Below, piece by piece: positions 1 to 64,000 of a DNA stretch of 64,000 bases. The stretch is taken from NCBI GenBank assembly GCA_021780815.1, contig JAJXYC010000002.1, positions 117,257-181,256 of the forward strand, read 5' to 3'. Both the position numbers and the translations under genes were made by a program. Position 1 is the first letter of the stretch. Every line of letters begins with the position of its first letter. Source of the stretch: Bacteroidota bacterium (GTDB lineage: Bacteria > Bacteroidota > Ignavibacteria > Kapaibacteriales > UBA2268). The notes under the pieces are model-generated. The model saw nothing but the letters and a program-made list of their open reading frames with translations, made no database searches and was not told the DNA's origin.

Positions 1-479
1 TCCTTTACAGAAACAATAGATTGAATTTGATTATGAGCAGAGATTTTGTTTATTTTACTTTGCTCGCTATTTGTTATTTGATTATTCATCATATAAGAAT
101 TTTGATTAGCCGTATAAACTTTGTTTAATTTGGTAAATTGATTACCAAAATGGTCAATATTCAAAAGTAAAGCAAAGAATATTAAAATAGAAGCGGCTAT
201 AGAATATTGAAAAAATACCACCTTGCGATTTTTTTTGTTATTAGAAAGATAAGCATCTTCTTGCATACGTGAAACAATTGATTTTTCTACCGAATTGAAG
301 AAATTTTCAGGATATGCGATATCGTCATTTGCTTTTTGAATTTCATAATCAATTTCAACAAATGACTGAAAATCATTTTTCAACTCAGAATCTTGATTAA
401 TCATATCACGCAACAAGTTATCTTCTTCCCGAGTAATTTCGCCATCGAGATAGCGAAAAATTAACTTATGCTGTTTCAT
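1..479 (-). CDS. anti-sigma factor-like membrane protein (C-terminus cut by window edge)
   Basis: The frame stays open from an ATG at 479 to the window edge, giving about 159 residues. The N-terminal 80 residues are acidic and helical, like the cytoplasmic part of anti-sigma proteins that follow ECF sigma genes. One hydrophobic segment (about residues 85-102) is followed by an Asn/Gln-rich stretch that would lie in the periplasm. No zinc-binding HxxxCxxC motif is visible. The start overlaps the end of the sigma gene by 14 bases, so the two are probably translationally coupled. The layout matches the second sigma/anti-sigma pair at 32841-34773. The anti-sigma role is inferred from position and architecture, not from a recognised domain. 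Confidence 0.6.
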   Translation of the reverse strand, partial: MKQHKLIFRYLDGEITREEDNLLRDMINQDSELKNDFQSFVEIDYEIQKANDDIAYPENFFNSVEKSIVSRMQEDAYLSNNKKNRKVVFFQYSIAASILIFFALLLNIDHFGNQFTKLNKVYTANQNSYMMNNQITNSEQSKINKISAHNQIQSIVSVK

Positions 480-1029
480 TTAATTCCCTCATTAAAGGTT
501 CAAGAGTTTCTTTTAATTTAAGACGAGCACGATGAACACGGACTTTAGCTAGCGATAAATCAATATCCAAAATTTCGGCAATTTCTTTATATGAAAAATC
601 TTCCATATCCCGCAACACAACAGCTTCACGTAAAGATAAAGGTAATTTTGCAAGTTGCAACTCAATGTATTCTTTCATTCCTATCTTTAAATAATTTTTA
701 GGAGCAAAACCATAATCCAACTCTGTAATTGCTTGCGTATTCTTTCTTTTACGAATAAAATTGATGCATGTGTTTCTTGCTGTAATAAAGAGCCAACTTT
801 CAAAATTACCACCGTTAAATGTGCTTATCCTTTCATACACTCTGATGAAAGTTTCTTGGAATGCATCTTGTGCTGACGCTTCATCACCCAAAATCCTTAA
901 ACAAAATCGGTATATTGCTTTTTTAAAATAAGAAAATAAATAATTAAAAGATTGTATATCACCTTTTTTAAAATCCAAGGCTGCTTGGTTTATCTTTGTG
1001 TGGTTAATATCTTTTTTACTTATTCCCAT
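466..1029 (-). CDS. ECF-type RNA polymerase sigma factor
   Basis: A 187-residue sigma-70 family protein. Region 2 is visible in the first half (YRFCLRILGDEASAQDAFQE, then FESWLFITARNTCINFIRK), and region 4 near the end (LPLSLREAVVLRDMEDFSYK followed by EIAEILDIDLSLAKVRVHRA, a helix-turn-helix). Length and layout are those of extracytoplasmic-function sigma factors, which direct RNA polymerase to a small regulon when an anti-sigma partner releases them. I start at the ATG at 1029 rather than the upstream GTG at 1038. The gene overlaps the downstream anti-sigma-like gene by 14 bases. The signal and regulon cannot be read from the sequence. Confidence 0.92.
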   Translation of the reverse strand: MGISKKDINHTKINQAALDFKKGDIQSFNYLFSYFKKAIYRFCLRILGDEASAQDAFQETFIRVYERISTFNGGNFESWLFITARNTCINFIRKRKNTQAITELDYGFAPKNYLKIGMKEYIELQLAKLPLSLREAVVLRDMEDFSYKEIAEILDIDLSLAKVRVHRARLKLKETLEPLMRELNETA

Positions 1030-1209
1030 ATTCCGCACTTGTCTTAAATATAATTACAATTGAAATAGCCAAAAAGTTACAATTCTTATATTTTTTTTTA
1101 ATAATTTTAAAATTACAATCTACATAACTTACAAAATTAAGAAATAATTAGAGATTTTTTTGAGAGTTTTTTTTATGTTAATTTTTGAAAAGGAATTTAA
1201 GCAATTTGT

Positions 1210-2916
1210 TTAAAGTAAGTTAAATTTGTTTATAATAATGTTTCCCACTTCGTCCAGTGTTTTGCCGAATACTATTATTCCTTCACGGTGTCCACCCATT
1301 ACTATAAATTTTTCATTAAACAAGTAGTTTTTCCTTTGGAATATTTTTTTTATTTCATTTGCCATTTCAGTCGTTCCATAGCCGATATTGCTGTTTGTTG
1401 TGGGGGCTTTATTTATAAATTTTTCCCATAACTTCAAATTATGAATATGAATAACTGCATTAGTTTCAGGAGATATTTCATAAATAATTGCATGAGATAA
1501 AGATTCCGATGACGCTTTTATTGGACCGACACAATCAACTATATTTTCTTGAATATTGTAATTATTAACTAAAGTGTAATGTTGATTGTCTAAATTTTTC
1601 AAATTTCCCGTTGCTGAACCAGTAATAATGAATTCATTATTTTTTTGCCTAATGCTAATATTCCCGAAACCAATCCCATTTGGATAAGCACCAATTAAAC
1701 CTAAATTATAAAGTTTATTCCTCCATTTATTTATTTCTGTTATATTTTCATTTGATAATGGCTCTGATTTTGTCCAGTTACAAATAAATTTAATATAACC
1801 TTCTTCATAAGTTTTTTTTCGTTCAGGGAATAAATTAAAAATATCTTTTTCATTAGGTTTGCAAATTCCTCTTTCCGTAATAAGACCTGTGAGCAACTTT
1901 GCAGGCGTAATATCAAAGCCAAAATTAATAGCAGGACTTTCTTTTGGAGTAATTAGCATATTTTCTATTTGTCCATTAACTATCCCGTCCACGTATTTCA
2001 CTTCATTGGCATCTCTTTCTTCAATTGGAATTTCATTTATACCATCTTTTATATTCCAATCAAAAGTTGAAGAAGGAAAGGCAACAAAAAAAGGCACATT
2101 GTTTTCTTTTGCCGCTAATGCTTTTAAATATGTCCCAATTTTATTAGCAACATCACCTGTATATGTAACCCTATCAGCACCTACAATACATAAGTCCACC
2201 ATTCCCTTTTGCATTAAATAACCACCCACATTATCTGCGATTATATGATGAGGAATCCCTTGATTTAGTAATTCCCAAGCAGTAAGCTTAGCACCTTGAT
2301 TTCTCGGTCTTGTTTCATCGACCCAAATATGTATCTTTATCCCTTGTTTATGAGCTTCATATATTGGTGCTAATGCTGTACCATAATCTACCATTGCCAA
2401 CCACCCAGCATTGCAATGAGTTAAGATATTTACAACTTCTCCATTTTTCTGTTTGCTGATTTGTTCAATAATTTTAAATCCATTGTAACCAATTCTTTTG
2501 CAATTATCAATATCCGTAAATTTAATTTCTTCCGCAGTTTTCAATGCCATCTGAATTTTTTCATCTATATTGTCTGAACTTCCAATTGCTTCTAATTGCC
2601 TCTCAACTGCCCAAGCTAAATTGATTGCTGTTGGTCTAGTAGATTGAAGTTTTTGGGCAACAGTGTTTATATATTCATCGAATCCATCTTTTGGAAAGGT
2701 AAGTGTAGCAAGATACATCCCATAAGCCGCTGTTACGCCAATTAATCCCGCTCCCCTGATATGCATGTCTTTTATTGCTTGTATTACATCTTCTACCGAA
2801 GTTAAATCTTCTATAACAAACTGATGAGGTAAATAACGTTGATCAATAACTCGTACTACTCTTATATCATCTTCTTTTAGCCATATTGTATGGTAATATT
2901 TATTATTTACTTTCAT
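1210..2916 (-). CDS. mtnA: fusion: methylthioribose-1-phosphate isomerase (MtnA) + class II aldolase/MtnB-like domain
   Basis: Residues about 1-350 are the MtnA/eIF2B-like isomerase of the methionine salvage pathway, which converts 5-methylthioribose-1-phosphate to methylthioribulose-1-phosphate. Key stretches are IRGAGLIGVTAAYGMYLA, ILTHCNAGWLA (catalytic Cys) and GADRVTYTGDVANKIGTY (catalytic Asp). The last 190 residues are a class II aldolase/adducin domain with the metal-binding pair HIH in AVIHIHN and a C-terminal GGHREGIIVFG. This resembles MtnB, the dehydratase for the next step. The two consecutive enzymes would then be one polypeptide. I moved the start from 2955 to the ATG at 2916, because a good ribosome-binding site (GAGGT) lies just upstream and the longer version would translate it. 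Confidence 0.88.
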   Translation of the reverse strand: MKVNNKYYHTIWLKEDDIRVVRVIDQRYLPHQFVIEDLTSVEDVIQAIKDMHIRGAGLIGVTAAYGMYLATLTFPKDGFDEYINTVAQKLQSTRPTAINLAWAVERQLEAIGSSDNIDEKIQMALKTAEEIKFTDIDNCKRIGYNGFKIIEQISKQKNGEVVNILTHCNAGWLAMVDYGTALAPIYEAHKQGIKIHIWVDETRPRNQGAKLTAWELLNQGIPHHIIADNVGGYLMQKGMVDLCIVGADRVTYTGDVANKIGTYLKALAAKENNVPFFVAFPSSTFDWNIKDGINEIPIEERDANEVKYVDGIVNGQIENMLITPKESPAINFGFDITPAKLLTGLITERGICKPNEKDIFNLFPERKKTYEEGYIKFICNWTKSEPLSNENITEINKWRNKLYNLGLIGAYPNGIGFGNISIRQKNNEFIITGSATGNLKNLDNQHYTLVNNYNIQENIVDCVGPIKASSESLSHAIIYEISPETNAVIHIHNLKLWEKFINKAPTTNSNIGYGTTEMANEIKKIFQRKNYLFNEKFIVMGGHREGIIVFGKTLDEVGNIIINKFNLL

Positions 2917-3052
2917 TAATACCTCAAATTGATTAAATAACAATAAAATCATCAATATATTACTATTGATGATTTTAAATAATAAACTATTTATAATCTA
3001 TTAGCAGAATAACACACTTATCCAATTAATAAACAATATAAATCAATCTTTG

Positions 3053-3340
3053 CTATTGCGTTTTAGATTTTAATTTATTTGTAGTTACCTTTACTTTACT
3101 TTTTAAAGCATCTAATTTTTGTTTTGTTTTTGGACTATTTGCAATTTCTTTGCCTTTTTTAATAGCGGCTTTTGCTCCTTCTTTTCCTAATTGCCACCCT
3201 GCACCATAAGCAGCCGCATTTTTTACTTTGCTAACTAAACCTTGTTTCTTATGTGTTGGAAGTTTCGGTTTGCAATCCAAAGTTTGAGTTGCAATAACCA
3301 TTGCAAATAAAATCAATAATACAATAACAAACTTATTCAT
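3053..3340 (-). CDS. small secreted lysine-rich protein of unknown function
   Basis: A 95-residue protein that begins with a clear signal peptide (MNKFVIVLLILFAMVIATQT). The mature part is rich in Lys and Ala and has almost no acidic residues. A middle stretch (NAAAYGAGWQLGKEGAKAAI) has regularly spaced small residues, as in a glycine-zipper helix, and the tail is a run of Lys-rich helices. A ribosome-binding site (AGGT) sits about 8 bases before the ATG. I do not recognise a family. It stands alone between mtnA and a membrane protein, both on the same strand, with gaps of over 100 bases. Confidence 0.6.
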   Translation of the reverse strand: MNKFVIVLLILFAMVIATQTLDCKPKLPTHKKQGLVSKVKNAAAYGAGWQLGKEGAKAAIKKGKEIANSPKTKQKLDALKSKVKVTTNKLKSKTQ

Positions 3341-3473
3341 TATTTTACCTAAAAATTAATATTAAATTTACAATATTAAATTTACAATATTGAATAAACA
3401 TTAAAAATAAGAAACGAACCTAATCATTATGAATTCTAGTTGCTCCATAAAAAATATCTTATTATGGCATTAG

Positions 3474-4283
3474 TTATTTAGGTAATTTGGTATAATCAAT
3501 CTCTGAACCCAAAACACTATGTGGAACTAAATAAACAACAATAGTAACAATCGTCGCAATAATAGCCCAATACTTTCTCTCAGGATGTTTTTTCAACTGG
3601 AACACAGTAACAATCCAAGCAATAAATACTAACAAAGTTTTATTATCAGTTAAATCATGCCCGAAGGGCCAACCAGTCCAAAATGCTCCAAAAGCCAAAT
3701 ATTGCACAATTGGACCAAGAATTAAACCACCAATAATCATTAAATTCATTGTAAAAAGTGAATAAGCATAGGTTCTATTACCTTTATAGAAAGCCTCCAA
3801 TCCAGCACGTAATGAATAAACCATACCTACAAACATAAATAAAATATGTGGGTATAAAATATACGGCGGCACAACACCTTTAAATCTAATAATAACTGGT
3901 TCAGCAGTTAATGTTTTGTTGTTTCCTGTAAAATCAACTAAAGATATTTGATATATTACCTTCCCAGCAGGTGGTTGTTCTGGAATACTTGCTAAAAGAT
4001 AGTCGCCATCTCGCTTTAATTGTTTAACAGTCCAATCATCATTACTTTTAAATCTTTTATATTTAATATATGCTAATACATTTTGATTTTGCACTTTAAT
4101 CTTTATTATATCATCACCCGGTCCATCGTTGCTTCGTGGTAATTTGTATTTTACAACTTCGTTATTAAAAGTTATACTGCCCGAAACAGGGTATGTTGGA
4201 CCTGTCATCCTTTGATATACTGCAAGAACAAGCATTAGAACAAATGCTACAACCCACAATAAAATCGACCTCGATTTTTTCAT
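3474..4283 (-). CDS. membrane protein with periplasmic beta-type domain, unknown function
   Basis: A 269-residue protein. An N-terminal membrane anchor (about residues 8-25) is followed by a soluble segment of about 110 residues, rich in beta-strand patterns and probably periplasmic. Four more membrane helices follow (starting near VPPYILYPHILFMFVGMVYS). The ATG at 4283 has an AAGG ribosome-binding site. I do not recognise the family. Conserved-looking polar residues in the membrane part (H, R and E in YPHILFMF and LRAGLEAFYKG) suggest a functional core rather than a simple anchor. No neighbour points to a pathway. Confidence 0.6.
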   Translation of the reverse strand: MKKSRSILLWVVAFVLMLVLAVYQRMTGPTYPVSGSITFNNEVVKYKLPRSNDGPGDDIIKIKVQNQNVLAYIKYKRFKSNDDWTVKQLKRDGDYLLASIPEQPPAGKVIYQISLVDFTGNNKTLTAEPVIIRFKGVVPPYILYPHILFMFVGMVYSLRAGLEAFYKGNRTYAYSLFTMNLMIIGGLILGPIVQYLAFGAFWTGWPFGHDLTDNKTLLVFIAWIVTVFQLKKHPERKYWAIIATIVTIVVYLVPHSVLGSEIDYTKLPK

Positions 4284-4434
4284 TTATAACCTTTTGTTTT
4301 ATACATTAAAAAAAATGCAAATTATCATTTTTTTAGCAAATATTTTATGTTTAACTAAATATTATTTTCAAATTAATTTTACTTGTTTACAATGTTTATT
4401 TAATTATATTTCCTTTCATTTTAAAGAAATTGCG

Positions 4435-4442
4435 TAATTTTG
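4435..4442 (+). promoter_or_regulatory. possible Bacteroidetes-type -7 promoter element (TAATTTTG) for ribH
   Basis: TAATTTTG fits the Bacteroidetes -7 consensus TAnnTTTG and lies 21-28 bases before the ribH ATG. No clear -33 TTTG is present at the usual distance. The call rests on the -7 match and position only. Confidence 0.3.
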
Positions 4443-4462
4443 TAAATAAATTTGAGGTAAAG

Positions 4463-4927
4463 ATGATAAATGTAATTGAAGGCAAATATCTTGGTGAAAA
4501 CAAGAAATTCGGAATAATTGTTTCAAGATTTAACAACTTTGTAACGAATAAATTGCTTGATGGTGCATTAGATGCACTTAATAGGCATAACACAAAAACT
4601 GAGGATGTAACGGTAGTCTATGTTCCCGGCGCTTACGAAATTCCATTGATAGCCAAAAAGATGGCTTCCAGCAAAAAATACGATGCTGTTATCGCATTAG
4701 GTACAGTAATCCGTGGCGCAACTCCTCATTTTGATTATATTGCAAATGAAGTTGCAAAAGGAATTGCGCAAGTAAACTTAGAAATTGGTACTCCTGTTAT
4801 TTTCGGAGTACTCACTACTGACACATTAGAACAAGCCATTGAACGTGCTGGAAGTAAAAGCGGAAATAAAGGTTTTGATGCCGCAATGACCGCATTAGAG
4901 TTAGTTTCCGTGTGCGAACAAATTTGA
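4463..4927 (+). CDS. ribH: 6,7-dimethyl-8-ribityllumazine synthase
   Basis: A 154-residue lumazine synthase, the penultimate enzyme of riboflavin synthesis. It condenses 5-amino-6-ribitylamino-uracil with dihydroxybutanone phosphate and usually forms large icosahedral or decameric shells. Diagnostic stretches are [15 protein letters not shown] (substrate-binding loop), [18 protein letters not shown] (catalytic His region) and [15 protein letters not shown]. The length is normal. I chose the ATG at 4463 because GAGG lies 6 bases upstream and family members begin near [10 protein letters not shown]. The upstream in-frame start at 4430 would add an unconserved tail. No other riboflavin gene is in the window. 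Confidence 0.95.
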
Positions 4928-4973
4928 TTTTTTTGATTTTGTATCTTATATAATTTTGCTAATCTTCAAAAAC

Positions 4974-5083
4974 GATTGTCTCAAAAGTTGTATTTGAATA
5001 TGAACAAATCTTAATTTTTAAGTTATTAATTATAATACTTGAGTTAATTAAAAATGTTATACAATCAATCTTTTGAGACAGTC
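4974..5083. repeat. MITE-like element with ~17-bp inverted ends
   Basis: The left end GATTGTCTCAAAAGTTG (4974-4990) and the right end CAATCTTTTGAGACAGTC (5066-5083) are near-perfect inverted repeats separated by about 75 AT-rich bases with no gene. GACTGTCTCAAAAG-type ends are common in insertion sequences, so this may be a miniature non-autonomous element. It could alternatively be a large terminator between ribH and the convergent gene at 5128. No target duplication is obvious. Confidence 0.45.
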
Positions 5084-5127
5084 TTATATTTTCCGTTTTG
5101 CTATATTTAATTATAATTCCATCATCA

Positions 5128-5643
5128 CTACATTTGACTAAACTGCGAAAAGCGAGATAATACTAATTGCAATTCGTTTTGCTTTTGAGTGCCAATTAAC
5201 AATTTTTTGCCATCTTTAAACTCAATTTGCAATCCAATATTTCCCGAAATATTGTATGCCTTACCTCGTCCAAGACCACCTAATCTTATTCCCCAACCAC
5301 CATATTCAAATATTGGACGATATTTTCGAATATAACACTTGGAAATTTGGGAAAAAGGATAATTCTTGTATTTAATTATCAAAGGTAAAAATCTTACAGA
5401 AATACCTTGTTCTGTAATTATTGTCTCTAATTTGAGGCTATAATATAAAAATAATGATGATAAAGACAAAACCAGAATAATAACAATATGGATATTTCTC
5501 GCAGGATGTTGTCCAATAGGCTGATTTAACAATACTTGTGCAACAAAAGTATAGATTATAAAAAAATTTGCTATAACTAATAACAACCATATCCAAATTT
5601 GTTTAAACTTTTGGACTTCTTGAAATAATATTTGACCTATCAT
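5128..5643 (-). CDS. DUF6141-like membrane protein
   Basis: A 171-residue protein with two adjacent membrane helices (about residues 16-38 and 50-68). The cytoplasmic part contains the stretches EYGGWGIRLGGLGRGKAYN, then SGNIGLQIEFKDGKKLLIGT. This arrangement, two helices then a PH-like beta domain with GGWGIR and KAYNxSG motifs, recalls the DUF6141 family, whose function is unknown. The ATG at 5643 has AAGG upstream. It is convergent with ribH across the inverted-repeat element. Confidence 0.65.
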   Translation of the reverse strand: MIGQILFQEVQKFKQIWIWLLLVIANFFIIYTFVAQVLLNQPIGQHPARNIHIVIILVLSLSSLFLYYSLKLETIITEQGISVRFLPLIIKYKNYPFSQISKCYIRKYRPIFEYGGWGIRLGGLGRGKAYNISGNIGLQIEFKDGKKLLIGTQKQNELQLVLSRFSQFSQM

Positions 5644-5762
5644 AACCTTATAAAATTAGTTTATACAAAATTACAAAAAAATACAATATTGTTGAAGCAT
5701 ATTATTTTTACTTGTGGAGAACTTAAACTTCTATGCAAAAGTATTAAGAAGGAAATTTTTCT

Positions 5763-5770
5763 TAAATTTG
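5763..5770 (+). promoter_or_regulatory. possible -7 promoter element (TAAATTTG)
   Basis: TAAATTTG is an exact match to the Bacteroidetes -7 consensus TAnnTTTG and lies 45 bases before the start of the P-loop gene at 5815. A matching -33 box is not evident. Confidence 0.3.
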
Positions 5771-5814
5771 AAATTGCAAAAGTTTCAAACTAATATAAAA
5801 GATATAAAAGAATA

Positions 5815-6408
5815 ATGTCAACAATAATAAATTTATTTGGCGGACCGGGTTCAGGCAAAACAACAATGGCAGCTGCTTTGTTCCATGAACTTAAAATTTT
5901 ACACTATAGCACGGAAATAGTTTCTGAATTTGCAAAAGATATGATCTTGGAGCATAATTCTCAATCTTTGGATAATCAATTTTATATAACAGGGAACCAA
6001 GCATATCGCCAATGGTGTGCTTCATTAGTTTATGACTATGTAATTATTGACTCACCCATTCTTTTAGGTGCAATCTATAATAAAAATAAAAATATTTCAA
6101 ATGAATTTAACGCCTTTTTATTAAAATACCACAAGGAATTTAATAATATCAACATCTATATAAAACGTGAACAAAATTGGAATTACAATACAAAAGGTAG
6201 ATTACATAACATTGAAGAATCTTTAAATAAAGATAAAGAAATTTATGACTTTCTCGTTGATAATAATATTGAATTTTATGAAGTAAACAAATTGGAAAAC
6301 AATATTGCAAAAAAGATATTGAGAAATTTATTAAAGATTAAAGAAATTGATTATAAGCCAGATTACTTTACTTTATATCAAGAAGATGCTCGCTCTTTAA
6401 AACAATAA
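5815..6408 (+). CDS. AAA_28/NadR-like P-loop ATPase (putative nucleotide kinase)
   Basis: A 197-residue P-loop NTPase. The Walker A motif GGPGSGKTT is at residues 9-17. A Walker B-like YVIIDSPILL follows near residue 80, and a lid-like basic segment (IKREQNWNYNTKGR) near residue 120. This arrangement fits the AAA_28/NadR kinase-type ATPases, often found as stand-alone genes and in phages, where the substrate is usually unknown. Conserved surroundings such as EIVSEFAKDMI and NQAYRQ are typical of that family. The gene stands alone on its strand, 86 bases before the next. Confidence 0.7.
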   Translation: MSTIINLFGGPGSGKTTMAAALFHELKILHYSTEIVSEFAKDMILEHNSQSLDNQFYITGNQAYRQWCASLVYDYVIIDSPILLGAIYNKNKNISNEFNAFLLKYHKEFNNINIYIKREQNWNYNTKGRLHNIEESLNKDKEIYDFLVDNNIEFYEVNKLENNIAKKILRNLLKIKEIDYKPDYFTLYQEDARSLKQ

Positions 6409-6494
6409 AATAATAATTATTATTAATTACATAGTTTTTATATAATTTTTATTAAATTACATTTAAATATATTCTATTTTAAAAGGAGTTTTTT

Positions 6495-7154
6495 ATGAAA
6501 AAAATATTTTACTTGTTATTAATTGTAACATTATCTGTTGTTTTTACCTCGTGCGACCAATTATTTGGCTCAAAAGAAGGACCAAATGATTTAGGAGGTA
6601 ATACAAATGTAGATTATGCTCAACCTGGCTCAACATTTACAGGTTCAATAAAAATCGGAGATAATTATTTAGACGTCATAAACAATATGGCAGTTACAAA
6701 GAATGATAACGGAATTGCAACTATTCATATTAATGCAAAAACAAAAGATATAACACAATTACAACCATACCTATCTTTGCTACCTCCAAGTGCATTCGAT
6801 GACAGTGGTAATATCAGTGCTGATTTCAAACTAAAAATTACCACAGATGGCATTCAAGATTATTTTAACAAAGATGGCAAAGCCCATACAATTGTAAAAT
6901 ATAACTCCAATGTTGGAGACAAATACCAACTCACTAAATCTGATGGCACAACCATAACAAGAACTGTGACAGGAAAAGATACCTCTGATGTTTTCCCTTG
7001 GGGATTATATTTAATTAAAACTATAACAGTTGAACAAGATTCACGTATTCCCGGAATTAGTAAAATTATTATGAAAGCAAATCATAAATTTGGACTTGTT
7101 TTTATTAGTTTTGTAATGGACGATAACTCCATTGTTAGCTCTGTTATTTTGTAA
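6495..7154 (+). CDS. lipoprotein of unknown function
   Basis: A 219-residue protein with a lipoprotein signal peptide. The lipobox ends in FTSC and the mature protein would start at Cys20. A short acidic/Gly linker follows (KEGPNDLGGNTNVD), as expected of an outer-membrane or periplasmic lipoprotein. The rest has beta-strand patterns without a recognised domain. A strong ribosome-binding site (AAGGAG) precedes the ATG. The next two genes follow within 20 bases each, so 6495-8505 may be one transcript. Confidence 0.6.
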   Translation: MKKIFYLLLIVTLSVVFTSCDQLFGSKEGPNDLGGNTNVDYAQPGSTFTGSIKIGDNYLDVINNMAVTKNDNGIATIHINAKTKDITQLQPYLSLLPPSAFDDSGNISADFKLKITTDGIQDYFNKDGKAHTIVKYNSNVGDKYQLTKSDGTTITRTVTGKDTSDVFPWGLYLIKTITVEQDSRIPGISKIIMKANHKFGLVFISFVMDDNSIVSSVIL

Positions 7155-7172
7155 AACTTAATTGAGATTAAA

Positions 7173-7655
7173 ATGAAAATTGATAGTGAGAACTTTGCAG
7201 AAGGCAAATATTTATTACCCTATAAATATAAATATTTGGCTTATTCTTCCTTTGTACTTGGTCTGATTTTATTTGTTATTAGATTTATTTACGGAATAAA
7301 ATTAGAAATTTTGAACTGGAAAGTTTTTGCAATTTATTCCAGTTTCTTTGATACTAAAATTTTTAGTATAGTACAAAACAATATGAGCGAGGAAATTACA
7401 CTTTTCTTTTTATTAATTGGTATTAACTTTTTAATAATTACTCGTGAGAAAAAAGAATTTCTTGAATTGCAGTTTTTGCGATTAAAAATTTTCGTTATTT
7501 CACTAATCATAAATTTAGCAATTATGCTCATTGCTAATTTTACAATTTATGGATTAGCTTTTCTATGGATAACTTTTTTCTCATTAGTAAGTTTCCAAAT
7601 AATTTACGTGTTAATTTTTCAATTCGCAAAGTACCGATTGAATCAAAGAAACTGA
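7173..7655 (+). CDS. small integral membrane protein, unknown function
   Basis: A 160-residue protein with four predicted membrane helices, starting near residues 23, 67, 105 and 125, and short charged loops. It begins 18 bases after the lipoprotein gene and ends 13 bases before the next membrane gene, so it is probably co-transcribed with both. No family recognised. Confidence 0.5.
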   Translation: MKIDSENFAEGKYLLPYKYKYLAYSSFVLGLILFVIRFIYGIKLEILNWKVFAIYSSFFDTKIFSIVQNNMSEEITLFFLLIGINFLIITREKKEFLELQFLRLKIFVISLIINLAIMLIANFTIYGLAFLWITFFSLVSFQIIYVLIFQFAKYRLNQRN

Positions 7656-7668
7656 TACGGCAATAAAA

Positions 7669-8505
7669 ATGGCTTCTTCCTTTATGTCTGATTTATATTC
7701 TGCAACTGCTTGGTTATATATAAAAATTTATGAAAATCCATTGTTTTTCTTTGACTATTGGTCTATTATGCACATCATAGCAGGCTTCCTGATTATGATA
7801 ATTTTAAATATTTTCAATTTAAAACACAAGTTTATTATTCTTTTTCTTTTAGTTGTCTTTTGGGAAATATTTGAATTATTGTTCTTATATTTTAATTTCA
7901 ATATCTTCCAACCAGAAACTTTAAAAGACCAAGTTACCGATATTGTTATAGGTATGTTCAGCGGCTTGCTTACACAATATTTTATAATAAATAAAAATAA
8001 CTTATACATCATCAAAAATATAAAACAGCAAGATACAACAATACTTTTGACAGCTTTTTTAATTTCCTTTAATTGGGTGGGATTTTATAATTATCATTAC
8101 AGCGTAAAGGCATTAAACTTCCATGGATTAAATTTATGGGCATTTTCTCTTTGGTTTGTTGGGAATATTGCAATTTTAAAAGGATATTTATTTTTAAGGC
8201 GATTCTTCAAAAATACGTTCTTGCTTGTGCCAGTCTTTGGAATAGTTTACTTTGTTATATTGCTTATTGTTGAATACATAGGCAGATATATATTAGAAAT
8301 AAAAGAGGTTAGTAGTCCACACCATATGCCGTTAATCTTTGGTTTAATTTATGGAAATAATATTTTGCATTTGATGTATATAGTTATGCCTTTTGTTTCC
8401 CTTACTATTTTTAAAATTATTGATTATTCTTTAAACAAAGCTAAGATTCAAAACCAAATAAGCAAAAGCACATCTATCAATTTGATTAAAATAAAATCAG
8501 TATAA
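7669..8505 (+). CDS. multi-pass membrane protein, unknown function
   Basis: A 278-residue protein with about seven membrane helices. The first two carry possibly functional polar residues (WSIMHIIAGF and VVFWEIFELLF). A loop DQVTDIVIGMFSGL follows, a layout that loosely recalls VanZ-like or DUF2238-like membrane proteins. That resemblance is too weak for a name. A second set of helices starts near residue 120. It is the last gene of the tight group 6495-8505. Confidence 0.5.
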   Translation: MASSFMSDLYSATAWLYIKIYENPLFFFDYWSIMHIIAGFLIMIILNIFNLKHKFIILFLLVVFWEIFELLFLYFNFNIFQPETLKDQVTDIVIGMFSGLLTQYFIINKNNLYIIKNIKQQDTTILLTAFLISFNWVGFYNYHYSVKALNFHGLNLWAFSLWFVGNIAILKGYLFLRRFFKNTFLLVPVFGIVYFVILLIVEYIGRYILEIKEVSSPHHMPLIFGLIYGNNILHLMYIVMPFVSLTIFKIIDYSLNKAKIQNQISKSTSINLIKIKSV

Positions 8506-8654
8506 TTTAGCAAACAAATTATCGTATAAAACATACTTTCTACAAGTTTTTAGAAACATTGATTACACTTAAAACAAGTGAAATATTTTTTTTTTGTAAT
8601 TTGCAAATTATTATATAAACAATTATAAAAAAAGAAATTGATAAGAAGGAAAAT

Positions 8655-9314
8655 ATGCCAAATTTAAAATTTACAGACGGTAGAGAAATTCAGGTTGGAA
8701 CAATGTATGGTATTGGTCAAAATTATGACAAACACGCAAAAGAAATGGGTTCAACACTGAAACGAGGAGAAAAAATTATCTTCATTAAACCTGCTTCAAG
8801 TTATGTCCCAGACGGAGGGAGTATAACTTTGCCTGATTTTTCTAACGAAGTTCATCACGAAGTAGAGTTAGTAGTTGTAATAGGCAAAGAGTGCAAAGAT
8901 GTTACCAAAGAGCAAGCATGGGATTATATTGCAGGTTTTGCTGTTGGGATTGATGCAACATTACGGGACTTGCAAAAACAAGCAAAGGACAAAGGATTGC
9001 CTTGGGCTATTGCAAAAGGATTCCGCACTTCTGCACCTATTTCAAAAATTGTTCCAGTTAAGGAATTTGAAAGGAATAAAAATGATTTCACTTTCCAATT
9101 AAAAATTAATGGTGAATTACGCCAATTTGGAAATACACAAGATATGATTTATTCAGTTGAAGAACTTATTGAATTCCTTTCAAGTGTTTTTGACTTACAA
9201 GCAGGTGATATAATTTTTACTGGCACCCCCGAAGGTGTCGGCAAGCTAAACAAAGGAGATAAATTGGAAGCTGACTTAATTAATTTGGTTAAATTAAACG
9301 TCAATATAAATTAA
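8655..9314 (+). CDS. fumarylacetoacetate hydrolase (FAH) family protein
   Basis: A 219-residue FAH-fold enzyme. These cleave or decarboxylate beta-diketo or acylpyruvate-type acids with a divalent metal. Metal and substrate residues are visible in HHEVELVVVIG (Glu pair), VGIDATLRDLQ (Asp), KGFRTSAPISKIV and IFTGTPEGVGKL. The length suits the small single-domain branch (acylpyruvase/FAHD1-like). A ribosome-binding site AGAAGGA precedes the ATG. The precise substrate cannot be inferred, because the neighbours (a membrane protein upstream, a nuclease fusion downstream) are unrelated. Confidence 0.85.
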   Translation: MPNLKFTDGREIQVGTMYGIGQNYDKHAKEMGSTLKRGEKIIFIKPASSYVPDGGSITLPDFSNEVHHEVELVVVIGKECKDVTKEQAWDYIAGFAVGIDATLRDLQKQAKDKGLPWAIAKGFRTSAPISKIVPVKEFERNKNDFTFQLKINGELRQFGNTQDMIYSVEELIEFLSSVFDLQAGDIIFTGTPEGVGKLNKGDKLEADLINLVKLNVNIN

Positions 9315-9355
9315 AATTATAATTCTAAATAATTCTTATTCTTGATTAAAATATT

Positions 9356-11053
9356 GTGAAAGAAATAAATTTTTGGGATGCAAATTTTGTAGTTGTCGAT
9401 GTTGAGACAACGGGCAATTTGCCAACAGAAAATCGGATTATTGATATTGCCGCTGTAAATGTAAAAAGTGGAGATTTAGATAAAGAGTATAGTTCTCTTA
9501 TTAATCCTCATCAATTTATTCCCCCGTTTATCTCGCAAATGACAAACATTTCTAACGAAGCGGTCTTTTATGCACCAGAAGCAATAGAAGTTATGCCAAA
9601 ATTTTTAAAATCTTTTGATAATGCTAATTCAGTTTTTGTTGCTCATAATGCTAATTTTGATTTAAGTTTTGTACAAGAAACTTTGAAACGAATAGGAATT
9701 TTCGATTTTAATTATCCTGTTATAGATACTTTAAAATTAGCAAGAAGAGTTTTAAACGATACCCAAAAGAAAAGCGTAGGAAATTTAGCCCAATTCTTCG
9801 GCATTAAAGTCCGTAACCGACATACTGCATTAGGTGATGCAAAAGCTACCGCAAAAATATTAATTTATTTGTTAGAAATAATTGAAGAAGAACACGAAAT
9901 TACTTCATTAGAAGAACTTCTTAGCTTCCAAAATAAGAAATTAAGTTTTTTGACACCGAAACCTGAAAATTTTATCCATTTACAAAATAAACTGCAAACA
10001 TTACCTGATGAACCGGGAGTTTACTATTTTCTCGATAAAAGAAAAAAAATAATTTATGTAGGAAAAGCAAAAAAATTGAAAAGCCGTGTTTCAAGCTATT
10101 TCCAGCCAGGCAATATCTCTTCTCCTAAATTAAAAGAACTAACTAATCATATTGCTGATTTAAAATGGGTTGAAACCAATAATGAATTAGATGCTCTTTT
10201 ACTTGAAGCAAAAGAAATTAAAGCAAACCAGCCTAAATTTAACTTTGCCGGAAGAAGAACTCGTAGATTTCCCTTTTTAAAAATTTCTACGTCAGAACTA
10301 TTCCCTAAAGTTGAAATTGTTTTTGATATAAATGATGATTCAGAATATTATGGACCTTTTACGAACAAATCTTATGCCGAAGAAATTCAATCTATTATCG
10401 ATAAAAATTTTCAATTAGTTAAATGCGACCATAAATTTGATAAATCTACCATCAATGAACCGTGCTTGTATTTGCAGCTTGATTTATGTTTAGCCCCGTG
10501 TATTAAGCGATATGAATCTGATTTTGCAGCAAAGTATGAATTAGAAATTGATAAAATTAAGAAATTTTTAAGCGGCTTTGCTATAAAACTTGTGAAATTA
10601 TTAGAAGCTAAAATGTTCCAATATTCACAGTCATTAGATTTTGAAAAAGCTGATGAAATGAAAAAAGCAATATTTTCTATTAAATCTATTTTTAACAATA
10701 CCGATAATTTCTTTAATTCTATTAATCAACAGAACTTTGTTTTAATTTTGCCGAATTTCACAGAAGAGAAATTAATGGATATATTTTTGTTCCGCTTTAA
10801 TAAATTAAAATATCATCAAACAATAGGCAAAAAAGATGTAACCAATAATTTGTTGATTGATAACATAAATAAGATTTATTTTAATGGGTTAGAAATACCT
10901 AAAAATTTATCATCAGAAGAAATTGAAGAAATCAAAATCACAAATTCTTGGCTGAATCAAAACAAAGAGAATGGAAAAGTAATATATTTTGAAAAACATA
11001 AAAATCAACAAGATTTGATTAGTGCAATTGAAAAGGCATCAAAAGAGTTGTAA
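9356..11053 (+). CDS. DnaQ-like 3'-5' exonuclease fused to UvrC N-terminal half (GIY-YIG nuclease)
   Basis: A 565-residue two-part nuclease. Residues 1-180 are a DEDDh exonuclease: VVVDVETTGN (Asp, Glu), VAHNANFDLSF (Asp) and RHTALGDAKATA (His, Asp). Residues about 220-300 are a UvrC-type GIY-YIG nuclease (PDEPGVYYFLDKR, IIYVGKAKKLKSRVSSYF). Beyond it come the UvrC cysteine cluster (KCDHK, then CLYLQLDLCLAPC) and a UVR-like motif (SQSLDFEKADEMKKAI) that in UvrC contacts UvrB. The C-terminal UvrC nuclease and HhH domains are missing, as in Cho proteins. A role in excision repair is inferred from the family. The start is a GTG at 9356 without a clear ribosome-binding site. Confidence 0.85.
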   Translation: MKEINFWDANFVVVDVETTGNLPTENRIIDIAAVNVKSGDLDKEYSSLINPHQFIPPFISQMTNISNEAVFYAPEAIEVMPKFLKSFDNANSVFVAHNANFDLSFVQETLKRIGIFDFNYPVIDTLKLARRVLNDTQKKSVGNLAQFFGIKVRNRHTALGDAKATAKILIYLLEIIEEEHEITSLEELLSFQNKKLSFLTPKPENFIHLQNKLQTLPDEPGVYYFLDKRKKIIYVGKAKKLKSRVSSYFQPGNISSPKLKELTNHIADLKWVETNNELDALLLEAKEIKANQPKFNFAGRRTRRFPFLKISTSELFPKVEIVFDINDDSEYYGPFTNKSYAEEIQSIIDKNFQLVKCDHKFDKSTINEPCLYLQLDLCLAPCIKRYESDFAAKYELEIDKIKKFLSGFAIKLVKLLEAKMFQYSQSLDFEKADEMKKAIFSIKSIFNNTDNFFNSINQQNFVLILPNFTEEKLMDIFLFRFNKLKYHQTIGKKDVTNNLLIDNINKIYFNGLEIPKNLSSEEIEEIKITNSWLNQNKENGKVIYFEKHKNQQDLISAIEKASKEL

Positions 11054-11132
11054 ATTCCTTTATTTTAAGAAAATAAAAATTTAAAAAAAAAGTCTATACA
11101 TTAATAAATAAAATAACAAATACGAGTATTTA

Positions 11133-12809
11133 ATGAACAAAAAGAAAATCTTAATTGGAAGTCTGATAGTAATATCATTTGCTATTGGACTGTTTTTACA
11201 GCCTTTGTTAAGTGGAGATAGTCTTTACGAACAAATTAAAAAATATCAAGATGTATTAAGCAATGCAGTCAAAAATTACGTCGACCCTGTTGACACACAA
11301 AAATTAACTGAAGCTGCAATAAAAGGTATGTTAGGCGAATTAGACCCACATTCCGTTTATATTACAGCAGATGAGATGAAGCAAGTTGATGAAGATTTTC
11401 AAGGTAGTTTCGATGGAATTGGTGTGCAATTTGATGTAATTCAAGATACAATCGTTGTTATTGCACCAATAGCCGACGGTCCAAGTGAAAAAGTTGGTAT
11501 TCAGGCTGGCGATAAAATTGTTAGAATAGATACACTTAATGCAGTAGGGATGTCCCGTGATAATGTCCCTAAATATTTAAAAGGACCAAAAGGAACAAAA
11601 GTTACTCTTGCTATTAAAAGAGAAGGAATAAAAGATTTACTTACATTTACCATTGTTCGTGATAAAATTCCACTTTATACAGTGGATGCCGCATTTATCA
11701 TCGATAGCACAAACATTGGAGTTATAGTTGTAAATCGTTTTGCCGCAACTACACACGATGAATTAGTTCAAGCCGCTTTAAATTTAAAAGCCAAAGGTAT
11801 GAAAAAACTTATTCTAGATTTAAGAGGTAATCCAGGTGGATATTTAAATCAGGCATTTATGGTTGCAGATGAGTTTTTGAAAGCAGGGGATACTGTTGTT
11901 TACACAAAAGGTCGCCGCCCTGAATTCGATGAAACTTATATCTCTACTCCCGGTGGCTATCTCGAAGATATTCCTCTCGTTGTGCTTATTAATGCTGGTT
12001 CAGCTTCCGCAAGTGAAATTGTTACAGGTGCAATGCAAGACCTTGATAGAGGTCTCGTTGTTGGCGAAACTTCTTTCGGAAAAGGATTAGTCCAAAGACA
12101 ATATCCTCTAAGCGACGGTTCAGCTTATAGACTTACTATTGCCCGCTATTATACTCCTTCCGGAAGATGTATCCAAAGATCTTATAAAGATAAAGAAGAT
12201 TATAGAAACTTAATCGGTCGTATTGAATTGAAAGAAGGGTCTAATATTGGAACTGCATTAGCAACTGTTAAAAAAGAAATCCAAGCAGAAAATGAGATAA
12301 AAATTAAAGAAAATAAGAAAAACGAAGTTATTAATATCGATTCTATCCCTGTTTATTACACAAGAGCCGGACGTGTAGTGCTTGGTGGTGGTGGTATTAT
12401 ACCTGATTATATTGTAAAACAAGACACTCTCACCCATTTTTCCGTTGATTTACGTATTAATAGAGTTTTCTTCGAATACGTCGACCAATACTTGCATAAT
12501 GGCAAGGAAATCAAAGAAAAATATGGTAATAATTTTATTGACTTTTTAAGAAATTGGAATATTACTGATAAAATGATGAATGATTTTAGAAAACTTGCTG
12601 AATCTAAAAAAATAAAATGGAATGAAGATAGCTATAAAAAAGACGAAGATTTTATTAAAGCTGAAATCAAAAGCGAAGTTGCTCGTAGTGTTTGGGATAG
12701 AAATGCTTATGTGCAAGTTTTCTCTCAAATTGATAAACAAATCAATACTGCTAAAAAACTTTTCCCTGAATCTGAAAAAATTCACGAATTACCAAGAAAT
12801 CATCGTTAA
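11133..12809 (+). CDS. C-terminal processing peptidase (S41 family)
   Basis: A 558-residue CtpA/Prc-type periplasmic protease. The N-terminus is a signal anchor (ILIGSLIVISFAIGLFLQPL). A PDZ domain lies at about residues 90-175 (GIGVQFDVIQDTIVV, then GIQAGDKIVRID). The S41 core follows with the catalytic Ser in NAGSASASEIVTGAMQD and the Lys in GETSFGKGLVQ. Such enzymes trim proteins at their C-termini in the periplasm. The C-terminal 150 residues are highly charged and helical. A hairpin terminator follows 28 bases after the stop, so the gene is a transcription unit of its own. Confidence 0.93.
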   Translation: MNKKKILIGSLIVISFAIGLFLQPLLSGDSLYEQIKKYQDVLSNAVKNYVDPVDTQKLTEAAIKGMLGELDPHSVYITADEMKQVDEDFQGSFDGIGVQFDVIQDTIVVIAPIADGPSEKVGIQAGDKIVRIDTLNAVGMSRDNVPKYLKGPKGTKVTLAIKREGIKDLLTFTIVRDKIPLYTVDAAFIIDSTNIGVIVVNRFAATTHDELVQAALNLKAKGMKKLILDLRGNPGGYLNQAFMVADEFLKAGDTVVYTKGRRPEFDETYISTPGGYLEDIPLVVLINAGSASASEIVTGAMQDLDRGLVVGETSFGKGLVQRQYPLSDGSAYRLTIARYYTPSGRCIQRSYKDKEDYRNLIGRIELKEGSNIGTALATVKKEIQAENEIKIKENKKNEVINIDSIPVYYTRAGRVVLGGGGIIPDYIVKQDTLTHFSVDLRINRVFFEYVDQYLHNGKEIKEKYGNNFIDFLRNWNITDKMMNDFRKLAESKKIKWNEDSYKKDEDFIKAEIKSEVARSVWDRNAYVQVFSQIDKQINTAKKLFPESEKIHELPRNHR

Positions 12810-12836
12810 TTTCAAATCCATTTAATTATTCAAAGC

Positions 12837-12868
12837 AAAGGCTGTCTAAAAAGGCAGCCTTTATTTTG
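12837..12868 (+). terminator. rho-independent terminator after the S41 peptidase gene
   Basis: AAAGGCTGTC (12837-12846) pairs with GGCAGCCTTT (12853-12862) around a six-base loop, with one G-T pair, and is followed by a T-rich stretch. The AGGCTGTC stem recurs in two other terminators of this window. Confidence 0.75.
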
Positions 12869-12949
12869 AGATTTGTGTTTATAAAATATTAAAATGATAA
12901 ATAAATCTTAAGAATTTCGTCATAATGAGTTTAATAAAAATCAGATTTA

Positions 12950-13990
12950 ATGGAAATTGCTCATTCTACAAAGGAACGCTATTGGAAGTATATTCTTTTA
13001 TTTGCTCTTACTTTTATTACGTGTATGATGGCAGGAACACAATGGAGCAATAAAAATTACCTTGAAGTTACGAATTGGAGTTATGGTATAACTTATGCAA
13101 TACTTATTCTTACATTTTTATCATTTCATGAGTTTGGTCATTATTTTGCATCGAAATCCCATAAAATAAATACATCTTTGCCATATTATATTCCATTCCC
13201 TGTTCCCATAGTGTTGAATTTTGGTACATTTGGAGCAATTATTCGTATGCGCCAGCCGATTCCTAACCGTGAATCTTTGTTTGATATTGGTATAGCTGGA
13301 CCAATTTCAGGTTATATTGTAAGCCTAATTTTTTTAATAATAGGGATAATAAATTTACCAAGTCAAAATGCCATCTTTGCTATACATCCTGAATATATAA
13401 CACAATTCCATAGTACGATTCCCGACACAGGTTTACATTTTGGAGATACTTTATTATATCATTTTTTATTGAAATTACTTGTTCCTACAGGAAAATTTAT
13501 TCCTCCGATGAATGAAATATACCATTTTCCTTTTTTAAATGTTGGGTGGTTTGGACTTTTTGTTACTACGATGAATTTACTTCCTATTGGTCAATTTGAT
13601 GGTGGTCATATTCTTTATGCAATGTTTGGGAGTAAAATACATTATCGTGTAGCCCGTATAACAATGTGGATATTGGTTATTCTGGGAGCAATTGGTTCTA
13701 TAAACGAAGTTTATATGTTTTTGCAAGACAATTACAATAGTACAATTATGCAAAACATACAAGCATTTTTAGTCCCAAGAATTGCAATATTATATCAACA
13801 TTTTCCAATTTTGCAAGAGTTTTGGTCCGGTTGGTTGGTTTGGGGATTGATTGGTAAGTTTGTTGTAAAATTGAAACATCCATCTGCACTTGATGACACT
13901 CCGATAAGCAAAAATAGAATGTTGCTTGGTTGGTTTGCGGCTTTTATGCTTATTTCCAGCTTTTCTTTTAATGCAATTTTTTTCAAATAG
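12950..13990 (+). CDS. site-2 protease family (M50) intramembrane metalloprotease
   Basis: A 346-residue multi-pass membrane protein with the S2P zinc motif HEFGH (in FLSFHEFGHYFASK) in an early helix and the second metal motif in NLLPIGQFDGGHILYA. This is the arrangement of site-2 proteases, which cut transmembrane segments of signalling proteins. Anti-sigma factors are typical substrates. It has no PDZ domain. It ends one base before the convergent rfbA. The two ECF/anti-sigma systems in the window are possible targets, but that link is speculation. Confidence 0.85.
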   Translation: MEIAHSTKERYWKYILLFALTFITCMMAGTQWSNKNYLEVTNWSYGITYAILILTFLSFHEFGHYFASKSHKINTSLPYYIPFPVPIVLNFGTFGAIIRMRQPIPNRESLFDIGIAGPISGYIVSLIFLIIGIINLPSQNAIFAIHPEYITQFHSTIPDTGLHFGDTLLYHFLLKLLVPTGKFIPPMNEIYHFPFLNVGWFGLFVTTMNLLPIGQFDGGHILYAMFGSKIHYRVARITMWILVILGAIGSINEVYMFLQDNYNSTIMQNIQAFLVPRIAILYQHFPILQEFWSGWLVWGLIGKFVVKLKHPSALDDTPISKNRMLLGWFAAFMLISSFSFNAIFFK

Positions 13991-13991
13991 T

Positions 13992-14885
13992 CTATGCTAA
14001 TTCTTTAAGTTCTTTAAATTCTTTCAAGACCATTTTGCAATATTTTTTATAATTGCATTCAGGAATTTTTTTCAAGTTCTCTTCATAATCTTGAATTGAA
14101 ACAAATCCATTGAATAAAGCAATTTCTTCCAGGCAGGCAATTTTGCGACCTTGTCTTTTTTCAATAGAATGGATAAACATTCCTGCTTCAAGCAAATTTT
14201 CAGGGGTACCTGTATCTAACCAAGCAATTCCCCGTCCCATAACACGACAACTTAGTTTATTTTCTTCCAAATAAATCCTTTGAATATCTGTAATTTCAAG
14301 TTCACCTCTTTTGCTGGGTTTTAATGCTTTTGCATACATAACAACGTTATGGTCAAAAATATAAAGTCCTGTAATCGCTAAATTGGATTTTGCTATTAGT
14401 GGTTTCTCTTCAATACTTAATATTTTCCCATCTTTGGAAAGTTCAACTACTCCAAATTCTTCGGGATTATTAACTTCATATCCAAAAATAGAAGCCCCGA
14501 GATTATCATTTAATGAATTTCTGAAAAAGTCAAGTTTCCCATATAAAATATTATCACCTAAAATTAACGAAACTTGATTACCTTTTATAAAACTCTCACC
14601 AATTATAAAAGCTTCGGCAATTCCATGTGGTTTTTCCTGTATAGCATATTGTATAGATAAACCTAAATGAGAGCCATCGCCTAGCAATTTTTGAAAAAAA
14701 GGAATATCTCGTTCCGTAGAAATTATTAAGATTTCTCGTATTCCCGAAAGCATTAAAGTTGAAAGAGGATAATAAATCATCGGTTTATCGTAAACCAATT
14801 GCAATTGTTTGCTTAGAATTAATGAAGCGGGATAAAGCCTTGTCCCGCTTCCGCCTGCAAGAATTATTCCTTTTGTGCTTATCAT
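13992..14885 (-). CDS. rfbA: glucose-1-phosphate thymidylyltransferase
   Basis: A 297-residue nucleotidyltransferase that makes dTDP-glucose from glucose-1-phosphate and dTTP, the first step of dTDP-rhamnose synthesis. Signatures are GIILAGGSGTRLYPAS (nucleotide binding), SKQLQLVYDKPMIYYPLS, LILGDNILYG (metal Asp) and IEEKP. Family members usually have YP(A/L)T and SKQLLPVYDKP, so the Leu-Gln version is a small deviation. The ATG overlaps the stop of the upstream SPOR-domain gene by four bases (ATGA), which suggests translational coupling. The other rhamnose genes are not in the window. Confidence 0.93.
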   Translation of the reverse strand: MISTKGIILAGGSGTRLYPASLILSKQLQLVYDKPMIYYPLSTLMLSGIREILIISTERDIPFFQKLLGDGSHLGLSIQYAIQEKPHGIAEAFIIGESFIKGNQVSLILGDNILYGKLDFFRNSLNDNLGASIFGYEVNNPEEFGVVELSKDGKILSIEEKPLIAKSNLAITGLYIFDHNVVMYAKALKPSKRGELEITDIQRIYLEENKLSCRVMGRGIAWLDTGTPENLLEAGMFIHSIEKRQGRKIACLEEIALFNGFVSIQDYEENLKKIPECNYKKYCKMVLKEFKELKELA

Positions 14886-16237
14886 TTACATGTAATTTTT
14901 AAATCCATTAAAATCAAATACCATTTTCCATTAATTGTTGCAAAATACAATCCATCAATAAATTTATTATCTGTGCATATAACTGAAACGGATATTAAAT
15001 TTTCTGCTTCTTGTAATCTTTGTTCCATCACTGGAATTAATTCGGTGTTCATATTCCTATAATACAATTTTGTATCTGCAACTAATTTGGAATCTTGACC
15101 ATTAACTTCTGAAACTATAAGTCCAGATGTGTTATATGCTTTTTTATCACAATTATAATACGGGTAATTTTCTAATTTTGGAGTTTTCTTTAATAAATTA
15201 TCTAAATCTAATGAAAAATCGTAAGAAGACCCTTTACTTGTAAATACACTGAACACAGCAAAGAACTTTTCAAAATTAACAAATTCACGAACTGATGGCG
15301 AGGATTCTTGGTTGTATGAAACAAAAAGATGCTTTTCTGGGTGGATATATTTATTTGCTTCTGAATAATTATAATCTCTTAAATTTTCAACGAAATTTTT
15401 AAAAGATACATTAAATGATTGAAACAAAGAATCTGACATACTTTTTCCTCCCGTTGAAGTTTGGGCAAGATTCTTAGATTGATTTTTGCTCTCTTTTGCT
15501 TTTGTCATTTCTTGCTCTTTCGTTACTTTTGCAATTGAATCAGCAATATGTTTTTGAGTTAAAGCTTGCTTTTGGGCTTCTTTTGCTTTTGTCATTTCTT
15601 GCTCTTTCGTTACTTTTGCAATTGAATCAGCAATATGTTTTTGAGTTAAAGCTTGCTTTTGAGATTCTTTTGCTTTTGTCATTTCTTGCTCTTTCGTTAC
15701 TTTTGCAATTGAATCAGCAATATGTTCTTGAGTTAAAGCTTGCTTTTGAGATTCTTTTGCTTTTGTCATTTCTTGCTCTTTCGTTACTTTTGCAATTGAA
15801 TCAGCAATATGTTTTTGAGTTAAAGCTTGCTTTTGGGCTTCTTTTGCTTTTGTCATTTCTTGCTTTTGGGCTTCTGGTGAGTTAGCCACTATGTTAGGAA
15901 CTTTTAAAATCCAAGCATTTGAAATTTTCAAATCAATTTTAACTTTGTTTATGTCCTTGTTTGCTTCTTTCAAAGTATTATACTTACCAACGCAAACACG
16001 ATAAAAAAGGTTATTTTTTATATTGAAAGGTATAATTTCAGTTTCATAACCTTTTAAAGTAGCAATTTTAACAAGATTTTCTGCATTGGTTATCAATTTC
16101 ATCGAGCCAATTATAATGGAATAGTGCGTTTCTAACCTGCCACTTGAAATATGGGGATAGTTAGGTTCATTTTTTTGCCCAAAGACCAAATTTGTAAGTA
16201 TTAAACTAACAAGAAAAAACAAGTATATCTTTTTCAT
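14882..16237 (-). CDS. SPOR-domain protein with 29-residue tandem repeats
   Basis: A 451-residue exported protein. The signal peptide covers residues 1-20. A SPOR-like domain follows (HYSIIIGSMKLITNAENLVK and FYRVCVGKYNTLKEANKDI), a fold that binds denuded septal peptidoglycan. Then come four full copies plus a part of a 29-residue repeat (MTKAKEAQKQALTQKHIADS...) that should form a charged helical stalk. The last 200 residues form a globular domain I do not recognise. Its stop overlaps the rfbA start by four bases. A cell-envelope role is inferred. An alternative is a general periplasmic scaffold. Confidence 0.75.
   Translation of the reverse strand: MKKIYLFFLVSLILTNLVFGQKNEPNYPHISSGRLETHYSIIIGSMKLITNAENLVKIATLKGYETEIIPFNIKNNLFYRVCVGKYNTLKEANKDINKVKIDLKISNAWILKVPNIVANSPEAQKQEMTKAKEAQKQALTQKHIADSIAKVTKEQEMTKAKESQKQALTQEHIADSIAKVTKEQEMTKAKESQKQALTQKHIADSIAKVTKEQEMTKAKEAQKQALTQKHIADSIAKVTKEQEMTKAKESKNQSKNLAQTSTGGKSMSDSLFQSFNVSFKNFVENLRDYNYSEANKYIHPEKHLFVSYNQESSPSVREFVNFEKFFAVFSVFTSKGSSYDFSLDLDNLLKKTPKLENYPYYNCDKKAYNTSGLIVSEVNGQDSKLVADTKLYYRNMNTELIPVMEQRLQEAENLISVSVICTDNKFIDGLYFATINGKWYLILMDLKITCK
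15493..15869 (-). repeat. 87-bp in-frame tandem repeat (4.3 copies)
   Basis: Units start at 15493, 15580, 15667, 15754 and, as a partial copy, 15841, exactly 87 bases apart and nearly identical. Each encodes 29 residues of the helical stalk, so copy-number change would keep the frame. Confidence 0.9.
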
Positions 16238-16533
16238 AAAATCACAGATTTAAATAAATATAAAATTAGCAAAATTTGTTCCAATTTTGTATTAAGGTAC
16301 GTTTTTTTAAAAAAAAATATAAATTTCTTATTTTAATAAAAAAATAAGTAAAAATTTTTATTTATTTTTTGTCTTTAAAAACTATATATATTGTTGAAAA
16401 ACTTAGCATATAGATTTATTTTACTCACAGCAATAATAAAAAAATATTTAAAATAAAATATATTTTTTTTGATTCGTTAATAATAATCTATAATAAAAAT
16501 TTAAAAATTAATAATATAAAATAAAAAAAGAAT
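16238..16533. other. AT-rich divergent intergenic region
   Basis: This 296-base gap separates the divergent SPOR-domain gene and fusA. It is almost entirely A and T, with several A- and T-tracts, and should hold both promoters. I see no gene, riboswitch or convincing promoter box. Confidence 0.5.
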
Positions 16534-18624
16534 ATGGATTTAAGCAAAGTAAGAAATATAGGAATAGCCGCACATATTGATTCAGGGAAAACGACTTTAA
16601 GCGAAAGAATATTGTTTTATACTGGAAGAATACATCAAATAATAGAAGTAAGGAGCAAGACAGGTGCTGGTCCGACAATGGATTCTATGGATTTAGAACG
16701 TGAGAAAGGTATTACAATCCAAAGTGCGGCAACATATTGCCAATGGAAAGATTATCAAATTAATTTAATAGATACGCCAGGTCATATAGATTTTACAGTT
16801 GAAGTAGAAAGGGCATTACGTGTATTAGATGGAGCAGTATTAGTTCTTTGCGGTGTAGCAGGAGTTCAAAGTCAATCAATTACAGTTGACAGACAAATGC
16901 GTCGCTATAATGTTCCTCGTATTGCTTTTATAAATAAAGTTGATAGAGCCGGAGCTAATCCTGATAAAGTAGTTAATCAACTTGAAGAAAAATTAGGTCA
17001 TAAACCAGTTCTTATAACAATGCCAATAGGTCTTGAAGACAATTTTGAGGGTGTTGTAGATTTATTGAAAATGAAAGCAATTTATTATGAAGGTGCGAAT
17101 GGAGAAAATGTAGTAGAAAAAGATATTCCCGCACATCTTTTAAATGAAGCAAAATTAAGAAAACAAAAATTAATAGAGCGTTTAGCAGATTATGATGATT
17201 TTGTTGCTGAGAAATTTTTAGAAGAGGCAGAAATTACACAAGATGAGTTAATTCAAGCAATACGTCGTGCTACAATTGCAATGCACATCACTCCAGTATT
17301 TATTGGTACAGCAAAGCAAAATAAAGGCGTTCAAACTATGCTCGATGGTGTAGGATTGTTTTTGCCTGCTCCTAATGAAATCAAAAATAAAGCATTAGAC
17401 CTTGATGATAATGAAAACGAAATTATTTTGAAAAGTGATTCCGAGTTGCCAACAGTCGCCCTTGCTTTCAAATTAGAAGACGGCAAATACGGACAATTGA
17501 CTTATATGAGAATTTACCAAGGCAAAATTACTAAGGGAGATAATCTCGTTAATATTCAAAATAAGAAGAAAATCAAAGTACCTCGTATTGTAAAGATGCA
17601 TGCCTCAAATATGGAAGATATGGAAACAGCTTATGCAGGTGATATTATTGGTATGTTCGGTGTTGATTGTTCATCAGGCGATACTTTTACAGATGGACGA
17701 GTTAATTATTCTATGACATCAATGCATATTCCGACACCTGTAATTGAATTGTCTATTATGCCAAAAGAAAGAACGCAACAAGTTAATTTTTCAAAAGCTT
17801 TAAACCGTTTCCAAAAAGAAGATCCTACTTTTCAAGTGCATCGTGATGAAGAAAGTGGTGAAACTTTAGTTAAGGGAATGGGAGAGTTGCATTTAGAAAT
17901 TTACATTGAACGCATCAAAAGAGAATATAATACCGAAGTAATTGTTGGTAAACCAAAGGTAGCTTACCGAGAAACAATTACACAAAAAGCAACATTTGAT
18001 TATACTCACAAAAAACAATCAGGTGGTGCAGGACAATTCGCACGAGTTGCTGGTTTTATAGAACCTCTTACAATACCGAACGAAATGCACTATGAATTCT
18101 CAAACCAAATTGTTGGTGGTGTAATTCCAAAAGAGTATATACCAGCGTGTGATAAAGGATTTCAAGAACAATTGCTCGAAGGTATCTTGATTAAACAACC
18201 TGTTGTTGATGTAAAAGTTGCAATAAACGATGGAAGTACACACCCTGTGGACTCCTCTGAACTTGCGTTCAAATTAGCCTCAAAGCATGCTATAAAAGAA
18301 GCTGTTGCAAAAGCAAAACCTATAATTTTAGAACCTATTATGAAGTTGGAAGTTGCTGTCCCAGAAGAATTTCAAGGTATTGTTATTGGTCAACTGAACC
18401 AAAGACGTGGTGTTATTGTAAATACTTTACTTGAATCTAAATATGTTACTGTCGAAGCAGAAGTTCCATTACGTGAAATGTTCGGATATTCTTCTGATAT
18501 AAGAAGTGTAACACAAGGTAAAGGTGAGTTTACAATGGAATTTCTGAAATACCAATCTGTTCCTAAATCTATTGAAGAAGAAATTATCAAAGATTTTAAA
18601 GAGCGTGAATCTAACAAAAAATAG
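16534..18624 (+). CDS. fusA: elongation factor G, mitochondrial/spd type
   Basis: A 696-residue translational GTPase that moves tRNA and mRNA through the ribosome. GTPase motifs are [22 protein letters not shown] and FINKVD. Domain IV/V markers are [15 protein letters not shown] and [13 protein letters not shown]. The switch I region reads [20 protein letters not shown] and continues with [10 protein letters not shown]. This is the form found in mitochondrial EF-G1 and the related bacterial spdEFG1, whereas ordinary bacterial EF-G has the GxxxMDWMxQEQERGITI pattern. In spd-type bacteria EFG1 is known for translocation and a second EF-G for recycling. Such a second copy is not in this window. 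The gene stands alone between AT-rich gaps. Confidence 0.93.
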
Positions 18625-18657
18625 CAACAAACTTTAAATTAGGCTTTGTTTTACTTT

Positions 18658-19656
18658 TTAATTTATAAGATTCATTTCAATCATTTTTTCTGCAATTTGG
18701 ATAGCGTTAGTTGCGGCACCTTTGCGAATATTATTTGCCACAACCCACATCCAAAAGGCATTATTTATTGATAACTCTTTACGTATGCGTCCAACAAATA
18801 CTTCATCTTTATCTTGAGTCATTGCAGGAGTTGGATAATCATCTTTATGCAAATCGTCAATAATAATCAAATTTTCTTGTGTATTTAATTTTTCGATTAA
18901 ATCACTTTTCTGAAAATCTTTTTCCGTTTCAATGTAAACCGTTTCGGAGTGACCAACTTCAAAAGGTAATCTAACGCAAGTAACTGATATGGGCAAATTA
19001 GGATTATGCAACATTTTTCGTGTTTCATTAATCATCTTAATTTCTTCCACTGTCCAATCTTGTTGTTCTGCGGAAACAGGGTGAAAAAAGGCATTAGAAA
19101 AAATTTTGTGCTTATCGCCAACATCTTGTCCTAACATCTCTTTATGATATTTATCAAGTCCTTTTTGCCCCGCACCTGAAATCGATTGATAAGTCGAAAC
19201 GATAACTTTATTTAATCCAAAATTGTCAGAAATTGGTTTTAATGCCACTATTAATTGAATAGTTGAACAATTTGGGTTAGCAATAATGTTGTTATGCCAA
19301 CTTAAATCTTCTGGATTAACTTCTGGAACAACTAATGGAACATTTTCATCCATTCGCCAAGCAGAAGAATTGTCTATAACAATAGTTTTCTTTTGAGCAA
19401 ATATTGGAGCATATTGTTTACTAATTGCTCCACCAGCTGAAAATAAAGCAAAATCATAATTTTTTACTGTCTCTTCTTTTAATTCTTCAACAATAAAATT
19501 TTGCCCATTAAATTTGATTTCCTTGCCAGCAGAATTTTTGGAAGCAAAAAAAGTAATATTAGAAACAGGGAAATTACGTTCTTCCAAGACTTTAATAAAT
19601 GTTCGCCCCACTAATCCTGTTGTTCCTACAATTGCAATTTTAAAGTTACGTCCCAT
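18658..19656 (-). CDS. asd: aspartate-semialdehyde dehydrogenase
   Basis: A 332-residue enzyme that reduces aspartyl phosphate to aspartate semialdehyde, the branch point to lysine/diaminopimelate, methionine and threonine. The NADP-binding motif is VGTTGLVGRTF, the active-site Cys130 lies in ANPNCSTIQL, and substrate residues are in RLPFEVGHSETVYIE. The length is normal. lysA, the last enzyme of the DAP-lysine branch, lies 3 kb away. It converges with fusA with a 33-base gap. Confidence 0.95.
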   Translation of the reverse strand: MGRNFKIAIVGTTGLVGRTFIKVLEERNFPVSNITFFASKNSAGKEIKFNGQNFIVEELKEETVKNYDFALFSAGGAISKQYAPIFAQKKTIVIDNSSAWRMDENVPLVVPEVNPEDLSWHNNIIANPNCSTIQLIVALKPISDNFGLNKVIVSTYQSISGAGQKGLDKYHKEMLGQDVGDKHKIFSNAFFHPVSAEQQDWTVEEIKMINETRKMLHNPNLPISVTCVRLPFEVGHSETVYIETEKDFQKSDLIEKLNTQENLIIIDDLHKDDYPTPAMTQDKDEVFVGRIRKELSINNAFWMWVVANNIRKGAATNAIQIAEKMIEMNLIN

Positions 19657-19679
19657 ATTTAATAATTAATTTAAAGTTG

Positions 19680-19753
19680 TCGGAGTGACTGGACTCGAAC
19701 CAGCGACCCCTGCGTCCCGAACGCAGTACTCTAGCCAACTGAGCTACACTCCG
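19680..19753 (-). tRNA. tRNA-Pro (anticodon CGG)
   Basis: Read on the minus strand, a 7-bp acceptor stem (CGGAGTG with CACTCCG), a D arm, an anticodon stem CTGCG/CGCAG around TTCGGGA (anticodon CGG), and a T arm with loop TTCGAGT fold into a complete cloverleaf. The C1-G72 pair and A73 (position 19680) are the usual identity elements of bacterial tRNA-Pro. CCA is not encoded. The first ten bases overlap the end of tsaE. Confidence 0.95.
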
Positions 19754-20211
19754 AATTCAAATTTCCTGGGTAATTCAAATTCAAAATAACGAATATTATC
19801 TTCTTCTTTATCAGATTTAATCGTTATTTTTATTGCTTGTTGTGGTATTTGTGTCGTCTTTTCTGCCCATTCAATTAATGTAATTGCATTTTCATCGTTG
19901 AGATATTCTTGAAAACCAATTTCGTTTAATTCTATTTCTTTTTCAATTCTATATAAATCTATATGATAAATAGATAAAGATTCTTTCCCTGTTACTGATG
20001 AAGTATATTTATTCACAATTGTAAATGTAGGACTTGTAATAATTTCTTCTACTTCAAAATAATCGCATATCCCTTTAACAAATTCAGTTTTACCAGAACC
20101 TAAATCCCCATACATAGCCACTATATCGCCTGCTACAAGGTTCTTTGCAAATACTTTGCCTATATGCTCGGTTTCTATTTCGCTCTTTGTTATGATTTTT
20201 ACAATTTCCAT
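19744..20211 (-). CDS. tsaE: tRNA threonylcarbamoyladenosine biosynthesis ATPase TsaE
   Basis: A 155-residue P-loop protein, part of the TsaB-TsaD-TsaE complex that makes t6A37 in ANN-decoding tRNAs. Walker A is GDLGSGKTEFVKG. Family motifs SPTFTIVNKYT (Thr/switch region) and IYHIDLYRIEKE follow, and LIEWAEKT is the typical late motif. The length is normal. The stop codon TAG falls inside the tRNA-Pro gene (its bases 8-10), so the two genes overlap by ten bases on the same strand and may share one transcript. Confidence 0.95.
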   Translation of the reverse strand: MEIVKIITKSEIETEHIGKVFAKNLVAGDIVAMYGDLGSGKTEFVKGICDYFEVEEIITSPTFTIVNKYTSSVTGKESLSIYHIDLYRIEKEIELNEIGFQEYLNDENAITLIEWAEKTTQIPQQAIKITIKSDKEEDNIRYFEFELPRKFEFGV

Positions 20212-20365
20212 AAATATAAAATTACAAAATTAATTTAAATAAGAGAATTAACAAAAGAATATTTGCTTAAAGAAAACTATAATATAAATTAAATATATTT
20301 AATTTACGAATTGTTACAATAAAATTTATAGAAAAATCGTATTTTGAAGTATTTGAAATTACAAT

Positions 20366-21241
20366 ATGGAAAAATCTCTTACCGAAACAAAAGAAAAAAG
20401 ATTAGTTGCATTAAGTTCAGTATTTGCCGCAATTTTGTTAACTGTATTTAAATTAATAGTAGGTATTTTAACAGGCAGTTTAGGTATTCTATCGGAAGCA
20501 TTGCATTCAGGGTTAGATTTAGTTGCCGCAATTATGACTTTCTTTGCTGTGAAAATTGCTGATAAACCTGCCGATGAAGAACATCAATATGGACATGGCA
20601 AAGTTGAAAATATTTCTGCACTATTTGAAACTTTTTTATTGTTAATCACTTGTGTCTGGATTATTTATGAAGCAGTTAATAGATTAACCAGTGGACATAC
20701 AGACATTATTGTTAATTCTTGGAGTTTTATTGTTATTGCCACTGCTATTGTTGTTGATTTTACTCGCTCTCGTGCTTTAATGAAATATGCTAAAAAGTAT
20801 AACAGTAGTGCTTTAGAAGCTGATGCTTTACATTTTTCCACTGATATTTTAAGTTCATTTGTAGTATTATTGGGTTTGTTTGGTGCTTTTCTTGGCTATA
20901 ATTCAATTGATACTATTGCAGGATTAATTGTTGCTGTTATTGTAATTTTTATTAGCTACAAGTTAGGTAAAAAATCAGTTGATAGCCTCGTTGATAAATC
21001 ACCTGCAAATTTGAAATCTAAAATTTTACTTTTAGCACAGCAAATGCCTCAAATTCACAATGTTCATAATATTCGTAGCCGTGAATCAGGTTCAACTATC
21101 TTGATTGATTTAATTATTGAAATTAATTCGGATTTGTCAGTTTCGGAAGGTCATAGTATTGCTGATAACTTTGAAGCGATTATTACCAAAGAATACCCAA
21201 ATTCCGATATTAATATTCATATAGAACCATTCGCAAAATAA
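20366..21241 (+). CDS. cation diffusion facilitator family transporter
   Basis: A 291-residue CDF antiporter that exports a divalent metal (Zn, Fe or Mn) in exchange for protons. Six membrane helices occupy residues about 14-200. The metal site is visible as SEALHSGLDL in helix 2 and EADALHFSTDIL in helix 5, an HxxxD pair as in the zinc/iron exporters FieF and YiiP. The C-terminal 85 residues form the usual ferredoxin-like cytoplasmic domain. It stands alone, 134 bases before prfB. Metal specificity is not certain. Confidence 0.92.
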   Translation: MEKSLTETKEKRLVALSSVFAAILLTVFKLIVGILTGSLGILSEALHSGLDLVAAIMTFFAVKIADKPADEEHQYGHGKVENISALFETFLLLITCVWIIYEAVNRLTSGHTDIIVNSWSFIVIATAIVVDFTRSRALMKYAKKYNSSALEADALHFSTDILSSFVVLLGLFGAFLGYNSIDTIAGLIVAVIVIFISYKLGKKSVDSLVDKSPANLKSKILLLAQQMPQIHNVHNIRSRESGSTILIDLIIEINSDLSVSEGHSIADNFEAIITKEYPNSDINIHIEPFAK

Positions 21242-21375
21242 AAAGTAATTTTATTAAAAGATATAGTTGTAATTAAATAATTATTTTGCTTTATTAATTA
21301 ATGTCAAATATTTTAAAATAATTACTTCCATTAAATAGTAAATATTTTCGTCTTCTTATTTATTTTTGAGTGAAT

Positions 21376-22471
21376 ATGTTTGAACCGCAAAAACAACAAT
21401 TAAATGATTTAGGACAGAGACTTCTACAAATACGGAGGTATCTTTGACATTGATAATAGAGTTATTGAATTACAAGAAAAAGACAAATTAACCCATAACG
21501 AGACTTTTTGGAATAATCCAGAAGAAGCAAAAATAATTTTAAAAGAATTATCTAATTTGAAAAATTGGATAGAAAGTTACGAAAAAGTAAGTAATTTTTA
21601 TGAAGATATTTTAGCGCTGATTTCTTTGGCAGAAGAAGAAAATGATGCAACAATGGAAAATGAAATAAATACAGAATTACAATCTGCGATACAACAAATT
21701 GAAGAATTAGAAATAGAAGAATTGCTTTCAGGAGCGGACGATGATAAAACTGCACTTTTAACTATACATTCAGGAGCAGGTGGAACTGAGTCGCAAGATT
21801 GGTCAGAAATGCTTTTAAGAATGTATTCTCGTTGGGCTGAAAGGCATAATTTTAAAATATATTTGCTTGATGAACTTGAAGGTGATGGTGCGGGAATTAA
21901 ATCTGCTACTTTAGAAATACAAGGTAAATTTGCTTTTGGATTACTTAAAGGAGAAAGTGGTGTTCATCGTTTGGTAAGAATTTCACCTTTTGATGCAAAT
22001 GCAAGACGGCACACTTCTTTTGCTTCTGTTTATGTTTATCCTGAAATAGAAGATGATATTGAAATTGAAATTAACCCTGACGATATTGAAATGGATACTT
22101 TTCGCTCTGGTGGGAAAGGTGGACAAAACGTAAATAAAGTTGAGACTGCTGTCCGATTAAAACATATTCCAACAGGTATAGTCGTTGCTTGTCAGCAGGA
22201 AAGACACCAACTACAAAATCGTGAAAGAGCTATGAAAATGCTTAAATCAAGATTATATCAGCAAAAGAAGCAAGAAGAAGAAGCACGTAAAGCTGAGATC
22301 GAAGGTAAAAAAATGAAAATTGAATGGGGTAGCCAAATTCGCAGCTATGTATTTCAGCCTTATACTATGGTTAATGACCACCGCACAGAAATGAAAAAAA
22401 CTGATGTGCTTTCTGTTATGGATGGTAACATAGATGATTTCATTAAAGCTTTCTTGCTATTAAAAGATTAA
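21376..22471 (+). CDS. prfB: peptide chain release factor 2, expressed by programmed +1 frameshift
   Basis: RF2 terminates translation at UGA and UAA. The first 23 codons run from the ATG at 21376 to an in-frame TGA at 21445. A +1 shift at CTTTGAC (21442-21448) enters the second frame, which runs to 22471, for a total of about 364 residues, the normal RF2 length. The RF2 tripeptide SPF is in [12 protein letters not shown] and the catalytic GGQ in [13 protein letters not shown]. The first frame reads [14 protein letters not shown], like other RF2 N-termini. This is the classic autoregulatory arrangement, in which low RF2 favours frameshifting. lysA follows 40 bases downstream on the same strand. 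Confidence 0.95.
21434..21448 (+). promoter_or_regulatory. programmed +1 frameshift site of prfB
   Basis: An internal Shine-Dalgarno (GGAGGT) lies a few bases before CTT TGA C. The site matches the well-known RF2 frameshift signal: the internal SD pulls the ribosome, and the slow UGA lets the tRNA slip from CUU to UUU. Confidence 0.95.
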
Positions 22472-22511
22472 TTAACTTTTTTAGAAATATATAATATATT
22501 GTGAGTTAAAT

Positions 22512-23759
22512 ATGGATTTAATTGATGGAAGATACAAGCAAAGTGGCATAGATTTGCTCGATATTGTTGAACGTTACGGTTCACCTTTGTATTTGTATGA
22601 TAGTGCACTTATGATTTCTCAATTCAAAAAAATGAAATCTTCTTTTTCTGTGCAAAACCTAAAAATACATTTTGCCGCTAAAGCTTTAACAAATATTTCA
22701 GTTTTAAAAATATTCCGCAATTTAGGTGCTGGATTAGATGCTGTATCAATCCAAGAAGTTAAATTAGCATTAGAAGCAGGATTTAATCCAGGCGATATTT
22801 TGTTTACACCAAATTCAGTTTCAGTTAAAGAACTTGAAAAGGCTGTTTCTTATGGTGTGAAAATTAATATTGACAATATTGATATTCTAGAATACTTTGG
22901 GCATACTCATCCAGAGTTCCCAATATGTATTAGAATTAATCCCCACATACTAGCAGGGGGAAATTCTAATATTTCTGTTGGACATATAGATTCTAAATTT
23001 GGAATATCTATTCATCAACTGCCTTTGGTACGTAGAATTATTTCAACATTGAAAATGAATATAGAAGGAATACATATGCACACTGGCTCGGATATTTTGG
23101 ATATTGATGTCTTTATGCAGGCAGCTGATATTTTATTTAATGTGGCTCGTGATTTTGATAATTTATCATACATTGATTTTGGCAGTGGCTTTAAAGTAAA
23201 GTATAAACCTGATGATTATGAAACGGATATAAATGATTTTGGTCTTGAAATGAGCAATAAATTTAATGCCTTTTGTAAAGAATACGGAAAAGATTTAACA
23301 TTAATTTTTGAGCCAGGAAAATTTTTAGTAAGTGAATCAGGATTGTTCTTAGTAAAAACTAATACTATTAAACAAACTACATCAACCATATTTGCTTGTA
23401 TAGATTCTGGGTTTAATCATCTCATTAGACCAATGTTTTATAATGCTTATCATGACATAACCAATATATCTAATATTGGAGGGCGTCCTAAAATTTACAC
23501 CGTAGTTGGCTATATATGTGAAACCGATACTTTTGGTTGGAATAGAAAATTATCTGAAGTGCGACCAGGAGATATACTCGTTTTTAAAAACGCCGGGGCG
23601 TATGGATTTACAATGTCTTCTAATTACAACTCTCGTTATCGTCCTGCGGAAGTTCTTATTCATAATGGAAATGATTATTTAATTCGTAAACGTGAAACAT
23701 TTGAAGATTTACTCAAAAACCAGTTGATTTTATCCAGTGAACTTGACGATATAAAATAA
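22512..23759 (+). CDS. lysA: diaminopimelate decarboxylase
   Basis: A 415-residue PLP enzyme of the fold III type that decarboxylates meso-diaminopimelate to lysine. The PLP lysine is in IHFAAKALTN. Further family motifs are GLDAVSIQEVKLAL, GIHMHTGSDI, FEPGKFLV and GAYGFTMSSNYNSR. FVCESCDxF of typical LysA appears here as YICETDTFGWNR. The shift of the usual Cys-Glu-Ser-Cys to Cys-Glu-Thr-Asp may hint at altered specificity, as in related carboxynorspermidine or D-amino acid decarboxylases, but lysA is the best fit. A strong terminator follows. Confidence 0.88.
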   Translation: MDLIDGRYKQSGIDLLDIVERYGSPLYLYDSALMISQFKKMKSSFSVQNLKIHFAAKALTNISVLKIFRNLGAGLDAVSIQEVKLALEAGFNPGDILFTPNSVSVKELEKAVSYGVKINIDNIDILEYFGHTHPEFPICIRINPHILAGGNSNISVGHIDSKFGISIHQLPLVRRIISTLKMNIEGIHMHTGSDILDIDVFMQAADILFNVARDFDNLSYIDFGSGFKVKYKPDDYETDINDFGLEMSNKFNAFCKEYGKDLTLIFEPGKFLVSESGLFLVKTNTIKQTTSTIFACIDSGFNHLIRPMFYNAYHDITNISNIGGRPKIYTVVGYICETDTFGWNRKLSEVRPGDILVFKNAGAYGFTMSSNYNSRYRPAEVLIHNGNDYLIRKRETFEDLLKNQLILSSELDDIK

Positions 23760-23803
23760 TCATTTTTCACTTTCTCACTCTTCTTTAATAACAAAACCTT
23801 TCA

Positions 23804-23839
23804 ACTTCCGAAGGTTTCAAATCCTTTGGAAGTTTTTTG
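23804..23839 (+). terminator. rho-independent terminator after lysA
   Basis: ACTTCCGAAGG (23804-23814) pairs with CCTTTGGAAGT (23823-23833) with one G-T pair around an eight-base loop, followed by six T residues. Confidence 0.85.
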
Positions 23840-23894
23840 TTATTCTGAGCAAAACGAAGAATCAATAAAAAGAAAGAACCTTTGGGAGTTTTTT

Positions 23895-24295
23895 TTATCC
23901 TATATTTTTACAAATTTCATTGGCTTCCCATTTCCAATTTTCAGTAAATATATATCTATCCGGAGAAAGGGAACGTAAATCTTTTGTAGGGAACAAATAC
24001 CTTTGTTCTATCTTATTTCCGAATACATCGAAGATTTATTGATAATCAATTACACAATACTCTTTAATAACTTTACAATTAATGTAGTATTTGTTACTTT
24101 CTGCAAAACAAATAATCCCCCACTTCTGTTTCAATCTCATCATAATAAATCACATAAAATCCAACTTTGTTACCTGCAATTATTGTAGATTGCAAAAAAA
24201 ATACCGAAACTTCTTATATTTAGTCTTCCATTAATGCCACATCTCTGTAAATTGATAAAGTCATACCTCCTTTATCTTGCGAAGCACCGATTTTT
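23895..24295 (-). pseudogene. decayed gene, possibly the restriction enzyme partner of the adjacent methylase relic
   Basis: Reading the minus strand, good-looking protein segments occur in two frames broken by stops: KIGASQDKGGMTLSIYRD, then NKVGFYVIYYDEIETEVGDY, then after a frame change SNKYYINCKVIKEYCVIDY, and at the end DLRSLSPDRYIFTENWKWEA. The amino acid composition is that of a real protein, but at least two frameshifts or stops interrupt it. It lies directly downstream of a broken D12 DNA adenine methylase on the same strand, so a type II restriction endonuclease is the natural guess. I do not recognise a specific enzyme. Confidence 0.5.
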
Positions 24296-24333
24296 TCCAT
24301 TTACTACAATCATGTACATTTGAAAATGATTTT

Positions 24334-24671
24334 TTATAGTATATCTTTAGGTGAAGGATTTCCATTTTCATCTTTTATATCTGTTAAATAATTGAAATTT
24401 AGTTTTGTTGAATTTTTGATAAATTCAACACTTGCCCCTCCGATAAAAGGGCTAACAACTGTTTGTCCGGTAAATATTCCAAGATATTGCCAACTGCTAA
24501 TGATTTCCCCCCTCCATATCTTAAAGGGCTTTCAGTATATCTTTTATAACTACTTTTTGATTTTAATTTCTTCAAGAACACATTTTTTTTGGTATACATT
24601 AGTTCATTAAATAAAAAATTAACTTTATATAATTCTTCTTTGCTATTACTTATATTAATTTTTGATGTCAT
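24334..24671 (-). pseudogene. truncated, frameshifted D12-class DNA adenine methyltransferase
   Basis: From the ATG at 24671 the frame encodes an N-terminus ending in TESPLRYGGGKSLAVGNILE, the SAM-binding FxGxK-like start of D12/Dam-type N6-adenine methylases. About 20 residues later the frame shifts. In the next frame VVSPFIGGASVEFIKN, the second conserved motif of the family, continues until a stop at 24334. The catalytic DPPY part is missing entirely. The gene is therefore a remnant of about 110 codons of a protein of about 270-300. Confidence 0.7.
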
Positions 24672-24756
24672 TGTTAATTTACGTTCAGTCTTTATTTACA
24701 AACATTTTTCCCTAATTGCAAAAATAAGAAATCCCTTCAAATTCTATTATATAAAT

Positions 24757-24795
24757 AAAAAAAAGGCTGTCCCGCACAGAAACAACCTTTTTTGT
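24757..24795 (-). terminator. terminator downstream of the M2-type peptidase gene
   Basis: On the minus strand AAAAAAGGTTGT pairs with ACAGCCTTTTTT around an 11-base loop with one mismatch, followed by a long T-tract. The AGGCTGTC arm is shared with the terminators at 12837 and 49359. Confidence 0.65.
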
Positions 24796-24826
24796 TATTG
24801 GATAAATCAACACATATCTGAGATTA

Positions 24827-26551
24827 TTATTTTTCGCTATTAATAAATTGTTTAGCAAAATATTTAGCAGTTAATTTTTCGCCTGTTGCTCTTTGAATCA
24901 TATCGTTCCATTGATATTTTGCCCCAACAGAAAAGATTTTGTCTTTAAAGAAATCACCGACTTTGGTATTTCCAAAAAAGCTTAAATTTATTGCATCAGG
25001 ACTTCCAACAACTTTATCTGCTAAATAATAATACATTTGTGAAGCAAATAATTCACCAAGCAAATAATTGTGATAGTAACAAGGACTAGTAGCAATATGG
25101 ATTTTTGTAGCCCAATCAGGCATATTTCTATTTGCCGGGCGTTTAATCATTTGATATTTTTCAACTAAATCCCACCAAAGTTTATTTAAATCTTGGTCAG
25201 GATTTTCATATAATGCTTTTTCAAATCTATACATAACTTGTGCCCAACGGCTGAAAACGAGTTCTTTTAATCGCAGAATTTTTGCAGAAACTGGTGTAAT
25301 TTTTTCTTTGTCTTTTGCATCAATAATTTTCATATCTTCCATCCATTGAGGATTTGTAGATAATCTTTGGAAAAATAGTGCAACTGCTTCTGTTGTAAAA
25401 ATATGCGCAGGTTGTTTTAAAATCCAAGGTAAATTATCGCTTAAATATTCTTCATAAAGAGCATGTCCATTTTCGTGTAACATAGTTCCCATCCAATCTT
25501 CGTTTGGTTTGATGTTACATAAAACTCTAATATCTTTTGTAATTCTGTTAATATCGATGCAAAAAGCGTGTTGATTTTTATTTTTCCTTTCGAATAAATC
25601 ACTATGAGCAACAATTTTGTCTATAGGCATATTTAGTCCTTGGTAATACTCTTCTGCTAATTTAACAACATCTTTATTCTTATAGTATTTATCTAAGTCA
25701 ACGCTGTAAATTTTGGGTGCTTCTTGGAAAAATCTATTTTGATAATGCCAAGGCATCAAATCAGCAGGTTTAATTTTCAAACGATTTGCAAGGACCGAAT
25801 CCATCTCTTTTTTAAGAGAAACAAAAGTACCACTTGTTAAATTATCTAATTCATCAAATAAAGCAGAAATTTCTTTTGGGTCTTGTCCGCTTAAAGTCAA
25901 AGACATTTCGTGAAAATTATTGAAACCTAAACTTTTAGCAAGTTTATTTCTTAATTTTACTAATTTTAAAATATCGTCAGCAACAACTGGTCCAATTTTC
26001 TTTTGTTCTGTCCAAACACCTTCTAATTCAGCTAAATTAGTAGAAGTTTTCAAGACATTTTCTACATCATTATCAGAAAGTTCTTTCCCATTGTATTTTG
26101 CTCTGAAATTAGAAAATTTTTGTTCAATTTGAGAAGTTAAAACTGAAATTTCATTTAAAAGTGTTGTATCAGTTTGTTTACCAAGCATTGCATCGTACAA
26201 ATTAATCATTTCCTGTTGCAACATAGAATCTTGCACAAGATCTGATTCTTTAATTTTTTTAAGTTCTGCAAAAACTTTTGGATTAGAAAGAATTTTGTTC
26301 ATTTCCATATCATATTTTGAGAACTTTGCCCAATTGGAATCATTTGAGTAATTTGCCGCATTCCAATATGCTAAATTGGCTTCTGCTTCAACAGGTTGAT
26401 ATTCTTTGACAAAATTGTCAATTAATATTTGTAATTGCTGTTCCATTTTTTTTACTTCCTCCTGATTTGCTGATGGACCTTTCTTTTCGTTTGAACAGGA
26501 TATCAATACAAAAATTGATAAAACAAAAATTAAGATGCTTAAATTTTTCAT
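24827..26551 (-). CDS. M2-like (ACE-type) metallopeptidase lipoprotein
   Basis: About 574 residues. A lipoprotein signal peptide ends in the lipobox LISC, so the enzyme should sit in the periplasm or outer membrane. The zinc site is HENGHALYEEYL with a downstream Glu in TEAVALFFQRL. Surrounding motifs (FRAKYNGKELSDNDVENVLK and NNFHEMSLTLSG, then MPDWATKIHI) fit the M2 peptidyl-dipeptidase group, with M3 as the alternative. Asn in place of Met in HExGH is a small oddity. I start at the ATG at 26551, which has an AGGAGT ribosome-binding site, rather than at 26599. Confidence 0.8.
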   Translation of the reverse strand: MKNLSILIFVLSIFVLISCSNEKKGPSANQEEVKKMEQQLQILIDNFVKEYQPVEAEANLAYWNAANYSNDSNWAKFSKYDMEMNKILSNPKVFAELKKIKESDLVQDSMLQQEMINLYDAMLGKQTDTTLLNEISVLTSQIEQKFSNFRAKYNGKELSDNDVENVLKTSTNLAELEGVWTEQKKIGPVVADDILKLVKLRNKLAKSLGFNNFHEMSLTLSGQDPKEISALFDELDNLTSGTFVSLKKEMDSVLANRLKIKPADLMPWHYQNRFFQEAPKIYSVDLDKYYKNKDVVKLAEEYYQGLNMPIDKIVAHSDLFERKNKNQHAFCIDINRITKDIRVLCNIKPNEDWMGTMLHENGHALYEEYLSDNLPWILKQPAHIFTTEAVALFFQRLSTNPQWMEDMKIIDAKDKEKITPVSAKILRLKELVFSRWAQVMYRFEKALYENPDQDLNKLWWDLVEKYQMIKRPANRNMPDWATKIHIATSPCYYHNYLLGELFASQMYYYLADKVVGSPDAINLSFFGNTKVGDFFKDKIFSVGAKYQWNDMIQRATGEKLTAKYFAKQFINSEK

Positions 26552-26810
26552 TAAATAACTCCTAATAAAAAAACAAATATAAAAAAACAAAATTATCATT
26601 TATTTTGAAAATTTAAATATTAACAAATTAAATATTAAATAAAAATATGACAATATGTTTTAATAAGAAAGTATTTTGGGATATTTATTATTGTATAGAT
26701 TATTTTGGCTACAACTAAAAAAATTTTGTTAAACTAAAATATTGATTATTATTCATTCGTCGATAAATTAAAATTTTAATTTATTTAATAAAAACAATGA
26801 GGTAATAAAA

Positions 26811-27167
26811 ATGAAAAACTTATTAAAAGTCTCTTTCGTTCTTTTGTTTGTGAATTTATTGCTTTTCTCGGATGCGTATTCTGCACCCCAGAACAAAAAT
26901 ATAGTAACAGAAAAAATAAGAACTTCTGCTGTGTGTGGAATGTGCAAGGATAGAATAGAAAAAAATCTAAAAAATGTTAATGGAATTGTAGAATCAAATT
27001 TAAACGTAGATACCAAAGTTTTAACAGTAAAATTTGATAAAACATTGACTTCACTTACGGCAATTCGTACAAAGTTAAATGACCTTGGTTACGATGCAGA
27101 CACCACAAAACGCGATGTTAGAGCATACAAAAAATTGCCTGCATGTTGTAAAGATGGGAAATACTAA
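26811..27167 (+). CDS. periplasmic heavy-metal-associated (HMA) domain protein
   Basis: A 118-residue protein with a signal peptide (about residues 1-24) and one HMA domain of the ferredoxin-like copper chaperone type. The metal motif is CGMCKDRIEKNL in place of the usual GMxCxxC, with the second half VKFDKTLTSLTAIRTKLNDL. A C-terminal pair, PACCKDGKY, could add a second Cys site. A GAGGT ribosome-binding site precedes the ATG. It probably binds copper, mercury or another soft metal outside the cytoplasm. No P-type ATPase is nearby. Confidence 0.85.
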   Translation: MKNLLKVSFVLLFVNLLLFSDAYSAPQNKNIVTEKIRTSAVCGMCKDRIEKNLKNVNGIVESNLNVDTKVLTVKFDKTLTSLTAIRTKLNDLGYDADTTKRDVRAYKKLPACCKDGKY

Positions 27168-27182
27168 TAAAACAAAAATAAA

Positions 27183-27908
27183 TTAATTGTCAATTTTATT
27201 AACTGCTCCGGCTCCTACAATCTTTTTAACAAGTTTTGGGGAGCCTTTATATTTCACATCGCCTGCACCAAAAATCTTAACTAATAAAAAAGTATTAGAT
27301 TGAAGAAGAACATCGCCTGCACCAGAAATTTCAACTTTTGCACTATCAACAGCAAAGTCTTTAAACTTAACATCACCTGCGCCACTAATTCTAATTGATA
27401 AATTGCCCCCTGTACCTTTGTTGATTCGTGCATCGCCTGAACCTGAAAGGTCCACCATTAAATTTGGACAATTTAGTTCTTCAAAATAAACATCGCTGGC
27501 TCCATTGCCCTCAATTTGCAAATAATTAAAAGAAATTTTAGAATTTGCAATTATTTTCCCTGCACCGTTAATTGTTAATTCTTTTAAATTTGGTATTGTT
27601 AAATATGCTCTTTTAATTTTACTACACAAACTTTTTGTCTCTGTAATTTGTAATTCTCTATCAACAACTTCTGTATGAATGTATTTGGCTAAATTATCGT
27701 CCACTTCAATTTGCAATAAAGTAGAATCGCCTTGCTTTAAGTACAAATCTAAACCGCCATCAATGGAAAGTCTATCAAAATCTGCAACTTTTCTTTCTTC
27801 TCTTAAAATCTCTCCTGACCCATCTAAACAATTTACAGAAGTTAAAAAGCAAGAGTTCATTGTAAAAGTAAGTGGTAAAATAATAAATATGTATAAATAT
27901 TTTTTCAT
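27183..27908 (-). CDS. DUF2807 (head GIN domain) lipoprotein
   Basis: A 241-residue protein with a lipoprotein signal peptide (MNSC lipobox). A repetitive beta-solenoid follows, in which GAGD, GSGD and GAGK turns recur about every 15-20 residues (SGSGDARINKG, ISGAGDVKFKD, ISGAGDVLLQS). This is the DUF2807 family, common in Bacteroidota and described as a putative autotransporter adhesin head domain. Its actual role is unknown. It is convergent with the HMA gene, 15 bases apart. Confidence 0.9.
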   Translation of the reverse strand: MKKYLYIFIILPLTFTMNSCFLTSVNCLDGSGEILREERKVADFDRLSIDGGLDLYLKQGDSTLLQIEVDDNLAKYIHTEVVDRELQITETKSLCSKIKRAYLTIPNLKELTINGAGKIIANSKISFNYLQIEGNGASDVYFEELNCPNLMVDLSGSGDARINKGTGGNLSIRISGAGDVKFKDFAVDSAKVEISGAGDVLLQSNTFLLVKIFGAGDVKYKGSPKLVKKIVGAGAVNKIDN

Positions 27909-27974
27909 TTAATTCGCCTTTTTCTTTAATTTTACGAATTATAAATTTAAATGTTTCAAATTAAAAAGAATTTT

Positions 27975-28865
27975 ATGAAAAAATTTGGATTTACCATACT
28001 TATTTTTCTTGCTCTTATTTTAAACCTTCAATCTTCGGAAAAAAATGTATCAAACTCTGGAGCATCACAAGCAAAAGTATCACAATATACATCTGATACA
28101 TTTGATAAAATAGTTAATATTGCAAATAAAGAACACTGGAATACACTTCCAATAGGAGAAATAGTTGCCAAAGTTGGGACACAATTTATAAATACTATGT
28201 ACTTGGGACACACTTTGGAAAAAGAACCTGAACGATGTGTATTAGACTTAGAAGGTTTGGATTGCGTTACTTTTTTTGAAAGCTCATTAGATATAGCAAG
28301 AGCGATTAAATTAAAAGAAGCAACAATTGACGAAGTAATTAAACAAATTACCTTTACTCGTTATCGGTTTGGACAACTAACTGATTACACTTCCCGTTTG
28401 CATTATACTTCCGATTGGTTTTATGATAATATGAAAAAAGGTGTTGTTGAAGATATTACCAAAATGCTTGGTGGTACTGCGATTAATTTTAATCTATATT
28501 ATATGTCTGAATATTACCAGCGATACAACCAATTAAAAAATAACCCTGATTTTGTAAAAACAATCAAATCAATTGAGCAGGATATAAATTATCGCACATA
28601 TTATTATATCCCCAGTAAGCAAATTCAAAATATTGAAAGTTTACTGCAAGATGGTGATATTGTTGGGTTAATGATTAATACTAATGGATTAGATTATTCT
28701 CACACAGGTTTAATCTGTAAAGAAAAAGATGGATTAGCACGTTTTATGCATGCTTCATTTGTAAAACATAAAGTGGTCTTGGATACTACTATTTCTGAAT
28801 ATGTATCACGAAACTCCAGTATTGTTGGTGTTACATTTGTTCGTCCATTAAAGCCTACTAAATAG
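27975..28865 (+). CDS. DUF1460 family (amidase-like NlpC/P60 fold) exported protein
   Basis: A 296-residue protein with a signal peptide and a DUF1460 domain. The catalytic Cys lies in DLEGLDCVTFFESSLDIA, and the His in YSHTGLIC. The fold is related to NlpC/P60 peptidases, and a family member is an N-acetylmuramoyl-L-alanine amidase-like enzyme that acts on muropeptides. I prefer the ATG at 27975, where a normal signal peptide begins (MKKFGFTILIFLALI). hpnE follows 7 bases after the stop, so the two are likely co-transcribed. Confidence 0.85.
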   Translation: MKKFGFTILIFLALILNLQSSEKNVSNSGASQAKVSQYTSDTFDKIVNIANKEHWNTLPIGEIVAKVGTQFINTMYLGHTLEKEPERCVLDLEGLDCVTFFESSLDIARAIKLKEATIDEVIKQITFTRYRFGQLTDYTSRLHYTSDWFYDNMKKGVVEDITKMLGGTAINFNLYYMSEYYQRYNQLKNNPDFVKTIKSIEQDINYRTYYYIPSKQIQNIESLLQDGDIVGLMINTNGLDYSHTGLICKEKDGLARFMHASFVKHKVVLDTTISEYVSRNSSIVGVTFVRPLKPTK

Positions 28866-28872
28866 TTAAATA

Positions 28873-30183
28873 ATGAAAATTGCTATAATAGGTTCAGGGA
28901 TTGCGGGAATTTCAGCGGTTGTTAATTTGGTAAATTTACCTAACGTTGAAATTACTCTTTTTGAAGCTACCCAAAAAGTTGGTGGTCGTATATTTTCATT
29001 CCAAGAACCTATAACCAAAGATTTTATTGATAATGGCAAACATATTATGGTAGGTGCTTACCAGAACTTCTTTGCATTGTTAAATCAATTAGGAACTTAC
29101 CATTTCCTTGAATTCCAAAAATACTTAAACGTTAAACTAATAAGCAAAAATAACTGCGATATCTTTAAAAGTGGTGCTTTGGGAAAATTCTCTCAATTTA
29201 TTTCATTGCTTTCAATGAAGAATTTGAGCTTGAAAGATAAAATTGCTTTATTAAATTTTATTAAAAATATTTCTCACATTAAATCAAACAACAAAACAGT
29301 TGCTGAAATTTTATTGGAAAATGGTCAATCTCAAAATATAACGACAAATTTTTGGGAACCAATAACATTAGCAACAATGAATACTAAAATTGAATATGCT
29401 TCTGCTGATATTTTTTTGAATATATTAAACAAAGTTTTCTTTTCTGATAAAAACTCACAAAAATTAGTTTTTTCTAAAATTCCTTTACTTGAATTGTTAA
29501 ATTTAAATAATATTATTTCTAAAAAAAATTTAAAAGTTTTATTATCAAAAAAAATAGAAAAAATTAGCCAAACTCAAGAAAGCAAATATATGCTTTTTAC
29601 AAAAGAAGAATACTTCGGAAATTTTGATTCAGTAATCTTTGCCATTGCTCCATTACATTTATTTTCTATATTAAAAAATTCTAAATTACAAATAGAAAAT
29701 AAAATAGAAAATCTTAAAAAAAATTTAGAAAATATAAAGTATTCTCCTATTATATCGTTGTATTTATGGTCTGGCAATGAATTTATGAAAGATGATTTTT
29801 CTGGAATGCTCGGTACTGAGTTTCACTGGATATTTAAAGAAAAATCAAGACAAAACTTTTTATACACACTTACAAAAAGCAGTGCAGAAGGCATAGTCAA
29901 TCGTTCAAAACAAGAAATAATCGATATTGCATATAAAGATTTACAAAGTATTTTCAAAGAATTTCAAGTAAATAAAATTTATTATAATAGATTAATAATT
30001 GAGAAACAAGCAACAGTGATTATTTCACCTGAAATGCAATCTATGAGGCAAGAACAAAGATTAATCAAGGGAATATATATATCAGGAGATTGGACTGCAA
30101 CAGATTTACCAGCAACAATAGAATCAGCCGCTTTTAGTGGTAAAAAAGCGGCTGATTTTCTAAAATATGATTATCAGATATAA
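28873..30183 (+). CDS. hpnE: HpnE-like FAD-dependent amine oxidase/desaturase (hydroxysqualene dehydroxylase family)
   Basis: A 436-residue flavoprotein. The dinucleotide-binding motif is IIGSGIAGISAV, with the second Gly-rich motif in KVGGRIFSF, and IDNGKHIMVGAYQNFF is the HpnE signature. The C-terminal FAD-contact region reads YISGDWTATDLPATIESAAF. HpnE converts hydroxysqualene to squalene in hopanoid synthesis, together with HpnC and HpnD. Neither partner is in the window, so a carotenoid-type desaturase cannot be excluded. It starts 7 bases after the DUF1460 gene. Its last codons contain a perfect 14-bp hairpin. Confidence 0.78.
   Translation: MKIAIIGSGIAGISAVVNLVNLPNVEITLFEATQKVGGRIFSFQEPITKDFIDNGKHIMVGAYQNFFALLNQLGTYHFLEFQKYLNVKLISKNNCDIFKSGALGKFSQFISLLSMKNLSLKDKIALLNFIKNISHIKSNNKTVAEILLENGQSQNITTNFWEPITLATMNTKIEYASADIFLNILNKVFFSDKNSQKLVFSKIPLLELLNLNNIISKKNLKVLLSKKIEKISQTQESKYMLFTKEEYFGNFDSVIFAIAPLHLFSILKNSKLQIENKIENLKKNLENIKYSPIISLYLWSGNEFMKDDFSGMLGTEFHWIFKEKSRQNFLYTLTKSSAEGIVNRSKQEIIDIAYKDLQSIFKEFQVNKIYYNRLIIEKQATVIISPEMQSMRQEQRLIKGIYISGDWTATDLPATIESAAFSGKKAADFLKYDYQI
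30122..30157. terminator. hairpin terminator embedded in the 3' end of hpnE
   Basis: AATCAGCCGCTTTT (30122-30135) and AAAAGCGGCTGATT (30144-30157) form a perfect 14-bp stem with an eight-base loop, followed by TT on the plus strand. It lies inside the hpnE reading frame, about 26 bases before the stop, between two convergent genes one base apart. It probably serves both directions. Confidence 0.7.
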
Positions 30184-30184
30184 A

Positions 30185-31315
30185 TTATCCAATACTTTTA
30201 TCGTAAAGCATATATTTTTTATAAATCTGACCTTTCATTGCTTGTTGCAGTGCGTTATTCATATCAGCGTTAATTGATAAAATCCAAGACGCTTCACCTT
30301 GTGTAATACCACGTTTACGACCACGCTCGCCAATTTCATAATAAAGAACTGCATCAGCCCCAGTTTTACGAAATTCAGGTAAAATACCAAGTGTAATTAT
30401 TCTTAGTGTTTTTATTTTCTTTGATTTTGTAAAAAGATGCCAAGCTGCACCAAGTAATGAACCGCTTTTGTTATGGATTAAGACTTCATTAATATCCGGT
30501 AAAGCTAACGCAAAACCTGCTGTTTTACCATTAACTTCAACAAGCAAAACTAAATTAGGGTCGGCAATTTGAACTAAATCATCTGCTAAAAAATTAAATT
30601 CCTCTTCGGTTGCTTTAACAAATCCCCAATTTTTTTGCCACGCACCATTGTAAAGTCCTTTAACTATTTGAACATCCTCCATCAATTTCTTTTTGTTTTT
30701 GAAATCTAAACTTCTAACAGTGATCTTGTATCTTTCACGTACAATTTTTTGCATACGAACTAATTTCTCACTCTGATAGTTATCCATTTTTAAGATATAG
30801 GCATATAAAAGCATTGCATCGGAAAAACCATAATTTTTAATTAAATCAATATAATAAGGTGGATTGTATTTCATTAAAGCAACTGGTGGAGCATCAAATC
30901 CTTCTATCAATAATCCACATTCATCATTTAAACTGGGGTCCACCGGACCACGCATTGTATCTAATCCTCGTTCAAGCAACCAATTTTTACAAGCATCAAA
31001 TAATTTATTGGCAACTTCCTGCTCATTAACACATTCAAAGAAACCAAAAAATCCAACTTTATCATTATGTGTTTTGTTGTGATTATCGTTTTTAACCGCG
31101 GCAATACGACCCACTATTTCGCCATCTTTATAAGCAAGAAATTCTTGTAATTCTGAGTGCATATAAAATGGATTTTTCGCTCGGTCTAAAAGCTTTTTCC
31201 TATCGGCAATTATTGGCGGAACAAAATTTTTATCGCCTTTGTAAAATAACCATTGCGATTTAATGAATTTCATTAAATCTTGCTTTGTTTCTACTTTCTT
31301 TATTTCGATACTCAT
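30185..31315 (-). CDS. GNAT-like protein of unknown substrate
   Basis: A 376-residue protein of a family widespread in Bacteroidota and usually annotated as a hypothetical or GNAT-type acetyltransferase. The N-terminal part has FVPPIIADRKKLLDRAKNPF and FLAYKDGEIVGRIAAV, an acetyltransferase-like strand pair. The middle has RGPVDPSLNDECGLLIEGFD, and the C-terminal part has LGILPEFRKTGADAVLYYEI, resembling an acetyl-CoA loop. The substrate is unknown. It is convergent with hpnE with one base between stops. Confidence 0.65.
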   Translation of the reverse strand: MSIEIKKVETKQDLMKFIKSQWLFYKGDKNFVPPIIADRKKLLDRAKNPFYMHSELQEFLAYKDGEIVGRIAAVKNDNHNKTHNDKVGFFGFFECVNEQEVANKLFDACKNWLLERGLDTMRGPVDPSLNDECGLLIEGFDAPPVALMKYNPPYYIDLIKNYGFSDAMLLYAYILKMDNYQSEKLVRMQKIVRERYKITVRSLDFKNKKKLMEDVQIVKGLYNGAWQKNWGFVKATEEEFNFLADDLVQIADPNLVLLVEVNGKTAGFALALPDINEVLIHNKSGSLLGAAWHLFTKSKKIKTLRIITLGILPEFRKTGADAVLYYEIGERGRKRGITQGEASWILSINADMNNALQQAMKGQIYKKYMLYDKSIG

Positions 31316-31617
31316 AATATTAATACTTTAAATTGAACAAGAAAATTTTTATTGAAATCTTGCAAAGAAATCTATAAAATATGATAAAACAAAGTTACGA
31401 AAAAAAACTTTCTATGTACAGATTTATGAATTATTTTCAATATCTTTTTTATAAAAACGTTGAAAATGAGTTTTAAATTAATAATTAATGAAAATATTTA
31501 ATTTTATGCTGTAAAAAATCATTTTATTTGATAAATATATAAAGGAGTAATTTGAAGTATTAATTACGAGTTAGAGTGAATAATTAAATTAAATTAATAT
31601 AATCGCATTTTTTTTTA

Positions 31618-31625
31618 TAATTTTG
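31618..31625 (+). promoter_or_regulatory. possible -7 promoter element (TAATTTTG) for the propeller-sigma operon
   Basis: TAATTTTG lies 59 bases before the start at 31684, inside a 368-base gene-free stretch (31316-31683) that is otherwise plain AT-rich DNA. There is no good -33 box. Confidence 0.3.
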
Positions 31626-31683
31626 TGTTACAAAAACAAGTTTAAATTGTTATTATATTATATGAATTTGCTAATATTAAACA

Positions 31684-32832
31684 ATGAATAAAAAAAGTAA
31701 ACTAAATATTAAACAAAAAACCAAAGAACAAATTATTAAGCCAATATTTTTGAGTTTAATATTTTTAGTTTTACAGTTTTATTTAATTAGCTGTAATTTA
31801 TGCCCTAATAATCCATCTAATGGAACAATCGGAGGTTCCGACGCAATTTATTTATCATTTATTCCATTAAATTCGAACCTGTCAATGATTTATCGGATGA
31901 ATTACTCTTCGTTTGCTTTTGAACAGCTAGTACAAAATGGCTCTTTGTATTCTACACCAGCCAAAAATGGGAATTTTGCTTTTATAAGAATTGATTCAAC
32001 TGACAATAAGGCAGTTTTAATGATTGGAAATCTTGCTAATTCGTCCATAAATACTATTGAAAAGGAAAATAAAGATTTTTCAATTTATTACCCACAAATA
32101 TCATCAAATGGCGATAAAATTGCTTTTCTTGGTGGAAATAATCAAATATTAATCTGGGTAAATGATTTAACTAATAATTCCTCTTATATGGATAAAATTT
32201 CAAATAACTCTTTTGATAATGCTATTCCACATTTTTCACCTGATGGGACAAAATTAGTTTTTTTAGAAAATCAAGGCGATTCAACTATTAATTTGAAAAT
32301 CATTGAAAGCGATAAACCTGATAATGTGCTTTTACAAAAGCAATTTAATAATGTCGGATTAATAGATGGAATTGAAAACTATATTTCTTTTGATGCAACA
32401 GGGAGTAAGATTTTTTTTGTAACAGCAAACGATACGAATTATTTTTTTAATTTAATGAGTATAGACGGAACTTCTTTGAGGAAAATTCCTATCAACAAAA
32501 AGAACTTTGGCATAAAAATAGCACAGTTATCACCATTAGGCAATTTTGTAGGTATTACTTCCTCTGATGGTAATTTCTGGACAATAAACATTGAAAGCGA
32601 TGACCTTTATTTTAATAAAATAACTAATGTAAGCCCTTGTGAGCAGTTTATATATTTTGATTGGTCTGCTTCGGGCGACAAAGTTATCGCCCAAAAATTT
32701 AACTGTGAAGATAAAAATAACGTAAGTTCGGATATTTATATTATTGAATTAACTAATCAAGACAAGTTATTAAAAAATAAAAATATGTTTGTAATTTCTA
32801 ATAATGTTCAACGTGCATTTTGGGGTAACTAA
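31684..32832 (+). CDS. TolB-like beta-propeller lipoprotein
   Basis: A 382-residue protein with a long basic N-terminus, a hydrophobic segment and a lipobox-like LISCN. The rest is built of repeated blades of WD40-like/TolB type (YYPQISSNGDKIAFLGGNNQ, PHFSPDGTKLVFLENQGD, FDWSASGDKVIAQ). Such propellers usually bind other proteins at the envelope. It is the first gene of a tight operon with an ECF sigma factor (8 bases downstream), an anti-sigma protein and another lipoprotein. A sensory role in that circuit is an inference from position. Confidence 0.7.
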   Translation: MNKKSKLNIKQKTKEQIIKPIFLSLIFLVLQFYLISCNLCPNNPSNGTIGGSDAIYLSFIPLNSNLSMIYRMNYSSFAFEQLVQNGSLYSTPAKNGNFAFIRIDSTDNKAVLMIGNLANSSINTIEKENKDFSIYYPQISSNGDKIAFLGGNNQILIWVNDLTNNSSYMDKISNNSFDNAIPHFSPDGTKLVFLENQGDSTINLKIIESDKPDNVLLQKQFNNVGLIDGIENYISFDATGSKIFFVTANDTNYFFNLMSIDGTSLRKIPINKKNFGIKIAQLSPLGNFVGITSSDGNFWTINIESDDLYFNKITNVSPCEQFIYFDWSASGDKVIAQKFNCEDKNNVSSDIYIIELTNQDKLLKNKNMFVISNNVQRAFWGN

Positions 32833-32840
32833 AATAAATT

Positions 32841-33431
32841 ATGTTCGAAAATTGGGGTAAATATAGCGATACTGAACTTTTTACTATGATACATGATAAC
32901 CATAGCAATAAGGATAAAGCTTTTGCCGAAATTTATCACCGTTATTCAGATAAAATTTTTAGTTATTGTTTAAAAATATTAGGCAATTATGACGATGCAA
33001 AAGATATATTTCAAGAAACGTTTATTAAATTTTACAATAAAATACAAGAAACAAAATTAAGTGGAAGCTTAAGCGGTTTGCTTTTTACATTTGCGAGAAA
33101 TGAATCTCTGAATTACTCTAAGAAAAAAAATAGGTTCGTAGAATTAAAAGAAAAGTATTTACCAAAATACTTTGATAACCTTGAATCAGGAGAAATGATT
33201 GAAATGCTTGCTCGTGCTTTGGATTTGCTGCCTTTTATTCAAAAAGAAGCTTTTGTTTTAAGGCACTATCAAGGTCTAAGCTATGAAGAAATTTCCAAAA
33301 TATGCTTTGTAGACCAAGCAACTGTTAGAAATAGAGTAAAACGAGCTATCCAAAGCTTACAAAATATATTAAAACCAATTTTTGAAGAACCACAAATTAA
33401 TACGAAAAAAAAGGTAAGAAAAGATGAATAG
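32841..33431 (+). CDS. ECF-type RNA polymerase sigma factor
   Basis: A 196-residue sigma-70 family protein. Region 2 is DKIFSYCLKILGNYDDAKDI with LLFTFARNESLNYSKKK. Region 4 is LLPFIQKEAFVLRHYQGLSY followed by EEISKICFVDQATVRNRVKR. It differs clearly from the other ECF factor at 466-1029, with a shorter linker and a basic C-terminal tail. It starts 8 bases after the propeller gene and overlaps the anti-sigma-like gene by 8 bases, so coupled translation is likely. Confidence 0.92.
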   Translation: MFENWGKYSDTELFTMIHDNHSNKDKAFAEIYHRYSDKIFSYCLKILGNYDDAKDIFQETFIKFYNKIQETKLSGSLSGLLFTFARNESLNYSKKKNRFVELKEKYLPKYFDNLESGEMIEMLARALDLLPFIQKEAFVLRHYQGLSYEEISKICFVDQATVRNRVKRAIQSLQNILKPIFEEPQINTKKKVRKDE

Positions 33432-34773
33432 AGAAGATTTATTATTTGACTATTTTGAAAATGGATTAGACCCTTATGAGGAAGATATTTTATTCCAACA
33501 ATTAAATATCGATGAATCTTTACGAAAGCAATTTTATCAACAGATGAAAATACGTTTGTTAACTCGTGAAGATACTATGCATATTAAAGCACCTTTTGAA
33601 GCAACTCAAAATATTTTTAATACAATTGGTATCAGTAAAAAAGTTTTTCAAACACAAAAATTTCAAAGAAACTTCTTGACTTTTATCCAATCTAAAAAAG
33701 TCCGTATATCTTCGGCTTTAATTGTAATCGCTTTATTGATTGCTTTGCCTGCTTTTTATCTTATTGAGAATTATGCCGCAAATAAATTTAATTCTTCAAA
33801 TGCTAACATTGAAACAAGTGCAAACTCTTTATCTAAAAATGAACAAAATTATCCTACTGTTTCTTCCAATGAAGATAATACAAGTGAAAATAATGCAAGC
33901 CATTCTACTTTAAATCAGAGTAACTCTTTCTTGGCTCAAACTGCAAATACAGCAATATTGTTGAATTCTTTAGAAGATAAACTTAATTCAATTTATTCAA
34001 AGAAATTAAACAAAATAAATTCTGTTTATACAAATAAATTGAAACAATTGCAAAACTTGTTATCTAATAATCAAAATAATTTAGCCACTAACTTAAATAA
34101 TTCTAATAATGATTTATTGAATTTATCAAATAATACCGATAGAGAAATTCAATCTACCGCTAATTTACCATTTAACCAAAGAAGTAATAATATCTTAATG
34201 AATAATAAACAAAACAATTATTTTAATTATCGAGAACCAGTTGCAATAGATTTATTTTCTTTAATTAGTGATTTATTACCAAAATCATATTTATTGGAAT
34301 TGAATTTAACAGGGATTAATTCAAATTATGCTTATCCTAATGTTGCATTGAATAACTCTTCCCCAATTCAATATACTTACAATATCACGGCTTACTATGC
34401 TATCAATGAAAACCATAAATTAGGTGTTTCATACGGAAAAGAGCAATTCCCTCAGCAATTCAATAGAAATATTGATGGGAAAAATTACCAACAAATCCAA
34501 AATCCATACTTAAACTACTATGGTGTAGATTATAAGTACATACCAACCGAAATATTTTCTCAATCTTACGTATTACCTTATATTAATTTGTTAGGAGGTG
34601 CCACAACTGTTGGACCTCTTGCAAAATTACAATTAGGAGGTGAAATTAGTATTTTTAAAAGATTAGCACTAACTGTCGGTATTGAAAATTCATTGCTGTT
34701 TTATAATGTGGACAATATTATTTATTCTACAAATAAAGTTAATTTTGTATATGGAATTAACTTGAAATTCTGA
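33424..34773 (+). CDS. anti-sigma-like protein with Asn-rich linker and barrel-like C-terminal domain
   Basis: A 449-residue protein. Residues 1-90 are an acidic, helical cytoplasmic part that resembles the N-terminus of the protein at 1-479 (FENGLDPYEEDILFQQLNID). A membrane helix lies at residues 95-115. About 150 residues rich in Asn, Ser and Gln follow as a periplasmic linker. The last 170 residues show alternating beta-strand patterns (YNITAYYAINENHKLGVSYG and LAKLQLGGEISIFKRLALTV) and end in aromatic Phe, as outer-membrane barrels do. No anti-sigma domain is certain. The role is inferred from overlap with the sigma gene. Confidence 0.65.
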   Translation: MNREDLLFDYFENGLDPYEEDILFQQLNIDESLRKQFYQQMKIRLLTREDTMHIKAPFEATQNIFNTIGISKKVFQTQKFQRNFLTFIQSKKVRISSALIVIALLIALPAFYLIENYAANKFNSSNANIETSANSLSKNEQNYPTVSSNEDNTSENNASHSTLNQSNSFLAQTANTAILLNSLEDKLNSIYSKKLNKINSVYTNKLKQLQNLLSNNQNNLATNLNNSNNDLLNLSNNTDREIQSTANLPFNQRSNNILMNNKQNNYFNYREPVAIDLFSLISDLLPKSYLLELNLTGINSNYAYPNVALNNSSPIQYTYNITAYYAINENHKLGVSYGKEQFPQQFNRNIDGKNYQQIQNPYLNYYGVDYKYIPTEIFSQSYVLPYINLLGGATTVGPLAKLQLGGEISIFKRLALTVGIENSLLFYNVDNIIYSTNKVNFVYGINLKF

Positions 34774-35444
34774 TGTATAAAAATATTGCTTTGCTTTTTT
34801 TATTTCTTTTGATTTCTTGTGAGTGTCCCCCACAAATTGATACAAGTAAAGAAATTATTCCTAATGAACATTCTTACTGTATTTTTTTCAACATTAATTC
34901 CGATTATAAAGTATTTTCAGTAAATTCAAATAAAATTGAAATCGTAAATTCTGTAAATTTTGCAAACACTTCTAATAAAAATTATTACAAATTCCCTGAT
35001 AATTACGCAAATTTACTACTCTTCAGTAATAATATTCCAATTTTCAATACTTTAATTTATACACAAAAATCTCATTACTACACATTTTTCTTTTATAAAT
35101 TTGAAGAACATTCTTCTTATTTATTTGTTGAAGATGCTTTCCCTGATTCTTTGCAAAATTCATATATTAGGTTCTTAAATTTTAACTCAAACCAATCTGT
35201 AAATTTTGAAATCGCAAGTAGTTTGCCCCAACCGATAGATGTGTTTGTCAATATGAACGATTATACTAAATTAATACCAATGCTTGAAGGAAATATTGCT
35301 ATTTCAATAATCAATCCTGCAAGTCAAAATTTAATAGCTAAATATGACAATATTAATTTAAAGCAAAATTCAATAACCAACATAGTATATACGGGAGATT
35401 CTACAAATTACAATGTATATATTCTTAAATCAAACAAACAATAA
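34773..35444 (+). CDS. lipoprotein, possibly DUF4397-like
   Basis: A 223-residue protein with a short lipoprotein signal (LLISCECP). The second half, starting SYIRFLNFNSNQSVNFEIAS and continuing with PIDVFVNMNDYTKLIP, weakly resembles the beta-sandwich DUF4397 family. Its start codon shares one base with the stop of the anti-sigma-like gene (TGATG), which indicates strict co-translation. It completes the four-gene operon from 31684. Function unknown. Confidence 0.6.
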   Translation: MYKNIALLFLFLLISCECPPQIDTSKEIIPNEHSYCIFFNINSDYKVFSVNSNKIEIVNSVNFANTSNKNYYKFPDNYANLLLFSNNIPIFNTLIYTQKSHYYTFFFYKFEEHSSYLFVEDAFPDSLQNSYIRFLNFNSNQSVNFEIASSLPQPIDVFVNMNDYTKLIPMLEGNIAISIINPASQNLIAKYDNINLKQNSITNIVYTGDSTNYNVYILKSNKQ

Positions 35445-35591
35445 TGTAACTTTTTGAATAGTTAAAATGTCCTTATAAGAAAACATGAATCCAATAATTA
35501 ATAAATTATTCAAAATTTATTAATTATTGACAATTCACACTTAATTTTGTAAATTAAAATAATTTTTGTAAATTAAAAAAAAGGTAAGAAG

Positions 35592-37100
35592 ATGAAAAGA
35601 ATATTTGGTATATTACTCTTTTTGTTATTAGGTGCAGTAGCCTTTCAAAGTTTTCAATGTAGTTCAAGAGAATTAACAACAGCTAAGGTAGCTTTTTCAC
35701 ATCAAGATTACGATAAAGCAATTGATTTTGCACAACAGGAAATAACGAAGAATCCAGAAAATGGTGAAGCGTATATGTTGATTGCAGATTCATATATGAT
35801 GAAAGGAAATACAAAACTTGCCGCTGAATATGCATTAAAAGCAGAAAAAATTATTGGCGACCAAAATCCACAACTTTCTCAAAGACCAAAACTATTAATT
35901 AATAAAATATGGGTTGAATCTTATAATATGGGAGTTGATAACTTTAATAAATATTTTAGTACAAAAAATAATAAATTTCTGGATTCAGCAATACGTTATT
36001 TTGAAATTGGGAAAAGCGTTCGCCCATCAATGCTCGATTTTTACGCACTTTCCGGACAAGCTTATGAAACACGTGGCGATTCAATTGCCGCTTTAGTTGA
36101 ATATAAATCTTATCTCGAGAAAGCACAAAAAGATTTAGATATTTTTAAAAACAATAACTTTTATATCGGTATTCCAAGAATAGATGTTATTAAAAAATTA
36201 GGGAAACCTGAACTTACTAATGGATTTTCTGGTACACAAGGTGATTCTTTGATTACAGATTTGTTTAAAGTTGATGGTAAGGAATTATACGTATTTTACA
36301 AAGATAATAAAAAGGATTTAAATTTCGAATTGCAAGGATTAAGATATGACCCACCTGCAAACTGGTTGCCTAATGAACAATCTCAATGGGTTAATTTTAA
36401 CACAGCCCCAATTGCCGCTCTATCACAAATGACTTATGCAAAACATAAATATGAAGATGCTTTAACTTATTTGAAATTACTTGGAACTCTTGAACCTTCA
36501 AATACTAACGCAAATGCCTTTTTAGTACAAGTTTATCAAGATATGGGGCAAAATGACAAAGCTTATTCTTATATTCAAGAATTAATTAAATCTAACCCTA
36601 AAAATAAATTTTATTTGGTACAACTTGGCGACTTATATCAATTAGATAAAAAATATGAACCTGCAATCGAAGCCTATAAAAAAGCTTTGGATATTGACCC
36701 TACATTTGAACCTGCCCTAAGAAATATTGCCTCCGCTTATAAAAATAAAGCCAGTGTTAAACAAAATGAAATTAAATTAAAATTAGATGCTGATAAAAAT
36801 TATAAACCTAATCCTGATGAATATTTCCCAGACCTTAAAGAATCTGCAAAATATTTCGAAGAAGTTTCAAAAACTAATAAATATAAAAATGATTATAAAG
36901 TTTATTCTGAACTTGCAAATATTTACTACGTGCTTAATGATAAAGATAAATTAACTGATGTTGTTTCAAAATTAGAAACTCTTCGAGACCAAATACCCAC
37001 TGAAGATTTGCAAAATTATTATGTGGAAATGGTAAAAGTTTATAGTCAGTATGTGAAAAATTCAGAAAAATTAAAAGAATATCAAAGCAAAATTAAATAA
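35592..37100 (+). CDS. TPR-repeat lipoprotein
   Basis: A 502-residue protein with a signal peptide whose lipobox-like end is FQC (Cys at about residue 23). Several tetratricopeptide repeats follow: VAFSHQDYDKAIDFAQQEIT, GEAYMLIADSYMMKGNTKLA near the start, and AYKKALDIDPTFEPALRNIA later. A beta-rich insert occupies residues about 190-260. TPR lipoproteins act as scaffolds for envelope complexes. The partner is unknown. A ribosome-binding site AAGG precedes the ATG. The DUF3467 gene follows 28 bases downstream. Confidence 0.8.
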   Translation: MKRIFGILLFLLLGAVAFQSFQCSSRELTTAKVAFSHQDYDKAIDFAQQEITKNPENGEAYMLIADSYMMKGNTKLAAEYALKAEKIIGDQNPQLSQRPKLLINKIWVESYNMGVDNFNKYFSTKNNKFLDSAIRYFEIGKSVRPSMLDFYALSGQAYETRGDSIAALVEYKSYLEKAQKDLDIFKNNNFYIGIPRIDVIKKLGKPELTNGFSGTQGDSLITDLFKVDGKELYVFYKDNKKDLNFELQGLRYDPPANWLPNEQSQWVNFNTAPIAALSQMTYAKHKYEDALTYLKLLGTLEPSNTNANAFLVQVYQDMGQNDKAYSYIQELIKSNPKNKFYLVQLGDLYQLDKKYEPAIEAYKKALDIDPTFEPALRNIASAYKNKASVKQNEIKLKLDADKNYKPNPDEYFPDLKESAKYFEEVSKTNKYKNDYKVYSELANIYYVLNDKDKLTDVVSKLETLRDQIPTEDLQNYYVEMVKVYSQYVKNSEKLKEYQSKIK

Positions 37101-37128
37101 TTTTTTTATTAAATAATTGGAGAAAAAT

Positions 37129-37467
37129 ATGGGTTTAGAACAAAATAAGCCACAAGGACAGCCTCAACAAATCAATTTAGAATTAGGAGAAAAAGAAGCG
37201 GAAGGCATTTATTCTAATTTAGCAATAATTTCTCATTCAAACGCTGAATTTGTAATCGATTTTACAAGATTATTGCCTGGTGTGCCAAAAGCAAAGGTGT
37301 TTTCAAGAATTATTATGTCTCCAATTCATGCTAAATTATTTTTAAATGCTTTGAATGAAAACATCAGAAAATTTGAAAGCCAAAATGGTGAAATACGAGT
37401 CGAACCAGGACAAGGTCCAATGGGGAATTTCCCTGGATTTCCTCCAAGTGGAACTATTACAAATTGA
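37129..37467 (+). CDS. DUF3467 family protein
   Basis: A 112-residue cytoplasmic protein of the DUF3467 family, with the signature YSNLAIISHSNAEFVIDFTR and ARxIMSPxHAKxF-like VFSRIIMSPIHAKLFLNAL. The C-terminus is Gly/Pro-rich. The family is common in bacteria and archaea, but no function is established. I use the ATG at 37129, which has GGAG about 8 bases upstream, rather than 37117. Confidence 0.85.
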   Translation: MGLEQNKPQGQPQQINLELGEKEAEGIYSNLAIISHSNAEFVIDFTRLLPGVPKAKVFSRIIMSPIHAKLFLNALNENIRKFESQNGEIRVEPGQGPMGNFPGFPPSGTITN

Positions 37468-37495
37468 AATTAGTAGACACTTAAAAATTTAGCAC

Positions 37496-37542
37496 AAAAC
37501 AAAAGCCTTCACCTTCGCAGAGATGGAGGTTTTTTGTTAATC
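37496..37542 (+). terminator. probable terminator after the DUF3467 gene
   Basis: AACAAAAGCCTTCACC and the downstream GATGGAGGTTTTTTGTT can form an imperfect stem ending in six T residues. The pairing has several mismatches. Confidence 0.45.
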
Positions 37543-37600
37543 AGTTTATAAAAAATGAGGTGCCGAAAGAAAATATTGAGAATTAAAGAATATATAGTAA

Positions 37601-37762
37601 TTAAAATTTAAAGAAATTTAAGCTATAACCTATTGAAATACCAGCCCAAATTTGGAATTTTCTTAATTCATTATCAACATCAGTCCCAACTTGCAACATT
37701 ACAGGCCAAGGATATTTATTTAAATGCAAGGATATGAAGGTAGAATAATTTATTTCTACATC
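37601..37762 (-). pseudogene. C-terminal fragment of an outer-membrane protein
   Basis: On the minus strand an open stretch of 53 codons ends in the stop at 37601 and reads like the last strands of an outer-membrane barrel, including FQIWAGISIGYSLNFFKF with terminal Phe. It has no start codon of its own and follows in frame directly after the stop of the YciI gene. It is either a relic of a deleted gene or chance coding. Confidence 0.35.
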
Positions 37763-38059
37763 TTATTTAATAAATGATAAACCTACTTTACAAGGAAAAA
37801 TATCAATTTTTTCCCAAACTTTGCCGACCACATAAGGCTCTTTGTTAAGCCACTCGTCTAAATCTTTTCTTGACGGAAAGTCAACAATATATACTGAACC
37901 ATTCATATTACCTTCAATACCAAGTAAAGCAACCCCATATAAAGCCTTACCTTCTATAATCATTTTATCACTTAGAGCAATATGCTCTTCACGTGCTTTC
38001 ATACGTCTATTTAAAGCATCCCTATCTTCATAGTCTTTGGCTATAATTATGTAGTGCAT
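37763..38059 (-). CDS. YciI family protein
   Basis: A 98-residue YCII-type protein, a ferredoxin-like fold with a proposed His/Asp active site. Key stretches are MHYIIIAKDYEDRDALNRRM, then EEHIALSDKMIIEGKALYGV, and VYIVDFPSRKDLDEWLNKEP. The length is normal and the family-typical C-terminus is complete. The function of most YciI proteins is unknown. The next gene upstream on the same strand (DUF2461) starts separately, 137 bases away. Confidence 0.85.
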   Translation of the reverse strand: MHYIIIAKDYEDRDALNRRMKAREEHIALSDKMIIEGKALYGVALLGIEGNMNGSVYIVDFPSRKDLDEWLNKEPYVVGKVWEKIDIFPCKVGLSFIK

Positions 38060-38196
38060 AATATTTTAAATTAGTAATTAAAAGGTTTACATTATATATT
38101 AATTTTTTCTTGCTCTTATTATCAAATTTTATTCCCTATTGCTGTATGTTCAGACTTTATTTTAAATCAATTTTTTTGCTAATGCAAAAGTATTTT

Positions 38197-38904
38197 TTAT
38201 TGATTTTTACCTCTATATATATATTCCATAAATGGTTGCAAAATTATACCTTTTTCAAGGATTATATCAGCAATACTCTCGGATAGGGCTACCTTTTTGT
38301 CTAATGGACACAATGGAGTAAAGTCTTTTTGTTTTAAAATTTCAATTGCTGGATGATTTAGGTCAAAACCTTTGGGTGCTTTTTTCAATTTTTCACCTTC
38401 ATACATCTGCGGAAAATGCTTTTTGAAATTTGAATCATTAATAATTTGTTCAAGTTCTTCCCAATTATCCGAAATATAAGTTCTTACATTAAAAAGTGCT
38501 TGTGCATCTGGCATATGAAGCCCACCTGCAATAAAACATTCACTTTCTTCAATATGAAAATATAGACCCATTGAAATATCGTTATATTTCATAAAATTTG
38601 GCTTAAAAAGAAAATATATGCCTAAATTTGTTTTATATGGTGATTTATCAGAACTAAAACGGATATCTCGGTTTATTCTAAAAAGAGATTTCTTTTCATC
38701 AGCATAATATGGTAAATTTAAAGCAGAAAATCTATCTCTCATTTCACTAACCAAAATCTTGGAAATCACCTTGATTTTTTCGTATCTATATTTGTTTTCA
38801 GCAAACCATTCTTTATTGTTGTTTGCTTTCAATTCTTTATAAAAATTAAAGGTTGCCTCTTCAAAACCACAAAATTCTTGCAAAATCTTGTTATTTTTAT
38901 TCAT
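38197..38904 (-). CDS. DUF2461 (TIGR02453) family protein
   Basis: A protein of about 235 residues of the DUF2461 family. Signatures are LKANNNKEWFAENKYRYEKI, FRINRDIRFSSDKSPYKTNL and GLYFHIEESECFIAGGLHMP. The family is widespread in Bacteroidota and fungi, without known function. The longest frame starts with a TTG at 38928. I prefer the ATG at 38904, eight codons in. Neither has a strong ribosome-binding site. Confidence 0.85.
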   Translation of the reverse strand: MNKNNKILQEFCGFEEATFNFYKELKANNNKEWFAENKYRYEKIKVISKILVSEMRDRFSALNLPYYADEKKSLFRINRDIRFSSDKSPYKTNLGIYFLFKPNFMKYNDISMGLYFHIEESECFIAGGLHMPDAQALFNVRTYISDNWEELEQIINDSNFKKHFPQMYEGEKLKKAPKGFDLNHPAIEILKQKDFTPLCPLDKKVALSESIADIILEKGIILQPFMEYIYRGKNQ

Positions 38905-39081
38905 ATTAGCCAATTTATTAAAAATCAAAAAAACGGCAGTAAATATTTAATATTTTATTTGCTCCATATAAAATAAGCATATAAAAAAAAACAGATAAAT
39001 TACAACTTTCTATGCATAAGTGCTGAACTTATAAAATACTAAAAGTCAAATTGAAAATATACGCTTTGTTAGCAATTTTGT

Positions 39082-39438
39082 TTATTGTTTTGCTTTAAAA
39101 ACAACCGAAGTTATTAATTCAATCAAGAAACCATATATTGCGCCCAAAACAATAGTTGATACCATCAACATCGTATGTGTAAATTCTGAACTTTCTGGAC
39201 CTAACATAGCACCAAATCCAGAAGGCACACTAAATATTAATCCCATTATTATTCCATGCAATGACCAATGTTTTAAAGTAAAACGACTAATTCCGATTGC
39301 AACTCCGATTAATGTTCGCCCTGAAATAATACTAATTGCTAAAATTGTTGATATTTCATTATGTCCACTTGCAGAAAGTCCGTAGCAAACAAAACCAAAA
39401 ACAATTCCTAATAAAGTACTAATAATCAATCTTTTCAT
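39082..39438 (-). CDS. small membrane protein, unknown function
   Basis: A 118-residue protein with four membrane helices and many Gly/Ser residues (FGFVCYGLSASGHNEISTIL and SGFGAMLGPESSEFTHTMLM). A ribosome-binding site-like AAGGGG lies in the leader. It sits at the right side of the DUF2461 gene and immediately before the end of the type I restriction operon, on the same strand. I do not recognise a named family. Confidence 0.55.
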   Translation of the reverse strand: MKRLIISTLLGIVFGFVCYGLSASGHNEISTILAISIISGRTLIGVAIGISRFTLKHWSLHGIIMGLIFSVPSGFGAMLGPESSEFTHTMLMVSTIVLGAIYGFLIELITSVVFKAKQ

Positions 39439-39542
39439 AAAACACCCCTTTACTTTTTATTAAATTATTAAATTATTTGTATAAAAATTATTTCCATAAA
39501 AACTCACTAAAACGATCTAAAGCGATTTTGTTCTCAAAATAT

Positions 39543-42500
39543 TTATTCTTTATTGCCTTTTAAAGACCTGCCACCCGATATATCCCAGAATTTATTGAAA
39601 AACGAATTGAACTTTTCGAGTACCGATTCTCTTTTCTTTGTACGGTCGCCCGTTGGTGTAAACCTTGAAACAGGTGGCAGAACTTTGCTTAATGCTGTGC
39701 CTGTCGATTGTACATAACCGTCACGAAAAGCATTTGTTATAAACTTGTATGTTTCTTCTCTATCCAAATTTTCGTCGTTGATAATTTGGTCTAATTCTTC
39801 TACTTCCTTAGCGTCAACAAATGAATGCCAATCATCATCCACATTGGTTGAAGGAGTCAACGAACAAATAAATTGGTCGATAAGTTCTTTTTTATTGCGG
39901 AGTTCCACACTAGAATCAATGGCTTTGCTGATACTGACAACAATTTCCATATCTTTTAAATGCCCTTCGTGGTATTTCTTAATGAGTGTAAGGATATAAT
40001 CAATGTTAATTTCGACCTGTTTAATCAGTTCCATCTCAAAGACTATATCATCGTTTACATTTTCATTTTCGCCCTTACTTTTATCACGGAAAAAGTGGTA
40101 AAGGTTGATATATATGCTATGATAATCCTGTATATCTCTTTCCGAAAGTATTTCATTGCCTGAAAATTCATCAAATGTAGAAAGTATATTTTTTGCTTTC
40201 AGAATGGCACTGTAAAGTTTGATAAAATCTTTTTGGTTTTGTTCTCCAATAATTGGCTCACCAACAGGAAATTTTTCTTGTAATTCGTTTACCAAATCGA
40301 CATAGCCCTGCACTGAGCTTGTCGAAGTGCTATAGCCATTGTAATATTCATCGTAAGTTTTGAGCAAAACTACTCCTCTGGCTTCTTTGTCGCCAAATAG
40401 TGCAATACTCTCGTCGGTGGCTTTTTCGAGGTTGCGGAAACAAACAATATTACCAAAGGTCTTTACCGTGTTAAGAATTCGGTTTGTGCGTGAATAGGCT
40501 TGTAAAAGTCCATGCAAACGCAGGTTTTTATCTACCCAAAGCGTATTCAAAGTAGTGGCATCAAAACCAGTAAGGAACATATTGACCACTATCAACAAGT
40601 CTATCTCACGGTCTTTTACCCGTTGCGATACATCTTTGTAATAGTTTTGAAATTTATCGCTCGAAGTATCGTAATTGGTTTTAAACAGATTGTTATAATC
40701 CTGTATTGCCAATTCAAGAAAATCTCGTGAGCTTGGGTCTAAAAGGCTGGTATCTTCGAGGTTTTCATCATCAATAATACCGTCCTCGGGATCGTTTTCA
40801 TTTACGCCAAAACTGTATATGATGGCAACTTTAAGTTGTTTATCGCTTGGCAATCCCATCATTTGTTTTTGAAACTCGGTGTAATACTTCTTGGCTACCT
40901 CGATAGACGAAACGGCAAAAATGGAATTAAAACCAGCCAATCGACGGTCTTTTAATTGGTAGAAGCTATTGCGTTTTGTTTTCTGGTCGAAATGTTCCCG
41001 AATATACTTCACAATATTGCTTAGTCGCTCCGGTGCTGATAATGCCCGTTCACGGTCAATGTCCCACACTTTTTTGTCTTCTATGTTTTCCTGTTCCTTC
41101 ATAGTGCTGATATAGTCAATACGGAACGGAAGTACATTTTTATCGATAATAGCATCGACAATGGTATAAGTGTGCAATTTTGCACCAAACGCCTGTTCAG
41201 TAGTGGTTAGTGATAAGTGTTTAGTGCTAGGTTGTGAATTTTGAGCAAAAATCGGCGTACCTGTAAAGCCGAAGAGGTGATATTTTTTGAAAGTTTTAGT
41301 AATGGCAGTGTGCATGTCGCCAAACTGTGAGCGGTGGCACTCGTCGAAAATTATAACACAATGCAAATTCTGAACCACTGATTTTTGTGTTTGATTTGAT
41401 TTTGTTGATTTTACGTAGTTTGTAAGTTTTTGAATTGTTGTAATTACTATTTTGCAATTGGGGTCATTGAGTTGTTTTGTAAGGTGTGCGGTGTTGGTAT
41501 TGCTGTTTGCAGCACCTTTCTCAAACTTGTCGTATTCTTTCATGGTTTGATAGTCGAGGTCTTTTCTATCCACCACAAACAGTACTTTGTCGATAAACGG
41601 TAATTTGCTTGCTAATTGAGCGGTTTTAAACGAAGTAAGCGTTTTACCGCTTCCGGTGGTGTGCCAGATATAACCACCACCATCAATAGTTCCGTAAGTT
41701 TTGTAATTGTTTGAAACATTAATTTGCGATAAAATTCGCTCGGTAGCTACAATTTGGTAAGGTCGCATTGCCAACAGTAATTTTTCGGAAGTGAAAACAC
41801 AGTATTTTGTAAGCAGATTGAGCAGAGTATGTTTGGCAAAAAAGGTTCGCCCAAAATCCATTAAATCAACAATCGGGCGGTTATTGGCATCAGCCCACCA
41901 CGAAGTAAATTCAAAACTGTTGCTGGTGCGTTTACCTTTTTTTACAGCACTATCGCCCAACTCCCTGATATGCGTAAAGCGGGTGGTATTGCTGTAATAT
42001 TTGGTGTAAGTGCCGTTTGAAATTACAAAAAGTTGCACATACTCAAACAAACCACAGCTAGCCCAAAACGACTCTCGGTTGTAGCGGTTTATCTGATTAA
42101 ATGCCTCTTTAATGTCAACGCCACGTTTTTTAAGCTCGATATGTACCAATGGTAAACCGTTTACCAATACCGTAACATCATATCTATTAGTGTATAGTGG
42201 TGAGTTGTTAGTGGTTAATTCATTATCACTATCCACTGACCGTTTATCGCTGTTCACTGTGTATTGGTTGATTACCTGAAGCCGGTTGTTATGAATGTTT
42301 TGTTTGTCTATCAAATAAATATTCTTTACTGTTCCATCGTCTCGGGTAAGTAGTTGGATATGGTCTTCCTGTATAATGGTTGTTTTTTCCTTAATGCCAT
42401 TGTTTTGGTTGGCAATTTTGCCTTTGAAAAACTGCTCCCATTCCTTATCCGTAAATTGGTAATCGTTCAAAATTTCCAATTGCCGCCGCAAATTGGCAAT

Positions 42501-42677
42501 CAGTTCGGTTTCCGAAGTAATTGACAAATAATCGTAAGCCTGCGACCGAAGCTGTTCAATAAATGCTTTTTCAAGGTCTGCCTCACTCTGGAAAGCAGTT
42601 TCCCTGAGGTAGAGCGGTTGATATTCGGCTACTACCGTACTTTCGGAGGTTTCTGTGATTATGTTGTAATGTGTCAT
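39543..42677 (-). CDS. hsdR: type I restriction endonuclease subunit R
   Basis: A 1044-residue HsdR, the motor and nuclease subunit of a type I restriction-modification complex. The N-terminal PD-(D/E)xK nuclease includes YDVTVLVNGLPLVHIELKKR (catalytic Asp, Glu, Lys). The SF2 helicase has GGYIWHTTGSGKTLTSF (Walker A), VIIFDECHRSQFGD (DECH box), LFGFTGTPIF and NMFLTGFDATTLNTLWVDKN. The length is full. Its ATG overlaps the stop of the RAYT-like gene by four bases, so it is the last gene of the hsdM-rhuM-GIY-hsdS-RAYT-hsdR operon. Base composition is richer in G+C than the flanks. Confidence 0.95.
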   Translation of the reverse strand: MTHYNIITETSESTVVAEYQPLYLRETAFQSEADLEKAFIEQLRSQAYDYLSITSETELIANLRRQLEILNDYQFTDKEWEQFFKGKIANQNNGIKEKTTIIQEDHIQLLTRDDGTVKNIYLIDKQNIHNNRLQVINQYTVNSDKRSVDSDNELTTNNSPLYTNRYDVTVLVNGLPLVHIELKKRGVDIKEAFNQINRYNRESFWASCGLFEYVQLFVISNGTYTKYYSNTTRFTHIRELGDSAVKKGKRTSNSFEFTSWWADANNRPIVDLMDFGRTFFAKHTLLNLLTKYCVFTSEKLLLAMRPYQIVATERILSQINVSNNYKTYGTIDGGGYIWHTTGSGKTLTSFKTAQLASKLPFIDKVLFVVDRKDLDYQTMKEYDKFEKGAANSNTNTAHLTKQLNDPNCKIVITTIQKLTNYVKSTKSNQTQKSVVQNLHCVIIFDECHRSQFGDMHTAITKTFKKYHLFGFTGTPIFAQNSQPSTKHLSLTTTEQAFGAKLHTYTIVDAIIDKNVLPFRIDYISTMKEQENIEDKKVWDIDRERALSAPERLSNIVKYIREHFDQKTKRNSFYQLKDRRLAGFNSIFAVSSIEVAKKYYTEFQKQMMGLPSDKQLKVAIIYSFGVNENDPEDGIIDDENLEDTSLLDPSSRDFLELAIQDYNNLFKTNYDTSSDKFQNYYKDVSQRVKDREIDLLIVVNMFLTGFDATTLNTLWVDKNLRLHGLLQAYSRTNRILNTVKTFGNIVCFRNLEKATDESIALFGDKEARGVVLLKTYDEYYNGYSTSTSSVQGYVDLVNELQEKFPVGEPIIGEQNQKDFIKLYSAILKAKNILSTFDEFSGNEILSERDIQDYHSIYINLYHFFRDKSKGENENVNDDIVFEMELIKQVEINIDYILTLIKKYHEGHLKDMEIVVSISKAIDSSVELRNKKELIDQFICSLTPSTNVDDDWHSFVDAKEVEELDQIINDENLDREETYKFITNAFRDGYVQSTGTALSKVLPPVSRFTPTGDRTKKRESVLEKFNSFFNKFWDISGGRSLKGNKE

Positions 42678-43819
42678 AATTGTTTTCTCAATTTATCGAT
42701 TTCCCAATTTTTGGGGTTTGTTAAAATATAATTTGCAATACGTTGGTGTTCGTTAGCGCTGCGGATAATGTGTTCGTAATAATTGCGTTGCCATAATTTG
42801 CCACGGAATGGTTGCCAATTCAAATTTTTCACCCCACGTATATATTCGTTCGTGGTCATTGTTTTGAACCATTGTACCACCAAATGTAGGGGCGAACCTA
42901 CGTGTTCGCCCAAAATCGTATGGGCAGACCTATGTGTCTGCCCATCATCATTTGCATTTAATTGAACATCATCATTTGCATTTAATTGAACATTGTCATT
43001 TGCATTTAATTGAACATCATCATTTGCATTTAATTGAACATTGTCATTTGCATTTAATTGAACATCATCATTTGCATTTAATTGCCCATCATCATTTGCA
43101 TCAAATTGCCCATCGTCATTTGCATTTAATTGCCCATCGTCATTTGCATTTAATTGAACATTGGCATTTGCATTTAATTGAACATCATCATTTGCATTTA
43201 ATTGAACATTGGCATTTGCATTTAATTGAACATCGTCATTTGCATTTAATTGAACATTGGCATTTGCATTTAATTGAACATTGGCATTTGCATTTAATTG
43301 AACATTGTCATTTGCATTTAATTGAACATTGTCATTTGCATTTAATTGAACATTGGCATTTGCATTTAATTGAACATTGGCATTTGCATTTAATTGAACA
43401 TTGGCATTTGCATTTAATTGAACATTGGCATTTGCATTGGGGCAGACACGCAGGTCTGCCCCTACCGAAACCGACACCGGTACCGATAACGACACCGGTA
43501 CCGATAACGACGGCACCGATAACAACGATACCGATACCGGCACCGTACCAACGTTTTTGATAATACAATGGAAATGGTTTGGCATTACAATCATTTCGCC
43601 ACATTGTATGTCGGGAAATTTATTCATCAATTCCCAATACCATTTTGTTACCATTTGCCCGACATCGTTCAATTTCATTTCACCATTTTCGATATTCCCA
43701 AACCGGCAAATTCTATCCTGACAACAAATTGTGATAAAATACAATCCCGATTGCGAATAATCGTAATTTTTCAACCGGATCGACCGGCGGTGGTGTATGT
43801 TGGGTTTGTAATTATTCAT
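42674..43819 (-). CDS. REP-associated tyrosine transposase (Y1/IS200-like) with 24-bp-repeat insert
   Basis: A 381-residue protein. The two ends form a Y1 HUH transposase of the RAYT type: SQSGLYFITICCQDRICRFG, the HUH motif in VMPNHFHCII (His82, His84), and a C-terminal part FRGKLWQRNYYEHIIRSANE with HQRIANYILTNPKNW. Between them (about residues 90-310) lies an insert that is not transposase-like: a Val/Ser stretch, then about 20 copies of NANxxVQL and short peptides (GADLRVCPN, QTHRSAHTILG) encoded by REP-like palindromes. The frame stays open throughout. It overlaps hsdS by 8 bases and hsdR by 4. Whether it still works as a transposase is open. Confidence 0.75.
   Translation of the reverse strand: MNNYKPNIHHRRSIRLKNYDYSQSGLYFITICCQDRICRFGNIENGEMKLNDVGQMVTKWYWELMNKFPDIQCGEMIVMPNHFHCIIKNVGTVPVSVSLLSVPSLSVPVSLSVPVSVSVGADLRVCPNANANVQLNANANVQLNANANVQLNANANVQLNANDNVQLNANDNVQLNANANVQLNANANVQLNANDDVQLNANANVQLNANDDVQLNANANVQLNANDDGQLNANDDGQFDANDDGQLNANDDVQLNANDNVQLNANDDVQLNANDNVQLNANDDVQLNANDDGQTHRSAHTILGEHVGSPLHLVVQWFKTMTTNEYIRGVKNLNWQPFRGKLWQRNYYEHIIRSANEHQRIANYILTNPKNWEIDKLRKQL
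42890..42911. repeat. REP-like palindrome (GGGCGAAC/GTTCGCCC)
   Basis: GGGCGAAC and GTTCGCCC flank CTACGT. This is an 8-bp perfect stem, in frame inside the RAYT-like gene. Confidence 0.8.
42921..42944. repeat. REP-like palindrome (TGGGCAGAC/GTCTGCCCA)
   Basis: A 9-bp perfect stem around CTATGT. It is separated from the previous palindrome by nine bases and belongs to the same family as the copy at 43439. Confidence 0.8.
42949..43438. repeat. 24-bp tandem repeat array (20.4 copies)
   Basis: CATTTGCATT recurs exactly every 24 bases from 42949 to 43429, 21 times. Units differ at a few positions, giving the protein variants NANANVQL, NANDNVQL, NANDDVQL and NANDDGQL. No spacer sequences exist, so it is not a CRISPR array. 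Confidence 0.95.
43439..43462. repeat. REP-like palindrome (GGGGCAGAC/GTCTGCCCC)
   Basis: A 9-bp perfect stem around ACGCAG, directly abutting the 24-bp array. Same family as 42921-42944. Confidence 0.85.
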
Positions 43820-45032
43820 TGTCTGCCGGTTTAAATTCCAATAATTTTCCTCTGTAATATTCGTATTGTTTGCGGCGACCGTCTATTTCGGCAGGTAACC
43901 CAATCGAAATATCGTTTACTAAAGCATCAAATTTATCTAATATACTCACAATTTTTTCCTGCTCTTCGATTGATGGGATTGGGATTTGAAAAGTTGGTAA
44001 ACTACCACTTCTTAATCTTGTAACTTTTGCTCCCTGAGCGTATTTCTTTTTAAATTCTAAAAATCTATTAGTTTGTAGTAGGTATCCAATGAATTTTGGA
44101 TTTTGATTATGTCGAAAAGCAAATGAATCTCCGCTTATACAAATATCTTCATTCCCTAACCATACAACTGCCTTACATACGTCTTCTACGTTTTCACTAA
44201 CACCAGCAATAACTAAATCACCTTTTTTTGCCTTTCTTAATTTCTTCGCCAATTCAGGTGAAACAAAAGTTTTTGTTTTATCGGTAGCGAAACCATAATA
44301 AGTATAAATCTGTCCATAATGAATGCACCCTATGCCACTTTCAGTAAAATCACTTTTTTGCAAACCACTACCCCTGATAAACTCACCAATTTCACCAAGT
44401 GTTTTCCATTCCACTTCTTGGCCTTCAAAGCTTAACAACTGGTTTCGGTAATAATTGTATTGGGCGCGACGTGCCTCCAGTTCCGCCTCCAGTTCCGCCT
44501 CCAGCTGAGTGAAACTGTCGAGGATTGTTACTATTTCCTGTTGGATTGGAAGCGGGGGAAGGGGGATTTCGTAGTTTTTTACTTTTTGACCATTAATGTT
44601 TGATTGCGAACCCTCGCCTAATGCTTTTAAATTTAGATATTCATTACTTAGCCAATAAAACACAAAACGATAATTTGCTTGTTCTTCGTCAATCTCTAAA
44701 TTACAACAAGCTTGATTTGTTGTTAATGGTATTTTATTGATTGCGACTTTTGCTGCTGTTGCTCCATACATTGCAACAATTACACAATTTGCAGGAATCC
44801 AATTTGCTGACGAGTTTTTTAACCCTTCTTCGGTAATTTTTACACTGGTATCTGTAATTTCTAACCAGTCAACTTCTTGTGTTCTAAGCCAAGGAATATT
44901 GCCATTATAATATGCAGACCTTGAAGTGGGAGGCGTTCCACCAGAAGTAATTTTTTTACATACATCTTGTATTTTTTTAAACTCCACACCATTAGGGCAA
45001 AGCTGTTCAATGAGTTCTTCTATTTTATTCAT
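43812..45032 (-). CDS. hsdS: type I restriction-modification specificity subunit
   Basis: A 406-residue HsdS with two target recognition domains, each recognising half of a bipartite DNA site. TRD1 spans about residues 15-170 (GGTPPTSRSAYYNGNIPWLR) and TRD2 about 205-375. The first conserved helical region is EIPLPPLPIQQEIVTILDSF followed by an LEAE-type repeat. The second is QIPIPSIEEQEKIVSILDKF. The LEAE repeat is encoded by a 12-bp tandem repeat and sets the distance between the TRDs. The gene overlaps both neighbours by 8 bases (GIY-YIG gene upstream, RAYT-like gene downstream). Confidence 0.93.
   Translation of the reverse strand: MNKIEELIEQLCPNGVEFKKIQDVCKKITSGGTPPTSRSAYYNGNIPWLRTQEVDWLEITDTSVKITEEGLKNSSANWIPANCVIVAMYGATAAKVAINKIPLTTNQACCNLEIDEEQANYRFVFYWLSNEYLNLKALGEGSQSNINGQKVKNYEIPLPPLPIQQEIVTILDSFTQLEAELEAELEARRAQYNYYRNQLLSFEGQEVEWKTLGEIGEFIRGSGLQKSDFTESGIGCIHYGQIYTYYGFATDKTKTFVSPELAKKLRKAKKGDLVIAGVSENVEDVCKAVVWLGNEDICISGDSFAFRHNQNPKFIGYLLQTNRFLEFKKKYAQGAKVTRLRSGSLPTFQIPIPSIEEQEKIVSILDKFDALVNDISIGLPAEIDGRRKQYEYYRGKLLEFKPADNE
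44473..44508 (-). repeat. 12-bp tandem repeat in the HsdS spacer helix (3 copies)
   Basis: GCCTCCAGTTCC-type units start at 44473, 44485 and 44497 and encode LEAE repeats (QLEAELEAELEAR). In EcoR124I, gain or loss of such a 12-bp unit (TAEL) changes the spacing of the recognised DNA site. Confidence 0.85.
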
Positions 45033-46245
45033 TGTTATTTCCTTTTATTATATTAGTTTCCTCACTACGTTCGGAATGACAGTCGTTTTTGTCATTTAGG
45101 TTCCTCGCTTCGCTCGAAATGACAGCCACACTTTGATAAAAGAGGTTTCTCGCTTCGCTCGAAATGACAGCCGCTTCTGAAGGGGACGAGGGGGAGAGAA
45201 TGGCGGCGAGGCCGCCACCATTCTCTCCCTTTAAACCATGAAGCCGCTCGTCATTCCGACCAACGGGAGGAATCCCTTTGCCTTTTGCTCCGTCATTCCG
45301 ACCAACGGAAGGAATCCCTTTGCCTTTTGCTCCGTCATTCCGACCAACGGGAGGAATCCCTTTGCCTTTTGCTCCGTCATTCCGACCAACGGGAGGAATC
45401 TCTTTGCCTTTTGCTCCGTCATTCCGACCAACGGGAGGAATCCCTTTGCCTTTTGCTCCGTCATTCCGACCAACGGGAGGAATCCCTTTGCTTTTTGCTC
45501 CGTCATTCCGACCAACGGGAGGAATCCCTTTGCTTTTTGCTCCGTCATTCCGACCAACGGAAGGAATCCCTTTGCTTTTTGCTCCGTCATTCCGACCAAC
45601 GGGAGGAATCCCTTTGCCTTTTGCTCCGTCCTCCCGACCAACGGGAGGAATCTCTTTGCCTTTTGCTCCGTCCTCCCGACCAACGGGAGGAATCTCTTTG
45701 CCTTTTGCTCCGTCATCCCGACCAACGGGAGGAATCCCTTTGCCTTTTGCTCCGTCATCCCGACCAACGGGAGGAATCTCTTTGCCTTTTGCTCCGTCAT
45801 CCCGACCAACGGGAGGAATCCCTCTAGTTTCCTCGCTCTGCCAGGAATGACTTTTGCTTTTTTGAGGGGAAATAGGAGGAACCTGTTTATTCATTTGCCC
45901 TTCCTTTAAAATATCATCAACTTGTTGTGAAAAAGAAACCTTTTCCCGTACAAAGCCTCGTTCAGTTACAAGTATATTCCATTCGGGATTCTTTTTGTTT
46001 ATCAAATCTTCCTTCTTTTGTCGGTTCCACTTTTTTAGTTCTTTCTCTCGTTGTATTGCCAAATCGAAATATGTAAATTCTTCGTAGTAGATACAGTATT
46101 CAATATTATACTTGTCAGTAAAAGAGTTTTTTATCAAATGATTTTTATGCTCGTAAATCCGTCGGCACAAGTCGTTTGTAACGCCAATGTATAAAGTTGT
46201 TCGGTTTTTATTGGTCATAATATACACAAACCCAGCTTTATTCAT
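45025..46245 (-). CDS. GIY-YIG endonuclease-like protein with long repeat tail
   Basis: A 406-residue protein. Residues 1-95 are a small GIY-YIG nuclease of the YhbQ type (GFVYIMTNKNRTTLYIGVTN, then EHKNHLIKNSFTDKYNIEYC and EKELKKWNRQKKEDLI). Such proteins are often found near DNA-processing genes. Residues about 130-330 are 14 tandem copies of GIPPVGRNDGAKGK-like peptide encoded by a 42-bp DNA repeat. The tail holds ISSEARNL and CHSERSEE peptides, translations of dispersed palindromic repeats. Only the nuclease part looks functional. The frame stays open. It overlaps rhuM and hsdS by 8 bases each. Confidence 0.7.
   Translation of the reverse strand: MNKAGFVYIMTNKNRTTLYIGVTNDLCRRIYEHKNHLIKNSFTDKYNIEYCIYYEEFTYFDLAIQREKELKKWNRQKKEDLINKKNPEWNILVTERGFVREKVSFSQQVDDILKEGQMNKQVPPISPQKSKSHSWQSEETRGIPPVGRDDGAKGKEIPPVGRDDGAKGKGIPPVGRDDGAKGKEIPPVGREDGAKGKEIPPVGREDGAKGKGIPPVGRNDGAKSKGIPSVGRNDGAKSKGIPPVGRNDGAKSKGIPPVGRNDGAKGKGIPPVGRNDGAKGKEIPPVGRNDGAKGKGIPPVGRNDGAKGKGIPSVGRNDGAKGKGIPPVGRNDERLHGLKGENGGGLAAILSPSSPSEAAVISSEARNLFYQSVAVISSEARNLNDKNDCHSERSEETNIIKGNNNE
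45060..45169. repeat. three copies of a short palindromic repeat (CCTCGCTTCGCTCGAAATGA type)
   Basis: Copies start at about 45060, 45103 and 45148. They contain the self-complementary CGCTTCGCTCG-type core and encode the ISSEARNL and CHSERSEE peptides. A degenerate fourth copy lies at about 45828-45850 and a diverged one near 23841-23865. Confidence 0.75.
45192..45229. repeat. strong hairpin inside the GIY-YIG reading frame
   Basis: GGGAGAGAATGG (45192-45203) is perfectly complementary to CCATTCTCTCCC (45218-45229), with further CGGC/GCCG pairing around GAG. There is no T-tract behind it, so it is not a classical terminator. Confidence 0.8.
45249..45827. repeat. 42-bp tandem repeat array (13.8 copies)
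   Basis: Units start at 45249 and every 42 bases to 45795. The core CATTCCGACCAACGGGAGG followed by AATC resembles the short palindromic repeat family just downstream (CATTCCGAGCGAAGCGAGG type). The array encodes the repeat tail of the GIY-YIG protein on the minus strand and is open in all three frames on both strands. Confidence 0.95.
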
Positions 46246-47254
46246 TGTTGTCCCCCTTCTTTTCTAACCTTTTAATTTCTTTATCGAAGTCGGAAATGAT
46301 TTTTTGTGACTTGTTAAACTCGTCATATTCGGTTTCGGCTTTTTGGTCGGCTTGCTGTTTGGTTATTTTACCCTTGTCGGTTAGTATCTTGTACTTGCGG
46401 AAAGCCAAAAATTTATTTACACTTGCTGCAAATTCTTTCATTGTAAATGTATTTTCACGCTCAACCAAGTCTTCGATATAATCGAAATAACCTGTTACAG
46501 CACGTTCTAATCGACGGATTTCGTCCTCGGGTAAATAGTTTTTGGCAATGGTAACATCTGATTTTAAAATCCTACCATCGGGCGAATTTTTCCAAGTTTT
46601 TAGCCCCATGTTATCAGCAAGTCGGTCTGCTTTTGTGTAGATAATCTCGGCTGCCGTTTGGCCGGTAATGGCATAGTGGAATTTGTTTTGCACCATTGCA
46701 TAAAAGTCTTGGGTAGTGGGCGAGTCTTTGTCATAGTCAATGCTGCATTCGGCAAAAATATCGGTAATCTGTTGCCAAATACGGCGTTCGCTGGCACGAA
46801 TGGAACGGACACGTTCCAACAGTTCACGGAAATAGTCTTTTCCGAAAGCTGTTTTTCCTTGTTTTAAGCGTTCATCGTCAAGCACAAACCCTTTTGTAAT
46901 GAACTCTTTGAGCGTTTGTGTAGCCCAAATACGAAAATCGGTGGCACGTTTTGAATTTACACGATAGCCAACAGCAATAATCATATCGAGGTTGTAAAAA
47001 TCTATGAACTCAGAAACTTCTCCTCTAAATCCCCGATTTACGACTGTTTCCATTTTGGAAACAGTCGTATTTTCAGACAGTTCCCCTTCCTCGAAAATAT
47101 TTTTAATGTGCTTGCTTATGGCAGGTACTCCAACACCAAACAATTCGGCCATCGCTTTCTGTGTTAGCCAAAGTGTTTCATCATTTACCACAACACCAAT
47201 TTTAATATTTTCGTTTGGCGTTGTATAAAGCAAAAATTGAAGTTCTTTATTCAT
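46238..47254 (-). CDS. RhuM family protein
   Basis: A 338-residue protein of the RhuM family, first named from a Salmonella pathogenicity island and often found in type I restriction loci. Signatures are VNDETLWLTQKAMAELFGV, SKHIKNIFEEGEL, DFYNLDMIIAVGYRVNS and ATDFRIWATQTLKEFITKGF. An N-terminal winged-helix-like part suggests DNA binding. Its function is unknown. The longest frame starts at a TTG (47284). I use the ATG at 47254. It overlaps the GIY-YIG gene by 8 bases. An 11-bp palindrome (47041-47067) lies in the coding region. Confidence 0.85.
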   Translation of the reverse strand: MNKELQFLLYTTPNENIKIGVVVNDETLWLTQKAMAELFGVGVPAISKHIKNIFEEGELSENTTVSKMETVVNRGFRGEVSEFIDFYNLDMIIAVGYRVNSKRATDFRIWATQTLKEFITKGFVLDDERLKQGKTAFGKDYFRELLERVRSIRASERRIWQQITDIFAECSIDYDKDSPTTQDFYAMVQNKFHYAITGQTAAEIIYTKADRLADNMGLKTWKNSPDGRILKSDVTIAKNYLPEDEIRRLERAVTGYFDYIEDLVERENTFTMKEFAASVNKFLAFRKYKILTDKGKITKQQADQKAETEYDEFNKSQKIISDFDKEIKRLEKKGDNNE

Positions 47255-47291
47255 ATTTATGGAGTTTCTTAATTTATTATTCAATTCTCTT

Positions 47292-47573
47292 TTAGTAGCT
47301 TGCTATTCGGCATTCCATTTTATTATAGTCTTCTACTTCACGTTTTCCGCCATTAACTATTTCTACCATTTTCGTGACCTCACGAAAATGATATTCTATT
47401 TTGTTTTTCAATGCAGCGAATTGCAAAGCAGTTGTTCGGAAATTCCGAATAACTGAATTTGTCACGCACTGCGTGGCGAATTGAAAAAGATTAGTGGTTG
47501 TTCGGAAAAACCGAACTACCTGAACTTGTCGGAATTTCCGACAGGTTACCATCATTCTTATTAATCCTTTCAT
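47292..47573 (-). CDS. doubtful 93-residue ORF made of palindromic repeats
   Basis: The ORF starts with an ATG that overlaps the stop of hsdM by four bases (ATGA), the spacing seen between the other genes of this operon, which argues for translation. Its sequence is basic and low in known features. At least five palindromes (47367-47543) fill most of it, so it may be a repeat-derived frame like the tails of the neighbouring genes. I do not recognise a family. Confidence 0.3.
   Translation of the reverse strand: MKGLIRMMVTCRKFRQVQVVRFFRTTTNLFQFATQCVTNSVIRNFRTTALQFAALKNKIEYHFREVTKMVEIVNGGKREVEDYNKMECRIASY
47367..47543. repeat. cluster of five palindromes between hsdM and rhuM
   Basis: Perfect stems occur at 47367-47390 (CATTTTCGTGA), 47435-47449 (TTCGGAA), 47463-47475 (CACGCA), 47500-47516 (GTTCGG) and 47527-47543 (TGTCGGAA), each with its inverted copy across a loop of one to five bases. 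Confidence 0.85.
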
Positions 47574-49132
47574 GCAGAAACTCCTTCCAAGTCTGCTACA
47601 ATTGCATCAATAGCCGTGCGAAGCTTATTTTGGCGTATTACAATTTCGGCAATATGGGCGTTAAGTTTTTCAATATCCACTTCCTCGGTTGTGTTTTCCT
47701 GCTCCACATAGCTACTCACGGCAATATTGTAGTCGTTTTCGGCTATGTCGCTGTTTGGTACAAGTCGGGCAAAATGGTCAATATCTTTACGTTCAACAAA
47801 GGCATTGAGAATCTTTTTTCGGTTTGGCTCGGACAGTTTGTTTTTGTTGCCACCACGCACAAACTCGGTTGAGGCATCAATAAACAGTGTGGCGTTGTCT
47901 TTTTTGCTCTTTTTGAGTACAATAACACAAGTTGCGATACCAGTACCAAAAAACAAATCAGGTGGTAATTGGATTACAGTATCCACATAGTTGTTATCAA
48001 TCAAATATTTGCGAATTTTCTGTTCTGCACCGCTGCGATATAGCACACCGGGAAACTCAACAATGGCTGCTGTACCGGAAGTAGAGAGCCACGAAAGCAT
48101 GTGCATGGTAAATGCGAGGTCGGCTTTACTCTTTGGAGCAAGCACACCTGCTGGCGAAAAACGAGAGTCGTTAATCAAAAGCGGATTAGCATCGCCTTCC
48201 CACTTTATGGAATAAGGAGGATTTGAAACAATACAATCGAAAGGCTCATCGTCCCAATGTTTGGGTTCGGTAAGCGTGTCGCCGTGGGCAATATCAAACT
48301 TTTCGTAATTAATATCGTGCAAAAACATATTAATACGGCAAAGGTTGTAGGTGGTAATGTTAATTTCCTGACCATAAAAGCCCTGCCGAACATTTTCTTT
48401 ACCTAATACTTTGGCAAACTTTAACAACATTGAACCAGAACCACATGCAGGGTCATAAACTTTGTTCACCTGTTTTTTGCCTACTACGGTCATTTCGGCA
48501 AGTAATTCTGAGACTTCCTGCGGTGTAAAAAATTCGCCTCCTGATTTACCTGCATTGCTGGCGTACATAGTCATTAAAAACTCGTAAGCATCGCCAAAAA
48601 GGTCGTTGGTGTTGTCCTGATAATCGCCCAACTCCAAGCCCCCGATTGAGTCTATAATTTTAACTAAAGTTTCATTTCGTCTTTGTACTGTAGCCCCCAG
48701 CTTGTTACTGTTAACATCAATATCGTCAAACAAGCCCTTTAAATCGGGTTCGCTTTCAGTGCCTTTGGCAGAGTTTTCAATATTTTTAAAAACAGTACTC
48801 AATGTTTCATTGAGATTTGCATCATTCTTGGCTCTGTTCCGTACATTCACAAATAGCTCCGAAGGCAAAATATAAAAGCCTTTTTCTTTTACAGTATCGG
48901 CTCTTCCAAATTCAGCATCTAAATCGGAAATTTTGGTATAATCAAAATTTTTGTTGCCTGTACGCTGTTCTTCTTTATTGATATATGAGGTAAGGTTTTC
49001 AGAAATAAACCTGTAGAACAACATGCCCAGTACGTATGATTTAAAATCCCAACCGTCAACACTGCCTCGTAAATCATTAGCTATTTGCCAAATGGTACGG
49101 TGAAGTTCTTCCCGTTCTTGTTCTTTTGTCAT
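47570..49132 (-). CDS. hsdM: type I restriction-modification methyltransferase subunit
   Basis: A 520-residue HsdM, an N6-adenine methyltransferase that needs HsdS for target recognition. An N-terminal HsdM helical domain (TIWQIANDLRGSVDGWDFKS) precedes the catalytic domain with motif I VYDPACGSGSMLLKFAKV, the SAM/catalytic motif IV IVSNPPYSIKWEGD, and GGEFFTPQEVSELLAEM. The length is full. It is the first gene of the operon. The 276-base gap upstream (49133-49408) is AT-rich and should hold the promoter. Confidence 0.95.
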   Translation of the reverse strand: MTKEQEREELHRTIWQIANDLRGSVDGWDFKSYVLGMLFYRFISENLTSYINKEEQRTGNKNFDYTKISDLDAEFGRADTVKEKGFYILPSELFVNVRNRAKNDANLNETLSTVFKNIENSAKGTESEPDLKGLFDDIDVNSNKLGATVQRRNETLVKIIDSIGGLELGDYQDNTNDLFGDAYEFLMTMYASNAGKSGGEFFTPQEVSELLAEMTVVGKKQVNKVYDPACGSGSMLLKFAKVLGKENVRQGFYGQEINITTYNLCRINMFLHDINYEKFDIAHGDTLTEPKHWDDEPFDCIVSNPPYSIKWEGDANPLLINDSRFSPAGVLAPKSKADLAFTMHMLSWLSTSGTAAIVEFPGVLYRSGAEQKIRKYLIDNNYVDTVIQLPPDLFFGTGIATCVIVLKKSKKDNATLFIDASTEFVRGGNKNKLSEPNRKKILNAFVERKDIDHFARLVPNSDIAENDYNIAVSSYVEQENTTEEVDIEKLNAHIAEIVIRQNKLRTAIDAIVADLEGVSA

Positions 49133-49349
49133 TATAAACTAATATTTTATTTATTCTTAATTAAATTCTAATTGTATTTTTTTATGATTAACCACGATTA
49201 TTTTTTTGTTACTTATTATAATAGGCTAATTTATTTATGAATTTTTTATAAATAAAAAATATAAAATATAAATTACAAAATTTATCAATTTTAACAAAAA
49301 TTATCAATTAGTTTTTATGTCTTTATACTTAAAAAAAAAAGCATGAACA

Positions 49350-49388
49350 ACAAACAAAAAGAGGCTGTCTTTTCAGGCAACCTCTTAA
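49350..49388 (-). terminator. terminator of the argF-arcC-pyrB-rocD operon
   Basis: On the minus strand AAGAGGTTGCC and GACAGCCTCTT pair around a short loop, followed by TTTTTG. It lies just after the stop at 49409. Confidence 0.7.
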
Positions 49389-49408
49389 AAAAAAGACAAT
49401 TAATTTGA

Positions 49409-50731
49409 TTATATCTTTTTCAAAAAGTCATTTACATAATCTTTAACATCAGGTTTCCCTATTTCTGATAGCTCATAATAAACACGTGTAGCAGGTTTAT
49501 CAATTTTAATGAAGCGAGCAAGGTTAATAGGAGTACCAATCACAACGCTATCGCATTCAACAGAATTAATAGTTTTTTCCAAATCTCTCATTTGTTGGTC
49601 GCTATAACCCATAGCCGGGAGCAAAGTGCCGATGTATGGATATTTTTCGAAAGTTTCAGAAATTTTACCAATAGTCCAAGGTCTTGGATCGATAAGAGAA
49701 GCGGCACCAAAACGTTGAGCGGCAACCACAGCTGCCCCGATTTGCATTTCGCCATGTGTTAAAGTTGGACCATCTTCAATAGCAAGAACATTTTTACCTA
49801 AAATCATTTCAGGATTATCTACCATTAAAGCAGAAGCGGCAAGAATAATTTTTGCATGAGGATTATAAGTTCTTACATTATTCAAAACTTCTTCAATATC
49901 TTCTGGATAAGCGGAATCTATTTTATTAACAACAACAATATCCGCAGTACGGAGATTAACTTCACCGGGATAATATCCGATTTCGTGTCCTGGTCTTAAA
50001 GGGTCCACTACAACGATTGATAAATCAGGCTTATAAAATGACATATCATTATTTCCACCGTCCCAAACAATAACATCGGCTTCTTTTTCAGCTTCCCTAA
50101 CGATTGCTTCATAATCAACACCAGCATAGATAATGCTACCCATTTCTATATGTGGTTCATATTCTTCCATTTCTTCAATTGTGCATTTATGTTTATGTAA
50201 ATCTTCGATTGTAGCAAAGCGTTGTACTTTTTGAGCAACTAGATCACCATAAGGCATCGGGTGACGGATAGAAGCAACTTTTTTCCCAGCGGCAACTAAA
50301 GCACGAACCACAGCACGAGTTGTCTGACTTTTTCCACAACCAGTTCTAACAGCAGTAACAGAAATAACAGGTTTAGTAGATTTAATCATTGTAGGTTCAG
50401 CACCCATCATAGAAAATTTAGCACCTGCCGCCATAACTTTTGAACCAATGTGCATTACAGTATCATAAGGCAAATCGCTATATGACAAAACACACTCGTC
50501 AATTTTGTGTTCTTGAATAAGCTTTGTCAAATCTTTTTCGTCGTAGATTGGAATTCCATTTGGGTAAAGTTCACCAGCAAGTTCAGTTGGATATTTACGA
50601 CCTGCAATATCAGGAATTTGAGCGGCAGTAAAAGCAACAACTTCATAATTTGGATTATTTCTGTATGTTGTGTTGAAGTTGTGAAAATCACGACCTGCGG
50701 CACCAATAATAATAATTTTTGTTTTAGACAT
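49409..50731 (-). CDS. cyclic 2,3-diphosphoglycerate synthetase-like P-loop protein
   Basis: A 440-residue protein of the family annotated as cDPG synthetase or GTPase. The N-terminal part is Rossmann-like (IIIIGAAGRDFHNFNT). The second part has a P-loop in VRTGCGKSQTTRAVV, and IVWDGGNNDMSFYKPDLSIV and VVVNKIDSA as Walker B and NKxD-like motifs. In archaea cDPGS makes cyclic 2,3-DPG. The bacterial members have no proven role. In my knowledge they frequently lie with carbamoyl-phosphate and arginine enzymes, as here, where rocD ends 36 bases upstream. A good ribosome-binding site (AAAGGAA) precedes the ATG. Confidence 0.8.
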   Translation of the reverse strand: MSKTKIIIIGAAGRDFHNFNTTYRNNPNYEVVAFTAAQIPDIAGRKYPTELAGELYPNGIPIYDEKDLTKLIQEHKIDECVLSYSDLPYDTVMHIGSKVMAAGAKFSMMGAEPTMIKSTKPVISVTAVRTGCGKSQTTRAVVRALVAAGKKVASIRHPMPYGDLVAQKVQRFATIEDLHKHKCTIEEMEEYEPHIEMGSIIYAGVDYEAIVREAEKEADVIVWDGGNNDMSFYKPDLSIVVVDPLRPGHEIGYYPGEVNLRTADIVVVNKIDSAYPEDIEEVLNNVRTYNPHAKIILAASALMVDNPEMILGKNVLAIEDGPTLTHGEMQIGAAVVAAQRFGAASLIDPRPWTIGKISETFEKYPYIGTLLPAMGYSDQQMRDLEKTINSVECDSVVIGTPINLARFIKIDKPATRVYYELSEIGKPDVKDYVNDFLKKI

Positions 50732-50767
50732 AATATTTGTTCCTTTTAATTTAAATAAAAAATATAA

Positions 50768-51973
50768 TTAGTCAATAGGTTTAACATTTTTAAAAACTTT
50801 TTTTACTCTTTCGATCGCCCAATCAATCTCTTCTTTTGTGATGATTAAAGGTGGAGCAAAACGAATAGTATGAACGTGTGTTTCTTTGCACAGTAGACCT
50901 TCTTCTTTTAAAGCTTCAGTGAAAGGACGAGCAGTAGTATTTAATTCTAACCCAATCCAAAGCCCAGCACCACGTACTTCTTTAAATAAAGGACTACCAA
51001 TTGCTTTTAATTTTTCGACGAAATAATTTCCATTTTCAAAAGATTTTTGTGGTAAATTTTCTTCTTCAATAACTTCCAATGAAGCAATAGCCACCGCAGC
51101 TGCTAATGGGTTTCCTCCAAAAGTAGAGCCGTGAGTTCCCGGTTGGAATACATCTAAAATTTTACTATCTGCTAAAATTCCCGAAATAGGATAAAATCCG
51201 CCACCTAATGCTTTTCCAACAATAACAACATCAGGTCTAACTTCTTCATAATAATGAGCGAACAATTTTCCGCTTCTTCCTAATCCAGATTGAATTTCAT
51301 CGCAAATAAATAGAATATTTTTTTTACGGCAAATTTGTTCAATCCCTTTTAAAAATCCTTTTGGCGGGACAATAATGCCTGCTTCACCTTGAATAGGTTC
51401 AATTAATATTGCCGCAGTGTTATTTGTAATTTTTGCTTTAAAATCTTCTAAATCACCGTATCTTGCTATCTTGAAACCCGGCGTAAATGGTCCATAATTT
51501 GCATAAGCATCAGGATCGGTAGAAAAGCTTACAATTGTTGTGGTTCTTCCATGGAAGTTTTCACTTGCCACAATAATTTCAGCTTGATTTTCAGGAATTC
51601 CTTTAATTTGATAACCCCATTTACGTGCAGTTTTAATAGCAGTTTCAACTGCTTCTGCACCAGTGTTCATTGGTAAAAATTTTTCATAGCCTGTCATATC
51701 GTGTAATTTTTGATATAATAAAGGCAAAACATTGTTGCGAAATGCACGACTTGTAAGTGTTAATTTTTGAGACTGGTCAATGAGTGCTTTGTGAATCTTT
51801 GGATGCCTATGTCCTTGATTGACAGCAGAATATGCCGAAAGGAAATCTAAATATTTTTTCCCATCGATATCCCATACCCAAACACCTTCCGCTTTTTCAA
51901 TTACGACATCTAATGGATGGTAATTGTGAGCTCCTAATTTGTTCTCTAATTCAATAAATTCAGTTGTGTTCAT
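50768..51973 (-). CDS. rocD: ornithine aminotransferase
   Basis: A 401-residue class III PLP aminotransferase that moves the delta-amino group of ornithine to 2-oxoglutarate, giving glutamate-5-semialdehyde. Family motifs are FLSAYSAVNQGHRHPKIHKA, ASENFHGRTTTIVSFSTDP, IQGEAGIIVPPKGFL, CDEIQSGLGRSGKLFAHYY and the PLP-lysine region VVIVGKALGGGFYPIS. The early FLSAYSAVNQGH segment is typical of ornithine rather than acetylornithine aminotransferases. Only 36-50 bases separate it from its neighbours in the operon. Confidence 0.9.
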   Translation of the reverse strand: MNTTEFIELENKLGAHNYHPLDVVIEKAEGVWVWDIDGKKYLDFLSAYSAVNQGHRHPKIHKALIDQSQKLTLTSRAFRNNVLPLLYQKLHDMTGYEKFLPMNTGAEAVETAIKTARKWGYQIKGIPENQAEIIVASENFHGRTTTIVSFSTDPDAYANYGPFTPGFKIARYGDLEDFKAKITNNTAAILIEPIQGEAGIIVPPKGFLKGIEQICRKKNILFICDEIQSGLGRSGKLFAHYYEEVRPDVVIVGKALGGGFYPISGILADSKILDVFQPGTHGSTFGGNPLAAAVAIASLEVIEEENLPQKSFENGNYFVEKLKAIGSPLFKEVRGAGLWIGLELNTTARPFTEALKEEGLLCKETHVHTIRFAPPLIITKEEIDWAIERVKKVFKNVKPID

Positions 51974-52023
51974 TTTTTTTATATATTAAATTTAAAAATC
52001 GTATTTAATTATTAATAATTAAT

Positions 52024-52941
52024 TTATTCATTTTCAAAAAGCATAGTAAGTAAAGCCATTCTAACATAAAGTCCATTTTCAGCTTGTCGGAAATATGCCG
52101 CTCTTGGGTCTAAATCGACTTCGGGAGAAATTTCAATTGAGCGAGGCAACGGGTGCATTATTAAAGCCTCTTTTTTTAATTTTTTTAAAACAGAAGGACC
52201 AACGTTAAAATCATCGAAGTTAATATTTTTAGATTTCAATCTTGCTCTATCAATTCGCGTCATATAAAGCACATCAATATTTTTCAAAACATTTTGAGTT
52301 GAATTTAATATTTCATAACTAATATTATGCTCATTAAGATGCTCTAAAATATCGTTTTTGATTTGTAATTCTTCGGGAGCAATAAAATAAAGTTTTACTC
52401 TATCAAATTTGCTTAGAAGGTAAGCAAGAGAGCGAGTAGTTCGACCGTTATCCAAAGCACCAATAAAAGCAACAGAAAGTCCATCAATAGAATGGCATTC
52501 ATTATTGATTGTATATAAATCAAGTAAAGCTTGGGTAGGATGTTGCCCACCACTGCCATCACCAGCATTGATTATCGGAACAGAAGAAACAGAAGCGGCA
52601 CGTTTTGCACCACCTTCTTCAATGTGCCGCAATACAATTACATCACAATAGTTTCCTATAATTTTAATAGTATCTTCTAATCTTTCATCTTTGATTTCAG
52701 AGGAAAATTCACTTGCTTGTTCAGTGGAAAGTATTTTTCCCCCAAGCCTATACATAGCCGATTCAAATGAAAATCTTGTCCGAGTTGATGGTGCATAAAA
52801 CAGAGAAGCTAATATTTTATTTTGATAATCTAATGTACCACCTCGTTGAACAATTTTTTTCATCATATTGGCTCTTTCAAAAAGTGCCATTAATCTTGGA
52901 ACTTTAAATTGTTGGGATTCAATTATATGTTTTAAATCCAT
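52024..52941 (-). CDS. pyrB: aspartate carbamoyltransferase catalytic chain
   Basis: A 305-residue transcarbamoylase. The carbamoyl-phosphate motif reads YAPSTRTRFSFESAMYRLGG. The aspartate-binding signatures are GDGSGGQHPTQALLDLYTI and LIMHPLPRSIEISPEVDLDP. These are PyrB features and not those of ornithine carbamoyltransferase. The reaction makes carbamoyl-aspartate for pyrimidine synthesis. No regulatory chain PyrI or other pyr gene is in the window. It is placed between carbamate kinase (9 bases upstream) and rocD (50 bases), which is unusual for a purely biosynthetic pyrB. Confidence 0.9.
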   Translation of the reverse strand: MDLKHIIESQQFKVPRLMALFERANMMKKIVQRGGTLDYQNKILASLFYAPSTRTRFSFESAMYRLGGKILSTEQASEFSSEIKDERLEDTIKIIGNYCDVIVLRHIEEGGAKRAASVSSVPIINAGDGSGGQHPTQALLDLYTINNECHSIDGLSVAFIGALDNGRTTRSLAYLLSKFDRVKLYFIAPEELQIKNDILEHLNEHNISYEILNSTQNVLKNIDVLYMTRIDRARLKSKNINFDDFNVGPSVLKKLKKEALIMHPLPRSIEISPEVDLDPRAAYFRQAENGLYVRMALLTMLFENE

Positions 52942-52950
52942 AGTTAAACC

Positions 52951-53916
52951 TTAATTAAAATTTTTTTTCATATTATCAGGGATAATTGTAGTCCCAGCTT
53001 TTCCTATAATTGCATCTGGCAAATACTCAAATGTTGTAATTATTGCCTTATTATGGCTTTGCTCAACAAAACGAATCACAGCTTCAATTTTTGGTCCCAT
53101 ATTTCCTGGTGGAAAATGCCCTTGATTATAGTATTCTTTAATTTCAGATAAAGTAACTAATTCAAGCCCTTGTTGGTTTTCTTTTTTGTAGTTTAGATAA
53201 ACTTTATCAGCATCAGTGCTAATTACAAACATATCCACTTTCATAACAGTTGCAAGTAGAGCGGAAGAGCGGTCTTTATCAATAACAGCTTCGCTACCTA
53301 TGATAGAACCATTTTCCTTTTTAATTACCGGAATACCACCGCCACCAAGTGCAATAGTTAAAATACCCATATCAATAATTTTTCCAATTAAATCAACACC
53401 CAGAATTTCCTTTGGTTCAGGTGAAGGAACAACTCGTCTCCAACCACGAGCGGCATCTTCAACAACTTGCCAACCAAGATTTTTTTTCTTATCCATCGCC
53501 ACTTTGCGTGTATAAAAAGGTCCAATTGGCTTGGTTGGATTTTTAAAAGCAATATCATTTTCATCAACTACTACCATAGTGAGAAGTGTCATTACTTCAC
53601 TTTTTATATTTTCCTGTATAAAAGCATCATTAAAAGCACGTTGTAAAATATAACCAATTTCACTTTGGGTTGTTGCAACACACATATCCAGAGGATGAGT
53701 ATAGACTTCATTAGAAGCACGTTCAGAACGAATCAAAGCTGCACCAGATTGTGGACCGTTGCCATGTGTTACTATAATTTCCCAGCCATTTTTCAACATT
53801 TTAGAGATTGAAAGAGCAGTAGAAAAAGCATTTTCATATTGCTCTTCAATTGTTCCACGTTGTCCAGCTCTAATTAAAGAATTGCCACCGATTGCTATTA
53901 ATGCTTTCTTGGACAC
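52951..53916 (-). CDS. arcC: carbamate kinase
   Basis: A 321-residue amino acid kinase that reversibly converts carbamoyl phosphate plus ADP to carbamate and ATP. Motifs are ALIAIGGNSLIRAG, IIVTHGNGPQSGAALIRSER, VVPSPEPKEI, GGGGIPVIKK and DKDRSSALLATVMKVDMFVI. The length is normal. The start is a GTG at 53916 with GGAGAG upstream. It lies 12 bases after argF and 9 before pyrB, so carbamoyl phosphate is the shared metabolite of three adjacent genes. Confidence 0.95.
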   Translation of the reverse strand: MSKKALIAIGGNSLIRAGQRGTIEEQYENAFSTALSISKMLKNGWEIIVTHGNGPQSGAALIRSERASNEVYTHPLDMCVATTQSEIGYILQRAFNDAFIQENIKSEVMTLLTMVVVDENDIAFKNPTKPIGPFYTRKVAMDKKKNLGWQVVEDAARGWRRVVPSPEPKEILGVDLIGKIIDMGILTIALGGGGIPVIKKENGSIIGSEAVIDKDRSSALLATVMKVDMFVISTDADKVYLNYKKENQQGLELVTLSEIKEYYNQGHFPPGNMGPKIEAVIRFVEQSHNKAIITTFEYLPDAIIGKAGTTIIPDNMKKNFN

Positions 53917-53928
53917 AAGAACTCTCCA

Positions 53929-54846
53929 TTATTTCATTAATTTATACATAACTGCTTTTTGAGCATGTAATCTATTTTCTGCCTCATCAAATACAACAGA
54001 ATTTGGCGAATCAATTACTGAATCAGTTACTTCATCTCCACGGTGCGCTGGCAAACAATGCATAAACAATGTGTCATCTTTTGCATAACTCATTAATTCT
54101 GAATTTACTTGATATGGTTTGAAAATTTGTTTTCTTTTATCTGTTTCTGATTCTTGACCCATAGAAGCCCAAACGTCGGTATAGATAACATCTGCATTCT
54201 TTACTGCCTCTTGAGGATTATGAACCACTTCAATTTTTGCACCTGTTTTTTTTGCATCTTCGTTAGCATTTTGCCATACAATCAAATTAGGTTCAAACCC
54301 TTTGGGTGTAGAAATTGTTACATTTACTCCTAATCTTGCGCCTGCATACATCAAAGAATGTGCAACATTATTCCCATCACCAACATAAACTAATTTAATT
54401 GAATTATCAAGTTTGCCTTTATGTTCTAACACTGTAAGGTAATCTGCCATTGCTTGGCAAGGATGTAATAAATCTGTTAAACCATTGATAATTGGTATCT
54501 TTGCATATTTTGCCATATCTTCAACAATTTGATGTGCAAATGTTCTTATCATAATGCCTTGTACCATCCTTTCTAAATTCTTTGCAACATCATAAACAGA
54601 TTCTCGTTTGCCAAGACTTATTTCATTTGGCGATAAATAAAGTGAATATCCCCCTAATTGCTGAATACCTACATCAAAAGATGTTCTTGTGCGTAATGAA
54701 GGTTTTTCAAAAATTAAAGCAAGTGTTTGACCTTTTAATACTTCTGAATATTTCAATCGGTCTTTTTTCATATCTTTTGCTATTTCAAAAGATTCAAGAA
54801 TTTCTTCACGTGTAAAATCACGAACTGAGAGAAAATCTCTTTTCAT
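53929..54846 (-). CDS. argF: ornithine carbamoyltransferase
   Basis: A 305-residue transcarbamoylase that joins ornithine and carbamoyl phosphate to citrulline, or runs backward in arginine fermentation. The carbamoyl-phosphate site is FEKPSLRTRTSFDVGIQQLG, the ornithine site MHCLPAHRGDEVTDSVID, and the loop LLHPCQAMADYLTVLEH. It is the first gene of the operon, with a strong ribosome-binding site (AGGAGT). The adjacent carbamate kinase suggests a catabolic or reversible role, but arginine deiminase is absent from the window. Confidence 0.93.
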   Translation of the reverse strand: MKRDFLSVRDFTREEILESFEIAKDMKKDRLKYSEVLKGQTLALIFEKPSLRTRTSFDVGIQQLGGYSLYLSPNEISLGKRESVYDVAKNLERMVQGIMIRTFAHQIVEDMAKYAKIPIINGLTDLLHPCQAMADYLTVLEHKGKLDNSIKLVYVGDGNNVAHSLMYAGARLGVNVTISTPKGFEPNLIVWQNANEDAKKTGAKIEVVHNPQEAVKNADVIYTDVWASMGQESETDKRKQIFKPYQVNSELMSYAKDDTLFMHCLPAHRGDEVTDSVIDSPNSVVFDEAENRLHAQKAVMYKLMK

Positions 54847-54984
54847 ATTTACTCCTGTTGTTTTATTGTTTTATTTTTTTATTTATTTATTTACAATATT
54901 AACATTTCATTCTTCTTCGGATTTCTTTAATATTAATTTTTAAATACTATTTTAAAAGAAGAAATTATATTGGGGCATCGGTTG

Positions 54985-55120
54985 TGTAGTGTTTAAATTT
55001 GAATATTTTTTGCGCACGATTTTTAGGTAAATTTAGCACATACTTTGCTATGTGCTGTTGATTTTTTTTGGCAATATTTTTATGTGATATTTTCAAATTT
55101 AAAAAATAATGGTTGTATCC
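54985..55120. repeat. structured repeat element with nested inverted repeats
   Basis: The outer arms TTTAAATTTGAA (54992-55003) and TTCAAATTTAAA (55092-55103) are perfect 12-bp inverted repeats. Inside them AGCACATA (55035-55042) and TATGTGCT (55049-55056) form an 8-bp stem with loop CTTTGC. From memory it resembles a dispersed element seen in many Bacteroidetes genomes (TTAGCACATxxxTTTGCTATGTGCTG core). It fills most of the 445-base gap before 55292. Confidence 0.6.
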
Positions 55121-55291
55121 AATATTCAAAATTAGCAAATCTTTTTGAAATAACAAAAATTAAAAATTTAAAAGACAATTTTCTTTTAACAAATAATTTA
55201 ATTAATTAAAGAATGGGAGGAAATCTTTTAATTCATTAATTATGATTCTTTCAATGTTATTTCTTAAATTAGTAAATTAAAGAAATCATAA

Positions 55292-56716
55292 ATGGAAGAA
55301 AAAAAATATCCCCTTGTAGTAGATCTCGATGGTACTTTAATAAGTACAGACATATTGATGGAGCAAATTTTTAAACTTATTAAAGACAAGCCGCTCTACT
55401 TTTTCTTTATAATATTTTGGCTTTTCAAAGGTTATGCTTATTTAAAGAATGAAGTATCTAAAAGAGTTGTACTCAATATTTCATTATTACCTTTTAAATT
55501 CAACGTGTTAAATTATATTCAGGAGCAAAAAAAACAATCTCGCACAATTATTTTAGCTACTGCGGCACAATTTGAAGTTGCTCAATCAATTGCAAGTCAT
55601 CTTAATTTGTTTGATGAAGTATTAGCAACTACGCCTGATTTAAATTTGCGTGGAAACAATAAACGTAAAGTTTTAAATGAAAAATTTGGCGAAAAAGGTT
55701 ATGATTATGTTGGTGATGCTTATGTTGATTTAAATGTTTGGAAGTCGGCAAGGAAAGCTATTTTAATTGAACCCACCAAAGATTTAATAGCAAGAGCTCA
55801 AAAAATTTCCGAAATTGAAAAGATATTTTATCCTTCAAATAATAAATTCTACACTTTACTTAAATCAATTAGAATAAGCCAGTGGATAAAAAATTTACTT
55901 TTGTTTGTTCCTATTTTGCTTTCACATAATTGGAATCCTTATAGTTATTTGATAACTCTTTTGGGGTTTGCTTCGTTTAGTTTTTTAAGTTCGGCAGTCT
56001 ATTTACTCAACGATTTAAACGATTTAGAAAGTGATAGAGAACATCCATTGAAGAAAAAACGACCATTAGCTTCTGGTGAAATGCACCTTTCAACAGGATT
56101 ATATTTATCTGCTTTTCTAATTATATTAAGCTTGTCGGTAAGTTTATTATTACTAAATTATCAATTTACTATAATTTTGTTGGCATATTTCTTTTTAAAT
56201 ATTTTATATACATTATTTTTAAAAGCTAATCCTATAATTGACATAATAACTTTATCAATACTTTATACATTAAGATTAATTGCAGGTGGAATTTTAAGCG
56301 ATGTTGTGCTTTCTGATTGGTTTATCTCATTTTCAATATTTTTCTTTACAAGTTTAGCAGTATTGAAAAGATATACTGAATTAAAGCTTTTTTCAGCATC
56401 TTCTTTGAACTTGTCCAATAAGCGTGGATATACTTTTGAAGATATTAATTTTTTATTATTTTCAGGATTATCTTTAAGTTCTATTTCTACTTTAATTTTT
56501 TTACTTTATACTCAGAGCAACAAAGTATATAATCTATATTCTAATCCAAAATATTTGATTTTTATTGCACCTATTTTGCTATTTTTTAATATGCGAACTT
56601 GGTACAACGCAACAAAAATCAAAGATACAGACAACCCAATTGAAATAATTTTAAAAGACAAAATTAATTATATCTTATTCTTACTCGTTTTATTCATATT
56701 AATTATTGCTATTTAG
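55292..56716 (+). CDS. HAD-domain/UbiA prenyltransferase fusion
   Basis: A 474-residue protein. Residues 1-180 are a HAD phosphatase-like domain (VVDLDGTLISTDI with the nucleophile Asp, and YVGDAYVDLNVWKSA). The rest is a multi-pass UbiA-type prenyltransferase (RISQWIKNLLLFVPILLSHN, LNDLNDLESDREHPLKKKRP with the Asp-rich metal motif, and LRLIAGG). Such fusions are known, and the closest UbiA branch includes decaprenyl-phosphate phosphoribose synthase. The lipid substrate is not certain. Its 3' end overlaps lgt, on the opposite strand, by 18 bases. Confidence 0.85.
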   Translation: MEEKKYPLVVDLDGTLISTDILMEQIFKLIKDKPLYFFFIIFWLFKGYAYLKNEVSKRVVLNISLLPFKFNVLNYIQEQKKQSRTIILATAAQFEVAQSIASHLNLFDEVLATTPDLNLRGNNKRKVLNEKFGEKGYDYVGDAYVDLNVWKSARKAILIEPTKDLIARAQKISEIEKIFYPSNNKFYTLLKSIRISQWIKNLLLFVPILLSHNWNPYSYLITLLGFASFSFLSSAVYLLNDLNDLESDREHPLKKKRPLASGEMHLSTGLYLSAFLIILSLSVSLLLLNYQFTIILLAYFFLNILYTLFLKANPIIDIITLSILYTLRLIAGGILSDVVLSDWFISFSIFFFTSLAVLKRYTELKLFSASSLNLSNKRGYTFEDINFLLFSGLSLSSISTLIFLLYTQSNKVYNLYSNPKYLIFIAPILLFFNMRTWYNATKIKDTDNPIEIILKDKINYILFLLVLFILIIAI

Positions 56717-57496
56717 AGGAATTTTTTTGTAAGATTTGACCCAATAATAAATACCAATTAGAATAAAAGGAATACTTAAATATTGTCCAATATGCAAAGC
56801 CATATTTTGTTCTAATTCAGATTGATTTTGCTTAAAATATTCAATAATAAAACGAGCAACAAATACAAGAGTTAAAAATATACCAAATAACCTACCCGTA
56901 GGTAAATCAACTTTATATTTTTTATAAGTAAAGAACAAAATTATGAAAATAATTAAATAAGAAACAGATTCATACAGTTGAGCAGGATGCCTTGGGATTT
57001 TATCAACACGAGCAAAAATAATAGCCCAAGGAACAGAAGCAGGATGTCCTAAAATTTCGGAATTAAAGAAATTGCCTAAACGAATTAGAATTGCCGCCAA
57101 AGCCACTGCAATCACAAGCCTATCTAAAATCCACATCATACTATATTCTCTTTTATAGCGAGAATAAATCCATATTCCTAATAAAATACCTATTGCAGCA
57201 CCATGACTGGCAAGTCCTCCTTTCCATACTTCCAATATTTCAACTGGATGCGACAAATAGTAATTTGGCTCATAAAATAAGCAATGTCCTAATCTTGCCC
57301 CTACAACTGTCGATATTACCATTACTACTGTCAAACTATCTATGTCTTTCTGATTTTTACCTTCTACTTTGTAAATCCAAGTGAAGATTTCATAGCCTAT
57401 TATAAAACCTAATGCAAATAAAAGCCCATACCACCTAATTGATAATGGTCCTATATTCACTAATATTGGCGACGCATTCCAAACAAAATAATTCAT
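56699..57496 (-). CDS. lgt: prolipoprotein diacylglyceryl transferase
   Basis: A 265-residue membrane enzyme that adds diacylglycerol to the lipobox Cys of prolipoproteins, the first step in maturing the many lipoproteins of this window. Signatures are IRWYGLLFALGFIIGYEI, VEILEVWKGGLASHGAAIGI and RLGNFFNSEILGHPASVPWA (the conserved GNFxNxExxG motif), then RHPAQLYES. About seven membrane helices. It converges with and overlaps the UbiA fusion gene. Confidence 0.95.
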   Translation of the reverse strand: MNYFVWNASPILVNIGPLSIRWYGLLFALGFIIGYEIFTWIYKVEGKNQKDIDSLTVVMVISTVVGARLGHCLFYEPNYYLSHPVEILEVWKGGLASHGAAIGILLGIWIYSRYKREYSMMWILDRLVIAVALAAILIRLGNFFNSEILGHPASVPWAIIFARVDKIPRHPAQLYESVSYLIIFIILFFTYKKYKVDLPTGRLFGIFLTLVFVARFIIEYFKQNQSELEQNMALHIGQYLSIPFILIGIYYWVKSYKKIPLNSNN

Positions 57497-57787
57497 TTTG
57501 ATAACTTGTTTTTTGCAAATTACAAAAAAAGTTAAAATAGATAGAATTACTCGTAAAAATTAAAACTGATGGTAACTAATTTTATTAGGTTGAAAGAGTA
57601 TCCCATTGAAACTCTTTTGTAAAATTTCCCAATTGTATATTTTTAGGATATAATTTTACAAAATATAAGGTTAAAAGATATGAATCCGACAAAGAAACAG
57701 AAAAATTTAAAAGTGGATTGTCCAATATTGTTCTCCAAAATAAAAAAAATAGATATAATTACACGTCTTCTTTTCCTGAATAATAAT

Positions 57788-57928
57788 TTAAAAAATTTCT
57801 AATCTTATAGTATCTTTTGGATTTTTTACATAGTTTACAAAAGTTGTATTGAAGAAAATTTTAAATGAGCAAACAGAAAACATTAAAATGAACAAATATA
57901 AAGCAAAATAAGTAAAGAACTTTTTCAT
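57788..57928 (-). CDS. 46-residue lipoprotein-like small ORF, perhaps a remnant
   Basis: From the ATG at 57928 a short ORF reads MKKFFTYFALYLFILMFSVC and ends at 57788. The first 20 residues look like a lipoprotein signal ending in FSVC. Only 26 residues follow, so it may be a truncated lipoprotein or a small membrane peptide. The rest of the 581-base gap (57497-58077) shows no other gene. Confidence 0.35.
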   Translation of the reverse strand: MKKFFTYFALYLFILMFSVCSFKIFFNTTFVNYVKNPKDTIRLEIF

Positions 57929-58077
57929 AAACAATCCTTGATTGATTTGAATAATTTTGATAAAAATTTCCCTCTTATTTATATTTTTTTAATTAGATTT
58001 TAATATATCAAATTAATAATTATTTGAACATAAACTACGAAATAAATTTCAATAATTCACAATAAAACAATAATAAT

Positions 58078-59343
58078 TTATAAATCAAAGCGAGGATTAA
58101 CAACATTATTATAAATTGAACCAAATGAAAAGGATAAACCACCTGACACCCAATAAGTATACTGGGACTCAAGTTGCCGTTGACGAGTAAGAATTTCTTC
58201 ATTACTCACATCTGTTTTAGGCAAATTTATTTGGTCATGCACCAAAGACGCTCCACCATTTAAGTTAATTGAAAGCCCATTAACCACAGTCCAAGTCAAG
58301 AGCAAATTTAAAGATAAATTATTCAATTTCAAATTATTTAAATAATTTGAATAATATGAAACTATTGAAATTGAACCCCAAGGTTCAATTTGTTTATAAC
58401 CAACTTTAAAAGATTGCAAAAACAAGAATTCTTTAGTCTTCATATAAAGAGTTGTGTCAATATAATAATTCTGCAGTATACCAATACCATAAAGAAAACG
58501 GAATTGTCTGCGATTTGATTCGCTAAATGGATAAATATTATATTCAACTGATGGGAGAAAGCTTACTGACAATTTGATATTAGAGTAATTGCTTGTATAA
58601 GCCTCTATATTTTCACCTATTGACCAATGCTCGTTGATACTTTTTACAATCAAATTATAGAACGAATATCTTGTAGTTTCAGAAGTAATTTCGGTAGTAT
58701 CATTAATTCTATACCAATTACCCGAATATGAATTTGAAACTGAAAATTCATATTTCCAATCAGGAGTAATTTTATTTGCACTTATTGAAGACCATAAACT
58801 TGTAGATTGATACATTTTTTCGCCGCTTGCATACATATCTGAACTCATTTGGAAATACCATTGTTTCCATACATCTTTAATTTCTTGTTTTGCCTTCGGT
58901 AAATTCAAACTAATATTTAGGTAATCTGATATTTTTGATTTCTCAACGTACCTAATTAACCCTAATTTAATCAAATTGGTTATTTTCACTCTTTTATCAT
59001 CAGAACTTTCGCTCACATTTGTGTTTAATGTTAAAGTATCGTTAATCCCACTAAAATGATTTTGCCCAATAAAATAAAAAGTATATTCATAACCATTAGC
59101 GGCAGTTGATTGGATAGTTGATAATATATATACATCAGCATCTCCTTGTATTCGCACATAATTCACAAATTGGATTTCATCTCGTATGAAATCCATATCA
59201 CAAACAGAACAATTAATAAAAACTTTAACGCTATTTTCTCTTAATTTTTCATTCTCATCTATTTTTTGAGAATAAGCAAAGGAGGCGAATAAAGTAATTC
59301 CCAAAAAGAAAGTAAGAAAGTATCTATAATTTATATAAATCAT
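58078..59343 (-). CDS. outer-membrane-like protein of unknown function
   Basis: A 421-residue protein with a signal peptide (LTFFLGITLFASFAYSQ). An N-terminal domain has VKVFINCSVCDMDFIRDEIQ and VRIQGDADVYILSTIQS. A long C-terminal region with alternating hydrophobic strands ends in NPRFDL. The N-terminal motif occurs in a family of uncharacterised Bacteroidota proteins with a beta-barrel C-terminus. It lies 10 bases downstream of lysS on the same strand and may be co-transcribed. Confidence 0.65.
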   Translation of the reverse strand: MIYINYRYFLTFFLGITLFASFAYSQKIDENEKLRENSVKVFINCSVCDMDFIRDEIQFVNYVRIQGDADVYILSTIQSTAANGYEYTFYFIGQNHFSGINDTLTLNTNVSESSDDKRVKITNLIKLGLIRYVEKSKISDYLNISLNLPKAKQEIKDVWKQWYFQMSSDMYASGEKMYQSTSLWSSISANKITPDWKYEFSVSNSYSGNWYRINDTTEITSETTRYSFYNLIVKSINEHWSIGENIEAYTSNYSNIKLSVSFLPSVEYNIYPFSESNRRQFRFLYGIGILQNYYIDTTLYMKTKEFLFLQSFKVGYKQIEPWGSISIVSYYSNYLNNLKLNNLSLNLLLTWTVVNGLSINLNGGASLVHDQINLPKTDVSNEEILTRQRQLESQYTYWVSGGLSFSFGSIYNNVVNPRFDL

Positions 59344-59353
59344 AAGAAAAAGA

Positions 59354-60853
59354 TTATGCTTTTTCTGGTTTCATAGTAGGGAAGAACAAGACATCGCGAA
59401 TTGAAGTTTCCCCAGTCAGAATCATAACCAATCTATCTATTCCAATACCTAAACCAGCAGTAGGCGGCATCCCAATTTCCAAAGCATTTAAAAAGTCTTC
59501 GTCTAAGACCATAGCTTCTTCATCACCATTAGCTCTGTCAAGTGCTTGTTGTTCCAATCTATTTCTTTGGTCTCTTGGGTCGTTCAGTTCAGAAAAAGCA
59601 TTAGCAAGTTCGCCACCATTAACAAATAATTCGAATCGTTCAACAAGTCCTGCTTCTGTCCTATGCTTTTTAGCAAGTGGAGAAATTTCAATTGGATAAT
59701 CTATAACAAAAGTAGGTTGAATTAAATGTGGTTGAACTTTTTCACTAAATATTTCATCTAAAATTTTTGTATAAGATGAATTTTCTGGAATTTCAAGATG
59801 AAACTTATGTATTAAATCTTTCAGTTCATCGTAATTAATACCTTTTAAATCCATTCCCGTATATTCTTTAAATAAATCGAACATTTTTGCACGGCGAAAA
59901 GGTTTTTCAAAAGAAATTTCTTTATTATCATAAAAAAATGTAGTAGTCCCAAAAACATTGCTGGCAATTGAACAAAGCAAATCTTCTGTCATGTCCATCA
60001 TCCAATTGTAATCTTTGTAAGCGACATAAATTTCCATAGCAGTATATTCAGGATTGTGCATTTTATCCATTCCTTCATTACGGAAATTTTTACTAATTTC
60101 ATATACACCTTCAAAGCCGCCAACAATTAATCTTTTAAGATAAAGTTCATCGGCAATACGTAAATACAGAGGAATATCTAAAGCGTTATGGTGAGTGATA
60201 AAAGGACGTGCAGTTGCACCACCATAAATTGGTTGTAATATCGGGGTCTCTACTTCTAACCATCCTTTGGAATCAAAATAGTGTCTCATCTCACTAATAA
60301 TTTTTGAGCGATTGATAAATGCTTTACGTATATCATAATTTACTATTAAATCTGTATAGCGCTGACGATAACGTGTTTCTTTGTCAGTAAAGGCATCATA
60401 TATAACCTTATTGCCTTGTTCATCTATTTCTTCTTTTGCTATCGGCAATGGAGTAACAGATTTACATAGCAATATAATCTCTTTGGAATGTATTGAAATT
60501 TCACCTGTTTTGGTTCTAAATACAAAGCCTTTAACGCCAATTATATCACCAATATCTAATAATTTAAATTTATCGTAAAATTCAGGCAAATCATCTTTCT
60601 TTAAATATAATTGAATTTTTCCTGTTTGGTCTAAAATATGGCAAAAACTTGCTTTTCCCATTCGACGAATTGCCATTATTCGTCCCGCAACTGATACATT
60701 TGAATATTCTTCCGATTGCTCATCTTTAAATTTAGTTATAATATCAAGTGCATTGTGTGTTTTCTCGTAAGAGTATGGAAAAGCATTTATTCCATCTTTT
60801 TCTAATAATTCAAGTTCTTCCAATCTTCTGATTTGTTGTTCAGTTCTTTCCAT
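59354..60853 (-). CDS. lysS: lysyl-tRNA synthetase (class II)
   Basis: A 499-residue class II aminoacyl-tRNA synthetase. The OB-fold anticodon domain is at residues about 50-150 ([20 protein letters not shown]). Class II motif 2 is [20 protein letters not shown], and motif 3 is [20 protein letters not shown]. The length is full. The 295-base gap upstream (60854-61148), shared with divergent flhF, is AT-rich without other visible features. Confidence 0.96.
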
Positions 60854-61148
60854 AAATTTATATATATTGTTTTTTTAAAGATGCAAATTAAGAAAAAAAA
60901 AGAATTATTTAAATTTATTAAAGTTAAGAAAACTAATTCTTTAATTTTGATTTGATAAATTCAAAAAAGTAATTAAGAAAAATAAATAGCAAAAACAGAA
61001 CTATTCAAATTTATCATAAAATACTTTAAATCAAAGATTTAGGTAATATAAGAGCAATGTTTGAAAATTAAGAAAATTAACTTGGCATAATTTTTTCTAA
61101 AAGATAATTTAGCAAAACTATACTTTGTTGTGATTAATATTAGCCAAA

Positions 61149-62261
61149 ATGAAAATAAAAAAAATAATAGCAAAAGATTTAAAGGAAGGAAAACAAAAAG
61201 TTGCTCTTGAACTCGGAGATGATGCCGTAATACTTTCGAATAGAACAATAATAGACCCAAAAACTAATCAAGAATATTATGAAATAGTGGCAGCATTAGA
61301 TGAAAGCCCTATTCCTAAGAAAAATCCCATTGAAAAAATTGTTTTAACTGAAACACAACATCATAAAAGCAACAATGAAGATAAGATGTTAGATATTACA
61401 GGCAAAATTTATGACGAAATTAATTCATTAAGTAGTAAATTAAACAATATTTACGAAGATATAAAATATACCTATTTAGGAGTTTATCCCGATGAATTTA
61501 AGAAGTTCCATGATAGTTTAATTGACAATGAAATCTCCCGAGAAGAAGCAATACGAATACTATCAGAAATATACAAAACATATCCCGGTGCAGACATCCA
61601 AGCGATGAAAGATGAATTTAAGAAAGTTCTAAGTTCGCAAATTTCATTTGATAAAAATATAAAAAAAGAAAAAAAACAACAAATAGTAATTCTTCTTGGA
61701 CCTACGGGTTCAGGTAAATCTTTAACATTAGTTAAATTAGCAATTTTATCGAAATTAGTTCTTGAATCATCGGTTTTAATTTTATCGGCAGATAGTTACA
61801 AAGTAAGTGGTATAGAACAGATGCAAACATATTCATCAATTGCTGATATACCATTTTATCCAATTTATGATTTAAATGATTTAAAAAATATATTAACTAA
61901 AGAATACGACCGAGACATTATTTTTATTGATACAATTGGAAAAAATCAAAATGATGAAAGTAATTTAAAGTTTAGTCAAGATATAATAACTTTTTGCAAC
62001 GCAACACTAATTTATTTAGTGTTACCAGCAAATTTAACTAAGAAAAATTATTTAGGATATTATAAACACTATAAGGCATTAAAGCCCGATGCTTTAATAT
62101 TAACCAAACTTGATGAAACTAAATCAATAGGCCAATTTTATGAAGCGGCAAAAGAGATAAATTTGCCAATTGCTTATTTTGCAAATGGGCAAAAAGCACC
62201 AGAAAATATTGAGCAAGCTTCATATAATTATTTTATTGAATTGTTTTTTAAAAAGAAATAA
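61149..62261 (+). CDS. flhF: flagellar biosynthesis SRP-type GTPase FlhF
   Basis: A 370-residue protein of the SRP GTPase group that controls where and how many flagella form. An N-terminal region (KIKKIIAKDLKEGKQKVALE with LGDDAVILSNRTI) is the FlhF-specific B domain. The P-loop is LLGPTGSGKSLTLVKL, then LILSADSYKVSGIEQMQTYS, IIFIDTIGKNQND and LILTKLDETKSIGQF. The G3 element reads DTIGK where the family has DTAGR, a possible loss of the usual catalytic set-up. It is followed by flhG, an unknown gene and fliA, all on one strand. Confidence 0.88.
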   Translation: MKIKKIIAKDLKEGKQKVALELGDDAVILSNRTIIDPKTNQEYYEIVAALDESPIPKKNPIEKIVLTETQHHKSNNEDKMLDITGKIYDEINSLSSKLNNIYEDIKYTYLGVYPDEFKKFHDSLIDNEISREEAIRILSEIYKTYPGADIQAMKDEFKKVLSSQISFDKNIKKEKKQQIVILLGPTGSGKSLTLVKLAILSKLVLESSVLILSADSYKVSGIEQMQTYSSIADIPFYPIYDLNDLKNILTKEYDRDIIFIDTIGKNQNDESNLKFSQDIITFCNATLIYLVLPANLTKKNYLGYYKHYKALKPDALILTKLDETKSIGQFYEAAKEINLPIAYFANGQKAPENIEQASYNYFIELFFKKK

Positions 62262-62299
62262 ATAAATTATTTAATTTTGTTGTATTATAAAATAAAGAA

Positions 62300-63103
62300 A
62301 TGGAAACAGTAATTACAGAAAACGATTTTTTTAACAGCAAACTACCTTTTATCATCTCCTTGGTAAGTGGGAAAGGTGGTGTTGGAAAAAGTGTTATTTC
62401 TGCAAATTTAGCAAATAAGCTAGCAAATGATGGATTCAAAGTTTTACTTTGGGATGGGGATTTCCATTTCCCAAATTTGCATATTATCTTTGGGGTTGAC
62501 CCACCTGTAAGAGCAAAGGATGTTTATTACAACAAAATTGATATTTCTAAAGTATTTTACAAAATTAGTGCAAATTTACATTTAATTGCTGATTATGCAG
62601 CCGAAAATACTGATGAAGAATTTGAAGTAAATATTTTAATCGATATTTTTAAATATTTATTAGTCGAAACTGATTACGACTTTATTCTAATAGATACTTC
62701 GGCAGGTCTTAATGAAATGATGCTGAACTTCATAAATTTCTCTCATTCAGTGGCTTTAATTATTAATGATGAACCTACTACTTTGCTCGATGGTTATGCT
62801 TTAACAAAAATTCTTTTAAATTTTGTTCAAAATGAAAAAATAAAAATATTAGTTAATAATGTAATTGATGCGGAAGATTTTCAAGAAATTATTAGCAAAT
62901 TTAATTTAGTTACAGAAAAATTTCTTAAATTGAGCTTTGAAAGTCTTGGATTTATCCCTTACAATAGAATCGTTCGTAAATCCTTGTTAAATCAAGAATT
63001 GTTCTCAAACAACAATAACATTGAAATTAGTAATAAATTGCAACAAATTGTTGACTACTATATTGCTTTATCTAAAAATGTTGTAAATAATATTATTGTT
63101 TAA
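62300..63103 (+). CDS. flhG: MinD/ParA-family ATPase FlhG
   Basis: A 267-residue MinD-like ATPase, the partner of FlhF that limits flagellar number. The deviant Walker A is VSGKGGVGKSVISANLA. The next motif is VLLWDGDFHFPNLHIIFG, where most members have D-A-D-x-x-L-A-N, so Asp-Gly-Asp is retained with a different context. The Walker B-type motif is FILIDTSAGLNEMMLNF. The C-terminal membrane-targeting helix is not obvious. It starts 38 bases after flhF. Confidence 0.88.
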   Translation: METVITENDFFNSKLPFIISLVSGKGGVGKSVISANLANKLANDGFKVLLWDGDFHFPNLHIIFGVDPPVRAKDVYYNKIDISKVFYKISANLHLIADYAAENTDEEFEVNILIDIFKYLLVETDYDFILIDTSAGLNEMMLNFINFSHSVALIINDEPTTLLDGYALTKILLNFVQNEKIKILVNNVIDAEDFQEIISKFNLVTEKFLKLSFESLGFIPYNRIVRKSLLNQELFSNNNNIEISNKLQQIVDYYIALSKNVVNNIIV

Positions 63104-63129
63104 AAGATTTTAAAATTTCAGGATGAAAA

Positions 63130-63810
63130 ATGGCTAAAACAGAAAATAAAGAGAAATTAAGCAAAGAAGAACAAGAAGAACAAAAAAAACTTGATAAGGA
63201 ACAAAAAGCCCGAGAAGAAGAGCGTTTAAAAAGACGTAAGTTAAAAGAAAAAAAGGCAAAAGCAAGACAGCGTAAAGAATTAAAAAGAATTAAATCGTTG
63301 ATACATTTACCTTTTAAGATTCTTACGAACATAAGTATAATTGCGGCATTACTTTCTTTTGTCATAACTTACTTTTTACTAAATAAAGACCCAATTTCTA
63401 CAATTATGACTTCCTTCTTAGTATTTAGTGCAATTTATTTAGGTATCGGTCTTTTAACCATAGGAGTTTTTTGGCTGGTTTCAATTGAAAAAGAAAAAGA
63501 ATTATTAGAAGCGGAAAGAGAGGAAGAATTAAGAAAATTAGAAAATGACCGCCGTAAGCAAGAAGAAGAAATGAAAGAATTAGAACAAATTGAAAAAGAA
63601 ATTTCGTCAAATAGATTTAAAGGAGAACGAACTAAGCCTTATCTTGAAAATGAGCAGTCTGCTGGATTTAATTCAAAAATTCCAGAAATGCCCCAAACAA
63701 ACGATTTAGGTGCTAATTTAATTAATTCTCCGAACAATACATTTAATCCACTGGATTCATTTGCCACCGAACCGCAAGATGAAGATTATTTAAAAGAAAT
63801 GTTTAAATAA
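63130..63810 (+). CDS. coiled-coil membrane protein in a flagellar operon, unknown
   Basis: A 226-residue protein. Residues 1-57 are almost all Lys, Glu and Arg, a charged helix. Two membrane helices follow (about 58-78 and 90-115). Then comes a second charged coiled coil (IEKEKELLEAEREEELRKLE) and an Asn/Pro-rich tail. It lies 26 bases after flhG and 8 before fliA. No known family recognised. Its position suggests a role in flagellar assembly or placement. Confidence 0.6.
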   Translation: MAKTENKEKLSKEEQEEQKKLDKEQKAREEERLKRRKLKEKKAKARQRKELKRIKSLIHLPFKILTNISIIAALLSFVITYFLLNKDPISTIMTSFLVFSAIYLGIGLLTIGVFWLVSIEKEKELLEAEREEELRKLENDRRKQEEEMKELEQIEKEISSNRFKGERTKPYLENEQSAGFNSKIPEMPQTNDLGANLINSPNNTFNPLDSFATEPQDEDYLKEMFK

Positions 63811-63818
63811 ATTGCAAA

Positions 63819-64000
63819 ATGAAAGAAAAAGAAGTCGTTGATATTGATTTACTTTGGCAACGCTACCAAACAGAACATAACTGGGAAGTTCGCAATCAAT
63901 TAGTTACAAATTATTTGTGGCTTGTTAATTACATAATCTCCCAGCTCAGCCTCCCTACTAATATTTTAATTGGTATGGACGACTTCAAATCTACTGGTAT
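63819..64000 (+). CDS. fliA: sigma-28 flagellar sigma factor, N-terminal part
   Basis: The visible 60 residues, cut by the window edge, match the start of FliA/WhiG-type sigma factors (LLWQRYQTEHNWEVRNQLVT, NYLWLVNYIISQLSLP, MDDFKSTG; region 1.2/2.1). FliA directs late flagellar genes and is usually held by the anti-sigma FlgM. It follows the coiled-coil membrane gene by 8 bases. An order of flhF-flhG-X-fliA is common in polar flagellates. Confidence 0.75.
   Translation, partial: MKEKEVVDIDLLWQRYQTEHNWEVRNQLVTNYLWLVNYIISQLSLPTNILIGMDDFKSTG

Follow-up and report, generated by a model that had tools for sequence, protein, structure and literature searches.

A tsaE reading frame that ends inside the adjoining tRNA-Pro(CGG) gene in one genus of Bacteroidota

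Background

When the stop codon of a protein-coding gene is built from bases of the tRNA gene that follows it, can a single transcript give both the protein and the tRNA, or does making one product destroy the other? This question is raised by a locus in the draft genome of a Bacteroidota bacterium (Ignavibacteria, Kapaibacteriales; GenBank assembly GCA_021780815.1, contig JAJXYC010000002.1), which was analysed within a stretch of 64,000 nucleotides (hereafter the window) and in which tsaE runs into the gene for tRNA-Pro(CGG), followed by asd. Here we describe the overlap, its occurrence in relatives and the constraints on the shared bases, and weigh the ways in which it may be expressed.

Results and discussion

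The overlap between tsaE and tRNA-Pro(CGG)

The overlap is genuine, as the original prediction held: ARAGORN, Rfam RF00005 and the open reading frame coordinates agree both on the TAG formed by tRNA bases 8 to 10 and on the ten shared bases (Table 1). The 3' end of tsaE reads AAA TTT GAA TTC GGA GTG TAG, and the C of TTC is base 1 of the tRNA. The TsaE product contains the P-loop motif GDLGSGKT and scores 118.3 bits against TIGR00150 (cut-off 60.1) and 131.1 bits against PF02367 (cut-off 26.6). The tRNA, which matches RF00005 at 19753..19680 with 62.9 bits (gathering threshold 29), shows the CGG anticodon and 21 of 21 cloverleaf pairs; CCA is not encoded in the predicted gene, and its 3' end as given by ARAGORN lies one base beyond the range 19680-20211 considered originally. 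The start of asd follows the tRNA after a gap of 22 nt. At the other side, the apparent unit opens with tsaE, whose upstream neighbour is divergent.

Table 1. Positions in the window of the features discussed in the text
Feature	Position	Strand	Basis
tsaE (t6A37 biosynthesis ATPase subunit), 155 codons plus TAG	20211..19744	minus	open reading frame list
tsaE stop codon TAG, corresponding to tRNA U8-A9-G10	19746..19744	minus	sequence, reading frame and tRNA coordinates
Same-strand overlap, 10 nt (last 10 bases of tsaE, first 10 of tRNA-Pro)	19753..19744	minus	sequence, reading frame and tRNA coordinates
tRNA-Pro(CGG)	19753..19679	minus	ARAGORN
asd (aspartate-semialdehyde dehydrogenase)	19656..18658	minus	TIGR01296, 388.7 bits (cut-off 324.2)
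Bacteroidota-type promoter-like site TTG-N19-TAATTTTG, 5' of tsaE	20225..20254	minus	regular expression without shuffle control, suggestive only

Distribution among relatives

Conservation in related genomes had been proposed as a check, and it holds within the genus. In a sample of 60 genomes including the window's own, tsaE was matched in 57, and all 57 gene ends could be read; the overlap of exactly ten bases is identical in the five genus members examined (G000 to G004; drafts of 20 to 540 contigs) and absent from the other 52. It is also absent from seven further genomes of the family, which comprises 54 genomes, 51 of them with tsaE, of which 41 were examined. In total, the overlap thus occurs at 5 of 64 tsaE loci and at none of the 59 outside the genus. 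Among the best 80 of at least 577 passing loci named tsaE, one of which left its contig before any stop, the sole overlap (L145) lies on the same contig as that of G003. The TsaE proteins of the other four genus members are 56-62% identical to that of the window. In one family member tsaE is represented by two adjoining pieces and is possibly frameshifted (G074:C6:87965-88385).

The gene order reaches beyond the overlap. In four of the five genus members asd lies within 1.5 kb after the tRNA; in G003 (L003) other sequence follows tRNA-Pro and asd is found on another contig, so that the link between tRNA and asd is absent there while the overlap of tsaE and tRNA is present. In G034, which belongs to a sister genus, tsaE ends with TAA, tRNA-Pro(CGG) follows 348 nt further and then asd, which indicates that the gene order either predates the overlap or outlived it. 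Local alignment of the sequence behind the tsaE stop in G034 gave no sign of a remnant tRNA, as 494 of 500 and 404 of 500 shuffles scored as high. The TsaE tail past the last conserved arginine measures 14 residues in the genus and in G034, and 5 to 26 residues in 62 other rows from 58 genomes (5 to 13 in 48 of the 62); the equal length in G034 is a weak hint that the overlap may predate the genus. The asd match of G034 (L300) was reported with one in-frame TAA. In G018, from the same genus as G034 and rated 94% complete, tsaE, asd and tRNA-Pro(CGG) all went undetected, as if the whole segment had been lost or fell into an assembly gap.

Constraints on the shared bases

In four of the five genus members the overlapping tRNA is intact with 21 of 21 stem pairs. 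Pairs 4-71 and 5-70 of the acceptor stem (numbered by alignment column) have changed on both sides, and their 5' bases belong to the tsaE frame, where the variation at pair 4-71 is silent (GGA or GGG) and that at pair 5-70 gives GTG or ATG, with V or M as the last residue. The underlying alignment is a small sample of six tRNA sequences, including the non-overlapping tRNA of G034 and a decayed copy from G001, with standard pairs in 97.6% of the cells. Five measures of covariation were compared with shuffles: the covariation score, the percentage of paired cells and the number of cells altered on both sides each exceeded 500 of 500, the number of pairs altered on both sides exceeded 494 of 500, and the further pair types did not rise above the shuffled sets, of which 479 of 500 scored as high. 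The two-sided changes persist when the four intact overlapping tRNAs are taken alone. Because all stem pairs are kept in these four and the two-sided changes fall on shared bases, these bases look constrained both as the end of tsaE and as a tRNA stem. The unconstrained minimum-energy fold is the cloverleaf for the tRNAs of G002, G004 and G034, and is not for those of the window's genome and G003; a T precedes C1 of the tRNA in each of the five genus members.

The fifth member, G001, carries a tRNA in decay beside tsaE (L006/L120): the CGG anticodon is lost, three stem pairs are broken so that 18 of 21 remain, an extra base is present, and ARAGORN calls the gene as tRNA-Thr(AGT). Its tsaE nevertheless ends at the same TAG. 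Another tRNA-Pro(CGG) was not found in this draft of 540 contigs with 6% contamination, for which an absence is not firm. The overlap has thus outlived the decay of the tRNA, and its retention in G001 is independent of any regulatory competition between the two products, which speaks for passive retention.

tRNA bases 8 to 10 as a stop codon

TAG occupies bases 8 to 10 in 23 of the 40 tRNAs of the window's genome, so that tRNA genes constitute a supply of ready-made stop codons. Only 1 of the 40, tRNA-Pro(CGG), is entered by an upstream frame, the test being an ATG, GTG or TTG start at least 180 nt ahead of the tRNA and a frame running into it. A stop-free frame of 78 codons enters the TAG at bases 8 to 10 of a tRNA-Gly GCC in the same genome (L067) and has no start codon at least 180 nt upstream. 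In a phylum sample of 129 distinct tRNAs from 70 loci, collected with a pattern requiring TAG at the start of the D arm, three upstream frames reaching at least 180 nt ahead of the tRNA were detected; they end 351, 38 and 10 bases past the tRNA start, so that one of the three stops at bases 8 to 10. Since none of the three candidate frames matches Pfam, a second case of a stop at these bases is not established. A separate count among 89 distinct tRNAs, each preceded by at least 400 nt of sequence, returned five such frames, which are the five tsaE cases.

Comparison with known systems

The closest bacterial precedent among the matches listed is the overlap of selB with selC. In the accessible part of that study (Mukai 2021; PMC8124441), tRNA-Sec genes (selC) are described that are nested in or partly overlap selB in Alphaproteobacteria, Dyella/Luteibacter and Nitrospirae, the selB stop of Dyella/Luteibacter lying at tRNA-Sec bases 46-48, and it is put forward as a hypothesis that tRNA processing produces a non-stop mRNA, which would lower expression of the protein, and thereby alternative expression. 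As far as that text goes, the likeness is considerable: in both systems a frame on the same strand enters the downstream tRNA, with the stop inside the tRNA (for selB in Dyella/Luteibacter), the arrangement is kept in some lineages and lost in others, remnant tRNAs occur, and a non-stop mRNA is predicted. Judged by a protein frame that enters a tRNA and stops inside or after it, the tsaE/tRNA-Pro locus belongs to the same type, formed here by another pair of genes. The selB stop, however, lies at bases 46-48 or past the tRNA in the cases described there, whereas that of tsaE is U8-A9-G10 and its overlap only 10 nt long. Furthermore, SelB binds the overlapping tRNA, whereas no tie between TsaE and tRNA-Pro is known from the accessible sources. 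According to the available portions of two papers, the t6A site is A37 of tRNAs that decode ANN codons (PMC9654439, PMC4330362). The anticodon loop TTCGGGA of tRNA-Pro(CGG) has G at position 37; it is thus not a t6A substrate, there is no obvious feedback, and in this respect TsaE does not act on the tRNA that it overlaps.

Overlaps of protein and tRNA genes, with alternative expression suggested, are also mentioned for compact mitochondrial genomes in the accessible part of the selB study (PMC8124441, citing PMC4829271), and there, too, some bases belong both to a tRNA and to a protein gene. Unlike these, the genome considered here measures 2.6 Mb. Completion of the stop by poly(A) as in mitochondria was also considered and rejected, because in all five species the cut codon would read TTA or ATA and added A residues thus give no stop.

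tRNA genes beside protein genes occur in ordinary bacterial mRNA-tRNA operons such as tRNA-tufB of E. coli. The locus shares with them a tRNA beside protein genes in what is apparently one unit, but in operons of the tRNA-tufB type, to our knowledge, the stop of the upstream gene does not lie inside the tRNA. The literature consulted, mostly without subscription papers, contained no report of a tsaE/tRNA-Pro overlap among the matches listed.

Expression and maintenance of the overlap

The reading that we consider probable is that of a passive overlap, fixed in the lineage and expressed from one transcript which is translated first and cut later. A single transcript would begin 5' of tsaE and span tRNA-Pro and asd, and ribosomes trailing RNA polymerase would arrive at the UAG while the tRNA is unfinished or is kept open by a terminating ribosome. 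A ribosome that terminates at the UAG covers part of the tRNA, and folding of the tRNA would thereby be delayed. The tRNA would fold next and RNase P would cut ahead of C1, by which the tsaE part would lose its last 10 nt including the stop and asd would be released on its own short-leader mRNA. Ribosomes stalled on the non-stop tsaE message would presumably be rescued by tmRNA-SmpB and the fragment would decay. SmpB and the RNase P RNA are each encoded in all five genus genomes, and tmRNA was found above the cut-off in four of them, the window's genome included, and not in G004, a draft of 150 contigs. The overlap itself would be a by-product of close packing, and as the tRNA supplies a ready-made stop, loss of the original tsaE stop would have done little harm. 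TsaE output may be mildly capped as a consequence, though not necessarily under selection.

The original prediction had stated that processing removes the stop codon and that each transcript can therefore give only one of the products. The former stands by geometry if there is one transcript, and co-transcription is what we infer. The latter is too strong: a ribosome can reach the UAG ahead of tRNA folding and cleavage, translation can thus come first, and one molecule can yield TsaE and then the tRNA, so that a strict either/or fails. A promoter and a terminator separating the two genes had been named as evidence against such coupling. No terminator-like site was found within 18500-20500, and the eight sigma-70-like matches in this region remain at chance level (9.5 +/- 3.0 in shuffles). 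One of the eight, a weak match on the minus strand at 19957-19929, lies inside tsaE and is what can be adduced for independent transcription, in which the tRNA-Pro promoter would be situated within tsaE, most tsaE transcripts would stay uncut and the overlap would have little effect on expression. We regard this as rather doubtful, considering not only the chance frequency of such matches but also that any tsaE transcript reaching the stop includes the tRNA start, and that the Bacteroidota-type pattern (searched as a regular expression without shuffle control) is absent inside tsaE in all five members and present 5' of tsaE in three, the window's genome included; the consensus behind this pattern is the one that we take to apply in Bacteroidota.

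A regulated alternative, in which translation of the last part of tsaE would be in competition with tRNA folding and RNase P cleavage, as a selected switch or cap that balances TsaE against tRNA-Pro, would agree with the geometric destruction of the stop by cleavage, with the exact ten-base overlap in the five genus members examined and with the covariation of the stem within the shared bases. It seems unlikely, however, given the missing functional link to a tRNA with G37, the persistence of the overlap beside the decayed tRNA of G001, and its limitation to one genus among the 64 tsaE loci. A passive overlap would moreover be expected to be conserved as well, since neither the tRNA bases nor the stop can be dispensed with. 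One point that counts against the passive reading is that the overlap has been kept across species with such divergent TsaEs, which could reflect selection for coupling. A more specific version, which we consider quite unlikely, is a selected one-way timer: each tsaE transcript would give TsaE until RNase P frees the tRNA, tmRNA would then tag the remaining ribosomes, and output would depend on how fast translation is relative to tRNA maturation; under the same proposal the conserved U8-A9-G10 of many tRNAs may act in other lineages as a built-in stop for the genes upstream of them, overlooked by annotation pipelines. That the overlap is an artefact of assembly or of a spurious tRNA or tsaE end is highly improbable. 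The five genomes are drafts and the tRNA of G001 is degenerate, but the same junction recurs in five separate genomes, tsaE and the tRNA pass curated cut-offs, and the stem changes are compensated.

The locus offers a clean natural case in which one stretch of RNA has to serve as the close of an mRNA and also as a tRNA acceptor stem; compensated changes can be seen in either reading, and one relative carries a decayed tRNA. The locus would also allow the alternative expression idea developed for selB/selC to be tested where a known tie between protein and tRNA is lacking. Gene callers may drop or trim coding genes that touch tRNAs, and an annotation made in this way could lose even a widespread gene such as tsaE.

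A neighbouring gene in the window

Elsewhere in the window, an RF2-like prfB (PF03462 and PF00472) is encoded on the plus strand at 21380-22471. A short upstream frame ends in ...CGGAGGTATCTTTGAC, which resembles what we take to be the RF2 frameshift site, and the gene seems to have the customary programmed +1 frameshift, which is of a known kind.

Follow-up and report, generated by a model that had tools for sequence, protein, structure and literature searches.

A predicted trans-envelope anti-sigma factor in an ECF sigma cassette of Kapaibacteria: domain architecture, candidate promoter and predicted surface regulon

Introduction

Can a single protein link the outer membrane to the release of a sigma factor? 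This question is raised by four consecutive genes in a 64-kb stretch of DNA (the window, by which we mean the whole stretch that was analysed) from a genome of 2.63 Mb. So far, such a one-protein connection from the outer membrane to a sigma factor has been studied in gut Bacteroides. We found almost no regulatory literature on Kapaibacteria, and the named organisms among the relatives are Candidatus Kapaibacterium and metagenome bins of Kapabacteria/Ignavibacteria, with Kapaibacterium being assigned to Bacteroidota by NCBI. Herein, we explore the cassette by domain and profile matching, structure prediction and comparison of orthologous loci.

The cassette and its distribution

The cassette runs in the order propeller lipoprotein, ECF sigma factor, anti-sigma factor, lipoprotein, all on the plus strand and with spacings of +8, −8 and −1 bases (Table 1). 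Positions of the open reading frames together with domain and profile matches bear out the gene identities and gap sizes that a first-pass annotation had given for this four-gene unit. We additionally checked co-occurrence of the families. The ECF sigma gene lies directly 5' of the anti-sigma gene in 59 of 59 distinct relatives, a lipoprotein-like gene is the next gene in 45 of 57 (leaving 12 without one), and the propeller gene is present in 22 of 22 orthologous loci examined. Given this recurrence across the sequences compared, the arrangement is not a product of chance.

Table 1. Features of the cassette, with positions in the window.
Feature	Position	Strand	Basis
Predicted ECF promoter of the cassette, GTTAC-AAAAACAAGTTTA-AATTGTTA	31627..31652	+	
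Beta-propeller lipoprotein, lipobox ISCNLC	31684..32832	+	PD40 2.8e-4; TolB-like; alignment
ECF sigma factor, 196 aa	32841..33431	+	Sigma70_r2 4.7e-11, Sigma70_r4_2 1.2e-13; tree
Anti-sigma factor, 449 residues	33424..34773	+	ORF, alignment, structure model, profile match
Class I anti-sigma-like domain for sigma binding, ~residues 5-68, zinc ligands absent	33436..33627	+	
Inner-membrane helix, ~residues 92-122	33697..33789	+	model helix
Disordered Asn-rich periplasmic linker, ~residues 123-288	33790..34287	+	pLDDT mostly <50
C-terminal domain, predicted 8-stranded outer-membrane beta-barrel, residues 289-449	34288..34770	+	
Lipoprotein, 223 aa, DUF4397-related, CEC lipobox	34773..35444	+	tandem beta-sandwich model

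Relatives of the anti-sigma factor were found by whole-protein search in 57 of the 60 genomes of the window's genus, family and order, a single genome holding as many as 23 copies. A search with the C-terminal profile matched 26 of 296 genomes across the phylum, 25 of them in the window's order and one elsewhere in the class. From these searches, the family is nearly confined to the order (Kapabacteria lineage). Within the genome that contains the window, five of seven ECF sigma factors are followed by a protein of the tethered anti-sigma architecture. These five loci are that of the window, two on contig C7, one at C16:470.7k (L086) and L121, whose genes span the left edge of the window and which was missed by the barrel profile and assigned from its helix, linker and C-terminal pattern. 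Of the remaining two sigma factors, one has a 234-residue partner and the other has none.

Domain architecture of the anti-sigma factor

In all 31 aligned members, an N-terminal domain, a helix, a variable linker and a conserved C-terminal domain follow each other in that order. Prediction thus supports the protein proposed in the first-pass annotation, in which a sigma-binding region, an inner-membrane helix, a linker and a C-terminal beta domain are joined, and homologues devoid of the C-terminal domain, named there as evidence against such a reading, were looked for and amounted to 0 of 31. Part of the 59-member set had been gathered with the barrel profile, and retention of the barrel was judged from the whole-protein set alone.

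The N-terminal family profile matches RsiW (5wuq) over residues 5–68 with an E value of 4.6e-5, and weak Pfam matches among the 31 relatives comprise zf-HC2 in eight and RseA_N in two. The His-Cys-Cys zinc motif, which belongs to the ZAS subset only, is absent from the alignment of 31 members; with no ligand residues in the alignment, identity as a zinc-binding anti-sigma factor was ruled out. At the position of the membrane helix, a hydrophobic stretch with a mean hydropathy of at least 1.58 was observed in 59 of 59 relatives.

Linker length ranges from 115 to 198 residues over the 59 distinct members, with a median of 148, and the shortest linker would measure ~39 nm if fully extended. A floor of at least 115 residues is as expected if the linker must cross the periplasm. 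The linker of about 150 residues noted in the first-pass annotation is present, and its richness in Asn is compositional and tracks genomic AT, with Asn content dropping as GC rises (r = −0.81).

For the anti-sigma factor, an AlphaFold2 model was built from 8 sequences, with a mean pLDDT of 54 overall and ~80 over most of residues 321–449. This structure prediction yielded an 8-stranded barrel of outer-membrane type as well as the membrane helix. Residues 285–449 matched NspA in Foldseek (5e-7), and in VIA-align they matched OprF with a Z of 15.9 (2.3 Å, 116 residues), NspA and OmpA with 14.7 and OmpW with ~14, while soluble barrels (avidin-like proteins, PsbO) are also among the fold matches at Z ~10. 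Among the Pfam matches of the 31 members, no family covers the C-terminal domain, and the evidence for the fold comes from the model, since the barrel profile has no match among PDB sequences. The terminal Phe noted in the first-pass annotation was seen, and by an approximate count about two in three relatives end in an aromatic residue (F or Y). Conserved barrel positions accumulate on loops L2–L4, which hold 13 of the top 20 as compared to 6 expected; loop boundaries were set after the motif was seen, which renders the permutation p of 2.5e-4 optimistic. With the linker residing in the periplasm, the topology would place these loops outside.

Lipoproteins

The propeller has a profile match to solved TolB at ~1e-10. 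TolB itself was ruled out as its identity, since the score of 30 bits compares to an equivalog cut-off of 343. Across 8 relatives, its second Cys, three residues past the lipidated Cys, does not vary; an invariant second Cys near the lipidated Cys, again in 8 relatives, is a feature of both cassette lipoproteins. DUF4397 (PF14344) was detected in 15 of 25 relatives of the downstream lipoprotein. The protein of the window is itself without a match, and its orthologue in G003 matches DUF4397 at E 2.7e-10. The structure model of the downstream lipoprotein, a tandem beta-sandwich, shows a fold match to the PepT2 ectodomain. In other paralogous cassettes, Ig-like lipoproteins take the place of the DUF4397 proteins. 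The 25 downstream proteins matched 15 Pfam families, none of which is NigD. Judging from synteny, the two cassette lipoproteins would be likely partners of the anti-sigma factor at the outer membrane.

Candidate promoter and predicted regulon

Inspection of the sequence upstream of the propeller gene over 22 orthologous loci revealed the motif tGAGAC-N13-ATGTGTC. When spacings from 9 to 17 were compared, only 13 yielded many loci with at most two mismatches (13/22). The motif occurs 6–49 times per genome in 10 genomes of the family versus 0–3 times for the reversed pattern, a version with a 12-base spacer stays at background level, as does the motif itself in 27 genomes outside the family; these controls carry the claim, with the motif having been spotted by eye partly in genomes that were later counted. 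We therefore regard it as the predicted ECF promoter of the cassette, newly described here. The window holds a diverged form of it (Table 1), at the same position and with the same 13-base spacing as in orthologous cassettes. This form has one match in the 64-kb window, and elsewhere in the 2.6 Mb genome GTTAC-N13-AATTGTTA has two matches with at most one mismatch.

These two sites precede the gene of a 562-residue protein and a PF02397 sugar transferase gene. Counterparts of both genes in relatives carry the family motif, and in G008 it precedes the same two gene classes. In four genomes of the window's genus, the gene for the 562-residue protein and the cassette have one and the same −35 element, which is GTTAC in G000, GGTAC in G003 and GTTAT in G001 and G002; in G004, of the same genus, no convincing matching target promoter was found upstream of this gene. 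Such shared changes at cassette and target are the pattern that one changing sigma factor would leave.

Overall, genes following the motif include the cassette, initiating sugar-phosphate transferases (PF02397 and PF00953), the conserved 562-residue protein, which has no Pfam match, and two sigma genes in relatives. Secreted proteins are also numerous among the targets; they feature propellers of the BNR/Sortilin type, PorZ-like matches and type IX sorting domains, the last of these (Por_Secre_tail) in at least 12 of 57 target proteins, many of which were covered over 2 kb only. Judged by hydropathy, a crude test, 51 of 64 motif targets look exported, compared to 32 of 86 baseline ORFs.

Relation to Dma-type loci of Bacteroidia

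From C-terminal or long OMP_b-brl_2 matches in other Bacteroidota, 15 surrounding regions were retrieved, and five of these combine an ECF sigma factor, a helix and a C-terminal barrel; the remaining regions were rejected, being unrelated or encoding sigma and anti-sigma factor as separate genes. Dma-type loci were in this way recovered in five Bacteroidia genome regions and their close relatives. In hhalign comparisons, made on these Bacteroidia representatives and not on Dma1 itself, no relationship to the Kapaibacteria family was found (probability 1.8 for the N-terminal domain, 4–11 for the barrel). The Dma-type N-termini have no match to the RsiW profile, and PF13568 and PF13505, the barrels of Bacteroidia Dma, are absent from the Pfam matches of the 31 members. 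An unrooted tree of limited sampling also sets cassette-type sigma factors apart from the sigma factors that adjoin Bacteroidia Dma-type genes. With no detectable relation to Dma/Reo in the sigma-binding domain, the barrel or the sigma clade, the Kapaibacteria anti-sigma factors are a distinct variant of a Dma-like design, perhaps independently assembled.

Proposed mechanism and alternatives

We consider it probable that the four genes form an autoregulated unit of trans-envelope signalling which works like Dma/Reo of Bacteroides. In this model, the anti-sigma factor would hold the ECF sigma factor on the cytoplasmic side of the inner membrane, and the disordered linker would cross the periplasm. 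Sequence comparison or prediction supports the domain order, the pairing with the sigma factor and the barrel fold, as well as promoter and regulon. We further infer that the C-terminal barrel would be inserted into the outer membrane, where both cassette lipoproteins would be likely partners. The trigger would be a change at the outer membrane, for which a surface ligand, the state of the lipoproteins or failed barrel assembly are candidates, and the tether would relay the signal, most likely through regulated proteolysis, freeing the sigma factor. Freed sigma factor would then transcribe its own cassette from the GAGAC-N13-ATGTGTC-type promoter and drive a surface regulon of an initiating sugar-phosphate transferase and the conserved 562-residue protein, to which many secreted and type IX-secreted propeller proteins would be added in related genomes. 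The sigma factor is in this manner predicted to retune the cell surface after sensing at the outer membrane.

The barrel could instead be a soluble, lipocalin-like sensor of the periplasm which never enters the outer membrane, rendering the protein a classical class I anti-sigma factor of the RsiW/RseA kind. The RsiW-like N-terminus would fit, as would the avidin-like proteins and PsbO in the fold list. However, the best matches are transmembrane outer-membrane barrels (Z 15.9 vs ~10), an F or Y closes about two thirds of the proteins by approximate count, and the linker, always of at least 115 residues, would be unneeded for a soluble sensor, so that we hold this explanation to be very unlikely. 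Somewhat less remote, but still unlikely, is that TGAGAC-N13-ATGTGTC is the promoter of another regulator for which the cassette is merely one target. Several ECF sigma factors are indeed present in genomes of the family, and sigma genes account for two of the targets in relatives. On the other hand, the motif is built like an ECF promoter, is confined to the family carrying the cassette, precedes the cassette in orthologous loci across this family and has changed in parallel with the cassette's own promoter.

A further alternative concerns descent and not mechanism, namely that the Kapaibacteria anti-sigma factor is a true, highly diverged Dma member of single origin with Bacteroidia Dma/Reo. 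Identical domain order, identical order of sigma and anti-sigma genes and the shared phylum by NCBI would agree with it. Against it stand the null profile comparisons of N-terminal domain and barrel, the lack of an RsiW match in Dma-type N-termini and the separate tree groups of the sigma factors, and we regard a single origin as doubtful. The cassette would work like Dma, whether or not it shares descent with it.

Taking the trans-envelope unit as the preferred reading, a second, sequence-unrelated family in nearly every genome of the order suggests either great age or repeated origin of the design. As a tentative wider picture, which we consider quite possible yet somewhat less likely than its opposite, a two-membrane-spanning anti-sigma factor may have evolved independently in Kapaibacteria and expanded until, in some genomes, it became the predominant mode of ECF signalling, with one subfamily, using propeller and DUF4397 lipoprotein as outer-membrane input, coordinating type IX-secreted surface proteins with a surface polysaccharide pathway. 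A ready-made, testable regulon is provided by the conserved promoter together with the parallel changes at cassette and target promoters.

Comparison with known systems

The first-pass annotation knew of no described system of exactly this form, a view that does not hold, since the experimentally characterised Dma1/Dma2 and Reo share the architecture (PMC13088901, PMC9308784, PMC13114119). The architecture itself is therefore not new; what is new are the ECF promoter and the predicted surface regulon. In Bacteroides thetaiotaomicron, Dma1 and Dma2 consist of an anti-sigma domain, a helix, a disordered tether and a beta-barrel, with ECF21 sigma factors adjoining, and Dma was described as found solely among Bacteroidota (PMC13088901). 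Dma1/Dma2-Das hence resembles the cassette in its N-terminal anti-sigma domain, helix, long tether and C-terminal barrel, in the adjoining sigma factor and in forming a small operon. Its outputs are NigD1, vesiculation and PULs (PMC13088901), in contrast to the predicted surface regulon here; the NigD lipoprotein target was shown for Dma1 and not for Dma2, and a propeller lipoprotein gene, as in the window, is not mentioned for the dma2 operon (PMC13088901).

In 2022, an anti-sigma factor spanning to an outer-membrane barrel was reported from Phocaeicola (PMC9308784); PMC13114119 gives it the name Reo. EcfO-Reo of Phocaeicola/Bacteroides is similar to the cassette in that the anti-sigma factor is predicted to reach from the cytoplasm to the surface, and a proposed outer-membrane stress response includes surface glycan and surface lipoproteins among its targets (PMC9308784, PMC13114119), with NigD lipoproteins in place of the DUF4397 lipoproteins found here. 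In these Bacteroides analogues, loss of the anti-sigma factor activates the sigma factor, and envelope stress is the likely cue (PMC13088901, PMC9308784).

With RsiW and other class I anti-sigma factors, the protein of the window shares the N-terminal sigma-binding domain (5wuq) and a single membrane helix, from which it departs by the absence of zinc ligands and by its long tether and outer-membrane-type barrel. FecI-FecR-FecA likewise frees an ECF sigma factor upon an outer-membrane event, as proposed here, but is distributed over three separate proteins, whereas the cassette has neither a FecR domain nor a TonB-dependent receptor. FecR-type signalling was ruled out, with FecR in 0 of 31 members and no resemblance to a TonB-dependent receptor seen on inspection of 27951–39438. 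PorXY-SigP of Porphyromonas (PMC4800418) also ties an ECF sigma factor to type IX secretion, there with two-component input and secretion-machinery genes as output (PMC4800418), here with a tethered anti-sigma factor and, as predicted, cargo genes. In its anti-sigma family, four-gene make-up and predicted regulon, the cassette is distinct from the described systems.

Results and discussion

The 562-residue protein containing LGGWGLVGSAI, which is found in 22 of 24 relatives and for which Pfam returned no match, is apparently a core target of the main-cassette ECF sigma factor. In two relatives, the predicted TGAGAC promoter precedes another conserved sigma gene, hinting at a sigma cascade, and a sigma similar to these two is encoded in the window's own genome (G000).

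Both cassette lipoproteins carry an invariant second cysteine, located 3 residues past the lipidated one in the propeller lipoprotein (alignment A11) and 2 residues past it in the downstream lipoprotein (alignment A9), and an intermolecular disulphide is possible. Downstream of the cassette, a lipoprotein-like TPR protein follows in the window and likewise in two relatives of the genus (loci L005 and L006); in four relatives, a BamA/TamA-like Omp85/POTRA protein lies 3' of the cassette.

A fifth cassette with the architecture of the main one runs across the left window edge. The barrel profile of the anti-sigma family gave no match to its 456-aa protein.

Coordinates of features at fetched loci (L) and in the window
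Feature	Position	Strand
Propeller lipoprotein, cysteines	window 31792-31803
Downstream lipoprotein, cysteines	window 34818-34826
TPR protein	window 35592-37100
Omp85/POTRA protein after cassette	L037:7313-9637; L038:7419-9653; L039:7412-9652; L040:7396-9648	that of cassette
Sigma under TGAGAC promoter	L153:847-1410; L170:706-1311
Similar sigma, own genome	L114:1420-2088
Left-edge ECF sigma, 190 aa	window 466-1038 = L121:3223-3795	-
456-aa protein after it (membrane helix, linker, barrel-like C-terminus)	window 1-479 (L121:1866-3236)	-
562-residue protein	L241:2248-3933 = G000 contig C16, about 459.7-461.4 kb

Loci of the type of Dma, the dual membrane-spanning anti-sigma of Bacteroides, occur in several different families of Bacteroidota beyond the window's order (L079, L080, L081, L082 and L083), where the gene of the helix-linker-barrel protein is overlapped by that of an ECF sigma.
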